A stretch of 64,000 nt of DNA from Nitrosospira multiformis (GTDB lineage Bacteria > Pseudomonadota > Gammaproteobacteria > Burkholderiales > Nitrosomonadaceae). Location of the stretch: the NCBI RefSeq assembly GCF_900110185.1, contig NZ_FOCT01000003.1:1-64000 (forward strand), read 5' to 3'. The translations under genes and the position numbers were made by a program. Below, piece by piece: positions 1-64,000 of the stretch. How positions within the stretch are numbered: the first letter of the stretch is position 1; each line of letters opens with the position of its first letter. Under the pieces are notes generated by a model. The model searched no databases and was not told the origin of the DNA. It saw only the letters and a list, made by a program, of their open reading frames with translations.

Positions 1-87
1 TACTCCAACCTGACGGACGTCGTCTGGAACGGCCAGAGCAAAGTCATCCTCAACAACCGCATCGTACCGTACGACAAAGCGTTTTAG
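1..87 (+). CDS. amoC: Ammonia monooxygenase subunit C, 3' end only
   Basis: The first 87 bases read in frame 1 as 28 residues ending in IVPYDKAF and a TAG stop. This is the C-terminal tail I recognise for betaproteobacterial AmoC, an integral membrane subunit of the copper-dependent ammonia monooxygenase. The gene starts upstream of the window, so only the last part can be judged. amoA and amoB follow on the same strand, the usual amoCAB order, which supports the call more than the short peptide itself does. Confidence 0.88.
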   Translation, partial: YSNLTDVVWNGQSKVILNNRIVPYDKAF

Positions 88-124
88 GACTGACTGGCTG
101 AAACACGCATAGAGCAGCCCATAG

Positions 125-156
125 CCGCATCGCCTCCGAACAGGAGAGCGATGCGG
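125..156 (+). promoter_or_regulatory. Strong hairpin downstream of amoC
   Basis: Arms CCGCATCGC (125-133) and GCGATGCGG (148-156) are perfectly complementary over 9 bp. A further 4 bp (CTCC with GGAG) stack inside, around a GAACA loop with a single bulged A. No U-tract follows, so it is more likely an RNA processing or 3'-end stabilising element of the amoC transcript than a classical intrinsic terminator. The function is inferred from structure and position only. Confidence 0.6.
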
Positions 157-254
157 TCAGAGGTAACACAGCCGGGCAGGCTCAAGCAAAGCGAGGCGGC
201 GGCACCTGGAGCAAAAGGGGAAGGGAGTCGCTGAATCCGGGAGCAACAAGGAAG

Positions 255-291
255 CAACAAGGGATTTATACAGTCATGTAGACCCTTGTTG
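255..291 (+). repeat. Inverted repeat upstream of amoA
   Basis: CAACAAGGG at 255-263 is exactly complementary to CCCTTGTTG at 283-291, separated by 19 bases. It lies about 125 bases before the amoA start. It could be a regulator-binding dyad or an RNA stem. Nothing in the sequence identifies a binding protein. Confidence 0.45.
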
Positions 292-398
292 AATCAAGAG
301 GTTCCCTGGAACTCGCGGCACTGTCATCAGGGACTGCAAGGATGACAGGATGTCAAAGAAGCAACAGCAGCAACGATTGATATGTTTTAGTCGCGTAA

Positions 399-2491
<2,093 letters not shown>

Positions 2492-2503
2492 GGACAAACC
2501 CCG

Positions 2504-2529
2504 GGGTCAAACCCTACAGGGTCAAACCC
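2504..2529 (+). repeat. Tandem 11-base repeat after amoB
   Basis: GGGTCAAACCC occurs at 2504-2514 and again at 2519-2529, 15 bases apart. Each copy is itself a short dyad (GGGT/ACCC). It sits directly after the amoB stop and before two further hairpins. It may be an RNA structure or a protein site; the role is unknown. Confidence 0.5.
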
Positions 2530-2552
2530 GGGTTCAACCTTAAAAGCCGCCC

Positions 2553-2577
2553 GCTCCTGCCTGATCAGGGCAGGAGC
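2553..2577 (+). promoter_or_regulatory. Nine-base-pair hairpin after amoB
   Basis: GCTCCTGCC (2553-2561) pairs with GGCAGGAGC (2569-2577) around a short loop. No T-run follows. With the terminator 30 bases further on, it forms a structured amoB 3' region that may limit read-through or protect the amoCAB transcript. Confidence 0.5.
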
Positions 2578-2607
2578 CGGGCAAAGACTGGAACAGGCAA
2601 CACGCAA

Positions 2608-2656
2608 ACACCGGTCCGCCACCGTTACAGACGGCAAGGTGGATCGGTGTTTTTTT
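2608..2656 (+). terminator. Probable intrinsic terminator between amoB and amoE
   Basis: The left arm begins ACACCGGTCC at 2608 and ends CCACC at 2623. The right arm GGTGGATCGGTGT runs 2638-2650, pairing with one G.T wobble and one bulged base. It is followed at once by an unbroken T-run to 2656. This is the best intrinsic terminator shape in the amo cluster and lies immediately before the amoE start at 2672. It suggests that much amoCAB transcription stops here and that the downstream genes are read at a lower level or from their own promoter. Confidence 0.65.
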
Positions 2657-2671
2657 AACGAATCTAGAGAA

Positions 2672-3262
2672 ATGCAAGCGAAAGGCACTTCGAGCAGACA
2701 AGGCAGCCGGGCAGGTGCCCTGGCGCTGCTGCTGATTACCACCCTCTACAGCGGGTTTGTTAGCGCGCACGGCAAGGAATCGCTGGAAGAAGACAGCTGC
2801 GTGCGTCGTATCGGCGAGAACATGGTGCATTTGAGCGCCTACCAGCCGCAATTCGAACCCACTGCCCAATACTGCACCGAGATTCCCAAGGGAGGCGATA
2901 CCTTCCTCGTGATAGACCTGGTCGACCCTGCCATGCGTGACATGCCCATTGGCATGAAAGTGGTACGTGGCACGAGTGAAGAGGACGAGACAGTCACGCA
3001 ACTGCGTCCTGTCCACCATCCGGATGGCGTCATCCAGGGCCAGACCACCCTCGATCAGGGACTCTACACCGTATTCATCACCGCAGAAGGCGTGCCGCCC
3101 CTGCGCTACCAGTATCCCTTGCGGGTACAGATGATCAACTATGCCGAAATATTCCGCGCCGCAGTAGGCCCCCTGATCGGCCTGCTGCTGCTTGCCGTGC
3201 TGGGATACAAGCTCATGAAATCCCCGCGCGTGCAACGCTGGCGCTCCTCGCGCAACCCGTAA
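2672..3262 (+). CDS. amoE: AMO-associated membrane protein AmoE (orf4)
   Basis: A 196-residue protein with a signal peptide (cleavage near SAHG), a periplasmic body and a single C-terminal membrane helix (about 163-183) followed by a basic tail. It is the gene directly after amoB, the position called orf4 or amoE in ammonia-oxidising betaproteobacteria. Two cysteines (in DSC and QYC) flank a conserved YQP. The same layout appears in the next gene, so the two are paralogues. Function is not established; an accessory or copper-delivery role for AMO is the common suggestion. The ATG at 2672 is preferred over a GTG at 2639, which lies inside the terminator stem. Naming of amoD versus amoE follows gene order from memory. 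Confidence 0.85.
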   Translation: MQAKGTSSRQGSRAGALALLLITTLYSGFVSAHGKESLEEDSCVRRIGENMVHLSAYQPQFEPTAQYCTEIPKGGDTFLVIDLVDPAMRDMPIGMKVVRGTSEEDETVTQLRPVHHPDGVIQGQTTLDQGLYTVFITAEGVPPLRYQYPLRVQMINYAEIFRAAVGPLIGLLLLAVLGYKLMKSPRVQRWRSSRNP

Positions 3263-3412
3263 TGCAGGAAAGATCACCGGATAAATCGGCTCTTGCCGCT
3301 GCAGAGGAGCACTGGACACCCAGCCTGGCAAAACAGCGGCGGATAAATGCAACCGCGACCCTTCAGGATCATTGATTCACTGACTCATCATACTTATATA
3401 GGCGAATTGATA

Positions 3413-4003
3413 ATGTTCTCATCCTCACTCAAACCTGCCTTGATCGGACTGGTATTTGCCCTGGCCCTGCCTTTCTCCTCCCAAGTGGAAGCGCACGGCG
3501 GCCTGTCGCTTGCCGATGATATATGCAAGCTCACCATCGGCCCCTTCACCATGCACTTTACCGGCTACCAGCCGGACGCCACGCAGGAAAAGGAATTCTG
3601 CGAAGACATTCCCAATACCGGCCGCACCGTCGTCGCCCTGGACTACATTGAAGAAGCGCTGCGCCCCCTGCCCACCGAAGTGCGCATCATCCGCGACACC
3701 GGTTCAGGCGGACAACCCGCACCCGACGAACAGCAGAAGCTCGATGAAATCACCATCCTGCACATACCGCCCAAAGTCTATCCCAATGGCTCCATCAACT
3801 TTGAATACAACTTCACCCAGCCTGGCAAGTTCGTGGGGCTCGTGACCGTCACCGACAAGGAACCGTTGGTCTCGCGCTTCCCCTTCTCCGTGGGTGAACC
3901 CAAGGGCATGTCGCCCTACCTCATCATCGGCATTGCGGCAGTGATCATAGGGGCGGCCGTCTTCTTCCTGCGCGGGCGCAAATCCGCCGGTGCAAGCGCC
4001 TGA
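3413..4003 (+). CDS. amoD: AMO-associated membrane protein AmoD (orf5)
   Basis: A 196-residue protein: signal peptide ending VEA before His-Gly, a periplasmic domain with Cys residues in DIC and EFC flanking GYQP, and a C-terminal membrane helix (about 170-188) with a basic tail. It is the same length and layout as the preceding gene, with the same order of motifs, so it is a tandem paralogue. AmoD/PmoD family members accompany AMO and pMMO operons and are linked to copper handling or enzyme assembly. The frame is open from 3347 but the ATG at 3413 starts a clean signal peptide. The 150-base gap from amoE has no clear terminator. Confidence 0.86.
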   Translation: MFSSSLKPALIGLVFALALPFSSQVEAHGGLSLADDICKLTIGPFTMHFTGYQPDATQEKEFCEDIPNTGRTVVALDYIEEALRPLPTEVRIIRDTGSGGQPAPDEQQKLDEITILHIPPKVYPNGSINFEYNFTQPGKFVGLVTVTDKEPLVSRFPFSVGEPKGMSPYLIIGIAAVIIGAAVFFLRGRKSAGASA

Positions 4004-4295
4004 CAGGGAAGGAAAAGAAGTAAGCGCTGACTTCACGTTGACTTGAGCTTGGCTGGCCGCAGCGCCTTTGTTCAAGTGACCCCATGCATGGGCCGCGGCC
4101 TGACTCTGCTCTGAACCATGAGCGCGGGAAAGAGTCCAAGGTGCAATAAGGAAGGAAGGCAGGAACAAAAAAGTCAACAATGAAACCGAGCGTAGATCAA
4201 ACAAGAACAACCGGGGACAAATAAAAAAGACAAGGACCACAGTGGCTGCCCGAAGCCTGATCTTCGGGTGCAGAGCCCATATAAGAGGAGCAAAA

Positions 4296-4721
4296 ATGCA
4301 ACCATCGATGATATCTGCCGACAGGAGAGCAAGTCTTCACTTACTGGCAGGCAGCCTTTTGTCGTTCCTGCTGCTGGTAGCGGGGCTGCACAGCAGTCCG
4401 GTGCTGGCGCACGCCATGCTGGTCAAGGCAGAACCTGCGCGCCGCGCGCAACTGACCCAGGCCCCCACCCAGGTGCGGCTGTTCTTCAACGAAGAAGTCG
4501 AAAAGGACTATGCCGCGCTTTCCGTGCTCGACTCCTCCAAGACCCCTGTCACCGAAACCAAACCGCATATCGATGCGAGCGACCCCAAAGCCATCGTTCT
4601 GCCCCTGCCGGAGTTGAATCCGGGCAAGTACACGGTCAAGTTCCGGGTGCTGTCGGTGGACGGACATGTGGTTGACTCGTCCCACGACTTCACGATAAAG
4701 AACAAAGCTGCCGCGAAATGA
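4296..4721 (+). CDS. copC: Periplasmic copper-binding protein CopC
   Basis: A 141-residue CopC-family protein. A signal peptide ending VLA precedes the mature N-terminus HAMLVKAEPA, where the N-terminal histidine is a known Cu(II) ligand. A second conserved histidine lies in DGHVVDSS near the C-terminus. CopC carries copper in the periplasm and works with the membrane protein CopD. The ATG at 4296 has an AAGAGGAG ribosome site six bases before it. The stop overlaps the copD start (ATGA), a four-base coupling overlap. Its place after the amo genes suggests copper supply to AMO rather than general resistance, which is an inference from context. Confidence 0.93.
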   Translation: MQPSMISADRRASLHLLAGSLLSFLLLVAGLHSSPVLAHAMLVKAEPARRAQLTQAPTQVRLFFNEEVEKDYAALSVLDSSKTPVTETKPHIDASDPKAIVLPLPELNPGKYTVKFRVLSVDGHVVDSSHDFTIKNKAAAK

Positions 4722-6826
4722 TCGAGGTCATCGCGACGCTCCTGCGCTGGTCGCAGCTTGCGTCCAACATGATCCTGGTCGGTGGCTGCGTGTTCCTGGC
4801 CATTGCCGGCTCCGTCCACTCGCCCTGGGTCACGCGGGTGGAGCGCGCGCTGCCGTGGCTTGCCCTCATCCTGCTCATCGGCCTGTTTGGCATCCTGGCA
4901 ACCACCACGGCACAAGCCACCGGGATTGACGAGAACGCCTGGCATCCGGCCGCCTGGCTCTCCCTCATGGAAAATACGCGCATGGGGCATATCTGGCTCG
5001 CGCGCGCCGCCTGTGCGCTCGTCGTCTTTGCCATTGCCCTCTACATCCGCTTCTCCCCGCCTGCGCGCTGGCAATACATCCTGTGCGCAAGTGTGGCGGC
5101 CTTAACCTTAGGGGTAGGCTCGCTTGCCAGTCACGCCGCAGCCGAGGACCTCTCGGTCATCTCGCTTCTGCCCTACGCCCTGCACATCATCCTGGGCAGC
5201 GTCTGGTTTGGCGCCCTGCCGGCTTTCCTGGTGGTCTGCTTTGCCTGCAAGCCCGAGAGCGAATTGAAACAGGCACAAGCCAGAAGCAGCGGAACGCAGC
5301 CTGCCCTGCAGACGCAAGCACTCCAGCGCATCCACGCCGTATTCCAGTCGCGCGAGGAAGCCTTCCGGCATGATGCCCAGGCCCTGCGGCGCTTCTCCAC
5401 CCTGGCGCTGCCCGTCATGCTGGCGGTGATTGCAACCGGCATCCTCATCACCTACCGCATGGTCGATACCAACTACAGCGGCCTGGTTGCCACCAAATAT
5501 GGCTGGCTGCTCAATGGCAAGATCGCCCTGCTCATGATGGTGCTCATCATCGCCTCACGCGCTCGCTCGAGCTGGCTGCCGCTGTTCTACGAGGACGCAG
5601 GCGCAAAAGGAGCGGATAACGGCGGACGCAAGCTCAGGAAATGGGTGAGCCTGGAATTCGGGTTGGCCTTAGGCATCGTGCTGCTTGCCACCATCGTGGC
5701 CAACACGGTTCCTGCCAAGCACGCCCTGATCCAGGACTGGCCCTATTCCTTCCGTTTCTCCTTTGCCGCCACCTGGGGTGAGCCTGCCATCATGCCGCGC
5801 GTCTACGGTGGCATCGCCCTGCTCGTTTTAGCCGCGGCCGCAGTCTTCTTTGGGCGCAGGAAGCACTGGGACAAAAAGCTGCGCTTCGGGTTGCCTGTCC
5901 TCCTGGCAGTCATCGGATTGGGCGTGGGCCTGCCGCCTTTGACGGTGGATGCCTATCCCGAGACCTACCGCAAGACCCCGGTGCCGTTTGACACCATCTC
6001 CATTTCCAATGGCGCCGTCCACTTTGCCGAGAACTGTGTCGCCTGTCACGGGCTGCAGGGCAAGGGCGATGGCGTGATGGCCAAGAGCTTTGCCAAGCCG
6101 CCGGTGGACCTTTTGACCGAACCGCACACGGCCCGCCATACTGCAGGCGACTTCTTCCACTGGCTCTCCTTCGGCATCCCCGATACCGGCATGCCTTCCT
6201 TTGGCGACAAGCTCGATGAGGAAGACCGCTGGGACGTGGTGAACTTCCTGCACGCCATGTCGCGCGGCTACCAGGCGCGCCTGATGAGTCCCACTGTCAA
6301 GCCCGAGCAGCCGCAGCCCAACATGGGTCCGCCCAATTTCTCGTATGTGGCGCAGGATGGCTCAAGCGGCACCCTGAAGGACTTCCGCAACCAGAAGAAC
6401 GTGCTGCTGGTATTATTCTCCTGGCCGCAATCCCGCGAGCGCCTGGCGCAACTGGAAGCGCTCCATGCAAAACTGCAGGCCGGCAATACGGTGCTTCTGG
6501 CCGTGCCCGAGCATGATTTGAGCCCAGCCGCTCTTGGCCAGCTCAAGGCGAGCGTTCACTTCCCCATCGTGACCGAAGGGGCGGAGGAGATCGTGCGCAG
6601 CTATGCCCTGTTCCGGCGCACGCTCTCCCATCCGGACCTCCTGGGTGGGGGCACGGTGCCTGACCACATGGAGTTTCTGGTGGACCGCTTCGGCTACCTG
6701 CGTGCGCGCTGGATACCCGAACTCGATGGCGCAGGCTGGTCCGGCTCCGACATGCTGATGCAGCAGATAGCGCAGCTCAACCGCGAAGAGGAGATCCTGC
6801 CGCCGCCGGGCGAGCATGTGCACTAG
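4718..6826 (+). CDS. copD: CopD-cytochrome c-redoxin fusion protein
   Basis: A 702-residue protein in three parts. Residues 1 to about 410 are a CopD-type membrane domain with about nine hydrophobic helices. Residues about 430-520 form a c-type cytochrome domain with CVACH at 440-444 and an axial methionine candidate in GMPSF (Met492). Residues about 540-700 look like a thioredoxin/SCO-type redoxin fold, but there is no CxxC pair in it (around LLVLFSWPQSRE the cysteines are absent). Simple CopD is about 300 residues, so this is an extended version. It overlaps copC by four bases. A role in copper import coupled to heme-based redox chemistry for AMO is a reasonable inference; the redoxin part may be structural only. 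Confidence 0.85.
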   Translation: MIEVIATLLRWSQLASNMILVGGCVFLAIAGSVHSPWVTRVERALPWLALILLIGLFGILATTTAQATGIDENAWHPAAWLSLMENTRMGHIWLARAACALVVFAIALYIRFSPPARWQYILCASVAALTLGVGSLASHAAAEDLSVISLLPYALHIILGSVWFGALPAFLVVCFACKPESELKQAQARSSGTQPALQTQALQRIHAVFQSREEAFRHDAQALRRFSTLALPVMLAVIATGILITYRMVDTNYSGLVATKYGWLLNGKIALLMMVLIIASRARSSWLPLFYEDAGAKGADNGGRKLRKWVSLEFGLALGIVLLATIVANTVPAKHALIQDWPYSFRFSFAATWGEPAIMPRVYGGIALLVLAAAAVFFGRRKHWDKKLRFGLPVLLAVIGLGVGLPPLTVDAYPETYRKTPVPFDTISISNGAVHFAENCVACHGLQGKGDGVMAKSFAKPPVDLLTEPHTARHTAGDFFHWLSFGIPDTGMPSFGDKLDEEDRWDVVNFLHAMSRGYQARLMSPTVKPEQPQPNMGPPNFSYVAQDGSSGTLKDFRNQKNVLLVLFSWPQSRERLAQLEALHAKLQAGNTVLLAVPEHDLSPAALGQLKASVHFPIVTEGAEEIVRSYALFRRTLSHPDLLGGGTVPDHMEFLVDRFGYLRARWIPELDGAGWSGSDMLMQQIAQLNREEEILPPPGEHVH

Positions 6827-7170
6827 TCAACCGGCAAAAGAACGGATGCAAAGGTCAGGACGAAGAGAGCGACATCCTCCTTAAAGGCAGCGTCCGGGCA
6901 GGTTCAACTGCCCGATGACGCTCGGCATGTCCGCCTTGAAAGCGTGCGTTCTTTTATAGGGCGATCCCGGCGCCACTCCCCTTCGACAGGCATGGACCGT
7001 GCCCCTCTAGGTTCAGGGCGCATGGAAAACCGGGGCAATACAGCCGGAAAGCAAAAATACGTCGTGGGGACTTCACGACCAGAGGAGGGGATGGGAGAAA
7101 GGCGAAATGCAGCATTTCCGGAAGGAAGGCGCCTCAATTACCATTACAGTTGAGCCGTGGCTCCCCATGT
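6827..7170. other. Intergenic region between copD and scpB
   Basis: A 344-base gap between convergent genes. It holds a strong hairpin at 6890-6921 (listed). No recognisable gene product was found in any frame. Confidence 0.5.
6890..6921 (+). terminator. Hairpin at the end of the amo-cop cluster
   Basis: GCGTC plus CGGGCAG (6890-6901) pair with CTGCCCG (6908-6914) and GACGC (6917-6921), with a two-base bulge and a GTTCAA loop: 12 bp in all. It sits 64 bases after the copD stop at a convergent junction, which suits a terminator or 3'-end stabiliser. There is no T-run, so Rho-independent function is uncertain. Confidence 0.5.
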
Positions 7171-7806
7171 TCAATCGGAATTGCCGGTTTGGGGCATGTT
7201 CTCTGGATCAGGCAGTTGTTCCACGCTTTCCTTCGGTTCAATCAGTGACCCCAGCTCTTCTAATGGTGGCAATTCCTCCAGGGAGCGAAGTCCAAGATCA
7301 TTAAGAAATTCAACAGTTGTAGCATACAAGATGGGTCGGCCCGGTACCTCACGGTGACCGACAGCAGATATCCAGCTTCTTGATTCCAACGCCTTCAGCA
7401 CTGAACTGGCGACCGCAACGCCCCGTATCTCCTCGATATCGCCGCGTGTCGCCGGCTGGCGATACGCGATGATGGCGAGCGTTTCCAATACCGCCCGCGA
7501 ATAGCGGGGCGGCTTTTGCGGATTGAGGCGGTCGAGAAATTCCTGCATTTCCGCTTGAGCCTGAAAACGCCACCCGCCTGCAACCTGCACGAGTTCCACG
7601 CCTCTTCCTTCCCAGTCTCTGCTCAACTCGTCCAGCAGGCGCCGCAGGATTTCCGAGCCTAGTTCACCCGCGAACAGTTTTTTCAGTTCCGACAGAGGGA
7701 GAGGTTCTGGGCTGGTGAGTAATGCAGCTTCCAGAACCTTTTTAACCTGAGCAGGGGATGAAACAGAGAAACTAGACGGTGGTAAGGACGCTGATCGGTC
7801 GGACAT
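7171..7806 (-). CDS. scpB: Segregation and condensation protein B
   Basis: ScpB is the winged-helix (kite) partner of the Smc-ScpA condensin complex. The 211-residue product contains the family's core, including [23 protein letters not shown] and GRPILYATT, and has an acidic C-terminal tail. The ATG at 7806 lies 35 bases inside the end of scpA, so the two genes overlap and are co-translated. It is the last gene of a minus-strand run that begins with the PHP gene at 12145. smc is not in the window. Confidence 0.95.
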
Positions 7807-8620
7807 AGATCATTCCAAAAGCGCACGGCTGACTGACCTCTACCTGACGTTCCTTCACAAGCTCCAATAACGCCAGAAACGTCACCACAAGTTCCGCTGC
7901 TCCGGCAGCGGCATTAAATAAATCACTGAATTCCACAAAATGGTGTCCCTGCACGTGCCGCAGGATACGGGTCATATGTTCGCGGACTGAAAGTTCTTCC
8001 CGCGTGATATTGTGCCTGCGATTTACATTCAGGCGCGCCATCAGGATAAGCCAGGCATTGCGAAGATCATCGGCATTGACTTCCGGCAGGCGTTCAATCA
8101 CCTTTTGCTCGATCCATACGTTCGTCAGCGCGAAATCGCGTTCTGCCTGGGGCAACTTGTTGAGCTTCTGCGCAGCGACCTTCATCTGCTCGTATTCCAG
8201 CAGACGCCGCACCAGTTCTGCTCGCGGGTCAACCTCGTCCTCATCCCCCTTGGCAACGGGTTTAGGCAGCAACATCCGCGACTTGATTTCGATCAGCACA
8301 GCCGCCATCAAAAGGTATTCCGCAGCTAGTTCCAGTTTATTCGCACGCATCATTTCGATATAAGCCAAATATTGACGCGTGAGTTCCGCCATTGGTATAT
8401 CGAGTACATCCAGATTGTGCTTGCGAATAAGATAAAGCAGCAGGTCCAGTGGCCCCTGAAACGTATCGAGAAATACTTCCAGCGCATCCGGTGGAATATA
8501 TAAATCCGATGGGAGCTCTGTCACTGGCTCGCCATGTATGCGGGCAATGGGATTTGCCGCAGGATTTGTCACCGCCGGAGCAGGAGATTCCTCTATGGAA
8601 AGGCTTTGAAAGTCGTTCAT
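7772..8620 (-). CDS. scpA: Segregation and condensation protein A (kleisin)
   Basis: A 282-residue kleisin. The N-terminal [23 protein letters not shown] segment is the diagnostic ScpA motif that contacts Smc, preceded by a roughly 45-residue variable leader. ScpA bridges Smc heads and recruits ScpB for chromosome compaction and segregation. It is followed by scpB with a 35-base overlap and preceded by trpS with an 88-base gap. This trpS-scpA-scpB order is common in Betaproteobacteria. Confidence 0.95.
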
Positions 8621-8708
8621 TCTCGGGTAAGTCGAGCAATGTCTATGACAGATAGCGAGCGTCGATGCGGCCGGACGGACTGTCTATGTGCTCCGCGCGA
8701 AGTAAAAA

Positions 8709-9911
8709 TCAGGAATAATCCAGTCCCATTGCCTCCCTGACCTCGCGCATGGTTTCCTGTGCCAGCTTATCGGCCTTCTCGCAACCATCAGCAATGATAT
8801 TCCGCACCAGTGAAGGCTCTTCTTCGTACATGCGCGCACGTTGGTGCATTGGCCGCTGCTCGGTCAGTATTGCATCGATGACAGGCTGCTTGCAGTCCAG
8901 ACAGCCGATACCCGCAGTGATGCAGCCCTCATGAGCCCACTTCTTTGTATCTTCGTCGGAGTATACGAGATGGAATTGCCATACCGGGCACTTCTCCGGG
9001 GTTCCGGGATCGATACGCCGGACACGCGCGGGATCGGTCGGCATCGTACGAATCTTTCTGGTGACGCTCTCCGGGTCTTCACGCAGGGTAATGGTGTTGT
9101 TATAGGACTTCGACATTTTCTGGCCGTCCAGCCCCGGCATTTTCGACGCTGTCGTCAGCATCGCTTCCGGCTCGGAAAGAATCATCTTTCCACCGCCTTC
9201 CAGGTACCCAAACAAGCGTTCCTGGTCACCCATGCTCAAATTTTGCTGCTCATCCAGCAATGACTTCGCCGCCGCAAGCGCTTCCTCGTCTCCCTGTTCC
9301 TGGTAGCGATTCCTCAAGTCCCGATAGAGGCGGGCTTTTCGGGAACCCAGTTTCTTGATCGCCGCTTCCGCCTTTTCCTGGAATCCAGGCTCCTTTCCGT
9401 AGACATGATTAAAGCGTCGCGCAATTTCCCGGGTGAACTCGATATGCGGCGTCTGATCCTCTCCCACCGGCACTCGGGTAGCCCGGTAAATAAGGATGTC
9501 TGCGCTTTGCAGCAAGGGGTATCCAAGAAAGCCATATGTGTTCAATTCTTTTTCAACCAGCTTTTCCTGCTGGTCCTTGTAGGACGGCACACGCTCCAGC
9601 CAGCCCAGCGGGGTGATCATGGAAAGCAGCACGTGCAACTCTGCGTGCGCGGGAACACGTGACTGTATGAACAACGTCGCCTGGGCCGGGTCGACACCGG
9701 CTGCAAGCCAGTCGATCACCATGTCCCAGACATGCTCTTCGATAATTTCCGGCGTATCGTAATGGGTTGTGAGAGCATGCCAGTCGGCGACAAAGAACAG
9801 GCATTCAAACTGGTGTTGCAGTTCTATCCAGTTTTTGAGCACCCCATGATAATGCCCCAGATGCAGGCCTCCCGTCGGCCGCATTCCCGATAAAACGCGA
9901 TCAGCGAACAT
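8709..9911 (-). CDS. trpS: Tryptophanyl-tRNA synthetase
   Basis: A class I aminoacyl-tRNA synthetase that charges tRNA-Trp. The 400-residue protein has the HIGH-type signature as HLGH (residues 17-20) and an exact KMSKS at 265-269. It is about 70 residues longer than the E. coli enzyme (about 330). The extra length lies mainly at about residues 172-255, a charged helical insertion before KMSKS. I recall similar 400-residue forms in other Betaproteobacteria. The ATG at 9911 gives the standard MFADRVLSGMRPTG start. Confidence 0.96.
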   Translation of the reverse strand: MFADRVLSGMRPTGGLHLGHYHGVLKNWIELQHQFECLFFVADWHALTTHYDTPEIIEEHVWDMVIDWLAAGVDPAQATLFIQSRVPAHAELHVLLSMITPLGWLERVPSYKDQQEKLVEKELNTYGFLGYPLLQSADILIYRATRVPVGEDQTPHIEFTREIARRFNHVYGKEPGFQEKAEAAIKKLGSRKARLYRDLRNRYQEQGDEEALAAAKSLLDEQQNLSMGDQERLFGYLEGGGKMILSEPEAMLTTASKMPGLDGQKMSKSYNNTITLREDPESVTRKIRTMPTDPARVRRIDPGTPEKCPVWQFHLVYSDEDTKKWAHEGCITAGIGCLDCKQPVIDAILTEQRPMHQRARMYEEEPSLVRNIIADGCEKADKLAQETMREVREAMGLDYS

Positions 9912-9961
9912 AGATCATTGCCTCGGTAACTCCAACCAGAATCCTTTAGTAGAGAAGCAGT

Positions 9962-10612
9962 TCAATAAGTATCGAAACCAAAAAACAACGCTATCAAATG
10001 GATCGTGATTCCAATCAGTGGTCCCATAACAGCCCCGAGTACACCCGTCGCCAGCAGAAACAAAAGGATCATGAAGCCGTAAGGCTCGATCTTCGAAAAA
10101 TTATAGGCCAAGCGGGGCGGCAACAGGCTTACCGCAACCCGACCTCCATCGAGCGGCGGCAGAGGCAACAGGTTCAGCACCATCAGCACCACGTTGATTT
10201 TGATTCCCGCCTCACCCATCAATATCAGCGGCTCGGCCAGTCCGTCCTGTGGCAACCCGAGAGCAAACTTGATGACGAATCCCCAAAGCATCGCCATGAA
10301 GAGATTGGCGCCCGGACCGGCGAGTGCCACCCACATCATGTCCTGCTTGGGATTGCGCAATGCGGAGAAGTTGACTGGCACCGGCTTTGCCCAGCCGAAC
10401 AGGATTCCTCCGAGCAGCATCGTTACGATCGGCAGAACGATGGTCCCCAGCGGGTCGATATGGCGTATGGGATTAAGGCTGACGCGCCCCTGCGTATAAG
10501 CGGTGAGATCGCCGAAATGCTTGGCTACATATCCGTGTGCAGCTTCATGCAGCGTGATGGCAAAAATGACCGGAAGCGCATAAATGGCAATGCTCTGGAT
10601 AATGCTATCCAT
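9962..10612 (-). CDS. Site-2-protease-type M50 metalloprotease
   Basis: A 216-residue polytopic membrane protein of the short M50 (S2P-like) peptidase family. The zinc motif HEAAH is near residue 22 and the partner motif PPLDGGR, which supplies the aspartate ligand, follows about 120 residues later. Both lie in hydrophobic segments, as expected for intramembrane proteases. The frame opens at 10633, but the ATG at 10612 gives the usual short N-terminus. It overlaps the yciO-like gene by eight bases. The substrate is unknown. It lies in a conserved cluster with trpS and scpAB. Confidence 0.9.
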   Translation of the reverse strand: MDSIIQSIAIYALPVIFAITLHEAAHGYVAKHFGDLTAYTQGRVSLNPIRHIDPLGTIVLPIVTMLLGGILFGWAKPVPVNFSALRNPKQDMMWVALAGPGANLFMAMLWGFVIKFALGLPQDGLAEPLILMGEAGIKINVVLMVLNLLPLPPLDGGRVAVSLLPPRLAYNFSKIEPYGFMILLFLLATGVLGAVMGPLIGITIHLIALFFGFDTY

Positions 10613-11237
10613 TCGGCATTCCAAAGGGTGCAAGGCTGCCCTTGCCTTGCCGGACTAGCACAGGCGTATCCCCGGTCAGATCGACCACCGTGCTCATCTC
10701 CAGGCCACAGGCGCCGCTATCCAGTATCAGTTCCACCCGATGCTCGAGACGTGCGCGGATTTCCAGAGGATCGTTAAGTGGAAGCTCCTCCCCGGGCAGC
10801 ATCAGGGTAGAGCTCAGCAGGGGTTCATTCAGTTCCGCCAGCAGTGCCTGGACGACAGCATGGTCCGGAATTCTCACACCGATCGTATTGCGCTTGGGAT
10901 GCAGCAGGCGCCGTGGCACTTCCCGGGTAGCCTGAAAGATAAACGTGTAGCAACCGGGGGTGCAGGCCTTGAGCAACCGGTATTCCGTGTTATCGAATTT
11001 GGCGTAGCGCGAGATTTCCGTAAAGTCCCGGCACATGAGGGTGAAATGGTGATCCTCATCCACTCCGCGCAGTGCGCGAATACGGCTCATGACGTTCTTG
11101 TCGCCCAACTGCCCCCCCAGCGCGTAGCAGGAATCAGTCGGGCATACGATCACGCCCCCCGCCCGCACGATGGCCGAAGTCTGCCGTATCAGCCGGGGCT
11201 GAGGGTTATCGGGGTGAATGGAAAAGAATTGAGCCAC
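10605..11237 (-). CDS. yciO: YciO/Sua5-type threonylcarbamoyl-AMP synthase-like protein
   Basis: Product of about 210 residues with the YrdC/YciO fold. The N-terminus VAQFFSIHPDNPQPRLI matches E. coli YciO closely, so a GTG start at 11237 is chosen; an ATG at 11279 would add 14 residues with no better ribosome site. Visible family segments are PTDSCYALG, FTLMCRD and KRNTIGVRIP. The paralogue Sua5/YrdC makes threonylcarbamoyl-AMP for the t6A tRNA modification. YciO itself is only weakly active in published work, so its cellular role is less certain. Confidence 0.88.
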   Translation of the reverse strand: MAQFFSIHPDNPQPRLIRQTSAIVRAGGVIVCPTDSCYALGGQLGDKNVMSRIRALRGVDEDHHFTLMCRDFTEISRYAKFDNTEYRLLKACTPGCYTFIFQATREVPRRLLHPKRNTIGVRIPDHAVVQALLAELNEPLLSSTLMLPGEELPLNDPLEIRARLEHRVELILDSGACGLEMSTVVDLTGDTPVLVRQGKGSLAPFGMPNG

Positions 11238-11302
11238 GTAGCAAACAGCAAATTGAATTTTTGGGAATGCCGCCCTCATAAAAAGCGGGCGCGATTTTCG
11301 CC

Positions 11303-12145
11303 TTACATCAGTCCGGGCCAGTCATGCCAGACGGGAGCACAGTTGGCAGGTAAAGGAGGCATTCCACCGAGGTCGAAATAGCTCTCGCCCGGCCCATGAA
11401 AATCGGAACCGCGCGACGCCAGCAAGCCCAGCCGCCGGCTATGGTTGGCGAAAAGCAGGGATTGCTCAGGTGTATGGCTTCCGGTAACCACTTCTATAGC
11501 CTCCCCGCCCAAGGTCTGAAACTCCAGCAGCAGTTCTTCCAGTGCATCCTTGCCCAATTTATAACGCCCCGGATGGGCGATCACAGCTCTGCCGCCACTG
11601 CTGCGGATCCAGTTTACTGCATCACTCAGCGAGACCCATTGATGGGGAGCATAGCCTGGTTTGCCTTTTACAAGATATTTCTTGAATACTGTCCGCACAT
11701 CCTTCGCGTAACCCTGCTCAACCAGAAAACGCGCAAAGTGCATGCGTCCGATCAGCTGTCCATTGCCTGCATTCCTGCGGGCGCCCTCAAAACTACCGTG
11801 AATACCGAATTTGTCGAGTTGCGCTGCAATATTGCGTGCGCGCGCCGTCCTGCCCTGGCGGATGGTGCTCAGGCCTTCGACCAGTTGAGGGTCTGCGGGA
11901 TCGATTCCCAGTCCCACAATATGCACGGTCTGTCCGCGCCAACTGACGGAGATTTCCACGCCATCGATAAACAAAACGCCGTTTTTATCTGCAGCCTCGC
12001 GCGCCTCTTGCAGGCCGCCAATATCATCGTGATCGGTCAGCGCCAGCACTTCCACGCCGCGCACAGCCGCATGCTCCACTAACTGGGTAGGAGTCAGTAA
12101 ACCATCGGAAACCGTGGAATGGCAGTGCAGATCGATATTGAGCAT
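11303..12145 (-). CDS. PHP-domain phosphoesterase, YciV/RNase AM type
   Basis: A 280-residue PHP-family metal hydrolase. The N-terminal DLHCHSTVSDG, LTDHDD, GVEIS and C-terminal SRGSDFHGP motifs give the full set of His/Asp metal ligands. The closest characterised relatives are E. coli YciV (RNase AM, 5'-3' trimming of small RNAs) and a Chromobacterium 3',5'-nucleoside bisphosphate phosphatase. Position next to yciO and trpS also fits this group (trpH locus in enterics). It is the first gene of the minus-strand run and is divergent from cysG with about a 200-base gap. Confidence 0.9.
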   Translation of the reverse strand: MLNIDLHCHSTVSDGLLTPTQLVEHAAVRGVEVLALTDHDDIGGLQEAREAADKNGVLFIDGVEISVSWRGQTVHIVGLGIDPADPQLVEGLSTIRQGRTARARNIAAQLDKFGIHGSFEGARRNAGNGQLIGRMHFARFLVEQGYAKDVRTVFKKYLVKGKPGYAPHQWVSLSDAVNWIRSSGGRAVIAHPGRYKLGKDALEELLLEFQTLGGEAIEVVTGSHTPEQSLLFANHSRRLGLLASRGSDFHGPGESYFDLGGMPPLPANCAPVWHDWPGLM

Positions 12146-12348
12146 GAAGAGGCGGTTCGCACGAAGCGAGAGAATGCATCATAGCAAATAAGGCGCGGTA
12201 TGAAAAATTTACCTGGAAAAGAAGCCGAAATTCACAACCTCGACTGATGCAAGCGCCCATGCTGCAGCCATGTTCACGGCGCTCTAAACCGGAAGAGTAT
12301 TTTCGGGTAAAGTATGGAAAAGACCCCTTCCTCATTCAAGCCAAAAAA

Positions 12349-13767
12349 GTGAATTTCCTGCCGATTTTTCTCGATATCCATGATCGCAACTGTGTGGTGG
12401 CAGGTGGGGGAGAAGTGGCCGCGCGCAAGGTCGCAATGCTGCTACGCGCGGGAGCGCGCGTTACCGTAGTCGCTCCGCGGCTTTGTTCCGAACTGCTGGA
12501 ACAACTGAATGAACAATCACGGGAAGGAAAGCTGGTTTACCGTGCCGAAACTTTCCAGGACGATCATCTGGCAGATGCTGTTCTCGTCATCGCGGCCACG
12601 GATAATTTCGCCGTCAATCAAAGAATCTCGGAAGCAGCCAATCGGCTGCGCATTCCTGTCAATGTCGTCGATAACCCTGCCCTATGCTCCTTCATCATGC
12701 CGTCGATCGTGGATCGTACGCCGGTTGTTGTCGCGGTTTCGAGCGGGGGTACCTCACCTGTTCTGACAAGGCTGCTGCGAGCGCGTTTGGAAACCATGAT
12801 ACCGATGGCCTATGGGCGCTTGGCTGCATACGCTGGCGAGTTCCGTGACAGGGTAAAACACCGTTTCTCGCAGCCGGCGAAGCGTCGCCGGTTCTGGGAG
12901 CGGGTATTTCAGGGACCGTTTGCGGAAATGGTTTTCGCGGGTAAGGATCAGGCGGCAAAGGCCTGGCTCGAGCACGAACTCGAAAATGAAACCGAAGAAC
13001 CGATCAAGGGAGAGGTGTATCTGGTAGGCGCTGGGCCCGGCGACCCTGAACTGTTGACTTTTAGAGCCATGCGACTCATGCAGCAGGCAGACGTGGTCGT
13101 GTACGATCGGCTCGTGTCACCGGAAATCCTGGATATGCTGCGGCGTGATACTCCCCGGATTTATGCCGGCAAGGAACGCAACCGGCACACGATGCCGCAG
13201 GAGTCGATCAATGATTTGCTGGTGCGTCTGGCCAGGGAAGGCAAACGCGTGTTGCGGCTGAAAGGTGGCGACCCGTTTATTTTTGGTCGCGGTGGCGAGG
13301 AAATCGAAACGCTTTCGGGAAACGGAATTCCCTTCGAAGTGGTGCCCGGCATTACCGCTGCAAATGGAGCTGCATCCTATGCGGGCATTCCGCTCACCCA
13401 TCGGGATTACGCCCAGTCCTGCATATTCGTCACTGGACACCTGAAGGATGGCAGTGTGGACCTGGACTGGCCAATGCTGGCGCGCCCGAAGCAGACCATC
13501 GTTGTTTACATGGGGTTGCTTGGATTGACGGTGCTATGCAAACAACTGATCGCACACGGTCTACCCAATACCACTCCGGCCGCAATCGTGCAGCAGGGCA
13601 CCACCCGCAAGCAGCGGGTGCTTGCCGCTACCCTCGAAACGCTTCCCGACCTGACCGCTGCCGCCCATCTCGTTCCCCCCACTCTTGTTATTGTGGGTGA
13701 GGTTGTGAAGCTGCACCGAAAACTCGCGTGGTTCCAGCCGGAGGGGAATCTACCCGGTGCAGAGTGA
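12349..13767 (+). CDS. cysG: Siroheme synthase (multifunctional)
   Basis: A 472-residue two-part enzyme making siroheme for sulfite and nitrite reductases. The N-terminal half has the NAD-binding VVAGGGEVAARK (precorrin-2 dehydrogenase/ferrochelatase). The C-terminal half has the SUMT motifs GPGDPELLT, VVYDRLV and KGGDPFIFGRGGEE (uroporphyrinogen III methyltransferase). The GTG start at 12349 is chosen because VNFLPIFLDIHDRN aligns with the known CysG N-terminus; the open frame reaches back to 12247 without homology. It stands alone between divergent and convergent genes. Confidence 0.94.
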   Translation: MNFLPIFLDIHDRNCVVAGGGEVAARKVAMLLRAGARVTVVAPRLCSELLEQLNEQSREGKLVYRAETFQDDHLADAVLVIAATDNFAVNQRISEAANRLRIPVNVVDNPALCSFIMPSIVDRTPVVVAVSSGGTSPVLTRLLRARLETMIPMAYGRLAAYAGEFRDRVKHRFSQPAKRRRFWERVFQGPFAEMVFAGKDQAAKAWLEHELENETEEPIKGEVYLVGAGPGDPELLTFRAMRLMQQADVVVYDRLVSPEILDMLRRDTPRIYAGKERNRHTMPQESINDLLVRLAREGKRVLRLKGGDPFIFGRGGEEIETLSGNGIPFEVVPGITAANGAASYAGIPLTHRDYAQSCIFVTGHLKDGSVDLDWPMLARPKQTIVVYMGLLGLTVLCKQLIAHGLPNTTPAAIVQQGTTRKQRVLAATLETLPDLTAAAHLVPPTLVIVGEVVKLHRKLAWFQPEGNLPGAE

Positions 13768-13947
13768 AATTATTGCGGGCGGGTATTCTGCAAGGAGCAT
13801 TCAATATCAGATTGGACTTTGCCTGGATCGACCCCGGGCAGAGCCGGACTCCTGGTCTGCATACCGTAGGCCGAGCTCCACCTGATAATGGTAATGGTGT
13901 TTGGCGGCCAGCCAAATGCTACTATTGCTACTATTCGGGTCCTGGGT

Positions 13948-14586
13948 TTATTTATTCGGCTGGGGCGTGATGCGCAGATAGGGACGTGGAGCGGTATAGC
14001 CTTTCGGAAACTTCTGCTTGATCACTGCCTCATCCTGAATAGTCAGCGGAATAATCACATCACCGCCGTCATTCCAGTTGGCCGGGGTAGCGACGGTATA
14101 GTTATCGGTCAGTTGCAGCGCATCGATCACCCGCAGCACCTCATCGAAATTGCGTCCGGTGCTCATGGGGTAGGTGAGGATAAGCCGCACTTTCTTCTTC
14201 GGGTCAATCACAAAAAGCGAGCGCACCGTCATGGTTTCCGACTGATTCGGGTGAATCATGTCATATAGTGCCGCGACCTTTCTGTCCTCGTCCGCAATAA
14301 TGGGAAAAGCGACGGTACAGCCTTGCGTTTCCTCGATATCCTTGATCCACCCGGTATGTTTTGCCGCAGGATCGACCGACAACCCGATCGCCTTCACATT
14401 ACGCTTGTCGAATTCAGACTTGAGCTTGGCTGTCATTCCCAGCTCGGTTGTGCACACCGGCGTGTAATCTGCGGGATGTGAAAACAATACTGCCCAGGAA
14501 TCATCTATCCATTCGTGAAATTTGATCCTGCCGATGGAGGATTCCTGTTCGAAATCGGGTGCGGTATCGCCTAAGCGTAAGGTCAT
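13948..14586 (-). CDS. 1-Cys peroxiredoxin (Prx6 type)
   Basis: A 212-residue thiol peroxidase that reduces H2O2 and organic peroxides. The active-site segment HPADYTPVCTTELG places the peroxidatic cysteine at residue 45, with the catalytic Thr42. Length and the C-terminal extension (PANWNDGGDVIIP) mark it as the Prx6/AhpC-TSA long subgroup, which normally works with one catalytic cysteine. The ATG at 14586 is clear. It is convergent with cysG and appears monocistronic. Confidence 0.93.
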   Translation of the reverse strand: MTLRLGDTAPDFEQESSIGRIKFHEWIDDSWAVLFSHPADYTPVCTTELGMTAKLKSEFDKRNVKAIGLSVDPAAKHTGWIKDIEETQGCTVAFPIIADEDRKVAALYDMIHPNQSETMTVRSLFVIDPKKKVRLILTYPMSTGRNFDEVLRVIDALQLTDNYTVATPANWNDGGDVIIPLTIQDEAVIKQKFPKGYTAPRPYLRITPQPNK

Positions 14587-14727
14587 GGCATTCTCCGTGA
14601 GTTAAAACATCGATGGGAATTTCATAGGAAATCGGCTCAATATAGCCTGCCTGCTGCAATCACTCAACAACTATTATTTGCTGTTCATTATGCTTGAGAC
14701 GGTTATTGTTGCCCTCGAAAGAAGGCA

Positions 14728-16134
14728 TCAGAACTCCTGCCACGAATCATCCTCCTTCCTGGCAACGATGGGAAAACCCCACGAATATGGAGGTTCGTAT
14801 TTCTGCAGAATCTCATAATAGATCCGCACTGATTCTGCTAGTACGACTGCTTGACCTCCGCGCGCAAAGCCATGCTTGAGAGCACGGAAGTGTTCGCTTT
14901 GGCTCAGCAACGGCAGCGTTTTCTTCAGATCGACCCATGCATCAGGACTCAACCCCATCTTTTGCGCCAGTATGCGCGCATCCTCCAGGTGGCTCGGCCC
15001 CTGATTATAGGCAGCCAGTGCCATCCAGGTGCGATCCGGCTCCTTGATGCGTGTGGGCAGTTTATCCTTGAGTAATGCGAAGTAGCGCGCTCCGGCAAGT
15101 ATGCTTTGGCGTGCATCCAGCCTATCCGTCACTTTCATCCGGTCTGCCGTGATTTCCGTCAACATCATGATGCCCCGCACGTTGGAGGGAGAAGTCGCCA
15201 GAGCGTCCCAGTGCGATTCCTGATAGGCGAGTGCGGCAATCAATCTCCAGTCGATGCCGCTCAACTCTTCGGCTTCATAAAAATGTTCGCGCAACTCAGG
15301 CAAAATGGTGCGGCGTTTCGCAAGAATGCCGTTTACATCCGTATGATGAAGACGTTCTATGTGTCCGTAGTATCGGTCGAGCAGGCGCGTCAACGTCCCA
15401 TCCTGCTGGATGCGGGTGAAGAATTTTTGTGTCGCCTCCAGTAACGCCTGTTCGGCAAAGGGTGAAAATGCCCATGCTCGTCCTACCGAATCGCCCAAAT
15501 TGAATGCTGCATTCAGATTAGGATAAAAATTCTTCGCGAGATTGATCTGGGTTGAATCCGCTACCACATAATCGACCTTGCCTTCCGCCAGCCTCGCCAG
15601 CAGTTCGTCGGGCGTGAGGTCCATCTCTTTCCATTTCAGCTCGGGCACCTCGTGCTTTGCCTTGTTCAGCTGCTCAGCATGGGTTACGCCTTTCGCAATG
15701 CGAATGGTTCTTCCACCGAGCTGATGAAGGTTTTTTGGCTTACTGTAGTCCGTGTTATAGGCGAGCTGAGGTTGTACGAGCTGGTAAATCGGGCCGAACT
15801 CGACATGCCGCGAATGCTTTGCGCTGATGTTCATGCCGGCGGCAAGATGTCCCTTATGCTTTTCAAGGAGAGACCATGCCTTATCCAGTCTCGGCACTGT
15901 CTTGAATCTCACTTTCATTCCCAGATCTTTCGCAAATTCAGTGGCGAGGTCGTAATCCAGTCCGGCATAACTACCTTCCGCATTCTCGTAATACGTATCC
16001 GGACTATTGACGGTGATCACCACCAGCTCATCCGTTTTGTCGAACGGCAATACCGATCTTTCAAACGAATCACAGGAAGCGAGCAGAGCGCCGCAACCGG
16101 AAATAGCAATTAAAAAACGAGAAAGAGATCGCAT
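14728..16134 (-). CDS. mltF: Membrane-bound lytic transglycosylase F
   Basis: A 468-residue murein lytic transglycosylase with an N-terminal solute-binding domain (about residues 35-260, including AEGSYAGLDYDLA) and a C-terminal SLT domain (about 285-440, catalytic Glu in ALAYQESHWD). The N-terminus has a lipobox, LLASC, so it should be a lipoprotein. The open frame extends to 16293, but that would overlap the tRNA-Ser gene; the ATG at 16134 gives the lipoprotein signal directly (an ATG at 16164 is possible). MltF cleaves peptidoglycan during wall turnover. Confidence 0.92.
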   Translation of the reverse strand: MRSLSRFLIAISGCGALLASCDSFERSVLPFDKTDELVVITVNSPDTYYENAEGSYAGLDYDLATEFAKDLGMKVRFKTVPRLDKAWSLLEKHKGHLAAGMNISAKHSRHVEFGPIYQLVQPQLAYNTDYSKPKNLHQLGGRTIRIAKGVTHAEQLNKAKHEVPELKWKEMDLTPDELLARLAEGKVDYVVADSTQINLAKNFYPNLNAAFNLGDSVGRAWAFSPFAEQALLEATQKFFTRIQQDGTLTRLLDRYYGHIERLHHTDVNGILAKRRTILPELREHFYEAEELSGIDWRLIAALAYQESHWDALATSPSNVRGIMMLTEITADRMKVTDRLDARQSILAGARYFALLKDKLPTRIKEPDRTWMALAAYNQGPSHLEDARILAQKMGLSPDAWVDLKKTLPLLSQSEHFRALKHGFARGGQAVVLAESVRIYYEILQKYEPPYSWGFPIVARKEDDSWQEF

Positions 16135-16228
16135 CGAGAAGAGATAACTAGAATCGGGAAACATTCTGCCATCGAGTCTTGTCCAAGCGCGAGAAAAACA
16201 TAGGATAAGCTGATAAAATAGTATCAAC

Positions 16229-16321
16229 GGAGAGGTACCGAAGTGGCCATAACGGCGCTGACTCGAAATCAGATGGTCAGGGTAACCTGGCACGTGGGTT
16301 CGAATCCCACCCTCTCCGCCA
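16229..16321 (+). tRNA. tRNA-Ser (anticodon CGA)
   Basis: The acceptor arms GGAGAGG (16229-16235) and CCTCTCC (16311-16317) pair fully, followed by the discriminator G and an encoded CCA. The anticodon loop CTCGAAA is closed by CTGA/TCAG and gives the anticodon CGA, reading UCG serine codons. The T arm GTGGG-TTCGAAT-CCCAC is perfect. A long variable arm identifies the serine class. A truncated integrase lies about 100 bases downstream, so this tRNA looks like a used integration site. Confidence 0.96.
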
Positions 16322-16417
16322 ACATCTCCAAGTTATTAGTAATTCAATAACTTTCTGATTGGATGCGAGCTCTCATGCTTTACTGCATAAAATGCTGCAA
16401 GCATCCCCTACCGATCA

Positions 16418-16591
16418 ATGTCTAGAAAAATCCTTTACTTGCAAAGACGCGGGGATAATTTCTCATTCCGCGTTGCCCATCCTGATGAGTTTCAGATGAT
16501 GACTGGCAAGCGAGAGTTTACCAAAACTCTTGAAACAGCGGATAAAAGTGTTGCTATTCCGAGAATACTCATGCTTGCGGTTGAGCTATAG
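16418..16591 (+). pseudogene. Truncated tyrosine-type phage integrase (N-terminal remnant)
   Basis: An ATG at 16418 opens 57 codons ending in TAG at 16591. The product begins MSRKILYLQRRGDNFSFRV and contains TGKREFTKTLETAD, which resembles the N-terminal arm-binding region of tyrosine recombinases of the type that starts 'RKxxYLxxRGxxFxFR...P...GKRE'. The catalytic domain is absent. A second stretch reading NRLAVEISLFKNK in the +1 frame (16593 on) may be decayed continuation. Its place just after tRNA-Ser supports a relic of an integrated element. Confidence 0.7.
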
Positions 16592-16766
16592 CAACCGGTT
16601 GGCAGTTGAAATCAGCCTGTTCAAAAACAAAAGCGAGATAAAAGCAGGTGGAGCTTCAGTGCTGGTAGCTTTAGCTTATTGATGTTTGTCGGCAGGCAGA
16701 CTGCTTTTCTTTGCAGCGTGTTTCGACGCGTCGAAAAAGTCCTGCGACAGAACTTTGAAAGGGAGG

Positions 16767-18651
16767 TCAATCAATCGATCGTTCGCGGTGCTGCTCGCCG
16801 GCAGTTCCAGTCCAGGAGGTGTGAGTGGCATGAGGCGACGCGCTGCGATCCGCCCGCTGCTGTGCGGGGCCATTGATGCGGCGAAGGTTGTATGCCGTAT
16901 TGATCAAACCGACGTGGGAAAACGCTTGGGGGAAATTTCCCAGCTCGCGCCGGTGACGGGGGTGGTATTCCTCGGCAAGAAACCCGAGGTCGTTGCGTAG
17001 AGACAGGAGGCGCTCGAAAAGAACTTCCGCGTCGTGACCGCGGCCGATCATTGTATAGGCATCGGCGAGCCAGAAACTGCAAACGAGAAAAGTTCCTTCC
17101 TCACCGGGGAGTCCGTCTTTGGTTTCGCCAACGCGATAGCGCAGCACGAGTCCATCTTCCATCAGGTCGCGTTCAATGGCTTCTACCGTTCCCCGAAAGC
17201 GGGGATCGTCCGGTGGCAGAAATCCTACCTCGGCCATCAGCAGCAGGGATGCGTCCAGTCCCGCGCCGTCGTAATGCTGCACGAATGTGTTCCGTTCCTT
17301 ATCGTAGCCGCGCGCCAGCACTTCCCGATGAATCTCATCGCGGAGCGTGCGCCATTTCCCGACAGGACCGGGGAAGCCGAATTGCTCCACAGCCTTTATG
17401 GCTCGATCAAACGCGACCCAAGCCATCATTTTCGAATAGACGAAGTGCTTGGCCCCACCCCGCACCTCCCAGATGCCTTGGTCTGGCCCGCGCCAAAGGC
17501 TCTCCAGTCGGGAAAGAATTGCTTGCTGGAACCGCCAGGCTTCCTGATGCGGCCCGAGTTGCGACTTGCGGGCAGTATAAAGTGTGTCCATCAGCTCGCC
17601 GAACACGTCTACCTGAATCTGCTCGTGCGCGCCGTTCCCTATGCGCACGGGGAGGCTGTTTTCGTAACCTGGTAGCCAGTGAAGTTCGATTTCAGTTAGG
17701 CGACGTTCGCCCCCGATTCCGTACATGATCTGCATCTGATCAGGGGCGCCAGCGGCAGCTCGGAGCATCCATTCCCTGAATGCCCCGGCCTCGTCGAAGC
17801 GTCCTGCATTCATAAATGCATATAACGTGAGGGTGGCGTCGCGGATCCAGCAGTAGCGGTAATCCCAGTTCCGGACTCCTCCGAGTTCTTCGGGGAGGGA
17901 GGTCGTAAGCGCCGCGACGATGCCCCCACTTGGCTGGTAGGAGAGCGCCTTGAGTGTAACGAGCGAGCGCTCGACTGCCTCGTTCCATCCTGGTGCCTCG
18001 AACTCCGAGAGTTGGCAAATGCGGGTCCATTCCCGCCACCAGGCGAGCGTGTGCTCGAGTCTCTTCCTGGCATCGTCAATGAAGTGGGGCTCCCGATGTA
18101 GGGGATGATAGGCGAGCGTGAAGGGGATAAGATACGCCTTCTCCCACCTCGAACTCGGCAACGGTGCACATGTCCTCGCCGCGAAGGGTGACAGGAGTTG
18201 CCAATTCCACCGCATCCGGCCCGGCAACGGCATGGATGCCATAGTAGCGGCGGCGTACCCAGGGAATGGTCTTGCCGTAGCCGAAGCGCAGGGCCAGCTC
18301 CATCCGCATCGGCACCTTGCCTCACACCCCCTGTACAAGGCGAACGACGTCGACTCTCTCGGGGTCATTGGAAAGCGGCATGAAATCCACGAGCGTCACG
18401 ATGCCACCCTTTGTCTCGAAGGTGGTTTCGAGGATCGGCGCATGGGGCAGATAGCGCCGGCTAGGGCGGTTACTCTCGCCAGTGGGGGAAATCCGCCAGT
18501 AACCATGCTTGGATGTCCCCAGCAGTGCGGCAAAGCATGCGTCGGAATCGAACCGTGGAAGGCAAAGCCAATCCATCGAGCCATCACGGGCGACGAGTGC
18601 TCCGCTCAGCATGTTGCCGATGAATCCGTATTCCTCGATCGGTTTGCTCAT
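16767..18651 (-). pseudogene. Glycoside hydrolase family 15 (glucoamylase/trehalase-like), disrupted
   Basis: Joined, the pieces form a GH15 protein of about 625 residues: N-terminus MSKPIEEYGFIGNMLSGALV, then RNWDYRYCWIRDA and a C-terminal EEYHPRHRRELGNFPQAFSH, the usual GH15 landmarks. Two lesions break it. An in-frame TGA at 18324-18322 falls between DVVRLVQGV and GKVPMRMEL. A one-base insertion in a C-run near 18123-18126 shifts the frame between GEGVSYP and FTLAYHP. The start (18651) overlaps the SDR stop by four bases (ATGA), so the two formed one operon. Family members hydrolyse alpha-glucosidic bonds; here the product is probably not made. Sequencing error is possible for either lesion alone. 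Confidence 0.82.
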
Positions 18652-19467
18652 CCCGCGCCACGGAACGCCGGATAGGTGGACATTGCACCATCGACGAACA
18701 TTGTCGCTCCATTCATGTAATCCGACAGATCCGAAGCAAGCCACAGCACAGCCTCCGCAATATCGTCAGGTTCATCGATACGCTTGTACGGAATAAGCTC
18801 GAGCAGGTTTTTCATCGCCTCTTCTGTCTCCCATGCAGAGCGATTGATGGGAGTACGGATGGTGCCGGGAGCCACCGCGTTGACACGAATTTTCTGAGGG
18901 GCAAACTCCTGGGCGAGCGACCGCATGAGCAGGTCCACGCCCCCTTTGGATGCCGCATAATTAGCCGAATGCCCAGGGAATCTCCTGATGCACGGAACTC
19001 ATGCATATGATCTTGCCACTTGCCGGTGACACGTCGGGTTGCGCGCGTCGCAGGAATTCGCGGATAGCTTCGCGGGAGCACAGAAACATTCCGGTGAGAT
19101 TGACATCGATCACCTTCTGCCACTGGGAGAGCGTCATCTCCTGGAATTTCGCACTGCTCTCGATTCCGGCGTTGTTCACCAGAATATGGAGGGTGCCGAA
19201 GCGCGCAACCGTTTCCGCGAACATTGCCGCGACCTGGTCCTCGTCGCTCACATCGGCGGCGTCCCCACCGACGTCTTCTATTTCTCGGCATACCTCGGCT
19301 GCCTCGTTGCTGGCCTCAGGAAGATGATTGATTACCACCTTCACGCCCACGCGCCTCAGTGCGAGGGCGCAAGAGCGGCCTATGCCTGAAGACGCACCGG
19401 TTAGCAGGGCAATCTGTCCGGAAAGGCCGAACGTATCCTTGCTGATCGCGCGCTGTTTTGTGTTCAT
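18648..19467 (-). pseudogene. Short-chain dehydrogenase/reductase, frameshifted
   Basis: A classical SDR of about 270 residues, possibly glucose-1-dehydrogenase-like. The N-terminal part has the NAD(P) motif TGASSGIG and the NNAG motif. The frame then breaks at about 18958-18976, just after HQEIPW, so the active-site YxxxK (NYAASKGG) falls in another frame. The C-terminal part (RVNAVAPGTIRTPIN) is intact in that frame. A small deletion best explains the break. It is followed by a GH15 gene that is also disrupted, a pairing seen intact in other Proteobacteria. With the adjacent integrase remnant, this looks like gene decay. Confidence 0.82.
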
Positions 19468-20046
19468 TGGGATTCTTTTCCCTGATCCTCGATAGCTACC
19501 CTGTTGATCGAAGAATTGAACCGGTACAAAGCGCCTGTCTTGGATATGCTCCCGCCGCTTCCCGCTTTGAGGGGGGTCGGCGAGTCGAAGCACCGGGAGT
19601 GCCTCATGAACCAGCAAACAACTTATCCCGGACTCTCGAAGCAGCTTCGATTCCTAAAGCTTTCCGGGTATCTCAGACGACGATTACAGACAGAGGTCCT
19701 GTGAATCTTGTAATTCGCGGGGCTGATTTCAAAGTAGCATGCCTTCACAAGAGCGTAAAACTCGAACCCAGGCGAAGGAAGAAATTGAATTGGGCTTGTT
19801 TCTTTGAAGGAGGAGTTGGTTCACTCAGCAAAACTCGGTGATTCGACCCGTGCATCTTCTTTCGGGATTGACCTCATGGCAAATCCGGGCAACATAGGTA
19901 TGATATATCCAGCCGCAATTCCGTTTCCTGTTTACAGGGTAACAGTCACCGAAACAGGCGTAACGCGCGTTGCGGTGAGAAACTGGCGAGTGCGAGTACA
20001 TGAAATACTCCGCTTTTTAGCAATTACCATTTGCTCAGGAAAACAA
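19468..20046. other. Gene-poor spacer after the decayed SDR-GH15 pair
   Basis: About 580 bases between divergent genes. Short open frames exist on both strands (for example from 19804 on +), but none has a recognisable domain or a good ribosome site apart from the one of the methyltransferase that follows. It may be remnant DNA of the same decayed patch, or the upstream regulatory region of the methyltransferase. Confidence 0.4.
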
Positions 20047-21060
20047 ATGACAAACCAGCTTACCCCGGAAAATATTCTTAAAACCGGTATGGCCTTCTGG
20101 CCGGCAAAGACCCTGCTTTCTGCGGTCGAGTTGGATGTGTTCACTCTACTGGCGCAAGGTTCACTGAGTTTGGATGCCCTTGCCGAACAGGTAGGGCTGC
20201 ATCCACGCGGCGCGCGTGACTTCCTTGATGCCCTTGTAGCGCTAGGCTTTCTGAAACGTGAAGGTGAACGGTACAGCAATACGTCCGAAACCGATCTGTT
20301 TCTCGACCGCAACAAGCCATCGTACATTGGCGGCATTCTGGAAATGGCGAATCGCCGCCTCTATCCGATCTGGAGCAATCTTACCGAGGCGCTCCAGACT
20401 GGCAAACCACAGAACGAAATCAGGACGGGTGAGGCCGATCTCTTCGAGAAGCTTTATGCCGATGCTGCCGGATTGAAAGAATTTCTTGCCGCCATGACTG
20501 GAGTGAGCCGCGCGGCGAACATGACCATTGCACGCGCCTTTCCGTGGCAGCGCTATCATACGTTCGTTGATGTCGGCACGGCGCAGGGAGATCTCGCTGT
20601 GCAGATCGCCCTGGCCAATCCTCATTTGCGCGGGATGGGTTACGACCGCCCGGAGGTGGGTCCGATTTTCGAGCAGTACGCTCAAGCTGCGAACGTGGCT
20701 GATCGCGTTTCTTTCGTGCCTGGTAATTTCTTCGAGGAAGACCTGCCCAGGGCAGATGTGGTGCTCATGGGCCATATCCTGCATGACTGGGACCTCTCTA
20801 CGAAAGAAATGCTCATCCAGAAGGCATTCGATTCGCTCCCGGCAGGGGGCGCCTTCGTCGTGTATGAGTCTCTCATAGACGATGACCGGTCACAGAACGC
20901 GTTCGGTCTGATGATGAGCCTGAACATGCTGATAGAAACACCGGGAGGTTTCGATTTCACCGGCGCGGATTGCATGGGATGGATGAAAGAGGCAGGTTTT
21001 TCCAATACTCGCGTGGAACCCCTTGTTGGTGCGGATTCCATGGTGATCGGCATCAAATAA
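20047..21060 (+). CDS. SAM-dependent O-methyltransferase, dimerisation-domain type
   Basis: A 337-residue protein with the layout of plant/bacterial O-methyltransferases (Methyltransf_2). An N-terminal winged-helix dimerisation domain (about 1-95, [25 protein letters not shown]) is followed by a Rossmann SAM domain with [11 protein letters not shown] and the HILHDWD motif, whose histidine is the usual catalytic base. The substrate cannot be told from sequence; relatives methylate small phenolic or quinone-like compounds. The ATG at 20047 follows a CAGGAAAAC ribosome site. The gene stands alone and appears intact. Confidence 0.88.
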
Positions 21061-21131
21061 ACGTCCTTCCGCTCTCATTCCGCCAGCCTCGCTCTCTTGT
21101 ATCATCAGCCTCGCCCATATTCGGAAAAATC

Positions 21132-21452
21132 ATGAAAATCCAGGTCCTTACACTATTGGCCGTTCCGTTACTACATGCCTGTGCAGGCACGCCTGAATAT
21201 ACGCAAAGTTCGATGAAATTGAGGGATGGGACTACGCATTATTTAATTAAGACACGCATGGGACCCTGTGCCAACAGCCGGGATTGGGCAACCAGAACGT
21301 TGACGAAGGGCGCCAATGAAATTTGCAAGGATGGTTACGTGCTCATTGATCAGCAGACACCCATCATCCTCGATCCGATGCGTGCTCTAGATAAGGATGG
21401 GGAGCTTTTGTGGCAAATCAGGTGCAACGATACGGGAAAGTCTCAATCCTAA
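21132..21452 (+). CDS. Small lipoprotein of unknown function
   Basis: A 106-residue product. The N-terminus (KIQVLTLLAVPLLHACAG) is a lipoprotein signal with the lipobox LLHAC. The mature part carries three cysteines (in GPCAN, EICKD and IRCND), perhaps forming a disulfide. I do not recognise the family. It follows the methyltransferase by 71 bases on the same strand and could be co-transcribed. Confidence 0.7.
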   Translation: MKIQVLTLLAVPLLHACAGTPEYTQSSMKLRDGTTHYLIKTRMGPCANSRDWATRTLTKGANEICKDGYVLIDQQTPIILDPMRALDKDGELLWQIRCNDTGKSQS

Positions 21453-21462
21453 CCCTCTTTTC

Positions 21463-22059
21463 TTACTCGGGACTCTCGTCGTCGCCCATCCAAGCTTTCG
21501 TCGGCACAAGCTTCCCATGGTTCGCGCGCAGCCCGCGAAAGAACTCCTCTACAAAGGGGATGATCTCGAACAGCAGCGCAACCGTCATGATGGAAATTAT
21601 GTAAATTACCGGTAACTGCTCTTCCTTCCAGGAGAGGTCGAATCGCGGTGTTTCGGGTCCGAACCCGAAAAGTGCCTGGAATTGCCCCCAATGACGGGAG
21701 ATCAAGAGCAGGATTGCCATGAGCGGAATCATCTCCTGGAAGCTGTGCACGTGCTGCTCAATGGGTGAGACCCTGCGTACCTTTACCGCGTAGCTCACAT
21801 CCCAAAGCGCGGTGATCTCGTGAAGGAAAAAGGCGGCAATCATGAAGGCGATGATGCCGGCGTTTACCTGGAGGAAGATGGCGGCAAGCAACGGCAGGCC
21901 CATCTCGGCGAGCATGATGAGATGGAAGACAGACTCCTTTGCCCCGCTGGTTGTTTCGATATGAGACACACGATGGCACAGCCAATCCGCGAATCCGGCC
22001 GCCAGCCAAAGTGGCAGAATAAAGTACATCAGTATGAGAACAACAGGATCATTCAGCAT
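21463..22059 (-). CDS. Conserved integral membrane protein
   Basis: A 198-residue protein with four or five hydrophobic segments. It contains several conserved-looking histidines (LCHRVSHIE, FLHEITALWD, IEQHVHSFQE), spaced as in membrane di-metal or fatty-acid-hydroxylase-like proteins, but that is only an analogy. I recall similar proteins in Proteobacteria annotated vaguely, sometimes as diguanylate cyclase, which the sequence does not support because there is no GGDEF. The ATG at 22059 has a GGGAGGG ribosome site five bases upstream. It lies 16 bases after the recQ stop and is probably in the same transcript. Confidence 0.75.
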   Translation of the reverse strand: MLNDPVVLILMYFILPLWLAAGFADWLCHRVSHIETTSGAKESVFHLIMLAEMGLPLLAAIFLQVNAGIIAFMIAAFFLHEITALWDVSYAVKVRRVSPIEQHVHSFQEMIPLMAILLLISRHWGQFQALFGFGPETPRFDLSWKEEQLPVIYIISIMTVALLFEIIPFVEEFFRGLRANHGKLVPTKAWMGDDESPE

Positions 22060-22075
22060 GTACCCTCCCAAGGAA

Positions 22076-23827
22076 CTACTTGCCCTTATTCTCCGATGCT
22101 TGCTGGAGCGGCCTTACGTAGTTTTTCATAAAAGTGCGTTTTTGACTGTCAGGGAAAAGGACTGTCACCATGTCGTAGTGGATGCTCAAGATCTTGCCTT
22201 TGCCCACTTTCTCGACCTCAACCTCAGCATCCACGGTTAACTCCTTCTCGGGGGGCGATTTATCGGTGCCAAGGATCGTCTGCCCCGTTTTATCCTGTCT
22301 TTGAACAGGGTGCGCTGAAAGCTCGTTTTCCGGCGGATTGATGCAATTATCGCAGTGGCCACAATGGTTCCACTCGACTTCCTCGTCAAAGTACTCCAGC
22401 AGCACCTTCCAGCGGCAAAAACCGCTCTGGGCATAAAATACCATGCGTTCCAGAGCCTCCCGCTCATGCTCCGCTTTCCTGTGCGCATCTTCCGCGAGTC
22501 TGGCCAGGTCTTCCGCTTTCACATCCTTTTTGTGCAGGCGATAGCCCAGTGTCTTGTCTCGCCTGAGTATGCCGTGTTCTTCCAACAGTCTAAGCATCAC
22601 CTGCAGCCTGCGAACCGAAAATTTGTCGATTTTCTCTTGCAGCTGCTCGATCCTGATTGCCGGCGAGCCGGACGATAAGTCTTGCACCGCTTTGTACACT
22701 TCGCGCAAGTCCTCTTGGTCGGGGTGATGCCGCGCCAGAAAAAATTGCTGAATGCGCTTATCCTGCGCGTCGTAAAGCAGCGTGCATTCGGCCGTTTTAC
22801 CGTCCCGGCCGGCACGGCCCGACTCCTGATAGTATGCTTCGAGCGTGCCAGGCATCTGGAAGTGCACCACGAAGCGGATATCGGGTTTGTCGATTCCCAT
22901 GCCAAAAGCATTCGTCGCAACCATGATCCTGCTTTTGCCTTCCATGAAGGTTTCCTGGTTTTCTGTACGCGTTTTGCGCGGCAGGCGGCCGTGGTAGATC
23001 GCGATGTCGGCAATCGTTCCGGCGAATGCTGCAGCAAGCTCTTCCACTGCTTTCACCGTGGCTGTATAAATGATTCCGCTTCCCTGGCTTTTCTGAATCA
23101 AATCTTGCAGCTTCTCCAATTTTTCTTCCGGATTCGTAACCTGTACGACTGAATAATTCAGGTTAGGCCGGTAGATCCCGGTGTTGACCACATGCATGGA
23201 GCTACGCCCGAGTTGTTGCGCAATATCCTCGATGACCTCGGGTGTAGCAGTGGCTGTCAGCGCGAGGACCGTTGGCTTTCCCAATGCCTTGATCGCGTCT
23301 CCCAGTCCCAGATAAGCCGGACGGAAGTCGTGCCCCCATTGGGAAATACAGTGCGCCTCATCAATGACGAATAGATTTATCGGGATGGCCTGCAACTCGG
23401 CGATGAAATCCGGATGGGACACCCGTTCAGGCGTCACAAATACGACATCGCGATCTGCATTGCGAATATTCTCCAGCGCCTCCGACTCCTGTTCCGCATT
23501 CAGCATGCTGTTGACTTGTGCCGCGTCAACCCCGATCTCTTCAAGCTTCTCGGCCTGGTCTTTCATCAGTGAAATCAGGGGGGAAACGACAATCGCCGTG
23601 CCCGGCAGATTGAATGCAGGCAACTGGTAACACAGGGACTTGCCGCCCCCGGTGGGCATTACGGCAAGCGTGTCCCGCCCGTTCAGCACACTTTCGATGA
23701 CCTCTCTCTGGCCGGGACGCAGGTGTGCCAGTCCAAATATCTGATGCAGGCTTTCCTCCAGATCATTCTGATCCGGTTCCTCCCTATCAGCATCAGGGTC
23801 CTCCATATCATGAATTTTGGCTGTCAT
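22076..23827 (-). CDS. recQ: ATP-dependent DNA helicase RecQ family
   Basis: A 583-residue SF2 3'-5' helicase for recombination and replication-fork repair. Visible motifs are the Walker [15 protein letters not shown], the DEAH box [17 protein letters not shown], the GRAGRDGK motif VI and the zinc-binding cysteines ([13 protein letters not shown] ... HCGHCDNC). The HRDC domain of E. coli RecQ is absent; instead the last 65 residues hold a small beta-rich region ([12 protein letters not shown]). The ATG at 23827 is preferred to the open frame up to 23902 because it is the first start near the acidic leader. The nearest gene downstream is the membrane protein. Confidence 0.92.
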
Positions 23828-24098
23828 TGCTCTGTTCGCATTTTCTTCTGGTTGAACTGAGTTGCTGCGCTTTATGCATCTGGCAGTAATGCCGTACCAC
23901 ATGATGATGAAGAAAAATGGTGAGGAGTTCCGTGCGGCGCCTAATATATAATCTCAACGATGTGCTTTTTTTTAGGTACGCCCGCTTCGCTTATTTACCG
24001 GAAGCTGGGCAGACAACTGTTTGATCCCCGGCTCCTTCCAGCTCTATTCAGGTTTATCGCGAGCCAAAACCCAAACCCAGCATTACGGGACTCTCGAT

Positions 24099-25946
24099 AT
24101 GAAACGCTATACCATTGAACAATTCATGGCCACGACCTCAATAATGGGCGCATCGTTCAGCGCGGATGAGGAGCGCATCCTGTTCAGCAGTAATGAATCG
24201 GGTATTTTCAATGCCTACACACTGCCAGTGACGGGTGGTATGGCAGAGCCGTTGACCTGCTCCGCCATCGATACGACGCTTTCGGTCAGCTTCTTTCCGC
24301 ACGATGATCGGGTACTGATTACACGGGATTATCATGGCGATGAAAATTATCATTTGTTCCTGCTCGCCCCCGACGGCGAGGAGGAAGATCTGACACCGGG
24401 AGAAAAGCTCAAGGCACAATTCATGGGCTGGAGCCCCGATGGACATGCTTTTTACGTCGCTACCAACGAGCGTGATGCCAGGTTCTTCGATGTATACCGT
24501 TATGACGCCGAGACTTTTGCGCGAACCTTGCTGTACCAGAATCATCAGGGGTTCGATCTTGGTCCCATCAGCCGCGATGAGCGCTGGATTGCACTGAACC
24601 GGTCGCATACTGCATCCGACAGTGACATTTATCTGTTCGATGTCGAAAAACAGGAAGTAAGGCACCTCACGCCGCACGAAGGCTCCGTCAGTTTCCATGC
24701 TGAGACCTTCGATTCCGCTTCGCGCAAGCTCTTCTTTCTTACCACGGAGGGAAGCGAATTCAAGCATTTGCGCACCTATGATCTCACCTCAGGGGTCGTC
24801 TGCGACCACGAGAGCGCTGAGTGGGACGTGATGTACACCTTTTTTTCGTACGATGGCCGATTTCGGGTAACTGGCATCAACGCAGATGGAAGTATCGTCG
24901 TTCGTGTTGTCGAAATTGAAGATGGAGAGAGGGAGAAACCTGTAAAACTGCCAGCGCTGCCCCAAGGAGAAATCCGCGGTGTGGTCTTTTCGCAAAGCAG
25001 CACGCGCATGGCCTTCTACGTAAATGGCGATCGCTCTCCCGATAATCTGTTCGTGCACGATTTCAACACCGGGCAGTTCCGCCAGCTCACGCAGAGCCTG
25101 AACAAGGAGATCGATCCATCAGATCTGGTGGAGGCGGAAGTGGTGCGGTTCCGATCCTTCGATGGAATGATGATTCCCTCCATCTACTACAAGCCGCATG
25201 AAGCATCAGACACCAACAAGGTGCCTGCGATCGTATACGTTCATGGCGGACCCGGCGGACAGACCATGCGGGGTTATAGCGCCCAGATTCAGTACCTCGT
25301 GAACCACGGATATGCCGTGCTGGGCATCAATAACCGGGGCAGCTCCGGCTACGGTAAAACCTTCTTTACCGCGGCCAACCGCAAGCACGGACGGGAGCCC
25401 TTGTGGGATTGTGTAGAAGCGAAGACCTTTCTGGCCAGCCTCGGTTACATCGACCATGAGCGCATCGGCATCATGGGCGCGAGCTATGGCGGTTACATGA
25501 CACTTGCAGCCCTCGCGTTCCGGCCTGAAGCTTTCAAGGTAGGAGTGGACATTTTCGGCGTCAGCAACTGGCTCCGTACCCTGGAGAGCATTCCTGTTTA
25601 CTGGGAGTCCGTCCGCAAAGCCATTTATGATGAAATTGGAGACCCGGTGGCGGACATCGATTTTCTTGTTGCGACTTCCCCCCTGTTCCACGCCAGGGAA
25701 ATACGAAAGCCTTTATTGGTCATTCAGGGAGCCAATGATCCACGTGTGGTCAAGGCCGAGAGTGATGAAATGGTGGAAGCGGTCAGGAAGCGTGGTATTC
25801 CGGTGGAGTATATTGTCTTCCCTAATGAAGGCCATAGTTTTACCAAGAAAAAGAACCAGATCGAGGCCAATCGGCGAATACTGGAGTTTCTGGACAAATA
25901 TCTGAAAGGTGATGCGAACAAGACCGCAAGCGGAGTGGAAAAGTAG
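24099..25946 (+). CDS. S9 family prolyl oligopeptidase-type serine peptidase
   Basis: A 615-residue protein with an N-terminal beta-propeller (about residues 20-350, repeated blades such as SFSADEERILFSS and FMGWSPDGHAFYV) and a C-terminal alpha/beta hydrolase domain. The catalytic set is visible: Ser in GASYGGYMT, Asp in QGANDPRV, His in NEGHSF. It cleaves short peptides, probably in the cytoplasm since no signal peptide is seen. The ATG at 24099 (MKRYTIEQF) is chosen over 24021. The gene converges on the TonB-like gene. Confidence 0.92.
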   Translation: MKRYTIEQFMATTSIMGASFSADEERILFSSNESGIFNAYTLPVTGGMAEPLTCSAIDTTLSVSFFPHDDRVLITRDYHGDENYHLFLLAPDGEEEDLTPGEKLKAQFMGWSPDGHAFYVATNERDARFFDVYRYDAETFARTLLYQNHQGFDLGPISRDERWIALNRSHTASDSDIYLFDVEKQEVRHLTPHEGSVSFHAETFDSASRKLFFLTTEGSEFKHLRTYDLTSGVVCDHESAEWDVMYTFFSYDGRFRVTGINADGSIVVRVVEIEDGEREKPVKLPALPQGEIRGVVFSQSSTRMAFYVNGDRSPDNLFVHDFNTGQFRQLTQSLNKEIDPSDLVEAEVVRFRSFDGMMIPSIYYKPHEASDTNKVPAIVYVHGGPGGQTMRGYSAQIQYLVNHGYAVLGINNRGSSGYGKTFFTAANRKHGREPLWDCVEAKTFLASLGYIDHERIGIMGASYGGYMTLAALAFRPEAFKVGVDIFGVSNWLRTLESIPVYWESVRKAIYDEIGDPVADIDFLVATSPLFHAREIRKPLLVIQGANDPRVVKAESDEMVEAVRKRGIPVEYIVFPNEGHSFTKKKNQIEANRRILEFLDKYLKGDANKTASGVEK

Positions 25947-25965
25947 GACAACGTCCTTTCCCCAA

Positions 25966-25980
25966 CCCTCCGGTGGAGGG
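25966..25980. terminator. Short GC-rich hairpin at a convergent junction
   Basis: CCCTCC-GGT-GGAGGG forms a perfect six-base-pair hairpin with a three-base loop, 20 bases after the S9 peptidase stop and before the convergent TonB-like gene. No T-run follows on the plus strand. A bidirectional terminator or simple RNA stabiliser is possible. Confidence 0.35.
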
Positions 25981-26053
25981 CGCTCGGCCACCGCTTGCTT
26001 CCACCGTAATGGAATACATGGGATAGCGAATAACTTCGCCGTCAGGGCGACCT

Positions 26054-26917
26054 TCATCGCTGTCGCGGCGCAGCCTCCTCTCCAAAAAACTCGCGTATCA
26101 GGAAATCCTCCAGACCCTTGCTGTCTTCCGGCCGGGCGGAGAGGACGACCACACGGTCGAGGCGGTAGGATTCCCAGTTGAAATCCCCTTTGTGGTATTG
26201 CCGGATCAGCTCGATCATTTTTCGAACGATGGCCCGTTGAATATCGCCACCGGGTCCGGCATCGACTTCCACCAACTCCCGGCGGGGAACGCTGCTATCC
26301 TTCTTCCAGGCACGAAACAGAAACTGTGCCGTTCGCGGCCCCATCCTGATGATCTGGAATATCCCGCTTGCGCCAGGTTCCTTGAGGTTGCGCATCACGT
26401 TAGCCATGCGCAGTTCTTCTTCGGAAGGCTCGCGTTCGACCGCCTCAGGTTCAGCGGGTTCATCCTCGAAAATTCCGCCTGCCCGGCGCCGCTCCCGCGC
26501 CTCATTCATATATGCCAGCAGGTCTTTTGGGCGTTCAGTCTCTGGAGAAGCCTGTGGAACAGTTTTCTGAACCGGCGTGCGTTCCTTGCTGCCCTCACGG
26601 TTTTCCATTGCTTTTTCCCGTTTGGGTTTCAGCGGCTTGGTTCCTCCTTCTCCCAGCCGCGGTTGAGGCCGGGGCTTAGGGGGAGGTTTGGACGCAGGAG
26701 GTGCCTTGGGACTGGGTGGCGCAGCCGGCGCCACCTTCTGTTCGGGTGTTTCTTCAGCCAGTTCCACGAAGCTGGCCTCGATTGCTGGAGGCCCCTTGAT
26801 CTCCACCTCAGGCGCGGTGAGAAAGAACCCGAACGCCCAGATGATAATCACCCAGAGGACAGAAGCCAGCGGCAGGGGCCACCAGATGCGGATTTCCCTC
26901 GATCCGGACTTGAGCAT
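26054..26917 (-). CDS. TonB-like proline-rich energy transducer
   Basis: A 287-residue protein: one N-terminal membrane helix (about 12-34), then a long Pro/Lys/Glu-rich linker (about 55-165, PPSPKAPPASKPPPKPRPQPR), then a C-terminal domain of about 110 residues (SGIFQIIRMGPRTAQFLFRAW ... VVVLSARPED). The linker and its place after exbB-exbD mark it as a TonB-type transducer spanning the periplasm. The C-terminal domain does not show the usual TonB YP motif, so it may contact something other than a standard TonB-dependent receptor. The ATG at 26917 is clear; it lies 10 bases after exbD. Confidence 0.75.
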   Translation of the reverse strand: MLKSGSREIRIWWPLPLASVLWVIIIWAFGFFLTAPEVEIKGPPAIEASFVELAEETPEQKVAPAAPPSPKAPPASKPPPKPRPQPRLGEGGTKPLKPKREKAMENREGSKERTPVQKTVPQASPETERPKDLLAYMNEARERRRAGGIFEDEPAEPEAVEREPSEEELRMANVMRNLKEPGASGIFQIIRMGPRTAQFLFRAWKKDSSVPRRELVEVDAGPGGDIQRAIVRKMIELIRQYHKGDFNWESYRLDRVVVLSARPEDSKGLEDFLIREFFGEEAAPRQR

Positions 26918-26927
26918 GTGTTCGGGA

Positions 26928-27329
26928 TTACTCGTGTTTGACGGCGATCAGAAAGTGCTGCGCGCCCGCACCACGAGCACGCAGCATCGCCTGCACGACA
27001 ATCCCTTGCGGTGCGTCGCTGTCTGCCGATACCACCACTTTCTGTTCGGAATCGCGCAGCAGTGGTTTGAGAGTGTCACCCAGCGTCTCCAGGGTCACGG
27101 GCGTGCGGTTGACAAAGATTTTGCTGTCACTCGTCAAGGTCAGTGTAACTGGCGTTTTGGCGCTGAGTTTTTCGGCCTCGCCTTGCGGCAGATTCACCTG
27201 CAGGGAATCGAGATTCTGCATCGATAATGACGAAAGCATGAATGTGGCAAGCAGGAAAAACATCACGTCGATCATCGGGATGATTTCGATGCGCCCCCTG
27301 CGGTATTCCCTGGGTTTACGCCGCTTCAT
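26928..27329 (-). CDS. exbD: ExbD/TolR-type biopolymer transport protein
   Basis: A 133-residue protein with a basic N-terminus (MKRRKPREYRRGRIEIIP), one membrane helix carrying the conserved aspartate (PMIDVMFFLLATFML) and a periplasmic domain. ExbD forms the proton channel with ExbB that powers TonB. The ATG at 27329 overlaps the exbB stop by 14 bases. It is followed by the TonB-like gene. Confidence 0.92.
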   Translation of the reverse strand: MKRRKPREYRRGRIEIIPMIDVMFFLLATFMLSSLSMQNLDSLQVNLPQGEAEKLSAKTPVTLTLTSDSKIFVNRTPVTLETLGDTLKPLLRDSEQKVVVSADSDAPQGIVVQAMLRARGAGAQHFLIAVKHE

Positions 27330-27963
27330 GACCACTCTCCTCCTGATCCAGGCGAATATGATCGATGAGGCGGGTGCCCAGTCGTTCCATTTCATCCATC
27401 GTTTGGGATTGAAGGCGGGAGAAGTAATTGAAGCCGAAGAGTGCAATCAGCGCAATCAGGAGGCCAACGACGGTGGCGATAAGGGCTTCGGCTACTCCTC
27501 CCGTCACGGCCGTGGGGTTGACCACCCCTTCGCCGCCAATGACCTGGAAAGCGCGCATCATGCCGATAACCGTTCCGACAAGCCCGAGCAGAGGCGCTGC
27601 GGTGACGATCGTTTCCAGCACCCACAACCGGCGTCCCAGCGATGTCTCGATTAACTGGGCTTCGTCTGCCGCGCGCGACTCCGTCCACCAGGACGGATGG
27701 TGTCTGTTACTGATCACAACCTCGAAGAAGCGCTTGTAGTAGTGGCGATCATCCAATCCGGAGAGTATTTTTTCCAGATCGGCCCATGCAAAGCCGTAAG
27801 TCTCAACCAGATTCAGCAGGTCGTGAGACAGGCGCGCAAACTTCCAATAGATGAACGCCTTTTCAAGCATGATCGCCAATGCGATCACCGCCAGCAATGA
27901 CAGCGGCAAAACGGTAAAGCCGCCGAGTTTCAGTGCGGTCCAGGTTGCATTCAGTTCCTGCAT
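27316..27963 (-). CDS. exbB: ExbB/TolQ-type biopolymer transport protein
   Basis: A 215-residue MotA/TolQ/ExbB-family protein with three membrane helices: about 14-34, then two (about 125-145 and 160-182) around GLVGTVIGMMRAFQVIG and EALIATVVGLLIALIALFGFN, the diagnostic region. It forms the stator of the ExbB-ExbD motor using proton motive force. First gene of the exbB-exbD-tonB-like operon; the ATG at 27963 is unambiguous. Confidence 0.93.
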   Translation of the reverse strand: MQELNATWTALKLGGFTVLPLSLLAVIALAIMLEKAFIYWKFARLSHDLLNLVETYGFAWADLEKILSGLDDRHYYKRFFEVVISNRHHPSWWTESRAADEAQLIETSLGRRLWVLETIVTAAPLLGLVGTVIGMMRAFQVIGGEGVVNPTAVTGGVAEALIATVVGLLIALIALFGFNYFSRLQSQTMDEMERLGTRLIDHIRLDQEESGHEAA

Positions 27964-28351
27964 GTTTATCTCCGAGCGGGGACGATAAGTCCCATGTTGA
28001 TTAAATTGTCGACAGCTGTCTCTTCAGGCCTTGCAATTTCCTGCAGCTGGGGAGGACGCTCTCCATCCACAGGTGCATGTTTATGATGCGGTGAGAGCGG
28101 TGGGGCGCGGCTCAAAAAGACGCGCTTCCCTTCTCCACGAATAGGGAAAGTTTACAGATCAGGCTGTTTTCATTCTGTTCCTTTCGGTCTGCGGAAAGTT
28201 TGGATCAAACACTCCAGCCTAATTTTCATCCTGCCACCCTGTAAAATCTTACAGCTATTCACCCGGCCCGTTTTAGGGTTTCATAGCTCTGTTTTTTCCG
28301 AGTTTTTCCGAGTCGAATCGTTCTTGCAAAAGAGCATCAGGTTTTTCCGTA
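27964..28351. other. Intergenic region between divergent exbB and histidine kinase genes
   Basis: A 388-base region that must hold the promoters for both divergent units. A short direct repeat (GTTTTTTCCGAGT then TTTTTCCGAGT) lies at about 28290-28312. I could not identify a confident Fur-type or sigma-factor site. No gene is seen. Confidence 0.4.
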
Positions 28352-30364
28352 ATGATATCCCTAAACCAAAACTACACAGGGAGTGTTGCGTGCGCTTCTG
28401 AGAACGCTCGCGATACGACCTGTCTTGCCACTGTGGAGAATGTTCGTACCCCGATTGCAGAAATTCTCGATCAGAGTCTGAACGAAATTTATCTGCTGAA
28501 TGCTCAGACACTGCATTTCGAGTACGCCAACCGGGGAGCCCGGCGCAATCTTGGCTACAGCATGGATTTGCTGCAAAAGATGACGCTGCTCGAAGTCGAA
28601 CGCGAGTTCGACGAGACATCGTTCCGGGCTTTGATTGATCCACTCATGAAGGGTGAGAAAGAAATCCTGGTTTTCGAGGCGACCCATCTGCGTGCGGACG
28701 GCACGCATTACCCGGTCGAGGTTCACCTGGAATTGTCCACGCGGCCTGAGCAAGTGCAATTTCTTGCAATGGCGTTTGATCTCAGCGCCCGCCGCCGCGC
28801 AGAGGCCAAGTTGCGTGCAAATGAGGCGCGATTCCGAACAATGGTCAATACCATCCCCCAGCTTGCATGGATAGGGGAGACGGATGGATCCAGGTCCTGG
28901 TACAACCAGCGCTGGTACGACTATACCGGAACCACTCCCGAAGAGATGATGGGCTGGGGCTGGCAAAAGGTTCATGATCCCCAACTGCTGCCGGAGGTAA
29001 TAAAACGTTGGAGCGAGGCTACTGCTGCTGAGCAGCCGCTCGATATGGAAATTCCACTGCGTGGTGCGGACGGGGAACTCCGGGTATTTCTGACCCGCGC
29101 CGAGCCGTTAAGAAACGAGGAAGGTCAGGTTGTGCAGTGGTTCGGGACCAATACCGACGTCCACGATCAGAGACTCCGGGAAGAGGCGCAGCGTGAGACA
29201 GAAAAGCGGCTTCAGGTGGTGATGGAGCATATAACCGAGGGGCTTATCATCTCCGATTTCAATCGTAATCTTCTCCACTGGAATCCCGCCGCTTTGCGAA
29301 TGCATGAGATCGACAATGCGGAAGAAGTTTTTGGCAGTCTTCATAATTTTGCTCGCATCTATGAGTTATCGACAACCGAGGGCAACGTCGTGCCTATAGA
29401 TCAATGGCCCTTGACGCGCATTCTCCGGGGCGAGCATCTGCATGATCTGGAACTGCGCATCAGGCGGCTGGATAAAGAGTGGTTGAGAATCTTCAGTTAT
29501 TCCGGAACGGTTTTGCGCTACGAGAACAGTAAAGGACTGGCTTTTCTTACCATTAAGGATGTCACCGAGCGCAAACAGGCTGAGGAAGCCTTGCGTGACG
29601 CCAAGGTTAATCTTGAATACAAGGTGAATGAGCGTACTGCCCAGCTTCTTGCCAAGAGCAAGGAACTGGAAAATTTCTGTTATTCGGTATCGCATGATCT
29701 GAGAGCGCCCCTGCGCGGTATAGCCGGGTACAGCCGGCTGCTGCTGGAAAACTACTACGAACGCCTCGACGAGGAAGGTCGCAGTTTTCTGACAAATGTC
29801 CGTTCAGCCACCAAGCATATGACAGATTTAATCGAAGATCTGCTCTCCTACTCAAAACTTGAGCGGCGAAAACTGTCTTCGATGGTCATCAGGCTTCCCG
29901 CTTTCGTATCAAAGGTGTTGGCCCAGTTCGGGGATAATCTGCAAAACGTGCGCCTCACTGTCAGTGTGGATGATTTCCACGTTCGCGCTGATCCCGATGG
30001 TCTTGCAATCGCTCTACGCAACCTGATCGATAACGCCATCAAGTTCTCCATACATGCCCCGGAGGCTATCATCGAAATCCGCGCCTGGACTTCGGATAGC
30101 AATTGCATTCTTTGTGTGCGCGACAACGGCATCGGATTTGATATGCGTTTTTACGACAAAATTTTTGAGATATTCCAGCGCTTGCAACGAGCCGAGGAAT
30201 ATCCGGGAACGGGCATCGGGCTTGCAATGGTGCAAAAAGCGATGGAGCGTATGGGAGGACGGGTATGGGCGGAAAGCCAGGTAGGTGCCGGAGCTGTCTT
30301 TTACCTACAACTGCCACTGTCTGACCCTACGCCATTCGAGCAGTTGCAAGAACAGGACTTATAG
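28352..30364 (+). CDS. Multi-PAS sensor histidine kinase
   Basis: A 670-residue cytoplasmic sensor kinase with no membrane helix. Three PAS domains are seen, at about residues 35-150, 155-275 (PQLAWIGETDGSRSWYNQRW) and 285-410. A short coiled coil leads to the HisKA domain (FCYSVSHDLRAPLRGI, phospho-acceptor His448) and then the HATPase domain (N box NLIDNAIKFS, G boxes DNGIGFD and GTGIGLAM). The kinase core resembles those of bacteriophytochromes, but no chromophore domain is present. The next gene is a single-domain response regulator 12 bases on, its likely partner. No strong ribosome site precedes the ATG. Confidence 0.9.
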   Translation: MISLNQNYTGSVACASENARDTTCLATVENVRTPIAEILDQSLNEIYLLNAQTLHFEYANRGARRNLGYSMDLLQKMTLLEVEREFDETSFRALIDPLMKGEKEILVFEATHLRADGTHYPVEVHLELSTRPEQVQFLAMAFDLSARRRAEAKLRANEARFRTMVNTIPQLAWIGETDGSRSWYNQRWYDYTGTTPEEMMGWGWQKVHDPQLLPEVIKRWSEATAAEQPLDMEIPLRGADGELRVFLTRAEPLRNEEGQVVQWFGTNTDVHDQRLREEAQRETEKRLQVVMEHITEGLIISDFNRNLLHWNPAALRMHEIDNAEEVFGSLHNFARIYELSTTEGNVVPIDQWPLTRILRGEHLHDLELRIRRLDKEWLRIFSYSGTVLRYENSKGLAFLTIKDVTERKQAEEALRDAKVNLEYKVNERTAQLLAKSKELENFCYSVSHDLRAPLRGIAGYSRLLLENYYERLDEEGRSFLTNVRSATKHMTDLIEDLLSYSKLERRKLSSMVIRLPAFVSKVLAQFGDNLQNVRLTVSVDDFHVRADPDGLAIALRNLIDNAIKFSIHAPEAIIEIRAWTSDSNCILCVRDNGIGFDMRFYDKIFEIFQRLQRAEEYPGTGIGLAMVQKAMERMGGRVWAESQVGAGAVFYLQLPLSDPTPFEQLQEQDL

Positions 30365-30376
30365 GGGGGTGTTTTC

Positions 30377-30817
30377 ATGAACACTGCGTTGCCGATTCTG
30401 CTTATTGAAGACAACCCGATGGATGTCGATCTCACGCGGCGTGCTTTTGTGCGGCACAACCTGACCAATCCACTCGAAGTGCTGCGGGATGGTCAGGAAG
30501 CGCTCGATTTTTTTTCGAACTGGAGAACAACTGACCTCCCGCCTTCGGTTGTACTGCTAGACCTCAAACTACCCAAAGTAAACGGACTGGAAGTCCTGCG
30601 AACCATACGGGAGCATTCCTTGCTTGGAACTGTTCCGGTCGTGGTGCTTACGTCTTCCTCCGAAGATGTCGACGTTCATGAAGCCTATCTGCTCGGTGCG
30701 AATTCCTACATCGTAAAGCCGGTGGACTTCGAAAAATTCATTGATGTGGCCCGGCAGATCGAGCTCTACTGGACTGTTCTTAATATCCATTGTTCTGCAA
30801 GGATTAGAGGTTTCTGA
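30377..30817 (+). CDS. Single-domain response regulator, Rcp1-like
   Basis: A 146-residue receiver domain with no output domain. The acidic pocket is EDN (11-13), the phospho-acceptor is Asp62 in LLDLKLPK, and the conserved lysine is Lys114 in VKP. Such stand-alone regulators commonly pair with phytochrome-like kinases and act as phosphotransfer intermediates. It lies 12 bases after the histidine kinase, with a GGGGGTG ribosome-like site, and 131 bases before a large GGDEF-EAL protein that has two receiver domains of its own. Confidence 0.92.
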   Translation: MNTALPILLIEDNPMDVDLTRRAFVRHNLTNPLEVLRDGQEALDFFSNWRTTDLPPSVVLLDLKLPKVNGLEVLRTIREHSLLGTVPVVVLTSSSEDVDVHEAYLLGANSYIVKPVDFEKFIDVARQIELYWTVLNIHCSARIRGF

Positions 30818-30948
30818 ATGAGTTTCATGCAGGATGCGAGGTCGCGCAGAGCTCGGGCAATACCCCGGAGGGTGCGAGGATACGATAGGAAACTGAAGTC
30901 CTCGAGGGCCTTTTCCGGCCTTCGGGGAAATTATTCAAAGGTTTTCCG

Positions 30949-33900
30949 ATGAGAGTGCTCTACCTTGAGGATAATGCGCTGGATGCCGATCTGGTGCGAT
31001 TGGAACTGAAAAAACGTGCGCCCGACATTCAGCTCGATATCGTCAGTTCACTGGCAGAAGCTTTGCACCGAGTGGAAAGATTCCAAGATCTCTATGGAAC
31101 CAGCCTCGGTATCCCAGCAATCGGCAGACCGGGAGCCTCTCCTCGCTACGATATCGTCCTGACGGACCTCAATCTTCCGGACGGGAGTGGTGAAACGTTG
31201 CTGGCTCAGATTCGCAGACGACATCTACCGCTTCCAGTCGTGGTTCTTACCGGTTCCAGCAGGGAAGAAGCCATCCTCTCGTTACTTCGAGCGGGAGCTG
31301 ACGATTACGTCATAAAGCACGGGCGCTTTCTCGAAACTCTTGGGCTCGTGCTTCGTGCGACGCTCGACAAGTTCCAGACAGAAACTTACCGCCGCGCTAC
31401 AGTACTGCAGGTTTTATACGTTGAGCCTAATCCGCATGACGCCGAAATGATGAAACAGGCACTGGCTTCCACTGCGCCACACCTTCGAATCGAATCTGTT
31501 CAGTCAGCTGAGGAGGTTTTTTCCTATCTTGCTGAACAGGATAGAAAGACCGAGGTTGACGTGTTGCTGCTCGATTACCGCTTGCCCGGCGCCTCCGCGA
31601 CGGACGTTCTGAAGGAGCTTTGCCAGGTACGGGGACTTGATCTGCCCATCATTCTCTTTATCGGGAGCGAGGATGAGGAGATTGCCCGGCAGTCACTCAA
31701 ACTGGGTGCTGCCGATTACGTGGTGAAGACCGCAGGCTACCTCCAGCGATTGCCGACTGTCATAGAAAATGTCTGGCTGCGGGCAGAATCGAACAGAAGG
31801 GAGCGCGTTTTGCTGGAAGAGAGGACACGACTTGCTCTTGCCACGGAAGCAGCCGCCATCGGTATCTGGGAGTGGAACACTGCGACCAATGAAATGATCT
31901 GGAATGACCGGATGTACGAGATCTACGGGATTGCTCCCGGGAGTCGCATCACGTATGACATATGGAAATCCTATACCCATCCGGACGATCTGCCCCAGCA
32001 GGAGACGCATCTGGAACGGGTCAGCGCCGAGGATGGACGCGTTCAACTCGATTTCCGGATTTTGCGCGAACACAAGGCAGTGCGCCATCTGCATATTGCG
32101 AAGGCATTGAAATGGAGCACCAATCCAGATGAACTGAGAATAGTGGGCACTGCCATCGACATTACCAAACGCAAGCAAACTGACTTTGCAATCCAGGAGC
32201 ATGCCATGCAGCAGGGACTCATTGCCGCGTTCGGGCAACAGGCGCTGGCCAGCGGAAATCTTGCTTTGTTGTGGGGCCAAGCAGCGGTGATTGCTTCTCA
32301 AGGTCTCAGTGTCGAGTTCTGCAAGGCGCTCCAGCTTGCGCCGGATTTCCGTTCTTTTGTTCTTAAATCCGGGGTCGGCTGGCAGAAAGACTGGATTGGA
32401 AGGCAGATATCGTTTACATACGAGAACAGTCAAAATCGCTTTGTACTCGCGAGCCATCAGTCCGTCATTGTGGAGGACTTCCAGACGGAAACCCGTTTCA
32501 AGCCTTCCAGCATCCTGAGGAGCCATAATATACGCAGTTGCGCAGATGTGCTTATCTCGGGGGTGGGGGGACCTTATGGGATCCTTGGAGCCTATTCGCC
32601 CGAGCCGCAGCGCTTCACGTCCAGCAGTATCAATTTTCTTCAGAGTCTCGCGAATATTCTCGCAACTGCAATTGACCGCAAGACAACGGAGGAGCGTCTC
32701 ACCTACCTGGCCCAGTTTGATCCCCTGACGGAACTGCCTAATCGAAGTCTTTTTCTTGATCGTCTCCGGCAGGCGATGGAACATGCCCATCGCAATCGTC
32801 GCCGCGTCGGCGTGGTATTTGCGGATCTGGACCGGTTCAAGATCGTCAACGACACAATGGGCCATTCTACTGGTGACGAGCTGCTGATCCATGTGGCAAA
32901 GAGACTGCAGCAGTGTGTGCGTTCATGCGACACGGTTGCCCGTCTTGGAGGAGATGAGTTTGCCTTGATTCTGTCTGATCTTGTACAAGCTGAAGATGCA
33001 ACCTTAATTGCGGAGAAGGTTATTTCGGCGCTCCAGATACCCTTTGAACTGGAAACACAGGAGATCTATGTTTCTGCAAGCCTTGGAATCAGCATCTATC
33101 CCGGCGATGGTACCGATGCAGACAGCCTGCTCAGAAATGCGGATACCGCAATGTTCCAGGCAAAAGAGCAGGGGCCGGCGATTTATCAGTTTTACCTTCC
33201 GCAGATGAATGAGCGCGCGGTGGCTCGCCTGAAAATCGAGACGCAACTTCGCGGCGCTCTGGCAAGGCGCGAGTTCGTGCTTCACTACCAACCCAAAGCA
33301 AGTCTGATCAACGGAGAGATTACCGGTTTTGAGGCGCTGCTGCGTTGGCAGCACCCCGCGCATGGACTGGTGCCTCCGCTGCAGTTCATTTCCGTCCTCG
33401 AGGATACGGGGTTGATCGTATCGGTAGGCGAGTGGGTGGTGAAAACGGTTTGTGAGCAGATCAGGGAATGGCAGGGCCAGGGACTGGTGCTGCATCCCAT
33501 CTCGATCAATCTGTCAGCCCGGCAGTTTCAGCAACAGGATCTGGATAGCATTATCGGGGAAACGTTGAAGGCTACGAACATCGATCCGCGTCTGCTGGAA
33601 TTCGAGCTTACGGAGTCGGTATTGATGAAGGAGGCCGAGATGGCCGCCAACGCCTTGCAGAATCTGAAAGCCTTCGGTGTCCAGATATCGATGGACGATT
33701 TTGGTACCGGCTATTCCAGTCTTGCCTATCTCAAGCGCTTCCCTCTGGATGTACTCAAGATCGACCGTGCCTTCATCCGCGATGTCACGACGGATCCCGA
33801 CGACGCAACCATTACCGTAGCCATGATCAAGCTCGCGCACAGCCTTGGGCTGAAAGTAGTGGCTGAGGGCGTTGAAACAAGGGCGCAACTGGATTTTCTG

Positions 33901-34029
33901 ATAAGACACGGGTGCGATGAAATGCAGGGCTACTATTTTTCCCAGCCTTTGCCGCTCGAGGGTGCATCCAAAGTGCTTATGGATGGCTACCGCCTGTCAA
34001 TGAGCAATGGCGCTTGCGCCGAGCAGTAA
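30949..34029 (+). CDS. REC-REC-PAS-GAF-GGDEF-EAL cyclic-di-GMP protein
   Basis: A 1026-residue signalling protein. Domains in order: receiver 1 (1-135, Asp in VLTDLNLPDG), receiver 2 (152-275, Asp in LLLDYRLPG), PAS (about 300-410), GAF (about 425-585), GGDEF (about 595-755, RLGGDEF intact near 667) and EAL (about 770-1020, GFEALLRW, ELTESVLM and DDFGTGYSS intact). Both catalytic domains keep their key residues, so it could make and break cyclic-di-GMP, with the balance set by phosphorylation of the receivers. The preceding kinase and regulator are the likely inputs. The second receiver's sequence near VVKTAG also retains the lysine. Confidence 0.93.
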   Translation: MRVLYLEDNALDADLVRLELKKRAPDIQLDIVSSLAEALHRVERFQDLYGTSLGIPAIGRPGASPRYDIVLTDLNLPDGSGETLLAQIRRRHLPLPVVVLTGSSREEAILSLLRAGADDYVIKHGRFLETLGLVLRATLDKFQTETYRRATVLQVLYVEPNPHDAEMMKQALASTAPHLRIESVQSAEEVFSYLAEQDRKTEVDVLLLDYRLPGASATDVLKELCQVRGLDLPIILFIGSEDEEIARQSLKLGAADYVVKTAGYLQRLPTVIENVWLRAESNRRERVLLEERTRLALATEAAAIGIWEWNTATNEMIWNDRMYEIYGIAPGSRITYDIWKSYTHPDDLPQQETHLERVSAEDGRVQLDFRILREHKAVRHLHIAKALKWSTNPDELRIVGTAIDITKRKQTDFAIQEHAMQQGLIAAFGQQALASGNLALLWGQAAVIASQGLSVEFCKALQLAPDFRSFVLKSGVGWQKDWIGRQISFTYENSQNRFVLASHQSVIVEDFQTETRFKPSSILRSHNIRSCADVLISGVGGPYGILGAYSPEPQRFTSSSINFLQSLANILATAIDRKTTEERLTYLAQFDPLTELPNRSLFLDRLRQAMEHAHRNRRRVGVVFADLDRFKIVNDTMGHSTGDELLIHVAKRLQQCVRSCDTVARLGGDEFALILSDLVQAEDATLIAEKVISALQIPFELETQEIYVSASLGISIYPGDGTDADSLLRNADTAMFQAKEQGPAIYQFYLPQMNERAVARLKIETQLRGALARREFVLHYQPKASLINGEITGFEALLRWQHPAHGLVPPLQFISVLEDTGLIVSVGEWVVKTVCEQIREWQGQGLVLHPISINLSARQFQQQDLDSIIGETLKATNIDPRLLEFELTESVLMKEAEMAANALQNLKAFGVQISMDDFGTGYSSLAYLKRFPLDVLKIDRAFIRDVTTDPDDATITVAMIKLAHSLGLKVVAEGVETRAQLDFLIRHGCDEMQGYYFSQPLPLEGASKVLMDGYRLSMSNGACAEQ

Positions 34030-34194
34030 GTCCCAGTCACTCACCGATCCATTCTCACTCGCTTCCCTTCTAGAAAAATCCTTTCCGTGCGCGCGCCCCT
34101 GAACATAGCTCTTTCCCTAGCTCGTGATATTTGGTACTTTACGGCCGTAGGCCCAGTCCGCAGGGAGGGCGGACAACTCCATTGGATAATACAA

Positions 34195-35031
34195 ATGAAG
34201 AACGCCATATTGGTGGTTTGCGCCACGCTTGCGTTTATGGGAGGCGCTTTTGCAAAACCGGCCGACTTGTCTCTCCGGTCCAACTCAGCGCTGGTTGTGG
34301 ATCCACAGCGGGGACAGGTTCTTTTCCACAAGAACGCAGACACTGTCATGCCGATCGCTTCGATTACCAAACTCATGACCGCAATGGTTGTGCTCGATGC
34401 AAAACTGCCGCTGAACCAGGAAATAGTCATTGACTCGGCTGATGTTGATGTCATCAAGTATACTCGTTCCCGCCTGCGGGTAGGAGCGAAGTTCACCCGC
34501 GGAGAATTGTTGCGACTGGCCTTGATGTCTTCGGAGAATCGCGCTGCTGCGGCGCTGGGACGTACGTATCCCGGCGGCCTCAATGCGTTTGTTACAGCCA
34601 TGAACCGCAAGGCATTCCAGTTGGGAATGGGCAGCACCTATTTTGTTGACTCGACCGGCTTGAACAGCGGCAATGTCTCCACCGCGCGCGATCTCGCAAA
34701 AATGGTCAAGGCGGCACACGGGTATCGCCTCATCCGCGTATTTTCCACGACCGCTGCGCACGAGGTGGCATCCATGGGGAAGGTACGCAGCCGCAACCTG
34801 AATTACGTCAACTCCAACAGGTTGGTAAGGAGCAGCAGTTGGGATATCGGGATATCCAAAACAGGATTTCTCAGCGAGGCCGGGCGCTGTCTGGTGATGC
34901 ATGCAAATATCACAGGCAAGCCGACCATAATCGTGCTGCTCGATTCCTGGGGAAAGAATTCCCGGATTGGCGATGCCAATCGTATCAAGAAGTGGCTGGA
35001 AACCGGCTTCACTCGCAAAATACGCGGTTAG
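34195..35031 (+). CDS. pbpG: D-alanyl-D-alanine endopeptidase (PBP7-type)
   Basis: A 278-residue serine peptidase S11 with a signal peptide (about 1-20). The three penicillin-binding motifs are present: SxxK as SITK (Ser56, Lys59), SxN as SEN (113-115) and KTG at 222-224. Length matches PBP7/8, a periplasmic endopeptidase that cleaves peptidoglycan cross-links. The frame opens at 34087, but the ATG at 34195 starts the signal peptide. A terminator-like hairpin follows the stop. Confidence 0.92.
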   Translation: MKNAILVVCATLAFMGGAFAKPADLSLRSNSALVVDPQRGQVLFHKNADTVMPIASITKLMTAMVVLDAKLPLNQEIVIDSADVDVIKYTRSRLRVGAKFTRGELLRLALMSSENRAAAALGRTYPGGLNAFVTAMNRKAFQLGMGSTYFVDSTGLNSGNVSTARDLAKMVKAAHGYRLIRVFSTTAAHEVASMGKVRSRNLNYVNSNRLVRSSSWDIGISKTGFLSEAGRCLVMHANITGKPTIIVLLDSWGKNSRIGDANRIKKWLETGFTRKIRG

Positions 35032-35037
35032 CGTGTG

Positions 35038-35076
35038 AAGTGGCCTGCTTGCCGCGAGGATAGCGCCACTTTTGTT
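35038..35076 (+). terminator. Terminator after pbpG
   Basis: AAGTGGC (35038-35044) pairs with GCCACTT (35065-35071), followed by a T-rich tail (TTGTT, then TCCTTTTG a little on). The loop is 20 bases. It starts six bases after the pbpG stop. Confidence 0.5.
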
Positions 35077-35277
35077 CGGTTATCCTTTTGTTGATTCAAG
35101 TGTATGGAATCGCGTTCGGAGCAGCCTTCGGACGCTCTCTTTCCATCACTTTTTGCAACCGGAACCGGCAGGTATAGCCCGACAGGTCTTCCACGTTCGT
35201 ATCTGGCACATCGTGCTTCTTGCTGAGGTGAAGCCGTTTTCCCCGATTCGGATACGGGTGTCCGGAAAGGAGTTGTT

Positions 35278-35571
35278 ATGCAATTGCAATTGATTGCAGC
35301 GCTCGTCATCGTTTTCCTCATTGTCACGTTTGCGGTTCAGAACGCTGTCGAAGTAAGCGTCATATTCTTACTTTGGCGTGCCGATGCGTCGCTTGCCGTT
35401 GTGGTCGCAGTCTGCTTCGGTCTGGGAGCGCTCATAGGAGCGCTCGTTACACTGCCGACCATGTTGCGCGAACGCATGGCGATAGGAAGACTGCATAAGG
35501 AGGTCGAAGCGTTACGCGCCGAAAATGACAGCTTGCGCGCCTTGAAGCAGAACGAAGCATCTGTCCCGTAA
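35278..35571 (+). CDS. lapA: LapA-domain membrane protein
   Basis: A 97-residue protein with two membrane helices (about 1-22 and 38-60) and a C-terminal coiled coil (LHKEVEALRAENDSLRALKQ). It matches the DUF1049/LapA family; in E. coli, LapA works with LapB in regulating LPS synthesis through LpxC. lapB is not adjacent here, so the assignment rests on architecture (TM-TM-coil and the FAVQNAVEVSVIFLLW segment). A GGAAAGGAGT ribosome site precedes the ATG. Confidence 0.8.
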   Translation: MQLQLIAALVIVFLIVTFAVQNAVEVSVIFLLWRADASLAVVVAVCFGLGALIGALVTLPTMLRERMAIGRLHKEVEALRAENDSLRALKQNEASVP

Positions 35572-35664
35572 GGTTATTGAAGATGCGGCCCGAAATCGGC
35601 CAGACTCGATTTTGCTGCAACCCGGAGGGGATGGAGCTTTGAGAGGGATTTGTTCAGCGGTTCC

Positions 35665-36930
35665 CTAGAGCAAGCGGAATGCCAGGAGAGCCACGATAGT
35701 CGGTGGTATTGCCGCTGTCAGCAGGCCTAACGGGTGAATGGTCCCATCCTCGAAATTGCCACGCAGAATAGCGACCCCGGCAGGATTGGGCGCATTCGCG
35801 ATGATCGTGAGTCCGCCCCCTGTAACTGCGCCTGCAACCAGCGCATATTTGAAAGAACCTGATAGCCCCTCTACAAGCGAGCCAAGATAGGTAAGGGCCG
35901 CATTATCCGTTATTGCGGTCAGCAGCGTGGCGCCAAAGAATACTGCCTCGCTGCTCATTCCCAGCAATAGCGGCTGCAACCACCACTGCTGCTGTCCGCC
36001 CAGCACTACCAGACCGGCCAGGAAAAATGCCACCAGCAAACCCTCCCGCAGGATAAACCGGTTCTGATGTTTTTGATATGCATGGGCGATGCCAAGAAAA
36101 AACAGGAAAAGTCCCATAAAGACGGCAGGATGATGAGCAAATGTCACTATTCCGATCAGGAAGATGAGGTGCACAGCTACAAGAAGACCCGGCGCTTTCT
36201 CTTCACCATCAGACAAATTCTGCCCGAGCCCCCCTTGGGACAATTCGCGGCGAAACAGCAACGTGGCGCTCGCCGCATTCACTATCACGACGATAGCTGC
36301 TTTCCAACCGAAAGTGGATATCATGAACCAGATATCCCATCCCCATTTCCCCGCCACCATGAGCACGGGAGGTGCAGCGAAGGGTGTCAAGGTGCCGCCG
36401 ATGGATACATTGACGAACAGAACCCCGAGGGTAGTGTATTTAAGCTTGAGCGAAATTCCGCGAGAGAAATAATTATCTCGAAGAATCAGGGCAGCGAGCG
36501 TCATGGCTGCCGGTTCGGTGATGAAGGAACCGAGCAGTGGAACGAGGGAAAGCGTCGTAAAGTAGAAAACGATCGCACGCGACAGCGGAATGAATTGCGC
36601 CACGGTGCGTACCGAGAGCATGGCAAGCTGGAGGATCGGCTTTGTTCCAGCAACGACCATGATCGCAAAGACGAACATGGGTTCCGTAAAGTTACGCGAA
36701 TCCAGGTAACCGATTGCGCTGTCACGGCCTTCCACTGCAAACATGAACAGTATGAGAATCATGGCCCAGAAGCCGAACACGACTTCTACTTCACCCAATA
36801 AATGCCATATCCCTGCGTGGGCGGGACGCGCGTTTGCCAATCGCTCAAAAAATCTGGTGGAAAACGTATGCAGGAGTGCAACCACGAATAGCGCTGCACT
36901 GATTATCTGAATTGTTGAAGGTGTCACCAA
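35665..36930 (-). CDS. Putative Na+/H+ antiporter family membrane protein
   Basis: A 421-residue polytopic protein with about eleven hydrophobic helices. It contains segments such as GSFITEPAAMTLAAL, NVSIGGTLTPFAAPP, TAITDNAALTYLG and GGGLTIIANAPNPAG, typical of the ion-transporter superfamily; I recall it as a putative Na+/H+ antiporter. Ion specificity is not certain. The N-terminus is read from TTG 36930 or the adjacent GTG 36927, preceded by AAAGGGAG. It stands apart from its neighbours. Confidence 0.78.
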   Translation of the reverse strand: MVTPSTIQIISAALFVVALLHTFSTRFFERLANARPAHAGIWHLLGEVEVVFGFWAMILILFMFAVEGRDSAIGYLDSRNFTEPMFVFAIMVVAGTKPILQLAMLSVRTVAQFIPLSRAIVFYFTTLSLVPLLGSFITEPAAMTLAALILRDNYFSRGISLKLKYTTLGVLFVNVSIGGTLTPFAAPPVLMVAGKWGWDIWFMISTFGWKAAIVVIVNAASATLLFRRELSQGGLGQNLSDGEEKAPGLLVAVHLIFLIGIVTFAHHPAVFMGLFLFFLGIAHAYQKHQNRFILREGLLVAFFLAGLVVLGGQQQWWLQPLLLGMSSEAVFFGATLLTAITDNAALTYLGSLVEGLSGSFKYALVAGAVTGGGLTIIANAPNPAGVAILRGNFEDGTIHPLGLLTAAIPPTIVALLAFRLL

Positions 36931-37158
36931 CTCCCTTTATGTAGTAAGGATTTGAGGGTGAGAGGATGGAATACAGTAACCTACCCTCGGATAGGCATCT
37001 CCTTATGTCCTTATGGAGTGAAACTCTGAAGGGCTATCGGAGGTTGACTGAATGCGCCGACATAATGACGAACAACGCACTCTTTGCGGTAACACAAGCG
37101 TAATACCGATACTTGCATTACGGAGATGCCCCGATTCTCGAAACCAACAGCGAAGCTC

Positions 37159-37824
37159 TTATTTCATTACATCCAGGTTTGCCTGCGCGTCGGCATTACC
37201 CTGGGCCGCCGCTTTCTTGAACCATTCTTTCGCCTTGGCTTCGTCTCTGGGCACACCTTCACCTGAGTAATACATCACACCCACGTTATTTTGCGCGTCT
37301 ACATTACCCTGTTCGGCCGCTTTTTGAAATAGCCCGAACGCCTTGACTGAATCTTTAGGAACGCCCTCGCCGTTGGCATACAGCAACCCCAGGTTGAATT
37401 GCGCATCCGCATAGCCCTGCTCAGCTGCGCGATGAAACCAGGCGGCGGCGGTAGCGGGATCGTTACTCAGGATTTTGCCCGAAGCATCCTTGGATATCGC
37501 TTCACCCGTATAGTACATAACGCCGAGGCCAGTCTGTGCTTTGGGATCGCCAGCCTCCGCGTCTTTTTTCAACTGCAGGAATTTTTCCTCCGGTGTGGAA
37601 TCGCTCTCAGGCCCGGCCGGCATGATTTCTTTCAATATTGCAGACTTCTCTTCCGGGCTCAGGCTTTCTTCCAGCACTGATGGCATTTGCTTTTCAGAAG
37701 TGAACTCATCTGGCAGTTGCGCCTGCTGCTCGCCGGGTTTTTCCGCGTCCTTCGCTGTTTTCTGACCACATCCGGCAAGCATGAGCATCGGCAGCGCGAG
37801 CAATGTAACAAAAAGAATTTTCAT
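37159..37824 (-). CDS. Sel1-repeat lipoprotein
   Basis: A 221-residue lipoprotein: signal peptide with lipobox LAGC, a low-complexity charged linker (about 20-85), then three to four Sel1-type TPR repeats (AQTGLGVMYYTGEAISKD, AQFNLGLLYANGEGVPKD, AQNNVGVMYYSGEGVPRD and a partial last copy). Such solenoids bind partner proteins; the partner is unknown. It is 59 bases downstream of glnA on the same strand and could be read with it. Confidence 0.87.
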   Translation of the reverse strand: MKILFVTLLALPMLMLAGCGQKTAKDAEKPGEQQAQLPDEFTSEKQMPSVLEESLSPEEKSAILKEIMPAGPESDSTPEEKFLQLKKDAEAGDPKAQTGLGVMYYTGEAISKDASGKILSNDPATAAAWFHRAAEQGYADAQFNLGLLYANGEGVPKDSVKAFGLFQKAAEQGNVDAQNNVGVMYYSGEGVPRDEAKAKEWFKKAAAQGNADAQANLDVMK

Positions 37825-37883
37825 CGGATATTATGTCCTGATTAATGAAACAGCATGAGCGGTCCGAGCGTGAGAAACAGTGC

Positions 37884-39293
37884 TCACAAGCTGTAGTACA
37901 TATCGAATTCGACCGGATGCGTCGTCATCCGGAAGCGCGTAACTTCTTCCATCTTGAGCTCGATGTAAGCATCTATCATATCATTCGAAAACACCCCGCC
38001 GCGAGTGAGGAAATTACGGTCCTTATCCAGGCTGTCCAGTGCTTCATCCAGGGAAGCGCAAGGATTGGGAATTCTGGCAGCTTCCTCGGGTGGAAGGTCG
38101 TAGAGATTCTTATCCATCGGATCGCCCGGGTGAATCTTGTTCTGGATTCCATCCAGCCCCGCCATCAGCATGGCAGTAAATGCAAGGTAAGGGTTCGCGG
38201 TAGGGTCAGGGAAGCGCACCTCGATCCGGCGGCCTTTGGGGTTGTTGGCATAAGGAATGCGGATGGCGGCCGAACGGTTACTTACGGAATATGCAAGATT
38301 GATGGGTGCTTCAAAACCTGGAACGAGGCGCTTGTACGAGTTGGTACCGGGGTTGGTGATGGCGTTCAAGGCCTTGGCATGCTTGATGATTCCGCCAATA
38401 TAATACATTGCCATTTCCGAAAGTCCGGCATAACCGTTTCCGGAAAACAGGTTTCGTCCGCCTTTCCAGATCGACTGGTGCACGTGCATCCCGGAGCCAT
38501 TGTCACCTACAATGGGCTTTGGCATGAAGGTTGCCGTCTTTCCATACGAGTGGGCAATGTTGTGCACCACGTATTTGAATACCTGCGTCCAGTCGGCACG
38601 CTGCACCAGGCTGCTGTACTTGGTGCCTATCTCACACTGTCCGGCAGTCGCCGTTTCGTGGTGGTGCACTTCAACTTCGATACCCATTTCCTCAAGCGCA
38701 AGACACATCGCCGACCGGATGTCATGCAAGGAGTCGATCGGGGGAACCGGGGAATAGCCCCCTTTGATACCAGGACGATGCCCGATATTGCCACCCTCAT
38801 ATTTTACTCCCGAGCTCCATGCTGCTTCTTCCGACTCGATTTTTACGGAACAGCCGGACATGTCGGCATGCCAAGTTACGGAATCAAAAATGAAGAATTC
38901 AGGCTCCGGGCCGAAAAACGCGGTATCACCGATGCCTGTCGACTTGAGGTAGGCTTCGCCGCGTTTTGCCAGGGAACGGGGATCCCGGTCGTAACCCTTC
39001 CCATCTGCGGGCTCCACCACATCGCAGGTGATGAACAGTGTAGCCTCGTCCATGAATGGATCCATCCGCGCAGTACCGGTATCCGGTATCAGGAGCATAT
39101 CCGACGCCTGCACACCCTTCCAGCCGGCGATGGAAGAGCCATCGAATGTATGACCATCCTCCAGTTTATCCGCATCGACGACGTGAGCGGGCAGGGTTAC
39201 ATGCTGTTCTTTACCGCGGGTATCGGTAAATCGTAGATCAACGAATCTGACTTCGTTGTCCTGAATCATTTTCAGAACATCGGCTACCGCCAT
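37884..39293 (-). CDS. glnA: Glutamine synthetase type I
   Basis: A 469-residue GSI-beta enzyme that makes glutamine from glutamate and ammonia. Start [21 protein letters not shown] and the FDGSS loop, GPEPEFF (metal ligands) and the adenylylation tyrosine in [10 protein letters not shown] are all present, so activity should be controlled by GlnE adenylylation. The ATG at 39293 is preferred to 39305 because a GGAG site lies seven bases before it. In an ammonia oxidiser this is the main assimilation route. It is divergent from a rhodanese gene, an arrangement I recall in other Betaproteobacteria. Confidence 0.97.
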
Positions 39294-39545
39294 TTCAGTC
39301 TCCAAGCCATATCAAATATGCAAGCGTGCGAAAGCGCCTTCCTTTTAAAAAGTTGAGTGTCCTTATATAAAGGGAATTTGCAGAATTGATATTATATCCT
39401 AGGAGGGGAGCGGCCATTCCCTCAGCAATAAAATACCGCAAGTTGGAAGAGGTAGGGTTTGTTGCATCCTGTCCCTCGATTGAAATTTTCCAGGCATCCA
39501 GATGGCTGAAAATCGATTACCATTACATATTATTTCATTCGCCTC

Positions 39546-40016
39546 ATGGTAAAACATATGGAAACCGAAACAATTACTGCAATACTCGAAAGGGCGCATA
39601 AGCGTGCCGAGGAAATGGATCTGCCCTATCAAGGGGCGCTGTTACCGACCGAGGCGCTTACCTTGCTTCAGGAAGCGCCGGAGGCGAAACTGGTGGATGT
39701 GCGTTCACGCGCGGAATGGGATTGGGTAGGAAGAATTCCGGGTGCAGTGGAAATCGAATGGCAGTCTTATCCGGGAATGCGTTCCAACCCTGATTTCATC
39801 AACTATCTTTCCAGCCAGGTAGATCAGGAATCGTTGGTCATGTTCATCTGCCGTACGGGAGGACGTTCGCATCAGGCCGCAGCTACCGCTTCCGAACTGG
39901 GTTATACGAATTGCTACAACGTTCTCGAAGGATTCGAAGGTGAGAAGGACGCAACCGGCCATCGCGGTAAGAAGGGTGGCTGGAAGGCGGCAGGACTACC
40001 CTGGGTGCAGAGTTGA
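39546..40016 (+). CDS. Rhodanese-domain sulfurtransferase-like protein
   Basis: A 156-residue single-domain rhodanese. The active-site loop CRTGGRS holds the catalytic cysteine; LVDVRSRAEWDWVGRIPGAVEI is the usual entry motif. It could carry sulfane sulfur or act in redox protein repair. Two starts are possible: ATG 39546 and ATG 39558 (METETITAIL). The gene is divergent from glnA with a 252-base gap and convergent with uppP. Confidence 0.9.
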   Translation: MVKHMETETITAILERAHKRAEEMDLPYQGALLPTEALTLLQEAPEAKLVDVRSRAEWDWVGRIPGAVEIEWQSYPGMRSNPDFINYLSSQVDQESLVMFICRTGGRSHQAAATASELGYTNCYNVLEGFEGEKDATGHRGKKGGWKAAGLPWVQS

Positions 40017-40164
40017 GGGTCTTTCGTCTCCATCGCTCCGGGTTAAATTCCCCCTGTTCATCCTGGCTCTCGAGAGGCTCGGGGCATGCTTATCGCGGCG
40101 ACAATAATCTGGAAAATAATGGAGCGTAAGTGCATGCGCAAAACTCATTGGACAGGAATCCTTC

Positions 40165-40986
40165 TTACGCTGACCACTGAACCATCCCGGAGTACGCCGT
40201 CAGCAGGACAATAATTCCGAATCCGATGCGATACCAGGCAAAAACGGAGAAATCATGGTGGCTGACAAAACGGATTAAGCCCCTCACCGCCAGGAGTGCG
40301 CTGATAAACGATGCCACAAAACCGATCGCGAACACGCTCACATCATCCAGATGAAGGATATCGCGATTCTTGTAAAGATCATAAAAAGTTGCTGCGAACA
40401 TGATCGGAATCGCGAGGAAAAATGAAAATTCAGTAGCGGCCTTGCGCGACAGGCCGAAGAAGAGGCCCCCAATAATGGTGGCGCCAGAGCGCGAAGTGCC
40501 GGGTATGAGCGCCAGGCACTGCGCCAATCCCACCTTCAAGGCATGTTTCCAGTCCATGTCTTCGACCCGTTCCACGTCCACCACATGCGTCCTGCGCTCG
40601 GCCCAAAGAATCAGAAGGCCACCGACTATGAATGCCAGCGCGACCGGTACCGGATGAAACAGGTATTGCTTGATGGTTTTAATGAACAGCAAACCCAGAA
40701 TTGCGGCTGGCAGAAACGCGATCAAGAGATTCAACACAAAGCGATTTGCGTCCTGACGGGAGCCGATGTCCGTCACTACATGCCGCAGCTTGACGCGATA
40801 TTCCCAACATACCGCCAGAATCGCGCCAAGCTGAATGACGATGGTAAATACCTTGCCCTTTTCGTCATTGAAGTTGAGCAGATCGCTGACCAGAATCAGG
40901 TGACCGGTGGACGAAATCGGAAGAAATTCCGTCAGACCTTCGACTATGCCAAGGATGAGCCCCTTGAGGAGAAGAAACCAGTCCAT
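40165..40986 (-). CDS. uppP: Undecaprenyl-diphosphatase
   Basis: A 273-residue integral membrane phosphatase (BacA type) that recycles undecaprenyl pyrophosphate for cell-wall synthesis. The N-terminal [21 protein letters not shown] and the central [15 protein letters not shown] are the two diagnostic motifs. About eight helices are seen. It is monocistronic. Confidence 0.96.
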
Positions 40987-41250
40987 TCCAGATTATCCGC
41001 CAGAAGCCGGGAGACCGCGGGTAACCGGGAACGAACGGGAAGGAACCATGGTGTTACCAGGGAATACAGACAATGGGTATCCAGTAGAGAAGTAACGCCG
41101 AGAGCGCGACTGTTTATTTTTTCGATATTATCGCATCAAACCGACTTCGGTTTGAGAATACTTGCGACGCTTTTGCGGGAGGCGTGCAGGAATGGATGTC
41201 TTGGCGCAATGTAACCGCCTGCATCCTCCTGTCGCCTTTTTTCAATGGCA

Positions 41251-41268
41251 AGCCGGCACAAGCCGGCT
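41251..41268 (-). terminator. GC-rich hairpin after thiC
   Basis: AGCCGGC (41251-41257) and GCCGGCT (41262-41268) pair perfectly around a four-base loop, 11 bases beyond the thiC stop. No clear U-tract follows in the thiC direction, so efficiency as a terminator is uncertain. Confidence 0.4.
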
Positions 41269-41278
41269 GTCATGCCGC

Positions 41279-43376
<2,098 letters not shown>

Positions 43377-43453
43377 GCTGCTGTGAAGCTAACGGAAATG
43401 TGGAATAATTGCAAGTTTGTTATGACATTTCATATAGGAGCAGATGGTTGGAT

Positions 43454-44125
43454 ATGGATCTCGAACAAAGTCGGTATAACATGGTGGAGCAGCAAATTCG
43501 TACGTGGGAGGTGCTGGACCAGGAGGTTCTCCAACTATTGTTCGAGCTGCGGCGCGAGGAATTTGTCCCGGCAGCTTACCGTTCACTTGCATTCGTCGAT
43601 ATGGAAATCCCGCTGGGATACGGGGAGGTAATGCTCGCCCCCAAGGTTGAAGCGCGGATTCTGCAGGAGTTGAGAATTAATAATACCGACAGAATTCTGG
43701 AAGTGGGGAGTGGCAGCGGTTACATGACTGCGCTGCTTGCCAAAAAAGGCGGATTTGTTCATAGCGTGGAAATCGTGCCGGAACTGGCAGCCATGGCCGA
43801 AAAGAACCTGCGGAACCACCAGATTGCCAACGTTCTGGTGGAAAATGGCGATGCTGCCCGCGGCTGGACCCAGCACGGTCCCTATGATGTTATCGTCCTG
43901 ACCGGATCCACCCCGGTGCTGCCGGAGGGATTTCAGAAGAGCCTTAAAACTGGCGGGCGTCTCTTTGCTGTAGTGGGCGATCCACCGGTAATGCAGGCTC
44001 TTCTGGTTACTTGCGTGGCACAGGAGGAAAACGGGCGCGCGGGCGCGTATAGCACAGTCGGCCTGTTCGAAACCTGTATTGCGCCACTCAGAAATGCGAA
44101 GCAACCGGCGAGATTTACATTCTGA
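43454..44125 (+). CDS. Protein-L-isoaspartate O-methyltransferase family protein
   Basis: A 223-residue SAM-dependent methyltransferase with the PCMT fold: GYGEVMLAPKVEARIL, VGSGSGYMTALLA and VEIVPELAAMAEKNL. Canonical Pcm repairs isoaspartyl residues. The ATG at 43454 is chosen over 43409. The tolC-like gene follows after 96 bases, a pairing common in Betaproteobacteria. Confidence 0.88.
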   Translation: MDLEQSRYNMVEQQIRTWEVLDQEVLQLLFELRREEFVPAAYRSLAFVDMEIPLGYGEVMLAPKVEARILQELRINNTDRILEVGSGSGYMTALLAKKGGFVHSVEIVPELAAMAEKNLRNHQIANVLVENGDAARGWTQHGPYDVIVLTGSTPVLPEGFQKSLKTGGRLFAVVGDPPVMQALLVTCVAQEENGRAGAYSTVGLFETCIAPLRNAKQPARFTF

Positions 44126-44221
44126 TCTTTCGGCCCGAACTTCAGGAATTGCAGTCCACGCGACGTATCCATTGCTACCTTCCTATAGCTATCCGTCTAT
44201 CTTTAACTGTAGTCAACAAAG

Positions 44222-45664
44222 ATGTTCCTTCCACGCAGCGCAAGGCAATCCGGAATTAAATCCAAAATTGCGATGTACGTCCATGCGCTCCTGTTTATCG
44301 GAGCGCTGAGCACTCCGCTGCAGGCTGCGGACATGATGGACATCTATCATGAAGCGCTGGAAAATGACGCGCAGTTTCGCGCAGCCCGCTTCACGCACCA
44401 GGCCGCCCAGGAAAAACTGCCCCAGGGCCGGGCCGGCCTGCTGCCCACGGTTACGCTTGCGGGGGTGCGCCGGCGGCAGTGGATTGATATAGAAAGAATC
44501 GGGGGAACTGGAACGGCGACCGGAACGGGTGTGGCCGTCAGACCATCCGAAGTTGTCATCGATAACCAGAGCCTGACCATTACCGCAACCCAGCCGATTT
44601 ATCGCAAGGAGAATTTCGCGATCTACGAACAATCGAAGCTTCAGGTTGCGCAGGCCGATTCGGAGTTCATCATGGCAGCGCAGGATCTGATCCTGCGTGT
44701 AGCGCAGGCTTATCTGGATATTCTGTTGGCAGAAGTAAACGTGGAGGTTGCAGAGGCACAGAAAAAAGCCATCAGCGAGCAACTGGCGCAGGCAAGGCGC
44801 AACTTCGAAGTCGGGACTGCTACCATCGTCGACACTCACGAAGCTCAGGCGCGTTTCGATCTGACGGCTGCGCTGGAAATAGGCGCGCTGAACGAACTTG
44901 AAGTGCGTAAACGAACACTCGAACAGATCATCGGGCGGATACCGGAAGATCTGGCCCATCCCACGGAGACACCCTCCGATCTGCTGACGCTGAAGTACCC
45001 CAGGATGCAGGATTGGATCAGCGTAGCTGAACAGAACAATCTCGCGCTGAAAGTCCAGGAGGCGGTGTACGAGATTGCAAAGAAGGACGTTGAACGGGCT
45101 CAGGCGGGACATTATCCGACACTCGATCTCGTTGCGATATACAGTGACCAGAAAGGGGTGGGGGGTACGATCACAGGGCGCCCCATTGACCTGACATCCA
45201 AAGAAATCGGGGTACAGCTCAGCTTTCCGCTGTTTCAGGGTTTTGCCGTGCAGTCGCGCGTGCGCGAAGCAGTGGCTATCCAGGAAAAGGTGTTGCAGGA
45301 CCTGAACAATACCCGGCGCAACAGCGTACTGCAGGTAAGCCAGCAGTATCTCAATGTCACCAACGGCATTGCGCAGGTAACGGCGCTGAAGCAGGCGCTG
45401 GTATCCAGTCAGAGCCAGGTCGATTCCACCAAACTCGGCCAGGAAGTAGGGGTCCGAACCGAGGTGGACGTGCTGAACGCACAGCAACTGTATTATTCCG
45501 CGCGGCGAGACCTCGCGCAGGCGCGCTACAATTTTCTCATGTCACGATTGCGGTTGAAGGCAGAGGCGGGAGAACTGGACGAGGAGGATTTGAAGGAGGT
45601 GAACGATGTGTTGTTCCGGCCACAATTCCCAGGCCTCCTCCAGCCACCGCTTGCCGCGCATTGA
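44222..45664 (+). CDS. tolC: TolC-family outer membrane efflux channel
   Basis: A 480-residue outer membrane factor. An N-terminal signal (ALLFIGALSTPLQAADMMDIYHEAL, mature at about residue 36) precedes two repeats of the OEP domain with long helices (about 60-240 and 260-460). The second repeat has QVSQQYLNVTNGIAQV and TEVDVLNAQQLYYSAR, typical of TolC. It is probably the outer end of a type I or RND pump, whose other parts are not in the window. Start ATG 44222; a later ATG at 44273 is possible. Confidence 0.93.
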   Translation: MFLPRSARQSGIKSKIAMYVHALLFIGALSTPLQAADMMDIYHEALENDAQFRAARFTHQAAQEKLPQGRAGLLPTVTLAGVRRRQWIDIERIGGTGTATGTGVAVRPSEVVIDNQSLTITATQPIYRKENFAIYEQSKLQVAQADSEFIMAAQDLILRVAQAYLDILLAEVNVEVAEAQKKAISEQLAQARRNFEVGTATIVDTHEAQARFDLTAALEIGALNELEVRKRTLEQIIGRIPEDLAHPTETPSDLLTLKYPRMQDWISVAEQNNLALKVQEAVYEIAKKDVERAQAGHYPTLDLVAIYSDQKGVGGTITGRPIDLTSKEIGVQLSFPLFQGFAVQSRVREAVAIQEKVLQDLNNTRRNSVLQVSQQYLNVTNGIAQVTALKQALVSSQSQVDSTKLGQEVGVRTEVDVLNAQQLYYSARRDLAQARYNFLMSRLRLKAEAGELDEEDLKEVNDVLFRPQFPGLLQPPLAAH

Positions 45665-45897
45665 CGGGCGGCTGCCTAGGTGGTAGATTTTCAGGGGAAG
45701 ATATCGCCTTTTCTCACTGAAACGTGAAAGGTGGCCATGCACCCCGATGGGCGCCCCGAAGCAGGCCTTTCACCAAAGGGATGCTACGCTGCCGTAACTG
45801 TTTTTCAGGCCACTGTCGTCTTCTCCTCCGGACATCCCTCATTTCAGGAAGGTTGCCAATCTTATCCCGGAAATTGATCAATCCAACATTCCTGATC

Positions 45898-47541
45898 ATG
45901 AATTCGTCCTCTGCTCCCAATTCCTACTGGAATCAAAAACCTGTTCTCTCCAGCAGTCAGAAGCCCAGCGGTATTCGAGACACTCGGCCGAAGGAAGACG
46001 ACTACGGCGTACTGGATGCGAAAACGTTCGATGCAATCGAAGCCGATGCATTATTCGATTCGGTCAATCACGCTATTACTCATGCGGGGCAATCGGTGCT
46101 CTATCGCTCGCTTGCGCGGCCAGAGACAGATGCGGCGCTGATTCAAAAGAAACAGGAAGCAGTACGGGAACTCTCGTCAAATTCAATGCTTCGTGAAGCG
46201 CTTCAGCACTTCGTCGATACGATGAAAGAGGGAGAGCAGTCTCTTTATCATTTACTCTACGGTACTTTTACCGGGGGAATTGCGGTAGACAATTCCAGGG
46301 GCGGTAAAGATGAAATGGAGTTTAGCGGATACGGTTACCATCAGTTCATCGATGGCACGGGGTTTGCGATCGACATGGTCGAGACGGTGGAAATTCTACC
46401 TCAGCCGCAAAGCGCTTATCTGCGGGAGCTATTCCAGGCTGTTCGCGACTTTGGCAAATCGAGGATCTATTCCCTGATGCGCGGACCTGTTTATGTCTCC
46501 GAAGGAAAATTCAAGACCCGGGAAGAAAAGCCGCGCTATCTGCCGCTCTCGCGCTTCACGCCCTCCATGTTCAAGCCGATTCCGGTATTTTTCGCTGTGG
46601 CTGCGCTCGGTGCGGCGCTTTATTTTTTTCAAGGATTGCTGGCGAGTTTCGGTATCGCTTATCTCGGCTATGGGATACTCGTGCTGGCAGTGCCGATTTT
46701 GCCCGTTGTTCTGATTGCAATTGCCGCCTCCGATCGCGATACTGTCATTTATCCACTGCGCAAGCTGTTCAAGCACAGTCCTGAACTGGCGCGATTGGTG
46801 GATGTGCTAGGAATGCTCGACGAGCTGCTATCCTTCCATCGCTATTCAGTAGCCTTCGGCGGCCAGATGACTTTGCCGGAAATATCGGAAAGCGAGCGGC
46901 ACGCACTGGAAGTCACGGAAGCGCGGAATCCCGTACTCGCGAGGGCCAACTCCAATTATGTGCCGAATGATGTTTCGCTCGATGATGCCGGCCGCTTGCT
47001 GGTCATTACCGGGCCCAACAGCGGCGGTAAAACTGCGTATTGCAAGACAGTCGTCCAGATTCAACTGCTGGGACAGATAGGTTGCTATATTCCCGCTGCT
47101 GTCGGACGTCTGGTGCTGGCTGAGCATATTTTCTACCAGGTACCGGACCCCGGCCATCTGGATGAGGGTATGGGGCGCTTTGGCCATGAGTTGAAACGTA
47201 CGCGCGAAATTTTCTTCAATTCCACGCCGCGCAGTCTCGTCGTGCTGGATGAGCTTTCTGAGGGAACGACGTTCGAAGAGAAGATGGAACTCTCAGAGTA
47301 TGTTCTCGCTGGTTTTTACAAGCTTGGCGCAAGCACCTTGCTGGTTACCCATAACCATGAACTGTGCGAGCGCTTGCAGGACAAGGGGATAGGCCGCTAT
47401 CTCCAGGGTGAGTTTTCGCCACAGGGTCCGACCTACCGACTGATTCCGGGTGTTTCCCGAGTGAGTCATGCAGATCGGGTTGCGGCTGCACTGGGTTTCA
47501 GTAAGGAAGATGTGGAAAAGCACTTGGCCAGCCGCAGCTAA
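45898..47541 (+). CDS. Membrane-anchored MutS-like ATPase
   Basis: A 547-residue protein with a C-terminal MutS/MSH ATPase domain: Walker A GPNSGGKT (about 372-379), Walker B SLVVLDELSEGT, and THNHEL. The middle (about 222-281) has two hydrophobic helices (FFAVAALGAALYFFQGLL and LGYGILVLAVPILPVVLIAIAA), unlike soluble MutS. The mismatch-binding N-terminal domain of MutS is absent; residues 30-210 resemble the helical lever region. Function is unknown; such proteins may not act in mismatch repair. The ATG at 45898 is chosen over upstream frame starts from 45724, which lack homology. Confidence 0.83.
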   Translation: MNSSSAPNSYWNQKPVLSSSQKPSGIRDTRPKEDDYGVLDAKTFDAIEADALFDSVNHAITHAGQSVLYRSLARPETDAALIQKKQEAVRELSSNSMLREALQHFVDTMKEGEQSLYHLLYGTFTGGIAVDNSRGGKDEMEFSGYGYHQFIDGTGFAIDMVETVEILPQPQSAYLRELFQAVRDFGKSRIYSLMRGPVYVSEGKFKTREEKPRYLPLSRFTPSMFKPIPVFFAVAALGAALYFFQGLLASFGIAYLGYGILVLAVPILPVVLIAIAASDRDTVIYPLRKLFKHSPELARLVDVLGMLDELLSFHRYSVAFGGQMTLPEISESERHALEVTEARNPVLARANSNYVPNDVSLDDAGRLLVITGPNSGGKTAYCKTVVQIQLLGQIGCYIPAAVGRLVLAEHIFYQVPDPGHLDEGMGRFGHELKRTREIFFNSTPRSLVVLDELSEGTTFEEKMELSEYVLAGFYKLGASTLLVTHNHELCERLQDKGIGRYLQGEFSPQGPTYRLIPGVSRVSHADRVAAALGFSKEDVEKHLASRS

Positions 47542-47884
47542 TTGAAGGGGATTAGCAGGTGGAGCGAAGAGAGATTTTATACTGTTGACCGCATTTTGTT
47601 CTTTGTAACGCTTCGTCTTGTTCTGATTCAGACATAATGAGCTATTGCTGAATTATCCAGAATTCCCGTATAAAGAACCTCACTTGGCTTCCTCAAATGG
47701 AAGGCTGTGTGAGTGCGCAACGCCTCGCGGCAACGCCTCTGCGGATTGGGTCCGCCGCCATCTGATCCTCGATCATTGCAAACTGTGGTGGGCTCTGACA
47801 GGAGCAGCATTCATAACTGAATGACAACAAAGCGAGTGATTGCTCGCAGGTTCGCACTGAATCCAGACGTCGAAAGGGTCAGAT
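47542..47884. other. Intergenic region between the MutS-like gene and hpnA
   Basis: A 343-base gap with no gene I can support. It must contain the hpnA promoter, since hpnA has no close upstream gene. No clear hairpin or repeat was found. Confidence 0.4.
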
Positions 47885-48877
47885 ATGACTAAGTCTTTAA
47901 TAACCGGAGCCAACGGATTTGTCGGCTCCGCAGTAACGCGCTGTTTACTTGAAGCGGGCCATGAGGTGCGCTGTCTTGTCCGGCCGGGAAGCGACCGGCG
48001 AAACCTTGATAAGTTGCCCGTTGAAATTTCGGAAGGTGATTTGCGTTCTGCTTCCTCGCTGAAACGGGCAGTCGCCGGGTGCGATAACTTGTTTCATGTG
48101 GCAGCAGACTACCGCCTGTGGGTACCCAATCCGGACACCATGTACGAAATCAATGTAAAGGGAACCCGGGCACTGGTTCTTGCAGCCGCCGAAGCTGGAA
48201 TGAAACGCATGGTCTATACCAGCAGTGTGGCGACACTGGGCACGGCTGAAAATGGCGTTCCTGCCAACGAAGATACGCCGTCCAGCCTGGGATCGATGTG
48301 CGGACACTACAAGCGATCGAAATTTATGGCTGAAGAAATTGTTCAGCAGATGACCCGGGAACATGACCTGCCCATGGTCATCGTCAATCCTTCCACGCCG
48401 ATAGGACCGCGTGATATCAAGCCAACCCCCACCGGCCGCCTCGTAGTGGATACATTGCGTAATCGAATGCCGGCATACGTGAATACCGGCTTGAATATCG
48501 TGCACGCTGACGATATCGCTGAAGGCCATCTGCTGGCATACAAGCATGGAAAACCTGGCGAGCGTTACATCCTCGGGGGGGAAAACATGACCTTGCTGCA
48601 GATTCTGCAGAAAATCGATGAGATAAGAGGCAAGCGGATCAGGCGGCTTGGCCTTCCCGTCAAGCTGGTGGTGCCCGCTGCCTGGTTGATGGAAAAAATG
48701 TCCGCCGTTACCAAGGTTGAGCCGCGCGCTACCGTGGACAGCGTCTCCATGGCAAAGAAAAAGATGTTCTACTCCAGTGACAAGGCCGTAAGAGAACTGG
48801 GTTATCGCTATCGCCCGGCTGCGGCTGCGCTCGAGGATGCAATGAACTGGTTCCAGGCAAACGGTTACTGTGGCTAG
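47885..48877 (+). CDS. hpnA: Hopanoid-associated sugar epimerase HpnA-like
   Basis: A 330-residue extended SDR (NAD-dependent epimerase/dehydratase). It has the Rossmann motif TGANGFVG, Ser-Tyr-Lys active site (YTSSVATLG and HYKRSKF) and the FHVAADYRLW segment typical of HpnA. HpnA proteins are encoded with hopanoid genes in many bacteria and may modify the sugar part of hopanoids. No other hpn gene is in the window, so a different sugar-nucleotide role is possible. It converges on the cytochrome operon. Confidence 0.87.
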   Translation: MTKSLITGANGFVGSAVTRCLLEAGHEVRCLVRPGSDRRNLDKLPVEISEGDLRSASSLKRAVAGCDNLFHVAADYRLWVPNPDTMYEINVKGTRALVLAAAEAGMKRMVYTSSVATLGTAENGVPANEDTPSSLGSMCGHYKRSKFMAEEIVQQMTREHDLPMVIVNPSTPIGPRDIKPTPTGRLVVDTLRNRMPAYVNTGLNIVHADDIAEGHLLAYKHGKPGERYILGGENMTLLQILQKIDEIRGKRIRRLGLPVKLVVPAAWLMEKMSAVTKVEPRATVDSVSMAKKKMFYSSDKAVRELGYRYRPAAAALEDAMNWFQANGYCG

Positions 48878-48931
48878 CCCGGATATTTCATCGACTCACG
48901 GATAATGGCGAGGGGGACCAGCCGGCACGTT

Positions 48932-50221
48932 CTACTGTGCGCCTTTTCGGCTTCTGTCCACCTGTTCCGGGGTAACGAGGCTTCCCCGGTTGCCCCATGA
49001 GTTACGAATATACGATAGTACCAGTGCAATCTCCTTGTCGGGCAGCACTTGCGCAAATGGCGGCATTCCGTAGGGACGCTGCTGGACCTCGGTGACAGGA
49101 GCATATCCGCCATTGAGAACGCTGCGGATCGCATTGGTCGGGGATGCCATTGTCACTCCACGGTTGCCGGCAAGTGCCGGATAGCTTCCCAGTGCGCCTT
49201 CCCCCAGATTTCCATGACAGTCCTGGCAATAGGTTTCGTAAATCTGTCCCCCTTTTTTAAGTTGCTTATCGACTTCTTCGGTAAGAGGAGGGGCGATTCC
49301 ACGGGAGCGAGGCTCGGTTTCGGGCAAAGACTTCAGATATTTCGCCACGGCGCGTGCGTCGTCTTCTGTCAGGAACTGGAGACTCTGGCTGACAACATTC
49401 GCCATCGGGCCCGTAGTCACAGCCCGCGAAGCGGATCCGGTTTTTAGCAATCGCGTAATGTCTTCGATCGGCCAATCCGCGGTACTGGCTTCCTGCAGGG
49501 AAGTCAGTGATGGCGCATACCAGTTTGAACCCATGAGCTGACCTCCTCCCAGGATATCTCCTTTGCTTATTCCCAGTAGGTTGCGCCGGGTATGACATGC
49601 GTTGCAATGCCCGAGCCCCTGCACGAGGTAGGCCCCCCGGTTCCATTCGTCATCCTGCAGCGTGTCAGGAAGATATATGCCGGGAGAAAAATAAATAAGC
49701 TGCCAGACCTGCAGCAGTGGACGCCAGTTGAAAGGGAAATTGATGCGGTTGGGCGCATTGCGCTGCCTCACGGGTGGAAGCGATTGAAGGTAGGCAAAGA
49801 TGGCATCGGAATCTTCGCGCGATACCCTGGTATATTCCGAATACGGAAATGCCGGGTAAAGGAGATTTCCATCGCGCCCCCTGCCGCTATGGAGAGCCCG
49901 CCAGAAATCTTCCTCGCTCCAGAGGCCGATACCCGTTTCTTTATCAGAAGTGATATTAGGCGTGATGAATATGCCGATCGAAGTATCGAGGAGGTGTCCT
50001 CCAGCGTATGGGAGTCCGCTATAGGCCGTGTGACAACCGAGACAGTTGCCAATGCGTGCCAGATAAGCACCGCGTGCTCGTTGCGCCTCGATTTCGGCAG
50101 TATCGCGTATCTCCGCTACCTCCGGCTTTTCAGCTGCGGGTGACAGCGTAACGGGGGGTGTCAGCAAAATGCTCAAGCCGGTAAACCCGGCAATCAGGAT
50201 TGTGACGAAACCGTATCTCAT
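48932..50221 (-). CDS. Tri-heme c-type cytochrome (alcohol/gluconate-dehydrogenase subunit type)
   Basis: A 429-residue secreted protein with a signal peptide (about 1-29) and three CxxCH heme sites: CLGCH (60-64), CNACH (about 206-210) and CQDCH (about 332-336). Three class I cytochrome domains in this order match the cytochrome subunit of membrane-bound sugar or alcohol dehydrogenases, but no catalytic dehydrogenase is encoded next to it. It overlaps the preceding cytochrome by four bases (ATGA), so the two are translated together and probably form one electron-transfer path in the periplasm. Confidence 0.9.
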   Translation of the reverse strand: MRYGFVTILIAGFTGLSILLTPPVTLSPAAEKPEVAEIRDTAEIEAQRARGAYLARIGNCLGCHTAYSGLPYAGGHLLDTSIGIFITPNITSDKETGIGLWSEEDFWRALHSGRGRDGNLLYPAFPYSEYTRVSREDSDAIFAYLQSLPPVRQRNAPNRINFPFNWRPLLQVWQLIYFSPGIYLPDTLQDDEWNRGAYLVQGLGHCNACHTRRNLLGISKGDILGGGQLMGSNWYAPSLTSLQEASTADWPIEDITRLLKTGSASRAVTTGPMANVVSQSLQFLTEDDARAVAKYLKSLPETEPRSRGIAPPLTEEVDKQLKKGGQIYETYCQDCHGNLGEGALGSYPALAGNRGVTMASPTNAIRSVLNGGYAPVTEVQQRPYGMPPFAQVLPDKEIALVLSYIRNSWGNRGSLVTPEQVDRSRKGAQ

Positions 50222-50949
50222 TTGGGAGCGTTCGCTTGTGGAATGATGCTGGCGCAGCGTCTTGCCAGCCTTTTGGGTAGTTCTGCTCCCGCGCCAGCGT
50301 GCCTCTCGTCCGACTCCGGAACAGGTTGCGCAGCCAGCCACATGGCAACAGCGCTTACCTCTTCGGTGGTAAGCTTCTTTGCTATTTCCGACATGCAGTC
50401 GGGCGTCCGCCCGCGCATCAGCGCCCCATGCTGCCAGTTGCCGAACTGGGCCATGATATATACGCGTGGTAGACCAAGAAGGCCGGGAATGAATGGTGCT
50501 ATCCCCATCAAATCCTTGCCGTGGCAACCGACGCAGGCCGGTATATTCCGGCCTGCGTCACCATGATCGATCAGTTTGCGCGCTATCTTGACTTTGGGCG
50601 ATGAAGCCCGCATTGGTTCAGGTGGAGGAAAGGCTTGTTTTAGCGAGGCAAAATATTCGGCCATCTCCCACAGATAGGCGTCGGGCAGGCCTTCGAGCAG
50701 CAGGGCCATGGGGCGGTAGTGGCGGCGGCCATCCCGAAAATTCCGCAACTGATTGAAAAGATAGCCTTCCGGCTTGCCGGCGATGCGAGGGTAATATTCA
50801 TCTCTACCCTTTTTATCTTCCGGGCCATGACAAATGATGCATGCCTTCACACGTTCTTCCGTTGTGTCTGGAATCTCGCGGGCTACAGCAGGCAACCCGA
50901 TCAACAGCAAGGCGATCAGGGCTGATTTAACGAGGATAGGAGGACTCAT
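50218..50949 (-). CDS. Di-heme cytochrome c4-like protein
   Basis: A 243-residue periplasmic protein: signal peptide ending AVA, then two cytochrome c domains with CIICH (37-41) and CVGCH (139-143). Layout and spacing resemble cytochrome c4. It could pass electrons between the bc1 or quinol side and a terminal oxidase, or to the tri-heme cytochrome encoded directly after it. It is the first gene of the pair; ATG 50949. Confidence 0.9.
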   Translation of the reverse strand: MSPPILVKSALIALLLIGLPAVAREIPDTTEERVKACIICHGPEDKKGRDEYYPRIAGKPEGYLFNQLRNFRDGRRHYRPMALLLEGLPDAYLWEMAEYFASLKQAFPPPEPMRASSPKVKIARKLIDHGDAGRNIPACVGCHGKDLMGIAPFIPGLLGLPRVYIMAQFGNWQHGALMRGRTPDCMSEIAKKLTTEEVSAVAMWLAAQPVPESDERHAGAGAELPKRLARRCASIIPQANAPK

Positions 50950-51017
50950 TGTGAGAGGCTCTTCTTATAAGGGATTGCGACGGTTGCAATAAAAAATTAT
51001 CCTCGATCGGGATTACG

Positions 51018-51338
51018 CTAGCGGGCAAATCTGCGCACCACTGTCATCAGCTCATCGATTGCTGTGTCTCCGTCTCCCGACTTGATCGCGCTCTGCATGC
51101 AGCCATGGGTATGATTTTCCAGCAGACGCATCGCGACAGCGTCGAGCGCGGACTGAAGCGCGGATACCTGGTTCAGAATGTCGACGCAATAACGGTCTTC
51201 CATGATCATTTTCGCCACGCCGCGCACCTGACCCTCAATGCGGTTGAGCCGTTTTATCAACGCTTCCTTATCCGGCTGTACCACCGCAGTTGGCGTGTGG
51301 CAAGGTTTCTTCTCAGTTTTCGACTTCAAAGCCCGCAT
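51018..51338 (-). CDS. csoR: CsoR-family copper-sensing repressor
   Basis: A 106-residue all-helical DUF156 repressor. The metal ligands match CsoR: Cys51, His76 and Cys80 (YC ... NHTHGC), with the same 25- and 4-residue spacing as the known Cu(I)-binding CsoR. With Cu(I) it should release DNA. The ATG at 51338 overlaps the copZ stop by 26 bases; an open frame to 51386 exists but adds unlikely residues. It is the last gene of the copA-copZ-csoR unit and probably controls the operator at 54014. Confidence 0.92.
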   Translation of the reverse strand: MRALKSKTEKKPCHTPTAVVQPDKEALIKRLNRIEGQVRGVAKMIMEDRYCVDILNQVSALQSALDAVAMRLLENHTHGCMQSAIKSGDGDTAIDELMTVVRRFAR

Positions 51339-51522
51339 CCTTGATTGCCTCCCTGAATTGATCGGTATGAGCCTTGGAAGCATCATACTCGATGGTCACC
51401 TGTTGCTGTTCCAGGGAGACATTTGCATTGCTCACGCCAGGTATCTTTTCCAGCACATTCTTCACACTATTGACACAGCCCATGCAGGTCATTCCTTTGA
51501 TTTTTACGACTTCTGCTTGCAT
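51313..51522 (-). CDS. copZ: Copper chaperone CopZ (HMA protein)
   Basis: A 69-residue heavy-metal-associated domain. GMTCMGC provides the Cu(I) pair Cys13 and Cys16; the beta-alpha-beta-beta-alpha-beta pattern is clear. It should deliver Cu(I) to the CopA ATPase encoded just upstream. A strong AAGGAGG site precedes the ATG at 51522. Confidence 0.95.
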   Translation of the reverse strand: MQAEVVKIKGMTCMGCVNSVKNVLEKIPGVSNANVSLEQQQVTIEYDASKAHTDQFREAIKDAGFEVEN

Positions 51523-51576
51523 TTTCTGCCTCCTTTGGTTGGCTGAGGTTATTAGCCTCTCATCAGGTGATGAAGC

Positions 51577-53982
51577 TCAGGCATTCGCTCGCCAGCGCTT
51601 CAACAACAGCGAATTGCTTACCACCGACACCGAGCTCATTGCCATCGCCGCACCTGCAATGACAGGATTGAGCAGACCCATCGCTGCAAGCGGTATGCCC
51701 AGCACATTGTAGAAAAAGGCAAAGAAAAGGTTCTGCCGGATTTTTCCCAATGTCCTGCGTGAAAGCGAGATGGCGTCGACCACACTCATCAAATCATCGC
51801 GCATGAGGGTGATGTCGGCTGCCTCGATCGCAACGTCCGAACCCGCGCCGATGGCAAAACTTACGTCAGCCATTGCCAGTGCGGGCGCATCATTGATTCC
51901 ATCGCCCACCATGCCGGTAACTTTGCCACTTTCCTTCAACTTACCCACCTCTGTGGCTTTGTCCTGTGGCAGCACTTCGGCCCGATACGCGGTTATCCTC
52001 GCCTGGCCTGCGATTGCAGCCGCGGTTGGCGCATTGTCGCCAGTGAGCATCACAACCTCGATACCCATCGCTTTTAATCGCTCCACCGCCCGTGCTGAAG
52101 TTGGCCGGAGCTGGTCGGCGATGGCGAGATAGCCCAGCACCTGGGCGGGTTCCTTGTCAGAAGGCGTATTCACGGCGGCAAGACCGATAACCGTCTTGCC
52201 TTCGGACTGGAGGGCGGATACCGCGTTCTCATCAACCCCCGCCCCGTGTTCCCGCAGGAATCCAGGTGAGCCGAGAATATACCCCATATCGCCAATATTG
52301 CCAGCGATGCCACTGCCGGTGATAGCCCGAAAATTCGTTACAGATTCGGGTTGAATACCCGTTTTACTGGCATATTCCATGACTGCTTTTGCCAGAGGGT
52401 GTTCCGAACCCTGTTCAAGGGTTGTCGCAATACGCATCAGTTCTCGTTCTGTAAAGGATCCGGCAGGAACGATATCTGTAAGCGCGGGTTTCCCTTCGGT
52501 GAGCGTCCCTGTCTTGTCCAGGATGAGCGTCTCGATTTTTCCGGCATGCTCGAGCGCTGCGGCATTCTTGACCAGCACGCCGCTCTGCGCGCCGCGGCCC
52601 ACGCCTACCATGATGGCTGTCGGGGTCGCCAGTCCGAGGGCGCAGGGACAGGCGATCACCAGCACCGCCACCGCGCTGACCAGGGCCGGGACAAAGTTAC
52701 CCGCCAGCCACCACGTCAGGATAAAAGTCAGGACACTGATGGCAGTCACGATTGGCACGAAGATACCGGATATGGTGTCCGCGAGGCGCTGGATAGGCGC
52801 TTTCGAGCCCTGGGCTTCCTCAACCAGGCGAATAATGGCGGCGAGTTGGGTATGTGCGCCGACGCCTGTAGCACGGCATTTCAGCATGCCCTGCTGGTTT
52901 ACAGTAGCGGCGTATACCGTGGCGCCTGCCTGCTTCGCCACGGGGAGGCTTTCCCCCGTCAGCATCGCTTCGTTTACACTGGATGCGCCTTCGAGGACGA
53001 CGCCGTCTACCGGCAGGCTCTCGCCCGGGCGAACCAGAAAAATATCGCCCACCTTGAGCGTACTCACGTCCACCTCGATGATCTCGCCGTTGCGTTCCAC
53101 ACGCGCTGTCTTGGGTTGCAGCTTGACGAGTTCCTCGATGGCAGCGGAAGTCCTGCTTTTCGCACGCGCTTCCATCAATTTGCCGAGCAGCACCAGAGTG
53201 ATGATGGCCGTGCTCGCTTCGAAATAGACATGCTGATCCAACCCCAGCAACGTAACCACCGCGCTGAAAAGATAAGCCATGCTGGTGCCCAGCGCGACCA
53301 GGACATCCATATTCGCGCCCCCGCCTCGCAATGCGTGCCAGGCACCTACATAGAAGCGCTTGCCTATCCAGAACTGTACCGGCGTGGCCAGCAGCAGCTG
53401 GAGCCAGCGCGGCAGCAGTTCCATCTCACCGCCCCAGAACATCGGCCCCATCTGCATCAGCAGCGGCGCGCTGAATGCCATGGAAATCCAAAACATGCGA
53501 AGCTCCGCCTGATAGACAGCCAGCTTGCGGGCTTTTTCTTCGGCACGACTGGTATCGCTGAGTTCCCGGGCTCCATAACCGGTTTTGACGACAGCATTGA
53601 TGATATCTTCCACTGTTTCCACGGCAGGGTTGTAATTGACCTGCGCTGTTTCAGTTGCCAGATTGACGGAGGCGGTAACACCCGAAAGCTTGCTCAATGC
53701 CTTCTCGATCCGGGCGCTGCATGCCGCACAGGTCATGCCAGTGATCTGCAACTGCACCGACTGAGGGGCGACATGGAAACCTGCTTTTTCGATCGAATGG
53801 ATCAGGTCTTCCGGTTGAGTGGCCGAAGCGTCAAACTCGATCCGTGCTTTTTCGTTGGCGAAGTTTACTGCTGCCTGCACGCCGGGGAGCTTATTGAGGT
53901 TTTTTTCGATGCGGGTCGCACATGCCGCACAAGTCATGCCTTCGATGGGGAGTTCGATATGCCTGAGAGTAAGAGAGCTCAT
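51577..53982 (-). CDS. copA: Copper-exporting P1B-type ATPase
   Basis: An 801-residue Cu(I) efflux ATPase. Two N-terminal HMA domains have GMTCAAC (Cys18/21 and Cys85/88). The transmembrane CPC motif is in [13 protein letters not shown] (about residue 446), the phosphorylation site is DKTGTLTEG and the ATP-binding [11 protein letters not shown] follows. It pumps Cu(I) from the cytoplasm. The ATG at 53982 has a GGAGG site eight bases before it, so the frame beyond is leader. It heads the copA-copZ-csoR operon, with an operator 32 bases upstream. Confidence 0.97.
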
Positions 53983-54013
53983 GATGGCGCCTCCAAAACG
54001 GTCAGCCAAACTT

Positions 54014-54032
54014 TATACCCTATAGGGGTATA
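54014..54032 (-). promoter_or_regulatory. Probable CsoR operator upstream of copA
   Basis: A perfect seven-base inverted repeat, TATACCC (54014-54020) and GGGTATA (54026-54032), with a five-base TATAG spacer. CsoR-family operators are C/G tracts flanked by AT in this TACCC...GGGTA shape. It lies 32 bases before the copA ATG and the csoR gene is in the same operon, so autoregulation is likely. Confidence 0.8.
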
Positions 54033-54509
54033 TGTCAAATCCCTTCGGTTGTCAAATTCCCTTAATTGTTACACCCCCTTAGCCGTCACATCCCTCGGGA
54101 TGGCCTGCCTTTCGTACATTTGATCCCGCATACGACAGACCTGCAAGGGTTTGTGATGTGTTCCGGATTTTCTCAATGCGAATTCAATGAACCCTTCATT
54201 TTGCCCCACAGATTGCAAATACCCGGGCATGGTATCTAAACTTTGGCAGGGAATGGAGTAAAAGGTTCAGGCAGGCGATTTCATCTTTCGGCCTGAAAAA
54301 GATGGCGAAGGATGAAATGTGCTTTCCGATGCGGACAAGCTTGGGGAAAGCAAGTCCGGGAACGGTGAATCCAGCAGCGTTGAGCAAAGCTCAAGCTCCG
54401 CCAGATGAGGTCAGGAGCAGTTCAGCCCCTGAAGAGTATATTGAAGAGCGTATTTGTTACGCAGTTTTTCAAAAAACAGACCCTAGACAGCCGAAAACGA
54501 GCCGGATAT
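54033..54509. other. Intergenic region between copA promoter and lysS
   Basis: About 480 bases. The part near copA should hold its promoter. A short frame at 54302-54544 (+) and one at 54196-54387 (-) were inspected; neither has a ribosome site or recognisable domain. Nothing else is evident. Confidence 0.4.
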
Positions 54510-56033
54510 TCAATCCTCCCGCCGTAATTGGGGGAACAGAATGACATCGCGGATACTCGGGCTATCGGTCAGGAGCATGACCAGCCGGTCGATGCCGATA
54601 CCTTCTCCCGCGGTAGGAGGCAGGCCGTATTCGAGTGCGCGGATGTAGTCGGCGTCGTAGTGCATGGCTTCCGCATCGCCTGCTTCCTTGGCCCTGGCTT
54701 GCTCGAGGAAGCGCGCCGCCTGATCCTCCGGATCATTCAGCTCCGAGAATCCGTTTGCAATCTCACGCCCGGCTATATAAAGCTCAAACCGGTCGGTTAT
54801 TGCCGGATTCCTGTCGTTGCGGCGCGCAAGCGGTGAGACTTCCGCCGGATAATCGACAATGAAAGTAGGGTCGAACAGCAAATGCTCGGTAGTTTCATCA
54901 AACAGGGTAAGCTGTAATCCGCCTACGCCGTCCTCGGGTTTATAAGGAATTCCGAGTTCCTGCAATTTGTCGATCAGGAATGCGCGATCGTCGAGCTGCG
55001 CCTCGGTATATTCGGGATGAAATTTCCGAATAGCTTCGGTGATGGTGAGCCGCTCGAAGGATTGGGCCAGATCCAGCTCGCGCTCCTGATACGTGAATCT
55101 GGTAGCGCCCAGCACCTTTAGCGTTACTTCCCGCAACAGGGCTTCGGTAAGATCCATCAGATATGCATAGTCCCGGTAGGCCTCGTAAAACTCCAGCATC
55201 GTGAATTCGGGGTTATGCCGTGTGGAAATCCCTTCGTTCCTGAAGCTGCGGTTTATTTCGAATACTTTTTCCAGTCCGCCTATTACCAGACGCTTGAGAT
55301 AGAGCTCGGGTGCAATACGCAGATACAACTGCATGTCCAGCGCATTGTGATGCGTGATGAAAGGGCGTGCGGCCGCACCCCCGGGGATAGGGTGCATCAT
55401 GGGCGTTTCGACTTCCAGATAGCCATGCCCGACCAGAAATTCGCGGATGGCCTGGATGATCCTAGAGCGCGCGATAAACACCTTACGGCTGCTTTCATTC
55501 GTGATGAGATCGAGATAGCGCTGCCGGTACTTCTGCTCCTGGTCGGTCAGACCGTGAAATTTTTCCGGCAGCGGTCGCAGCGATTTCGTGAGCAATCTCA
55601 GGTTCGTCACCCGTACCGACAATTCCCCGGTGCGGGTTCTGAACAGTGTGCCTTCTGCGCCCAATATGTCGCCAAGATCATAATGCCTGAATGCATCATA
55701 AGCGCTGTCGCCTGCTACATCCTTTGCAATGTAAAGCTGGATGCGACCACCCATATCCTGCAGGGTGGCAAAGCTTGCTTTGCCCATGACCCGCTTGAGG
55801 ACCATGCGGCCAGCCACGCGCACGGGCATCGGTTCTGCCTCCAGCGTTTCGTTGGGATGTTCGCTATACGCGTTATGAAGGTCCGCCGAAAAATGTTCGC
55901 GGGGAAAGTCATTGGGAAAGGCATTGCCCGTTGCACGCAGCGCATCCAGTTTTGCTCGCCGCTCCTCGACGAGCCTGATCTCCGCCTGAAACCGATTCGT
56001 TTCCTCCGAATCTTTCTCTAAAGCCTCATCCAT
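54510..56033 (-). CDS. lysS: Lysyl-tRNA synthetase, class II
   Basis: A 507-residue class II synthetase. The N-terminal OB-fold anticodon domain (about 60-180) precedes the catalytic core with motif 2 ([25 protein letters not shown]) and motif 3 ([13 protein letters not shown]). It charges tRNA-Lys in the cytoplasm. The gene follows prfB by 15 bases, the usual prfB-lysS operon. ATG at 56033; length is normal (about 505 in E. coli). Confidence 0.97.
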
Positions 56034-56048
56034 CTTCGATCGGTCCTC

Positions 56049-57153
56049 TTATACGCCTTGTTTCAAGCTTGCTTCGATAAAATCATCCAGATCCCCATCG
56101 AGGATAGCCTGGGTGTTACCGCTTTCCACCCCCGTCCGCAAGTCCTTGATGCGCGCCTGGTCCAACACGTAGGAGCGGATCTGATGTCCCCAGCCGATAT
56201 CGGTTTTCGTATCTTCTATCGCCTGCTTTTCCTCATTGCGTTTGCGCAGCTCCGCTTCATAAAGACGCGATTTCAGCATCGCCATCGCATCCGCCCGATT
56301 ACGATGCTGGGAACGACCGCTCTGACATTGAACGACGATACCGGTAGGGTTATGCGTAATCCGCACCGCCGAGTCAGTCTTGTTGATGTGCTGGCCACCC
56401 GCGCCGGAAGCACGAAAGGTATCAACCCGCAGGTCTGCCGGGTTGATATCGATTTCGATGGTTTCATCCACCTCTGGATAGACGAATACGCTTGCAAACG
56501 AGGTGTGACGGCGATTGCCGGAATCGAACGGCGATTTGCGCACCAGGCGATGGACGCCGGTTTCGGTTCGAAGGTAGCCATAGGCATATTCACCCGATAT
56601 TTTGAGGCTCGCGCTCTTGATTCCCGCCACTTCGCCCGGTGATTCTTCCATTACTTCCACTCCGTAGCCGCGGCGCTCGCAATAACGCAAATACATGCGC
56701 TCCAACATGGCAGCCCAGTCCTGCGCTTCAGTGCCGCCCGAACCGGACTGGATATCCACGAAGCAGTTATTCGTATCCATGGGATTGGAAAACATACGTC
56801 GAAATTCCATGTCCGACACTGCTTTTTCCAAATGACTGATGTCGCGAGCCACGCTTTGAAGAGTGGCGTCGTCATCCTCTTCTTCCGCCATCTCGAACAG
56901 CTCCCGCGCATCCTGTAGCTGGCGGGAGATTGTTTCCAGGTTGATGACGACGCTTTCCAAGATTTTTTTTTCGCGCCCCAATTCCTGGGCACGCTTGTTG
57001 TCATCCCAGACAGCCGGGTCTTCCGTCAGCCGGTTAAGCTCGGTCAGGCGTGTTTTCTGGGTATCGAAGTCAAAGATACCTCCGTAGTTCTGCTGCCCGG
57101 CTATCCAGATCGCCGAGCTGGTAAGTGAGAGCGTTGACGTGTTCTGCTTCCAT
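56049..57153 (-). CDS. prfB: Peptide chain release factor 2, with programmed +1 frameshift
   Basis: A 367-residue RF2 made by a +1 frameshift. Codons from ATG 57153 give 27 residues ending RRYL, then an in-frame TGA (57072-57070). Reading resumes in the +1 frame at GAC (57071). The remainder has the family's GGQ motif ([12 protein letters not shown]) and the SPF tripeptide (VRKSPFDSG) that recognises UGA/UAA. RF2 thus autoregulates: low RF2 favours the shift. It is the first gene of the prfB-lysS unit. The frame continues upstream of 57071 without homology, so the split start is required for the normal N-terminus. Confidence 0.96.
57069..57084 (-). promoter_or_regulatory. prfB programmed +1 frameshift site
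   Basis: On the minus strand, CGGAGG then TAT CTT TGA C. This has the conserved CTT-TGA-C slippery stop preceded, at the standard three-base distance, by a Shine-Dalgarno-like CGGAGG. E. coli prfB has the same arrangement (AGGGGGTATCTTTGAC). Confidence 0.95.
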
Positions 57154-57525
57154 GAAAAAATGCTTTCAAAGTATGAAGGGAATAAAAGGGAATTATACAG
57201 GAAGCAGCGTGCTGCCTCAGGCTGGGAGGCGTATGATTTCCGACTGGACCAGATACAGATGTATTGATGACGGAAGTTTTTGTCGCCCAAAAATCGCTCT
57301 GCTAGAGCGTCGTGGTATGCCTATATTAATAACGGGAGTTGGCATCTTCGAGACATGCCCACATAAGAGTGAGTCTGACCGGATAAAAAATGAAATATTC
57401 TCGGCAAGTCTTGGCACGTCAAACGAGTGTCATCTCCATCGACGTTTTCGAGGAGACGGACGGCATACCTTTGCGGATCGCTTTACTACGACTATTAAAT
57501 TCAATCAATCGAAAGGAGGTATGAA
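57154..57525. other. Spacer between prfB and the micropeptide gene
   Basis: A 372-base gap between divergent genes, serving as promoter region for prfB and for the micropeptide. Open frames in it have no recognisable product. No confident promoter could be placed. Confidence 0.4.
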
Positions 57526-57747
57526 ATGAGCATCATAAAAATGCCAGGCTTTACCGCGGAAGCATCGGTCTACACCGTGACTAACTATTCCTTAAAAGCC
57601 ATAAATGATTCGCGAAATAGAGAGACCGTAAATTTGCAGTCATCAGGTGAATCCGAATTTAACCTTTGCACGTGGTATGCGTTCTGTTGCAGGGAATACA
57701 AGAATCCGCAGTGCTGCAGAGAAATGCGCTTATGCGCTCTAATGTAA
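57526..57747 (+). CDS. Cysteine-rich micropeptide, unknown function
   Basis: A 73-residue product with a strong AAAGGAGGT ribosome site nine bases before the ATG, which argues that it is translated. The first part has MPGFTAEASVY (6-16), a segment I have seen at the start of other short uncharacterised bacterial proteins. The C-terminal third holds six cysteines at 48, 54, 55, 63, 64 and 70, the symmetric pattern C-x5-CC-x7-CC-x5-C. No signal peptide or membrane helix is evident. No modification enzyme or transporter is next to it. A metal-binding, disulfide-rich or leader-type peptide are all possible; I cannot choose. Confidence 0.65.
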   Translation: MSIIKMPGFTAEASVYTVTNYSLKAINDSRNRETVNLQSSGESEFNLCTWYAFCCREYKNPQCCREMRLCALM

Positions 57748-58089
57748 TACTGCTAATTCGCTTCCCTTTTATCCTTGATAACCTATTTTTTCATGAATAA
57801 ACGTCATGGCTGCTTCCTTCTCCAGATTCAAAGAAGGTGCTTCCATCAGCAAAAGGAAAAACTCGATCAGAAAAAGAAAAGGGCTCGTGACACGTGGGGT
57901 GATGTGCGACGAGCCCAAATGTAGAAGGAAAATAATGCGTAAAACAAACACGGTACTACTGGCAACTTCAAGGAGAAGTCACAGGCAGAATAATGGATTT
58001 TTACCCCTCTGGGAATGTGGCAAATTGTCGCACCATTATCGCAGGGGTTGGGGACGGGAATATTCGGTTTACAGGTTCAGGGAATCTAT
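57748..58089. other. Spacer between micropeptide gene and fghA
   Basis: A 342-base region between convergent genes. It contains a terminator-like inverted repeat for the minus strand (57871-57916). An open frame on + from 57806 is very basic, has no ribosome site and is not credible. Confidence 0.45.
57871..57916 (-). terminator. Terminator for the frmA-fghA unit
   Basis: On the minus strand, GGGCTCGT and ACGAGCCC form an eight-base-pair stem (arms at 57909-57916 and 57881-57888) with a 20-base loop, then TTTTCTTTTT. It lies about 175 bases past the fghA stop. The long loop lowers certainty, but the U-rich tail points to intrinsic termination. Confidence 0.55.
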
Positions 58090-58959
58090 TCAAGGATTAT
58101 TGAGGGCGCCTGCGTGAAAACGCAGGTGCTCTCCAATAAATGTGCTGATAAAGAAATAGCTGTGATCGTAGCCTTCACGCATGTTGATTCGCACAGGGTA
58201 ATTCGCCGTATTACATGCTGCGATAAAACGTTCGATTTTCAGTTGCTCGGCCAGAAACTCATCGGCAGAGCCCTGATCGATCAGCATGGGCAGATACTCC
58301 CTTGGACGTGCAGATTCTATAAGCAAAGAGGCGTCATAGTTCCACCAGTTCTTGACGTCATTTCCCAGATAGTGACTGAAAGCCTTTATGCCCCACGGAC
58401 TGGTGGTGGGATTCACAATAGGTGCAAACGCGGATACTGACCGATATCGCTGCGGATTACGCAAGGCGATCATCAAAGCGCCATGCCCTCCCATCGAATG
58501 ACCGCTGATCGATCGCCGGTCATCGAGTGGAAAGTGTTTCTCCATCAGGGCCGGCAACTCATCGACGATATAGTCATACATCCGGTAATGCCGGCTCCAT
58601 GGCTCCTGCGTGGCATTCACGTAGAAACCCGCACCCAGGCCCAAATCGTAGGCATGATCGATTGCTCTCGCCACCTTTTCTCCTCGGGGACTGGTGTCGG
58701 GCATGATCAGCGCGATGCCAGATTCTGCTGCCACTCGCTGCGCCCCCGCCTTAATCGTGAAGTTCTCGTCCGTGCAGGTCAAGCCCGACAGCCAATAGAC
58801 AGCAGGTACCTTTTCACCCTGGTCTGTCGCCGGTGGAAGATAGATGGAAAAATTCATTTCGCAGTTCAGCGATGGCGAAAAGTGTCTGTAGCGTTTTTGC
58901 CATCCATCGAACGAACGATGCGATGAGAGAAGTTGCAACTCCTCTGGATTCTGATTCAT
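58090..58959 (-). CDS. fghA: S-formylglutathione hydrolase
   Basis: A 289-residue alpha/beta hydrolase (esterase D family) that releases formate and glutathione from S-formylglutathione, the second step of glutathione-dependent formaldehyde oxidation. The catalytic Ser is in GHSMGGHGA (about residue 149), Asp in DQGSADEF and His in GYDHSYFF. It is 37 bases after frmA on the same strand, a typical operon. Confidence 0.95.
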
Positions 58960-58996
58960 GGATACAACCCTTTGCGGTTAGCGGTAACCGCGCAGA

Positions 58997-60214
<1,218 letters not shown>

Positions 60215-60351
60215 TCATTTTCTGATTCCCCTACTCGGAGCGTCGGTTTGCTTTTTCGGTTGACCTGTCCTATGCTGAAATCAGCCGGTTTTGAATATTT
60301 TGAATATTCTGCACGCTGGTGATTTGCCTTGTTAACTACTATCAGGAGATC

Positions 60352-60864
60352 ATGATGCGAAGAATATACTTTCTGGTTCCCGACATTTCGACGACCAAAC
60401 GCATTGTCGATGAGCTGCTTCTATCCCGAATAGAGGAAAAACACATTCATGTGATCGCCAAGCGCGGTACCGAGCTCGAGGATCTGCCCGAGGCCAGCCT
60501 GTTGCAGAAGACCGACTTCATTCCCGCGGTGGAAAGGGGACTGGCGGTAGGCGGTACCGCCGGCGCTCTGGCCGGACTGGTTGCGGTCGTTCTGCCGCCG
60601 GCTTCCACAGTAATTGCGGGCGGTATCGTGCTGGGAAGCGCGCTTGCAGGAGCAGGTGTCGGCGCCTGGGCGGGAAGCCTGATTGGTGTGAGTACGGCAA
60701 GCTCGAGAATCAAGCAGTTTGAACAGGCGATCGAAGCAGGTCAGTTGCTCGTACTGGCTGATGTGCCAAAAGGTCGTGTCGAGGAGATCGAGGCGCGCAT
60801 AAAAAATCATTTGCCGACTGTAGAGATTGAAGGAACCGAACCGAAACAGCCTGCCTTTCCGTGA
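60352..60864 (+). CDS. Glycine-rich membrane protein, DUF1269-like
   Basis: A 170-residue protein: an N-terminal alpha/beta part (RRIYFLVPDISTTKRIVDELL), a central hydrophobic, glycine-rich hairpin (about 72-125, GGTAGALAGLVAVVLPPAST ... AGAGVGAWAGSLIG) and a charged C-terminal part. It resembles proteins annotated DUF1269, without known function. A CAGGAGATC site precedes two possible ATGs, 60352 and 60355. The gene stands alone. Confidence 0.72.
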   Translation: MMRRIYFLVPDISTTKRIVDELLLSRIEEKHIHVIAKRGTELEDLPEASLLQKTDFIPAVERGLAVGGTAGALAGLVAVVLPPASTVIAGGIVLGSALAGAGVGAWAGSLIGVSTASSRIKQFEQAIEAGQLLVLADVPKGRVEEIEARIKNHLPTVEIEGTEPKQPAFP

Positions 60865-61202
60865 TCGGGCTGCGTCCCAGCGCTTTAAGATTGCTGCGAG
60901 GTGAATGGGAAAGGTAACCTCGCATAACGACGAGGAAGAGTGAGAATCGCATACGCTGCATAGGATCTTATCGGCAGATAATTTGCATTGATCCTCAGCG
61001 CGTGAACGGCAAAGGTGAGCACAGGCCGGTTCTCGTACCGACCGGAAGTCGATGGAATCTTGTTGGTCTATTTCCGAATGCCTCCCTTCTGCCCCTGGTT
61101 TTTCTGCTGGAAACCACATCCAATTTGCCGTCAAGGTTTTAGTTTGGCTCCTACTGGTTTATCATTCGCCATTCCCCACCGGGATCAAACTGGAGAAAGG
61201 CA
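60865..61202 (+). other. Spacer before the DUF971 gene
   Basis: A 338-base gap between genes on the same strand. No gene, clear hairpin or repeat was recognised. It probably holds the promoter for the following DUF971-ubiE pair. Confidence 0.4.
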
Positions 61203-61622
61203 ATGGCTGGCTTGAGTAAAAACACGCCTGTTCCCGTTGAAATCAAGCTACACCGAAAATCACGACTGCTGGAAATCACTTTCAGTGATGGAAAGACGTT
61301 CCAGTACACCAGCGAGTTCCTGCGGGTGTATTCGCCATCGGCAGAAGTGCGAGGTCATGGTCCCGGCCAGGAAGTACTGCAGACCGGCAAGAAAGAGGTG
61401 AATATCAATCGTATCGATCCGGTAGGCAACTATGCGATTCAACTGACTTTTTCCGATCGCCATAATACCGGGCTTTATTCCTGGGATCTGCTCTACGAGT
61501 ATGGTCTGCACCAGGATGAAATGTGGCAGCGCTATCTGCGCCGAATGGAAGAAGCGGGAGCCAGTCGGGAACGGCTCAGGTATTTATCGGACTGGAACCG
61601 GGAATCAGCAGCAAAAAGCTGA
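61203..61622 (+). CDS. DUF971 (GBBH-like N-terminal) domain protein
   Basis: A 139-residue protein with the DUF971/GBBH-like_N fold (VEIKLHRKSRLLEITFSDGKTFQYTSEFLRVYSPSAEV). It precedes ubiE in many Betaproteobacteria, as here (57-base gap), suggesting a role near ubiquinone or iron-sulfur metabolism. The exact activity is unknown. ATG at 61203 follows GAGAAAGG. Confidence 0.88.
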   Translation: MAGLSKNTPVPVEIKLHRKSRLLEITFSDGKTFQYTSEFLRVYSPSAEVRGHGPGQEVLQTGKKEVNINRIDPVGNYAIQLTFSDRHNTGLYSWDLLYEYGLHQDEMWQRYLRRMEEAGASRERLRYLSDWNRESAAKS

Positions 61623-61678
61623 GGCTATCCGGAACCAGGCTTCTTCTCCCTCTACCCTTTATTTAAGTTTGAATATCG

Positions 61679-62413
61679 ATGACGAGAACTACCCATTTCG
61701 GCTTTAAGACCGTGTCGGAAACGGAGAAAGCACGCGAGGTGGCAGGTGTATTTGATTCTGTCGCAGAACGTTACAACCTGATGAATGACCTGATGTCAGG
61801 GGGCATGCATCGGCTGTGGAAGCGATTTGCTATCGAAACGAGCGGAGTCCGGACAGGTGATCGTGTACTGGATATTGCCGGGGGAACGGCGGATCTGAGC
61901 TCCCTCTTCCTTGAGCAGGTGGGGAGCAGGGGAGAGGTCTGGCTGACCGACATCAACAATTCCATGCTGACCATTGGTCGCGACCGCCTGCTGGATGAAG
62001 GTACTGCGGTGCCGGTTGCGCAATGCGACGCGGAAAAACTGCCATTCCCTACCAATTACTTCGACTGTGTAAGCGTTGCTTTTGGTCTGAGGAACATGAC
62101 GCACAAGGATGTTGCGCTGAAAGAAATGCTGCGCGTATTACGTCCCGGGGGCTGCGTTATCGTGCTCGAATTCTCCAGGATATGGAAACCTCTGCAATGG
62201 CTCTACGACCTCTACTCGTTCAAAGTACTTCCCGCAATGGGAAGTCTCGTTGCAAATGACCAGGACAGCTACCGATATCTTGCCGAATCCATCCGCGTGC
62301 ATCCCGGGCAGGAGGAGTTGAAGCAATTGATGCAGAAAGCCGGGTTCGAGCGCGTGGAATATTTCAATCTTGCTGCAAACGCCGTAGCATTGCACCGCGG
62401 ATATAAGTTTTAG
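61679..62413 (+). CDS. ubiE: Ubiquinone/menaquinone C-methyltransferase
   Basis: A 244-residue SAM-dependent methyltransferase. [25 protein letters not shown] and the SAM-binding [12 protein letters not shown] are diagnostic. Later motifs are [16 protein letters not shown] and the C-terminal ALHRGYKF. It methylates the quinone ring, here most likely for ubiquinone. It forms a short unit with the DUF971 gene. Confidence 0.96.
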
Positions 62414-62823
62414 GACCTGTTAGCATTTGTTTCGCGCTCGCGACGTATGTCTGCTATCGAACAGAAACCTTTCCGTAGCTGATAATATTGTTGCTTATTC
62501 CGTTTTCACAGGAGGATGGAAAAGAGGCAAAAGAAGTGGTAATCATTATAAATAAGAGCGGAGTGCTCTTCATTTTTCCCTGAATTTTCTCCTGATGCTT
62601 CCTTCTTCCTTTATTCGTAGCGAGGAGAGGAAGGTACTAAGCTTCTGAATTGGTGCGATAGGCACCCACTTTAAAAAAGCTTCGGGCAGGCGTTGCTGGA
62701 GGTGCTTGTATAGCAGGCAATGTTCCCCTTTTCCCATGGCTTCACACGGAAGTATAAGGAAGATCCGCTCATGTGCGTCGGCGAACTCGGAGTAGATTCG
62801 CGACCGATTTTTTTCGAGCCATC
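62414..62823. other. Spacer between ubiE and the fructokinase gene
   Basis: A 410-base gap with a terminator-like hairpin (62554-62577) in its first half. No gene is supported. The promoter of the sucrose-linked genes is expected in the second half. Confidence 0.45.
62554..62577 (+). terminator. Short terminator after ubiE
   Basis: AAGAGC (62554-62559) and GCTCTT (62565-62570) pair around a GGAGT loop, then CATTTTT. A small stem of six base pairs, but the T-run is in the right place. Confidence 0.45.
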
Positions 62824-63738
62824 ATGATGATCGAGGTTCGTCACTCAGTGCTTCTTTTTGGCGAAATACTGATAGACCGGTTCCCCGACCGGGACGTGCT
62901 CGGTGGCGCACCTCTTAATGTAGCCTGCCATTTGCGCGCTTTTGGCTGTGCGCCTATTCTCGTAAGTCGAATAGGCCAGGATGCGGAGGGGGCACGGCTG
63001 TTGCAGACGATGGAGAGTGCCGGATTGAGTACGCATGGCATACAGCTTGACTCGGTTTATCCTACAGGCGTGGTAGCGGTTCATCTGGGGGCGGAAGGGC
63101 ATCGATTCAATATTGTCCCTAACCAGGCTTACGATCATATTCATCCACGTCTGGCACGGATGGCAGCGCTTGCGGTGAATCCGAAAATGGTTTATTTCGG
63201 AACGTTGGCTCAGCGCGCCGACTCGCATCGCGCTCTGCGTCATATGCTGCGCGCAACCAGCGGCCAACGTTTTTTTGATGTCAATCTGCGCGATCCCTGG
63301 ATTTATGGCGAACGACTGCACTGGTCACTGCGGCATGCTGATATCGTTAAGGCGAACAACGATGAGCTGGATCGTATCGCTCAACTGATGAATATGGATG
63401 AGTCTGGTGCCGAGGCTCAGGCCAGAGCGCTGATTGAGCGATATCAGTTGCGCGGGATGCTCATTACTTGCGGCGGAGCCGGTGCCTGGTGGCTGGAGCG
63501 TGGGGGAGAAAAAATATCGATCGTGCCGGACAAGGCAGTGGATGTTGTCGACACGGTGGGAGCGGGTGACGCGTTCTCCGCAGTCTTCATGTTCGGCCTG
63601 TTGCGGGGATGGGATATGCCCGTCACCTTGATGCGGGCACAGCAATTTGCCAGTGCGGTTTGCGGAATACGGGGAGCCATTCCCGAACACGGCGATTTTT
63701 ACGAACCGTTCATCAGACAGTGGTCAGTGGACGGTTAG
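62824..63738 (+). CDS. PfkB-family carbohydrate kinase (fructokinase-like)
   Basis: A 304-residue ribokinase-type sugar kinase. The N-terminal LGGAPLNVACHL and the C-terminal DTVGAGDAFSA, with its catalytic aspartate, mark PfkB family members. The next gene, eight bases after the stop, is a sucrose-phosphate-synthase-type glycosyltransferase, so fructose is the probable substrate. Starts at ATG 62824 or 62827; the frame from 62773 adds a basic leader without homology. Confidence 0.88.
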   Translation: MMIEVRHSVLLFGEILIDRFPDRDVLGGAPLNVACHLRAFGCAPILVSRIGQDAEGARLLQTMESAGLSTHGIQLDSVYPTGVVAVHLGAEGHRFNIVPNQAYDHIHPRLARMAALAVNPKMVYFGTLAQRADSHRALRHMLRATSGQRFFDVNLRDPWIYGERLHWSLRHADIVKANNDELDRIAQLMNMDESGAEAQARALIERYQLRGMLITCGGAGAWWLERGGEKISIVPDKAVDVVDTVGAGDAFSAVFMFGLLRGWDMPVTLMRAQQFASAVCGIRGAIPEHGDFYEPFIRQWSVDG

Positions 63739-63745
63739 GAGACGG

Positions 63746-64000
63746 ATGAAAGAGTTATATGTACTGATGCTGAGCCTGCACGGCCTGATTCGGGGAAACG
63801 ACATGGAGTTGGGGTGCGATGCGGATACCGGCGGCCAAGTGCTGTATGTAGTGGAGTTGGCGCGAGCAATCGCGCGTCAGCCGCAGGTGGGCAAAGTGGA
63901 TCTGCTCACGCGAAGGATAGAAGATCCTTCGGTTTCCCCGGATTATGCCCGTCTTGAGGAAGCGCTGGGCAACAATGCGCGCATTATCCGCCTTCAGTGC
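63746..64000 (+). CDS. Sucrose-phosphate synthase-type glycosyltransferase, 5' part
   Basis: The first 85 residues (running off the window) begin MKELYVLMLSLHGLIRG and contain DADTGGQVLYVVELARA. This is the UDP-glucose-dependent glycosyltransferase N-terminus typical of sucrose-phosphate synthase; sucrose synthase is a less likely alternative. GGAG lies seven bases before the ATG. Directly coupled to the fructokinase-like gene, so sucrose synthesis or turnover is implied. Confidence 0.82.
   Translation, partial: MKELYVLMLSLHGLIRGNDMELGCDADTGGQVLYVVELARAIARQPQVGKVDLLTRRIEDPSVSPDYARLEEALGNNARIIRLQC

Follow-up and report, generated by a model that had tools for sequence, protein, structure and literature searches.

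A likely orphan precursor of a cysteine-rich leader/core peptide family in Nitrosospira multiformis, with a distant S8 protease and PatG-DUF protein as candidate partners

The window analyzed in this study is a stretch of 64,000 nucleotides from Nitrosospira multiformis. Direct translation of the open reading frame at 57526-57747 on the plus strand gives a peptide of 73 residues, and a Shine-Dalgarno sequence, AAAGGAGG, was read directly at 57512-57519 on the same strand, 6 nucleotides upstream of the ATG. The six cysteines of the peptide (residues 48, 54, 55, 63, 64 and 70) all lie in its final 26 residues and form the pattern C-x5-CC-x7-CC-x5-C. The reading frame, ribosome site and cysteine pattern given in the initial annotation were thus confirmed. 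Among the 296 ORFs of 50-150 amino acids in the window, this ORF alone contained at least six cysteines in its last 30 residues, and it alone matched the head motif of the peptide family described below at the score used. It had a family PSSM score of 30.7 and a head HMM E-value of 5.4e-6, with the motif at most 10 residues from the start.

Comparison with 116 family peptides suggests a division of the peptide into leader and core. The putative leader (57526-57639, plus strand) would extend from MSIIKM-PGFTAEASVY...NY... up to VNLQ and contains no cysteine. The V-N-L-Q sequence (57628-57639, plus strand) is the counterpart of V-x-P-Q in the family, with L in place of P, and is a putative cleavage or docking site; by hand count it is offset by 28 residues from the head proline, and the family median is 30. 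The putative core, C48-x5-C54C55-x7-C63C64-x5-C70, occupies 57640-57744 on the plus strand, and its tail is homologous to that of a Methylobacter luteus peptide (L096:12323-12535).

The gene is carried on a segment of about 620 bp (57246-57865), with prfB-like and S-formylglutathione-hydrolase-like genes on either side, both named by inspection of their translations. No maturation or export gene adjoins the ORF. A promoter scan gave no more matches than shuffled sequence, and there were four terminator-like sites compared with 0.8 in shuffles. The sequence at 57860-58031 recurs elsewhere in the same genome, and partly in several genomes of the genus, and looks like a dispersed intergenic repeat. 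Searches of Pfam, NCBIfam, PHROGs and PADLOC returned nothing useful for the peptide (one PHROGs match, E 0.42), and it had no sequence match to any solved disulfide-rich mini-protein structure. The AF2 model of the peptide was weak, with a mean pLDDT of 54.7. Based on two input sequences, AF2 predicted the tail as two short helices with pLDDT of about 80, placing the core in a helical hairpin that would be compatible with nested disulfides but is no proof of them.

The head of the peptide belongs to a large set of related peptides. Many short ORFs in the genus start near PGFTAEASLY and end in differing, mostly cysteine-rich tails. The general layout is a head (PGFTAEASLYRT...Y, also written PGFTAEASLYxT..Y, with PGFTAEASVY as the window version), a V-x-P-Q-like motif about 30 residues further on, and a cysteine-rich tail. 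Tails vary widely across the family while the head is conserved, so that the family displays the RiPP hallmark of a conserved leader and a variable core. The head profile (A3) had eight matches in the genome of the window, with E-values from 1e-9 to 3e-5. There, two intact family members and a degenerate one are grouped near G000:C44:253 kb, and six copies, including the window ORF, are dispersed. Head-profile peptides were found in 14 of 23 genomes of the genus and 5 of 369 of the class; among 398 sampled genomes of the phylum only that of the window had matches, and the 397 others had none. One family member from an acidobacterium (L108:10995-11846) reaches 283 residues, its tail being greatly extended by repeated units that contain CC.

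Neither Pfam nor NCBIfam has a model for the family peptides scanned. For example, nine family peptides had no NCBIfam match, including to the PatE-type precursor and Nif11/NHLP models. Weak Pfam matches of two siblings (CIDR1_gamma and delta ctenitoxin) and one of the L108 peptide fell below cut-offs and were dismissed, as were the PDB matches of one sibling, which were weak. The family was not found described in the literature searched, which excluded subscription journals and preprints, and a prior description elsewhere is possible. The suggestion that the peptide was undescribed has therefore held in the libraries and literature covered, as has the layout of a conserved head and cysteine-rich tail, the head being common to a large, widespread and apparently undescribed family of bacterial cysteine-rich peptides. 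Of ten orthologue groups of siblings, nine had a core pN/pS of 0.03-0.27 and the tenth, a pair, had 0.82; pN/pS of the leader was 0.09-0.56. The low ratios in most groups indicate purifying selection on most of the siblings tested and, thus, that these are translated and used.

Where family peptides are clustered, their neighbors are an S8 protease and a PatG_D- and PatG_C-containing protein of about 317 amino acids. In the genome of the window this pair was read on the minus strand of locus L066, at 9357-10310 and 10685-11629. Conversion from locus coordinates places the PatG-like protein at G000:C44:253356-254309 and the S8 protease at G000:C44:254684-255628, about 196 kb from the window ORF on the same contig. 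The initial annotation had stated that no maturation enzyme was adjacent and that a partner would have to act in trans. This agrees with the presence of likely partners elsewhere on the contig, by which maturation would be carried out.

The two partner genes and the peptides occur together. PatG_D was found in 13 of the 23 genus genomes, all 13 of which also encode head peptides, and one of the ten genomes without PatG (G095) has a head peptide (Fisher 1.2e-5, uncorrected for phylogeny). In the class, PatG_D and the peptides were each found in 5 of 369 genomes, four of them shared (Fisher 3.3e-8, uncorrected for relatedness). The exception with PatG_D and no peptides (G156) encodes an apparently fused protein of 649 amino acids, and in the peptide-only genome (G152) the peptides lie near a contig start. 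In addition, 32 loci were found by scanning genome contigs for two short patterns taken from an alignment of PatG-like proteins, a method that is biased toward near relatives and does not select for S8 proteases or peptides. An S8 homologue and a head peptide were present in all 32 (in L108 by eye). The S8 gene is in pieces in L117, incomplete in L102 and downstream of the peptides in L101. By their titles, these loci come from proteobacteria, Nitrospira, acidobacteria, Methanoperedens, Caldilineaceae, Ferruginibacter and actinomycetes, with the Nitrospira, Methanoperedens, Caldilineaceae and Ferruginibacter loci being MAGs. Six plasmid records contain a PatG relative. Five were examined, of which three carry both an S8 protease and a peptide, annotated only as a peptidase in the case of the S8 and as hypothetical in the case of the DUF protein; in the other two neither S8 nor peptide was found. 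No PatG relative was found in phages or viral contigs.

Comparison of 28 of the 32 loci identified no third protein family of at least 80 amino acids common to more than five. Upstream of the S8/PatG cluster of one locus (L070:966-5424) lies a block encoding two family-less proteins (247 and 158 amino acids), a tyrosinase and an acyl-CoA ligase. Several genus genomes have an upstream tyrosinase. The tyrosinase and its neighbors were considered as modifying enzymes and rejected, being seen in only some genus loci. On a Sinorhizobium plasmid, a protein annotated as an omptin family outer membrane protease is encoded just past the peptide array (L119:9304-10455).

The S8 protease in the genome of the window had its best matches among solved structures to 4h6v, 3zxx and 4h6w, in the cyanobactin N-terminal protease group (E 2e-28 to 1e-27), which we take to be PatA-type proteases. 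Subtilisins ranked next, and the PatG macrocyclase entries were far behind (E 2e-12). Against NCBIfam, a sibling S8 protease scored 124 bits with the mycosin model and 114 bits with the PatA/PatG model, both below cut-off. Because the mycosin model scored slightly higher and ordinary subtilisins ranked above the PatG macrocyclase, the S8 match is not exclusively cyanobactin-like. Active site residues Asp29, His65, Asn166 and Ser231 are invariant in all 26 aligned S8 sequences. Asp and His are 36 residues apart in 25 of the 28 S8 sequences listed (the pattern caught another Asp in L096 and L105), which gives no sign of the PatG macrocyclization insert in the S8. In the model of the PatG-like protein the first 60 residues are disordered and the domain matches the PatG DUF 4uvq (E 3.3e-13, TM 0.60/0.71). 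Of 29 homologues, 21 carry [VIL]xPQ in the disordered tail and 24 carry C-x(1-2)-C there, an arrangement that resembles the precursor junction and may mimic it.

The boundary between leader and core was approached through the distribution of cysteines. A head-motif search gave 122 matches in 42 loci, the other 8 of an initial 50 having been excluded because they duplicated genus loci. Removal of six matches (three inside S8 genes, two chance matches and one PGVTA row) left 116 peptides in 39 loci. The strict motif [VILM]xPQ is present in 56 of these and a looser form in 98, at a median offset of 30, and 18 are without even the loose form. In the 98 motif-bearing peptides, cysteine accounts for 21 of the 3332 residues up to and including the motif and for 597 of the 5291 that follow. 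For the analysis of cysteine number, a truncated row (L068) and the degenerate L066 row were removed and 29 further genus peptides were added, from which the degenerate L066 copy and a frameshifted copy in genome G098 were left out and one of which is the same gene fetched twice. In the resulting 143 peptides, cysteines were even in number in 132 of 141 cores with at least two, in 48 of 52 cluster representatives and in 72 of 78 non-redundant cores (<35% identity). The even share depended on where the core was cut, at 62 of 77 from the head proline, a peak of 72 of 77 at 26-34 residues and 41 of 72 at 46. Other ORFs of the same loci with at least four cysteines were even in 403 of 624. Relative to this rate, p was 1e-8 for the 78 cores and 4e-6 for the 52 representatives, a test in which kinship is not fully removed, as looser linkage chains most cores into one group. 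The window peptide, with six cysteines in its tail and none in its leader, fits the family pattern. These counts are read as paired cysteines in a core that starts near V-x-P-Q. Since cysteines are mostly even in number after the motif and rare before it, the family is read as undergoing leader removal and forming a disulfide-bonded core, rather than thiazoles or lanthionines.

We consider it likely that the window gene encodes an orphan precursor of a leader/core peptide system matured by the S8/PatG-DUF pair, with the peptide serving in trans as a substrate of the distant pair. The head would dock on the protease/DUF pair, and the S8 enzyme would cut near V-x-[P/L]-Q. The freed core of about 35 residues would fold with three disulfides, and a nested ladder of C48-C70, C54-C64 and C55-C63 would explain the mirror pattern. 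The free DUF protein, in whose tail C-x(1-2)-C comes after [VI]xPQ, is a candidate recognition or oxidative-folding factor. The released core may act outside the cell. Since no signal peptide or double-glycine motif was evident by eye in the window peptide, such a disulfide-rich product would need an exporter of another kind. An ecological role in competition or signaling is a guess.

The strongest rival to this reading concerns the window copy and can hold together with the main reading of the family. On this view the family system is real, and this gene is a decayed or decaying stray that has ceased to work as a precursor. We regard this as a substantial possibility but the less probable one. 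The whole peptide is nearly private in searches of its own genome and of the family, although its head is not. This copy was detected in only 2 of the 23 genus genomes, on the small segment; in a third genome (G097) the same junction lacks about 620 bp and has 78 other bases instead. The sole orthologue (G098) carries a deletion of 2 bases that disrupts its frame from about codon 25 onward, so that a frame broken in a close relative, which the initial annotation had said would count against the gene, was found in one of the two carriers. The junction reads VNLQ rather than VxPQ. A sibling in the main cluster, the third cluster peptide of the same genome (L066:8401-8676), is read, beyond the head, in another frame than its counterpart in G098 and likewise looks like a degenerate copy. 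Against this reading, the frame, ribosome site and all six cysteines of the window copy are intact, and its tail matches that of the M. luteus peptide, which lies inside a full cluster. That tail is C-x5-CC-x7-CC-x6-C, almost the six-cysteine pattern of the window copy, and BLASTP aligned the two peptides with an E-value of 6e-15 and VNLQ opposite VHPQ. The core score of the pair was 79, compared with 45 for the next best of 116 and a mean of 22; it was reached by 0 of 20000 shuffles, and by 2 of 20000 with the cysteines held fixed. The window copy differs from the G098 copy by 3 synonymous and 5 nonsynonymous changes, which give no indication of selection on it.

Small metal-binding proteins had also been put forward, and in a family-wide form this would make the peptides unprocessed metal binders and give the S8 and PatG-DUF proteins some other role. 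Many cores do have four or six cysteines. However, cysteine counts per core vary from 0 to 24, most of them even, the tails diverge widely while the head is kept, and no peptide scanned matched a metal-protein family. We find this unlikely, the even number of cysteines having made the original suggestion less likely.

It is more doubtful still that the family is a cyanobactin-like RiPP with azoline-bearing or N-to-C cyclized cores. The PatA-like protease and the PatG-DUF fold resemble parts of the cyanobactin enzymes PatA and PatG (TIGR03895; PF18047, PF18065; 4h6w, 3zxx, 4uvq), as the S8 protease is nearest to PatA-type structures and the DUF fold is common to PatG and the PatG-like protein. 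The S8 and PatG-like proteins match the two ends of the single TIGR03895 model, below cut-off (only 25 bits for the PatG-like protein), as if PatA had been split. In contrast to cyanobactins, there are two separate genes here and a macrocyclase domain is not evident. YcaO was not found in any of the 23 genus genomes, with a positive E. coli control, and the precursors match no NCBIfam model, PatE-type included. Thus, three cyanobactin features (macrocyclase insert, PatE-type precursor and YcaO) were all lacking in these searches. The S8 spacing and the better match to PatA-type structures, the even-cysteine rule and the finding that only the S8 and PatG-like proteins are widely common to the 28 neighborhoods also argue against this reading. 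According to a 2015 review (PMC4663559), cyanobactin clusters had until then been identified in cyanobacteria alone, it was unclear what the DUF of PatA and PatG does, and the PatG macrocyclase domain carries a helical macrocyclization insert; the present system is found outside cyanobacteria. Lastly, a spurious ORF with chance cysteines would agree with the broken orthologue but is already contradicted by homology, namely by the head motif, which matches at E 5e-6 in its own genome and in none of the 397 others of the phylum, and by the tail homologue, and we give it almost no weight.

By analogy, the window gene would work in the manner of a RiPP precursor whose leader protease is of the cyanobactin type, and the orphan-precursor reading has parallels in other systems. 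In prochlorosins, some precursors are encoded far from the enzyme. Disulfide-rich mini-proteins (knottin-like, alpha-hairpinin-like) have small cores with mostly even numbers of cysteines; the cores here are similar, and that of the window is predicted, in the weak model, as a helical hairpin. Unlike such mini-proteins, the family has a dedicated PatA/DUF pair rather than a Sec signal. Prochlorosins, according to PMC10783134, have variable cores, one leader type and one promiscuous enzyme. Variable cores behind one leader type are a likeness shared with both prochlorosins and Nif11/NHLP peptides, but the nine peptides did not match those NCBIfam models. In addition, a LanC-like cyclase, a lanthipeptide feature, was found in 0 of 23 genus genomes, and cysteine parity suggests disulfides.

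A two-gene system related to the cyanobactin maturation enzymes probably trims the family peptides and folds them. More tentatively, and at somewhat less than even confidence, the family may be a new ribosomal peptide class in about seven phyla by record titles (four via MAGs only), which would produce disulfide mini-proteins from clustered and dispersed precursors by means of a split PatA. The PatG-type DUF would then be a free-standing recognition or thiol-disulfide factor with a substrate-mimicking [VI]xPQ...C-x(1-2)-C tail. Here the DUF stands alone as a protein encoded next to a single protease, and neither a heterocyclase nor a macrocyclase was found; natural precursor sets accompany it, so that its function is directly testable. 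Nitrifiers, methanotrophs and acidobacteria would hold in this family an extensive store of cysteine-rich peptides, most of them lacking annotation.
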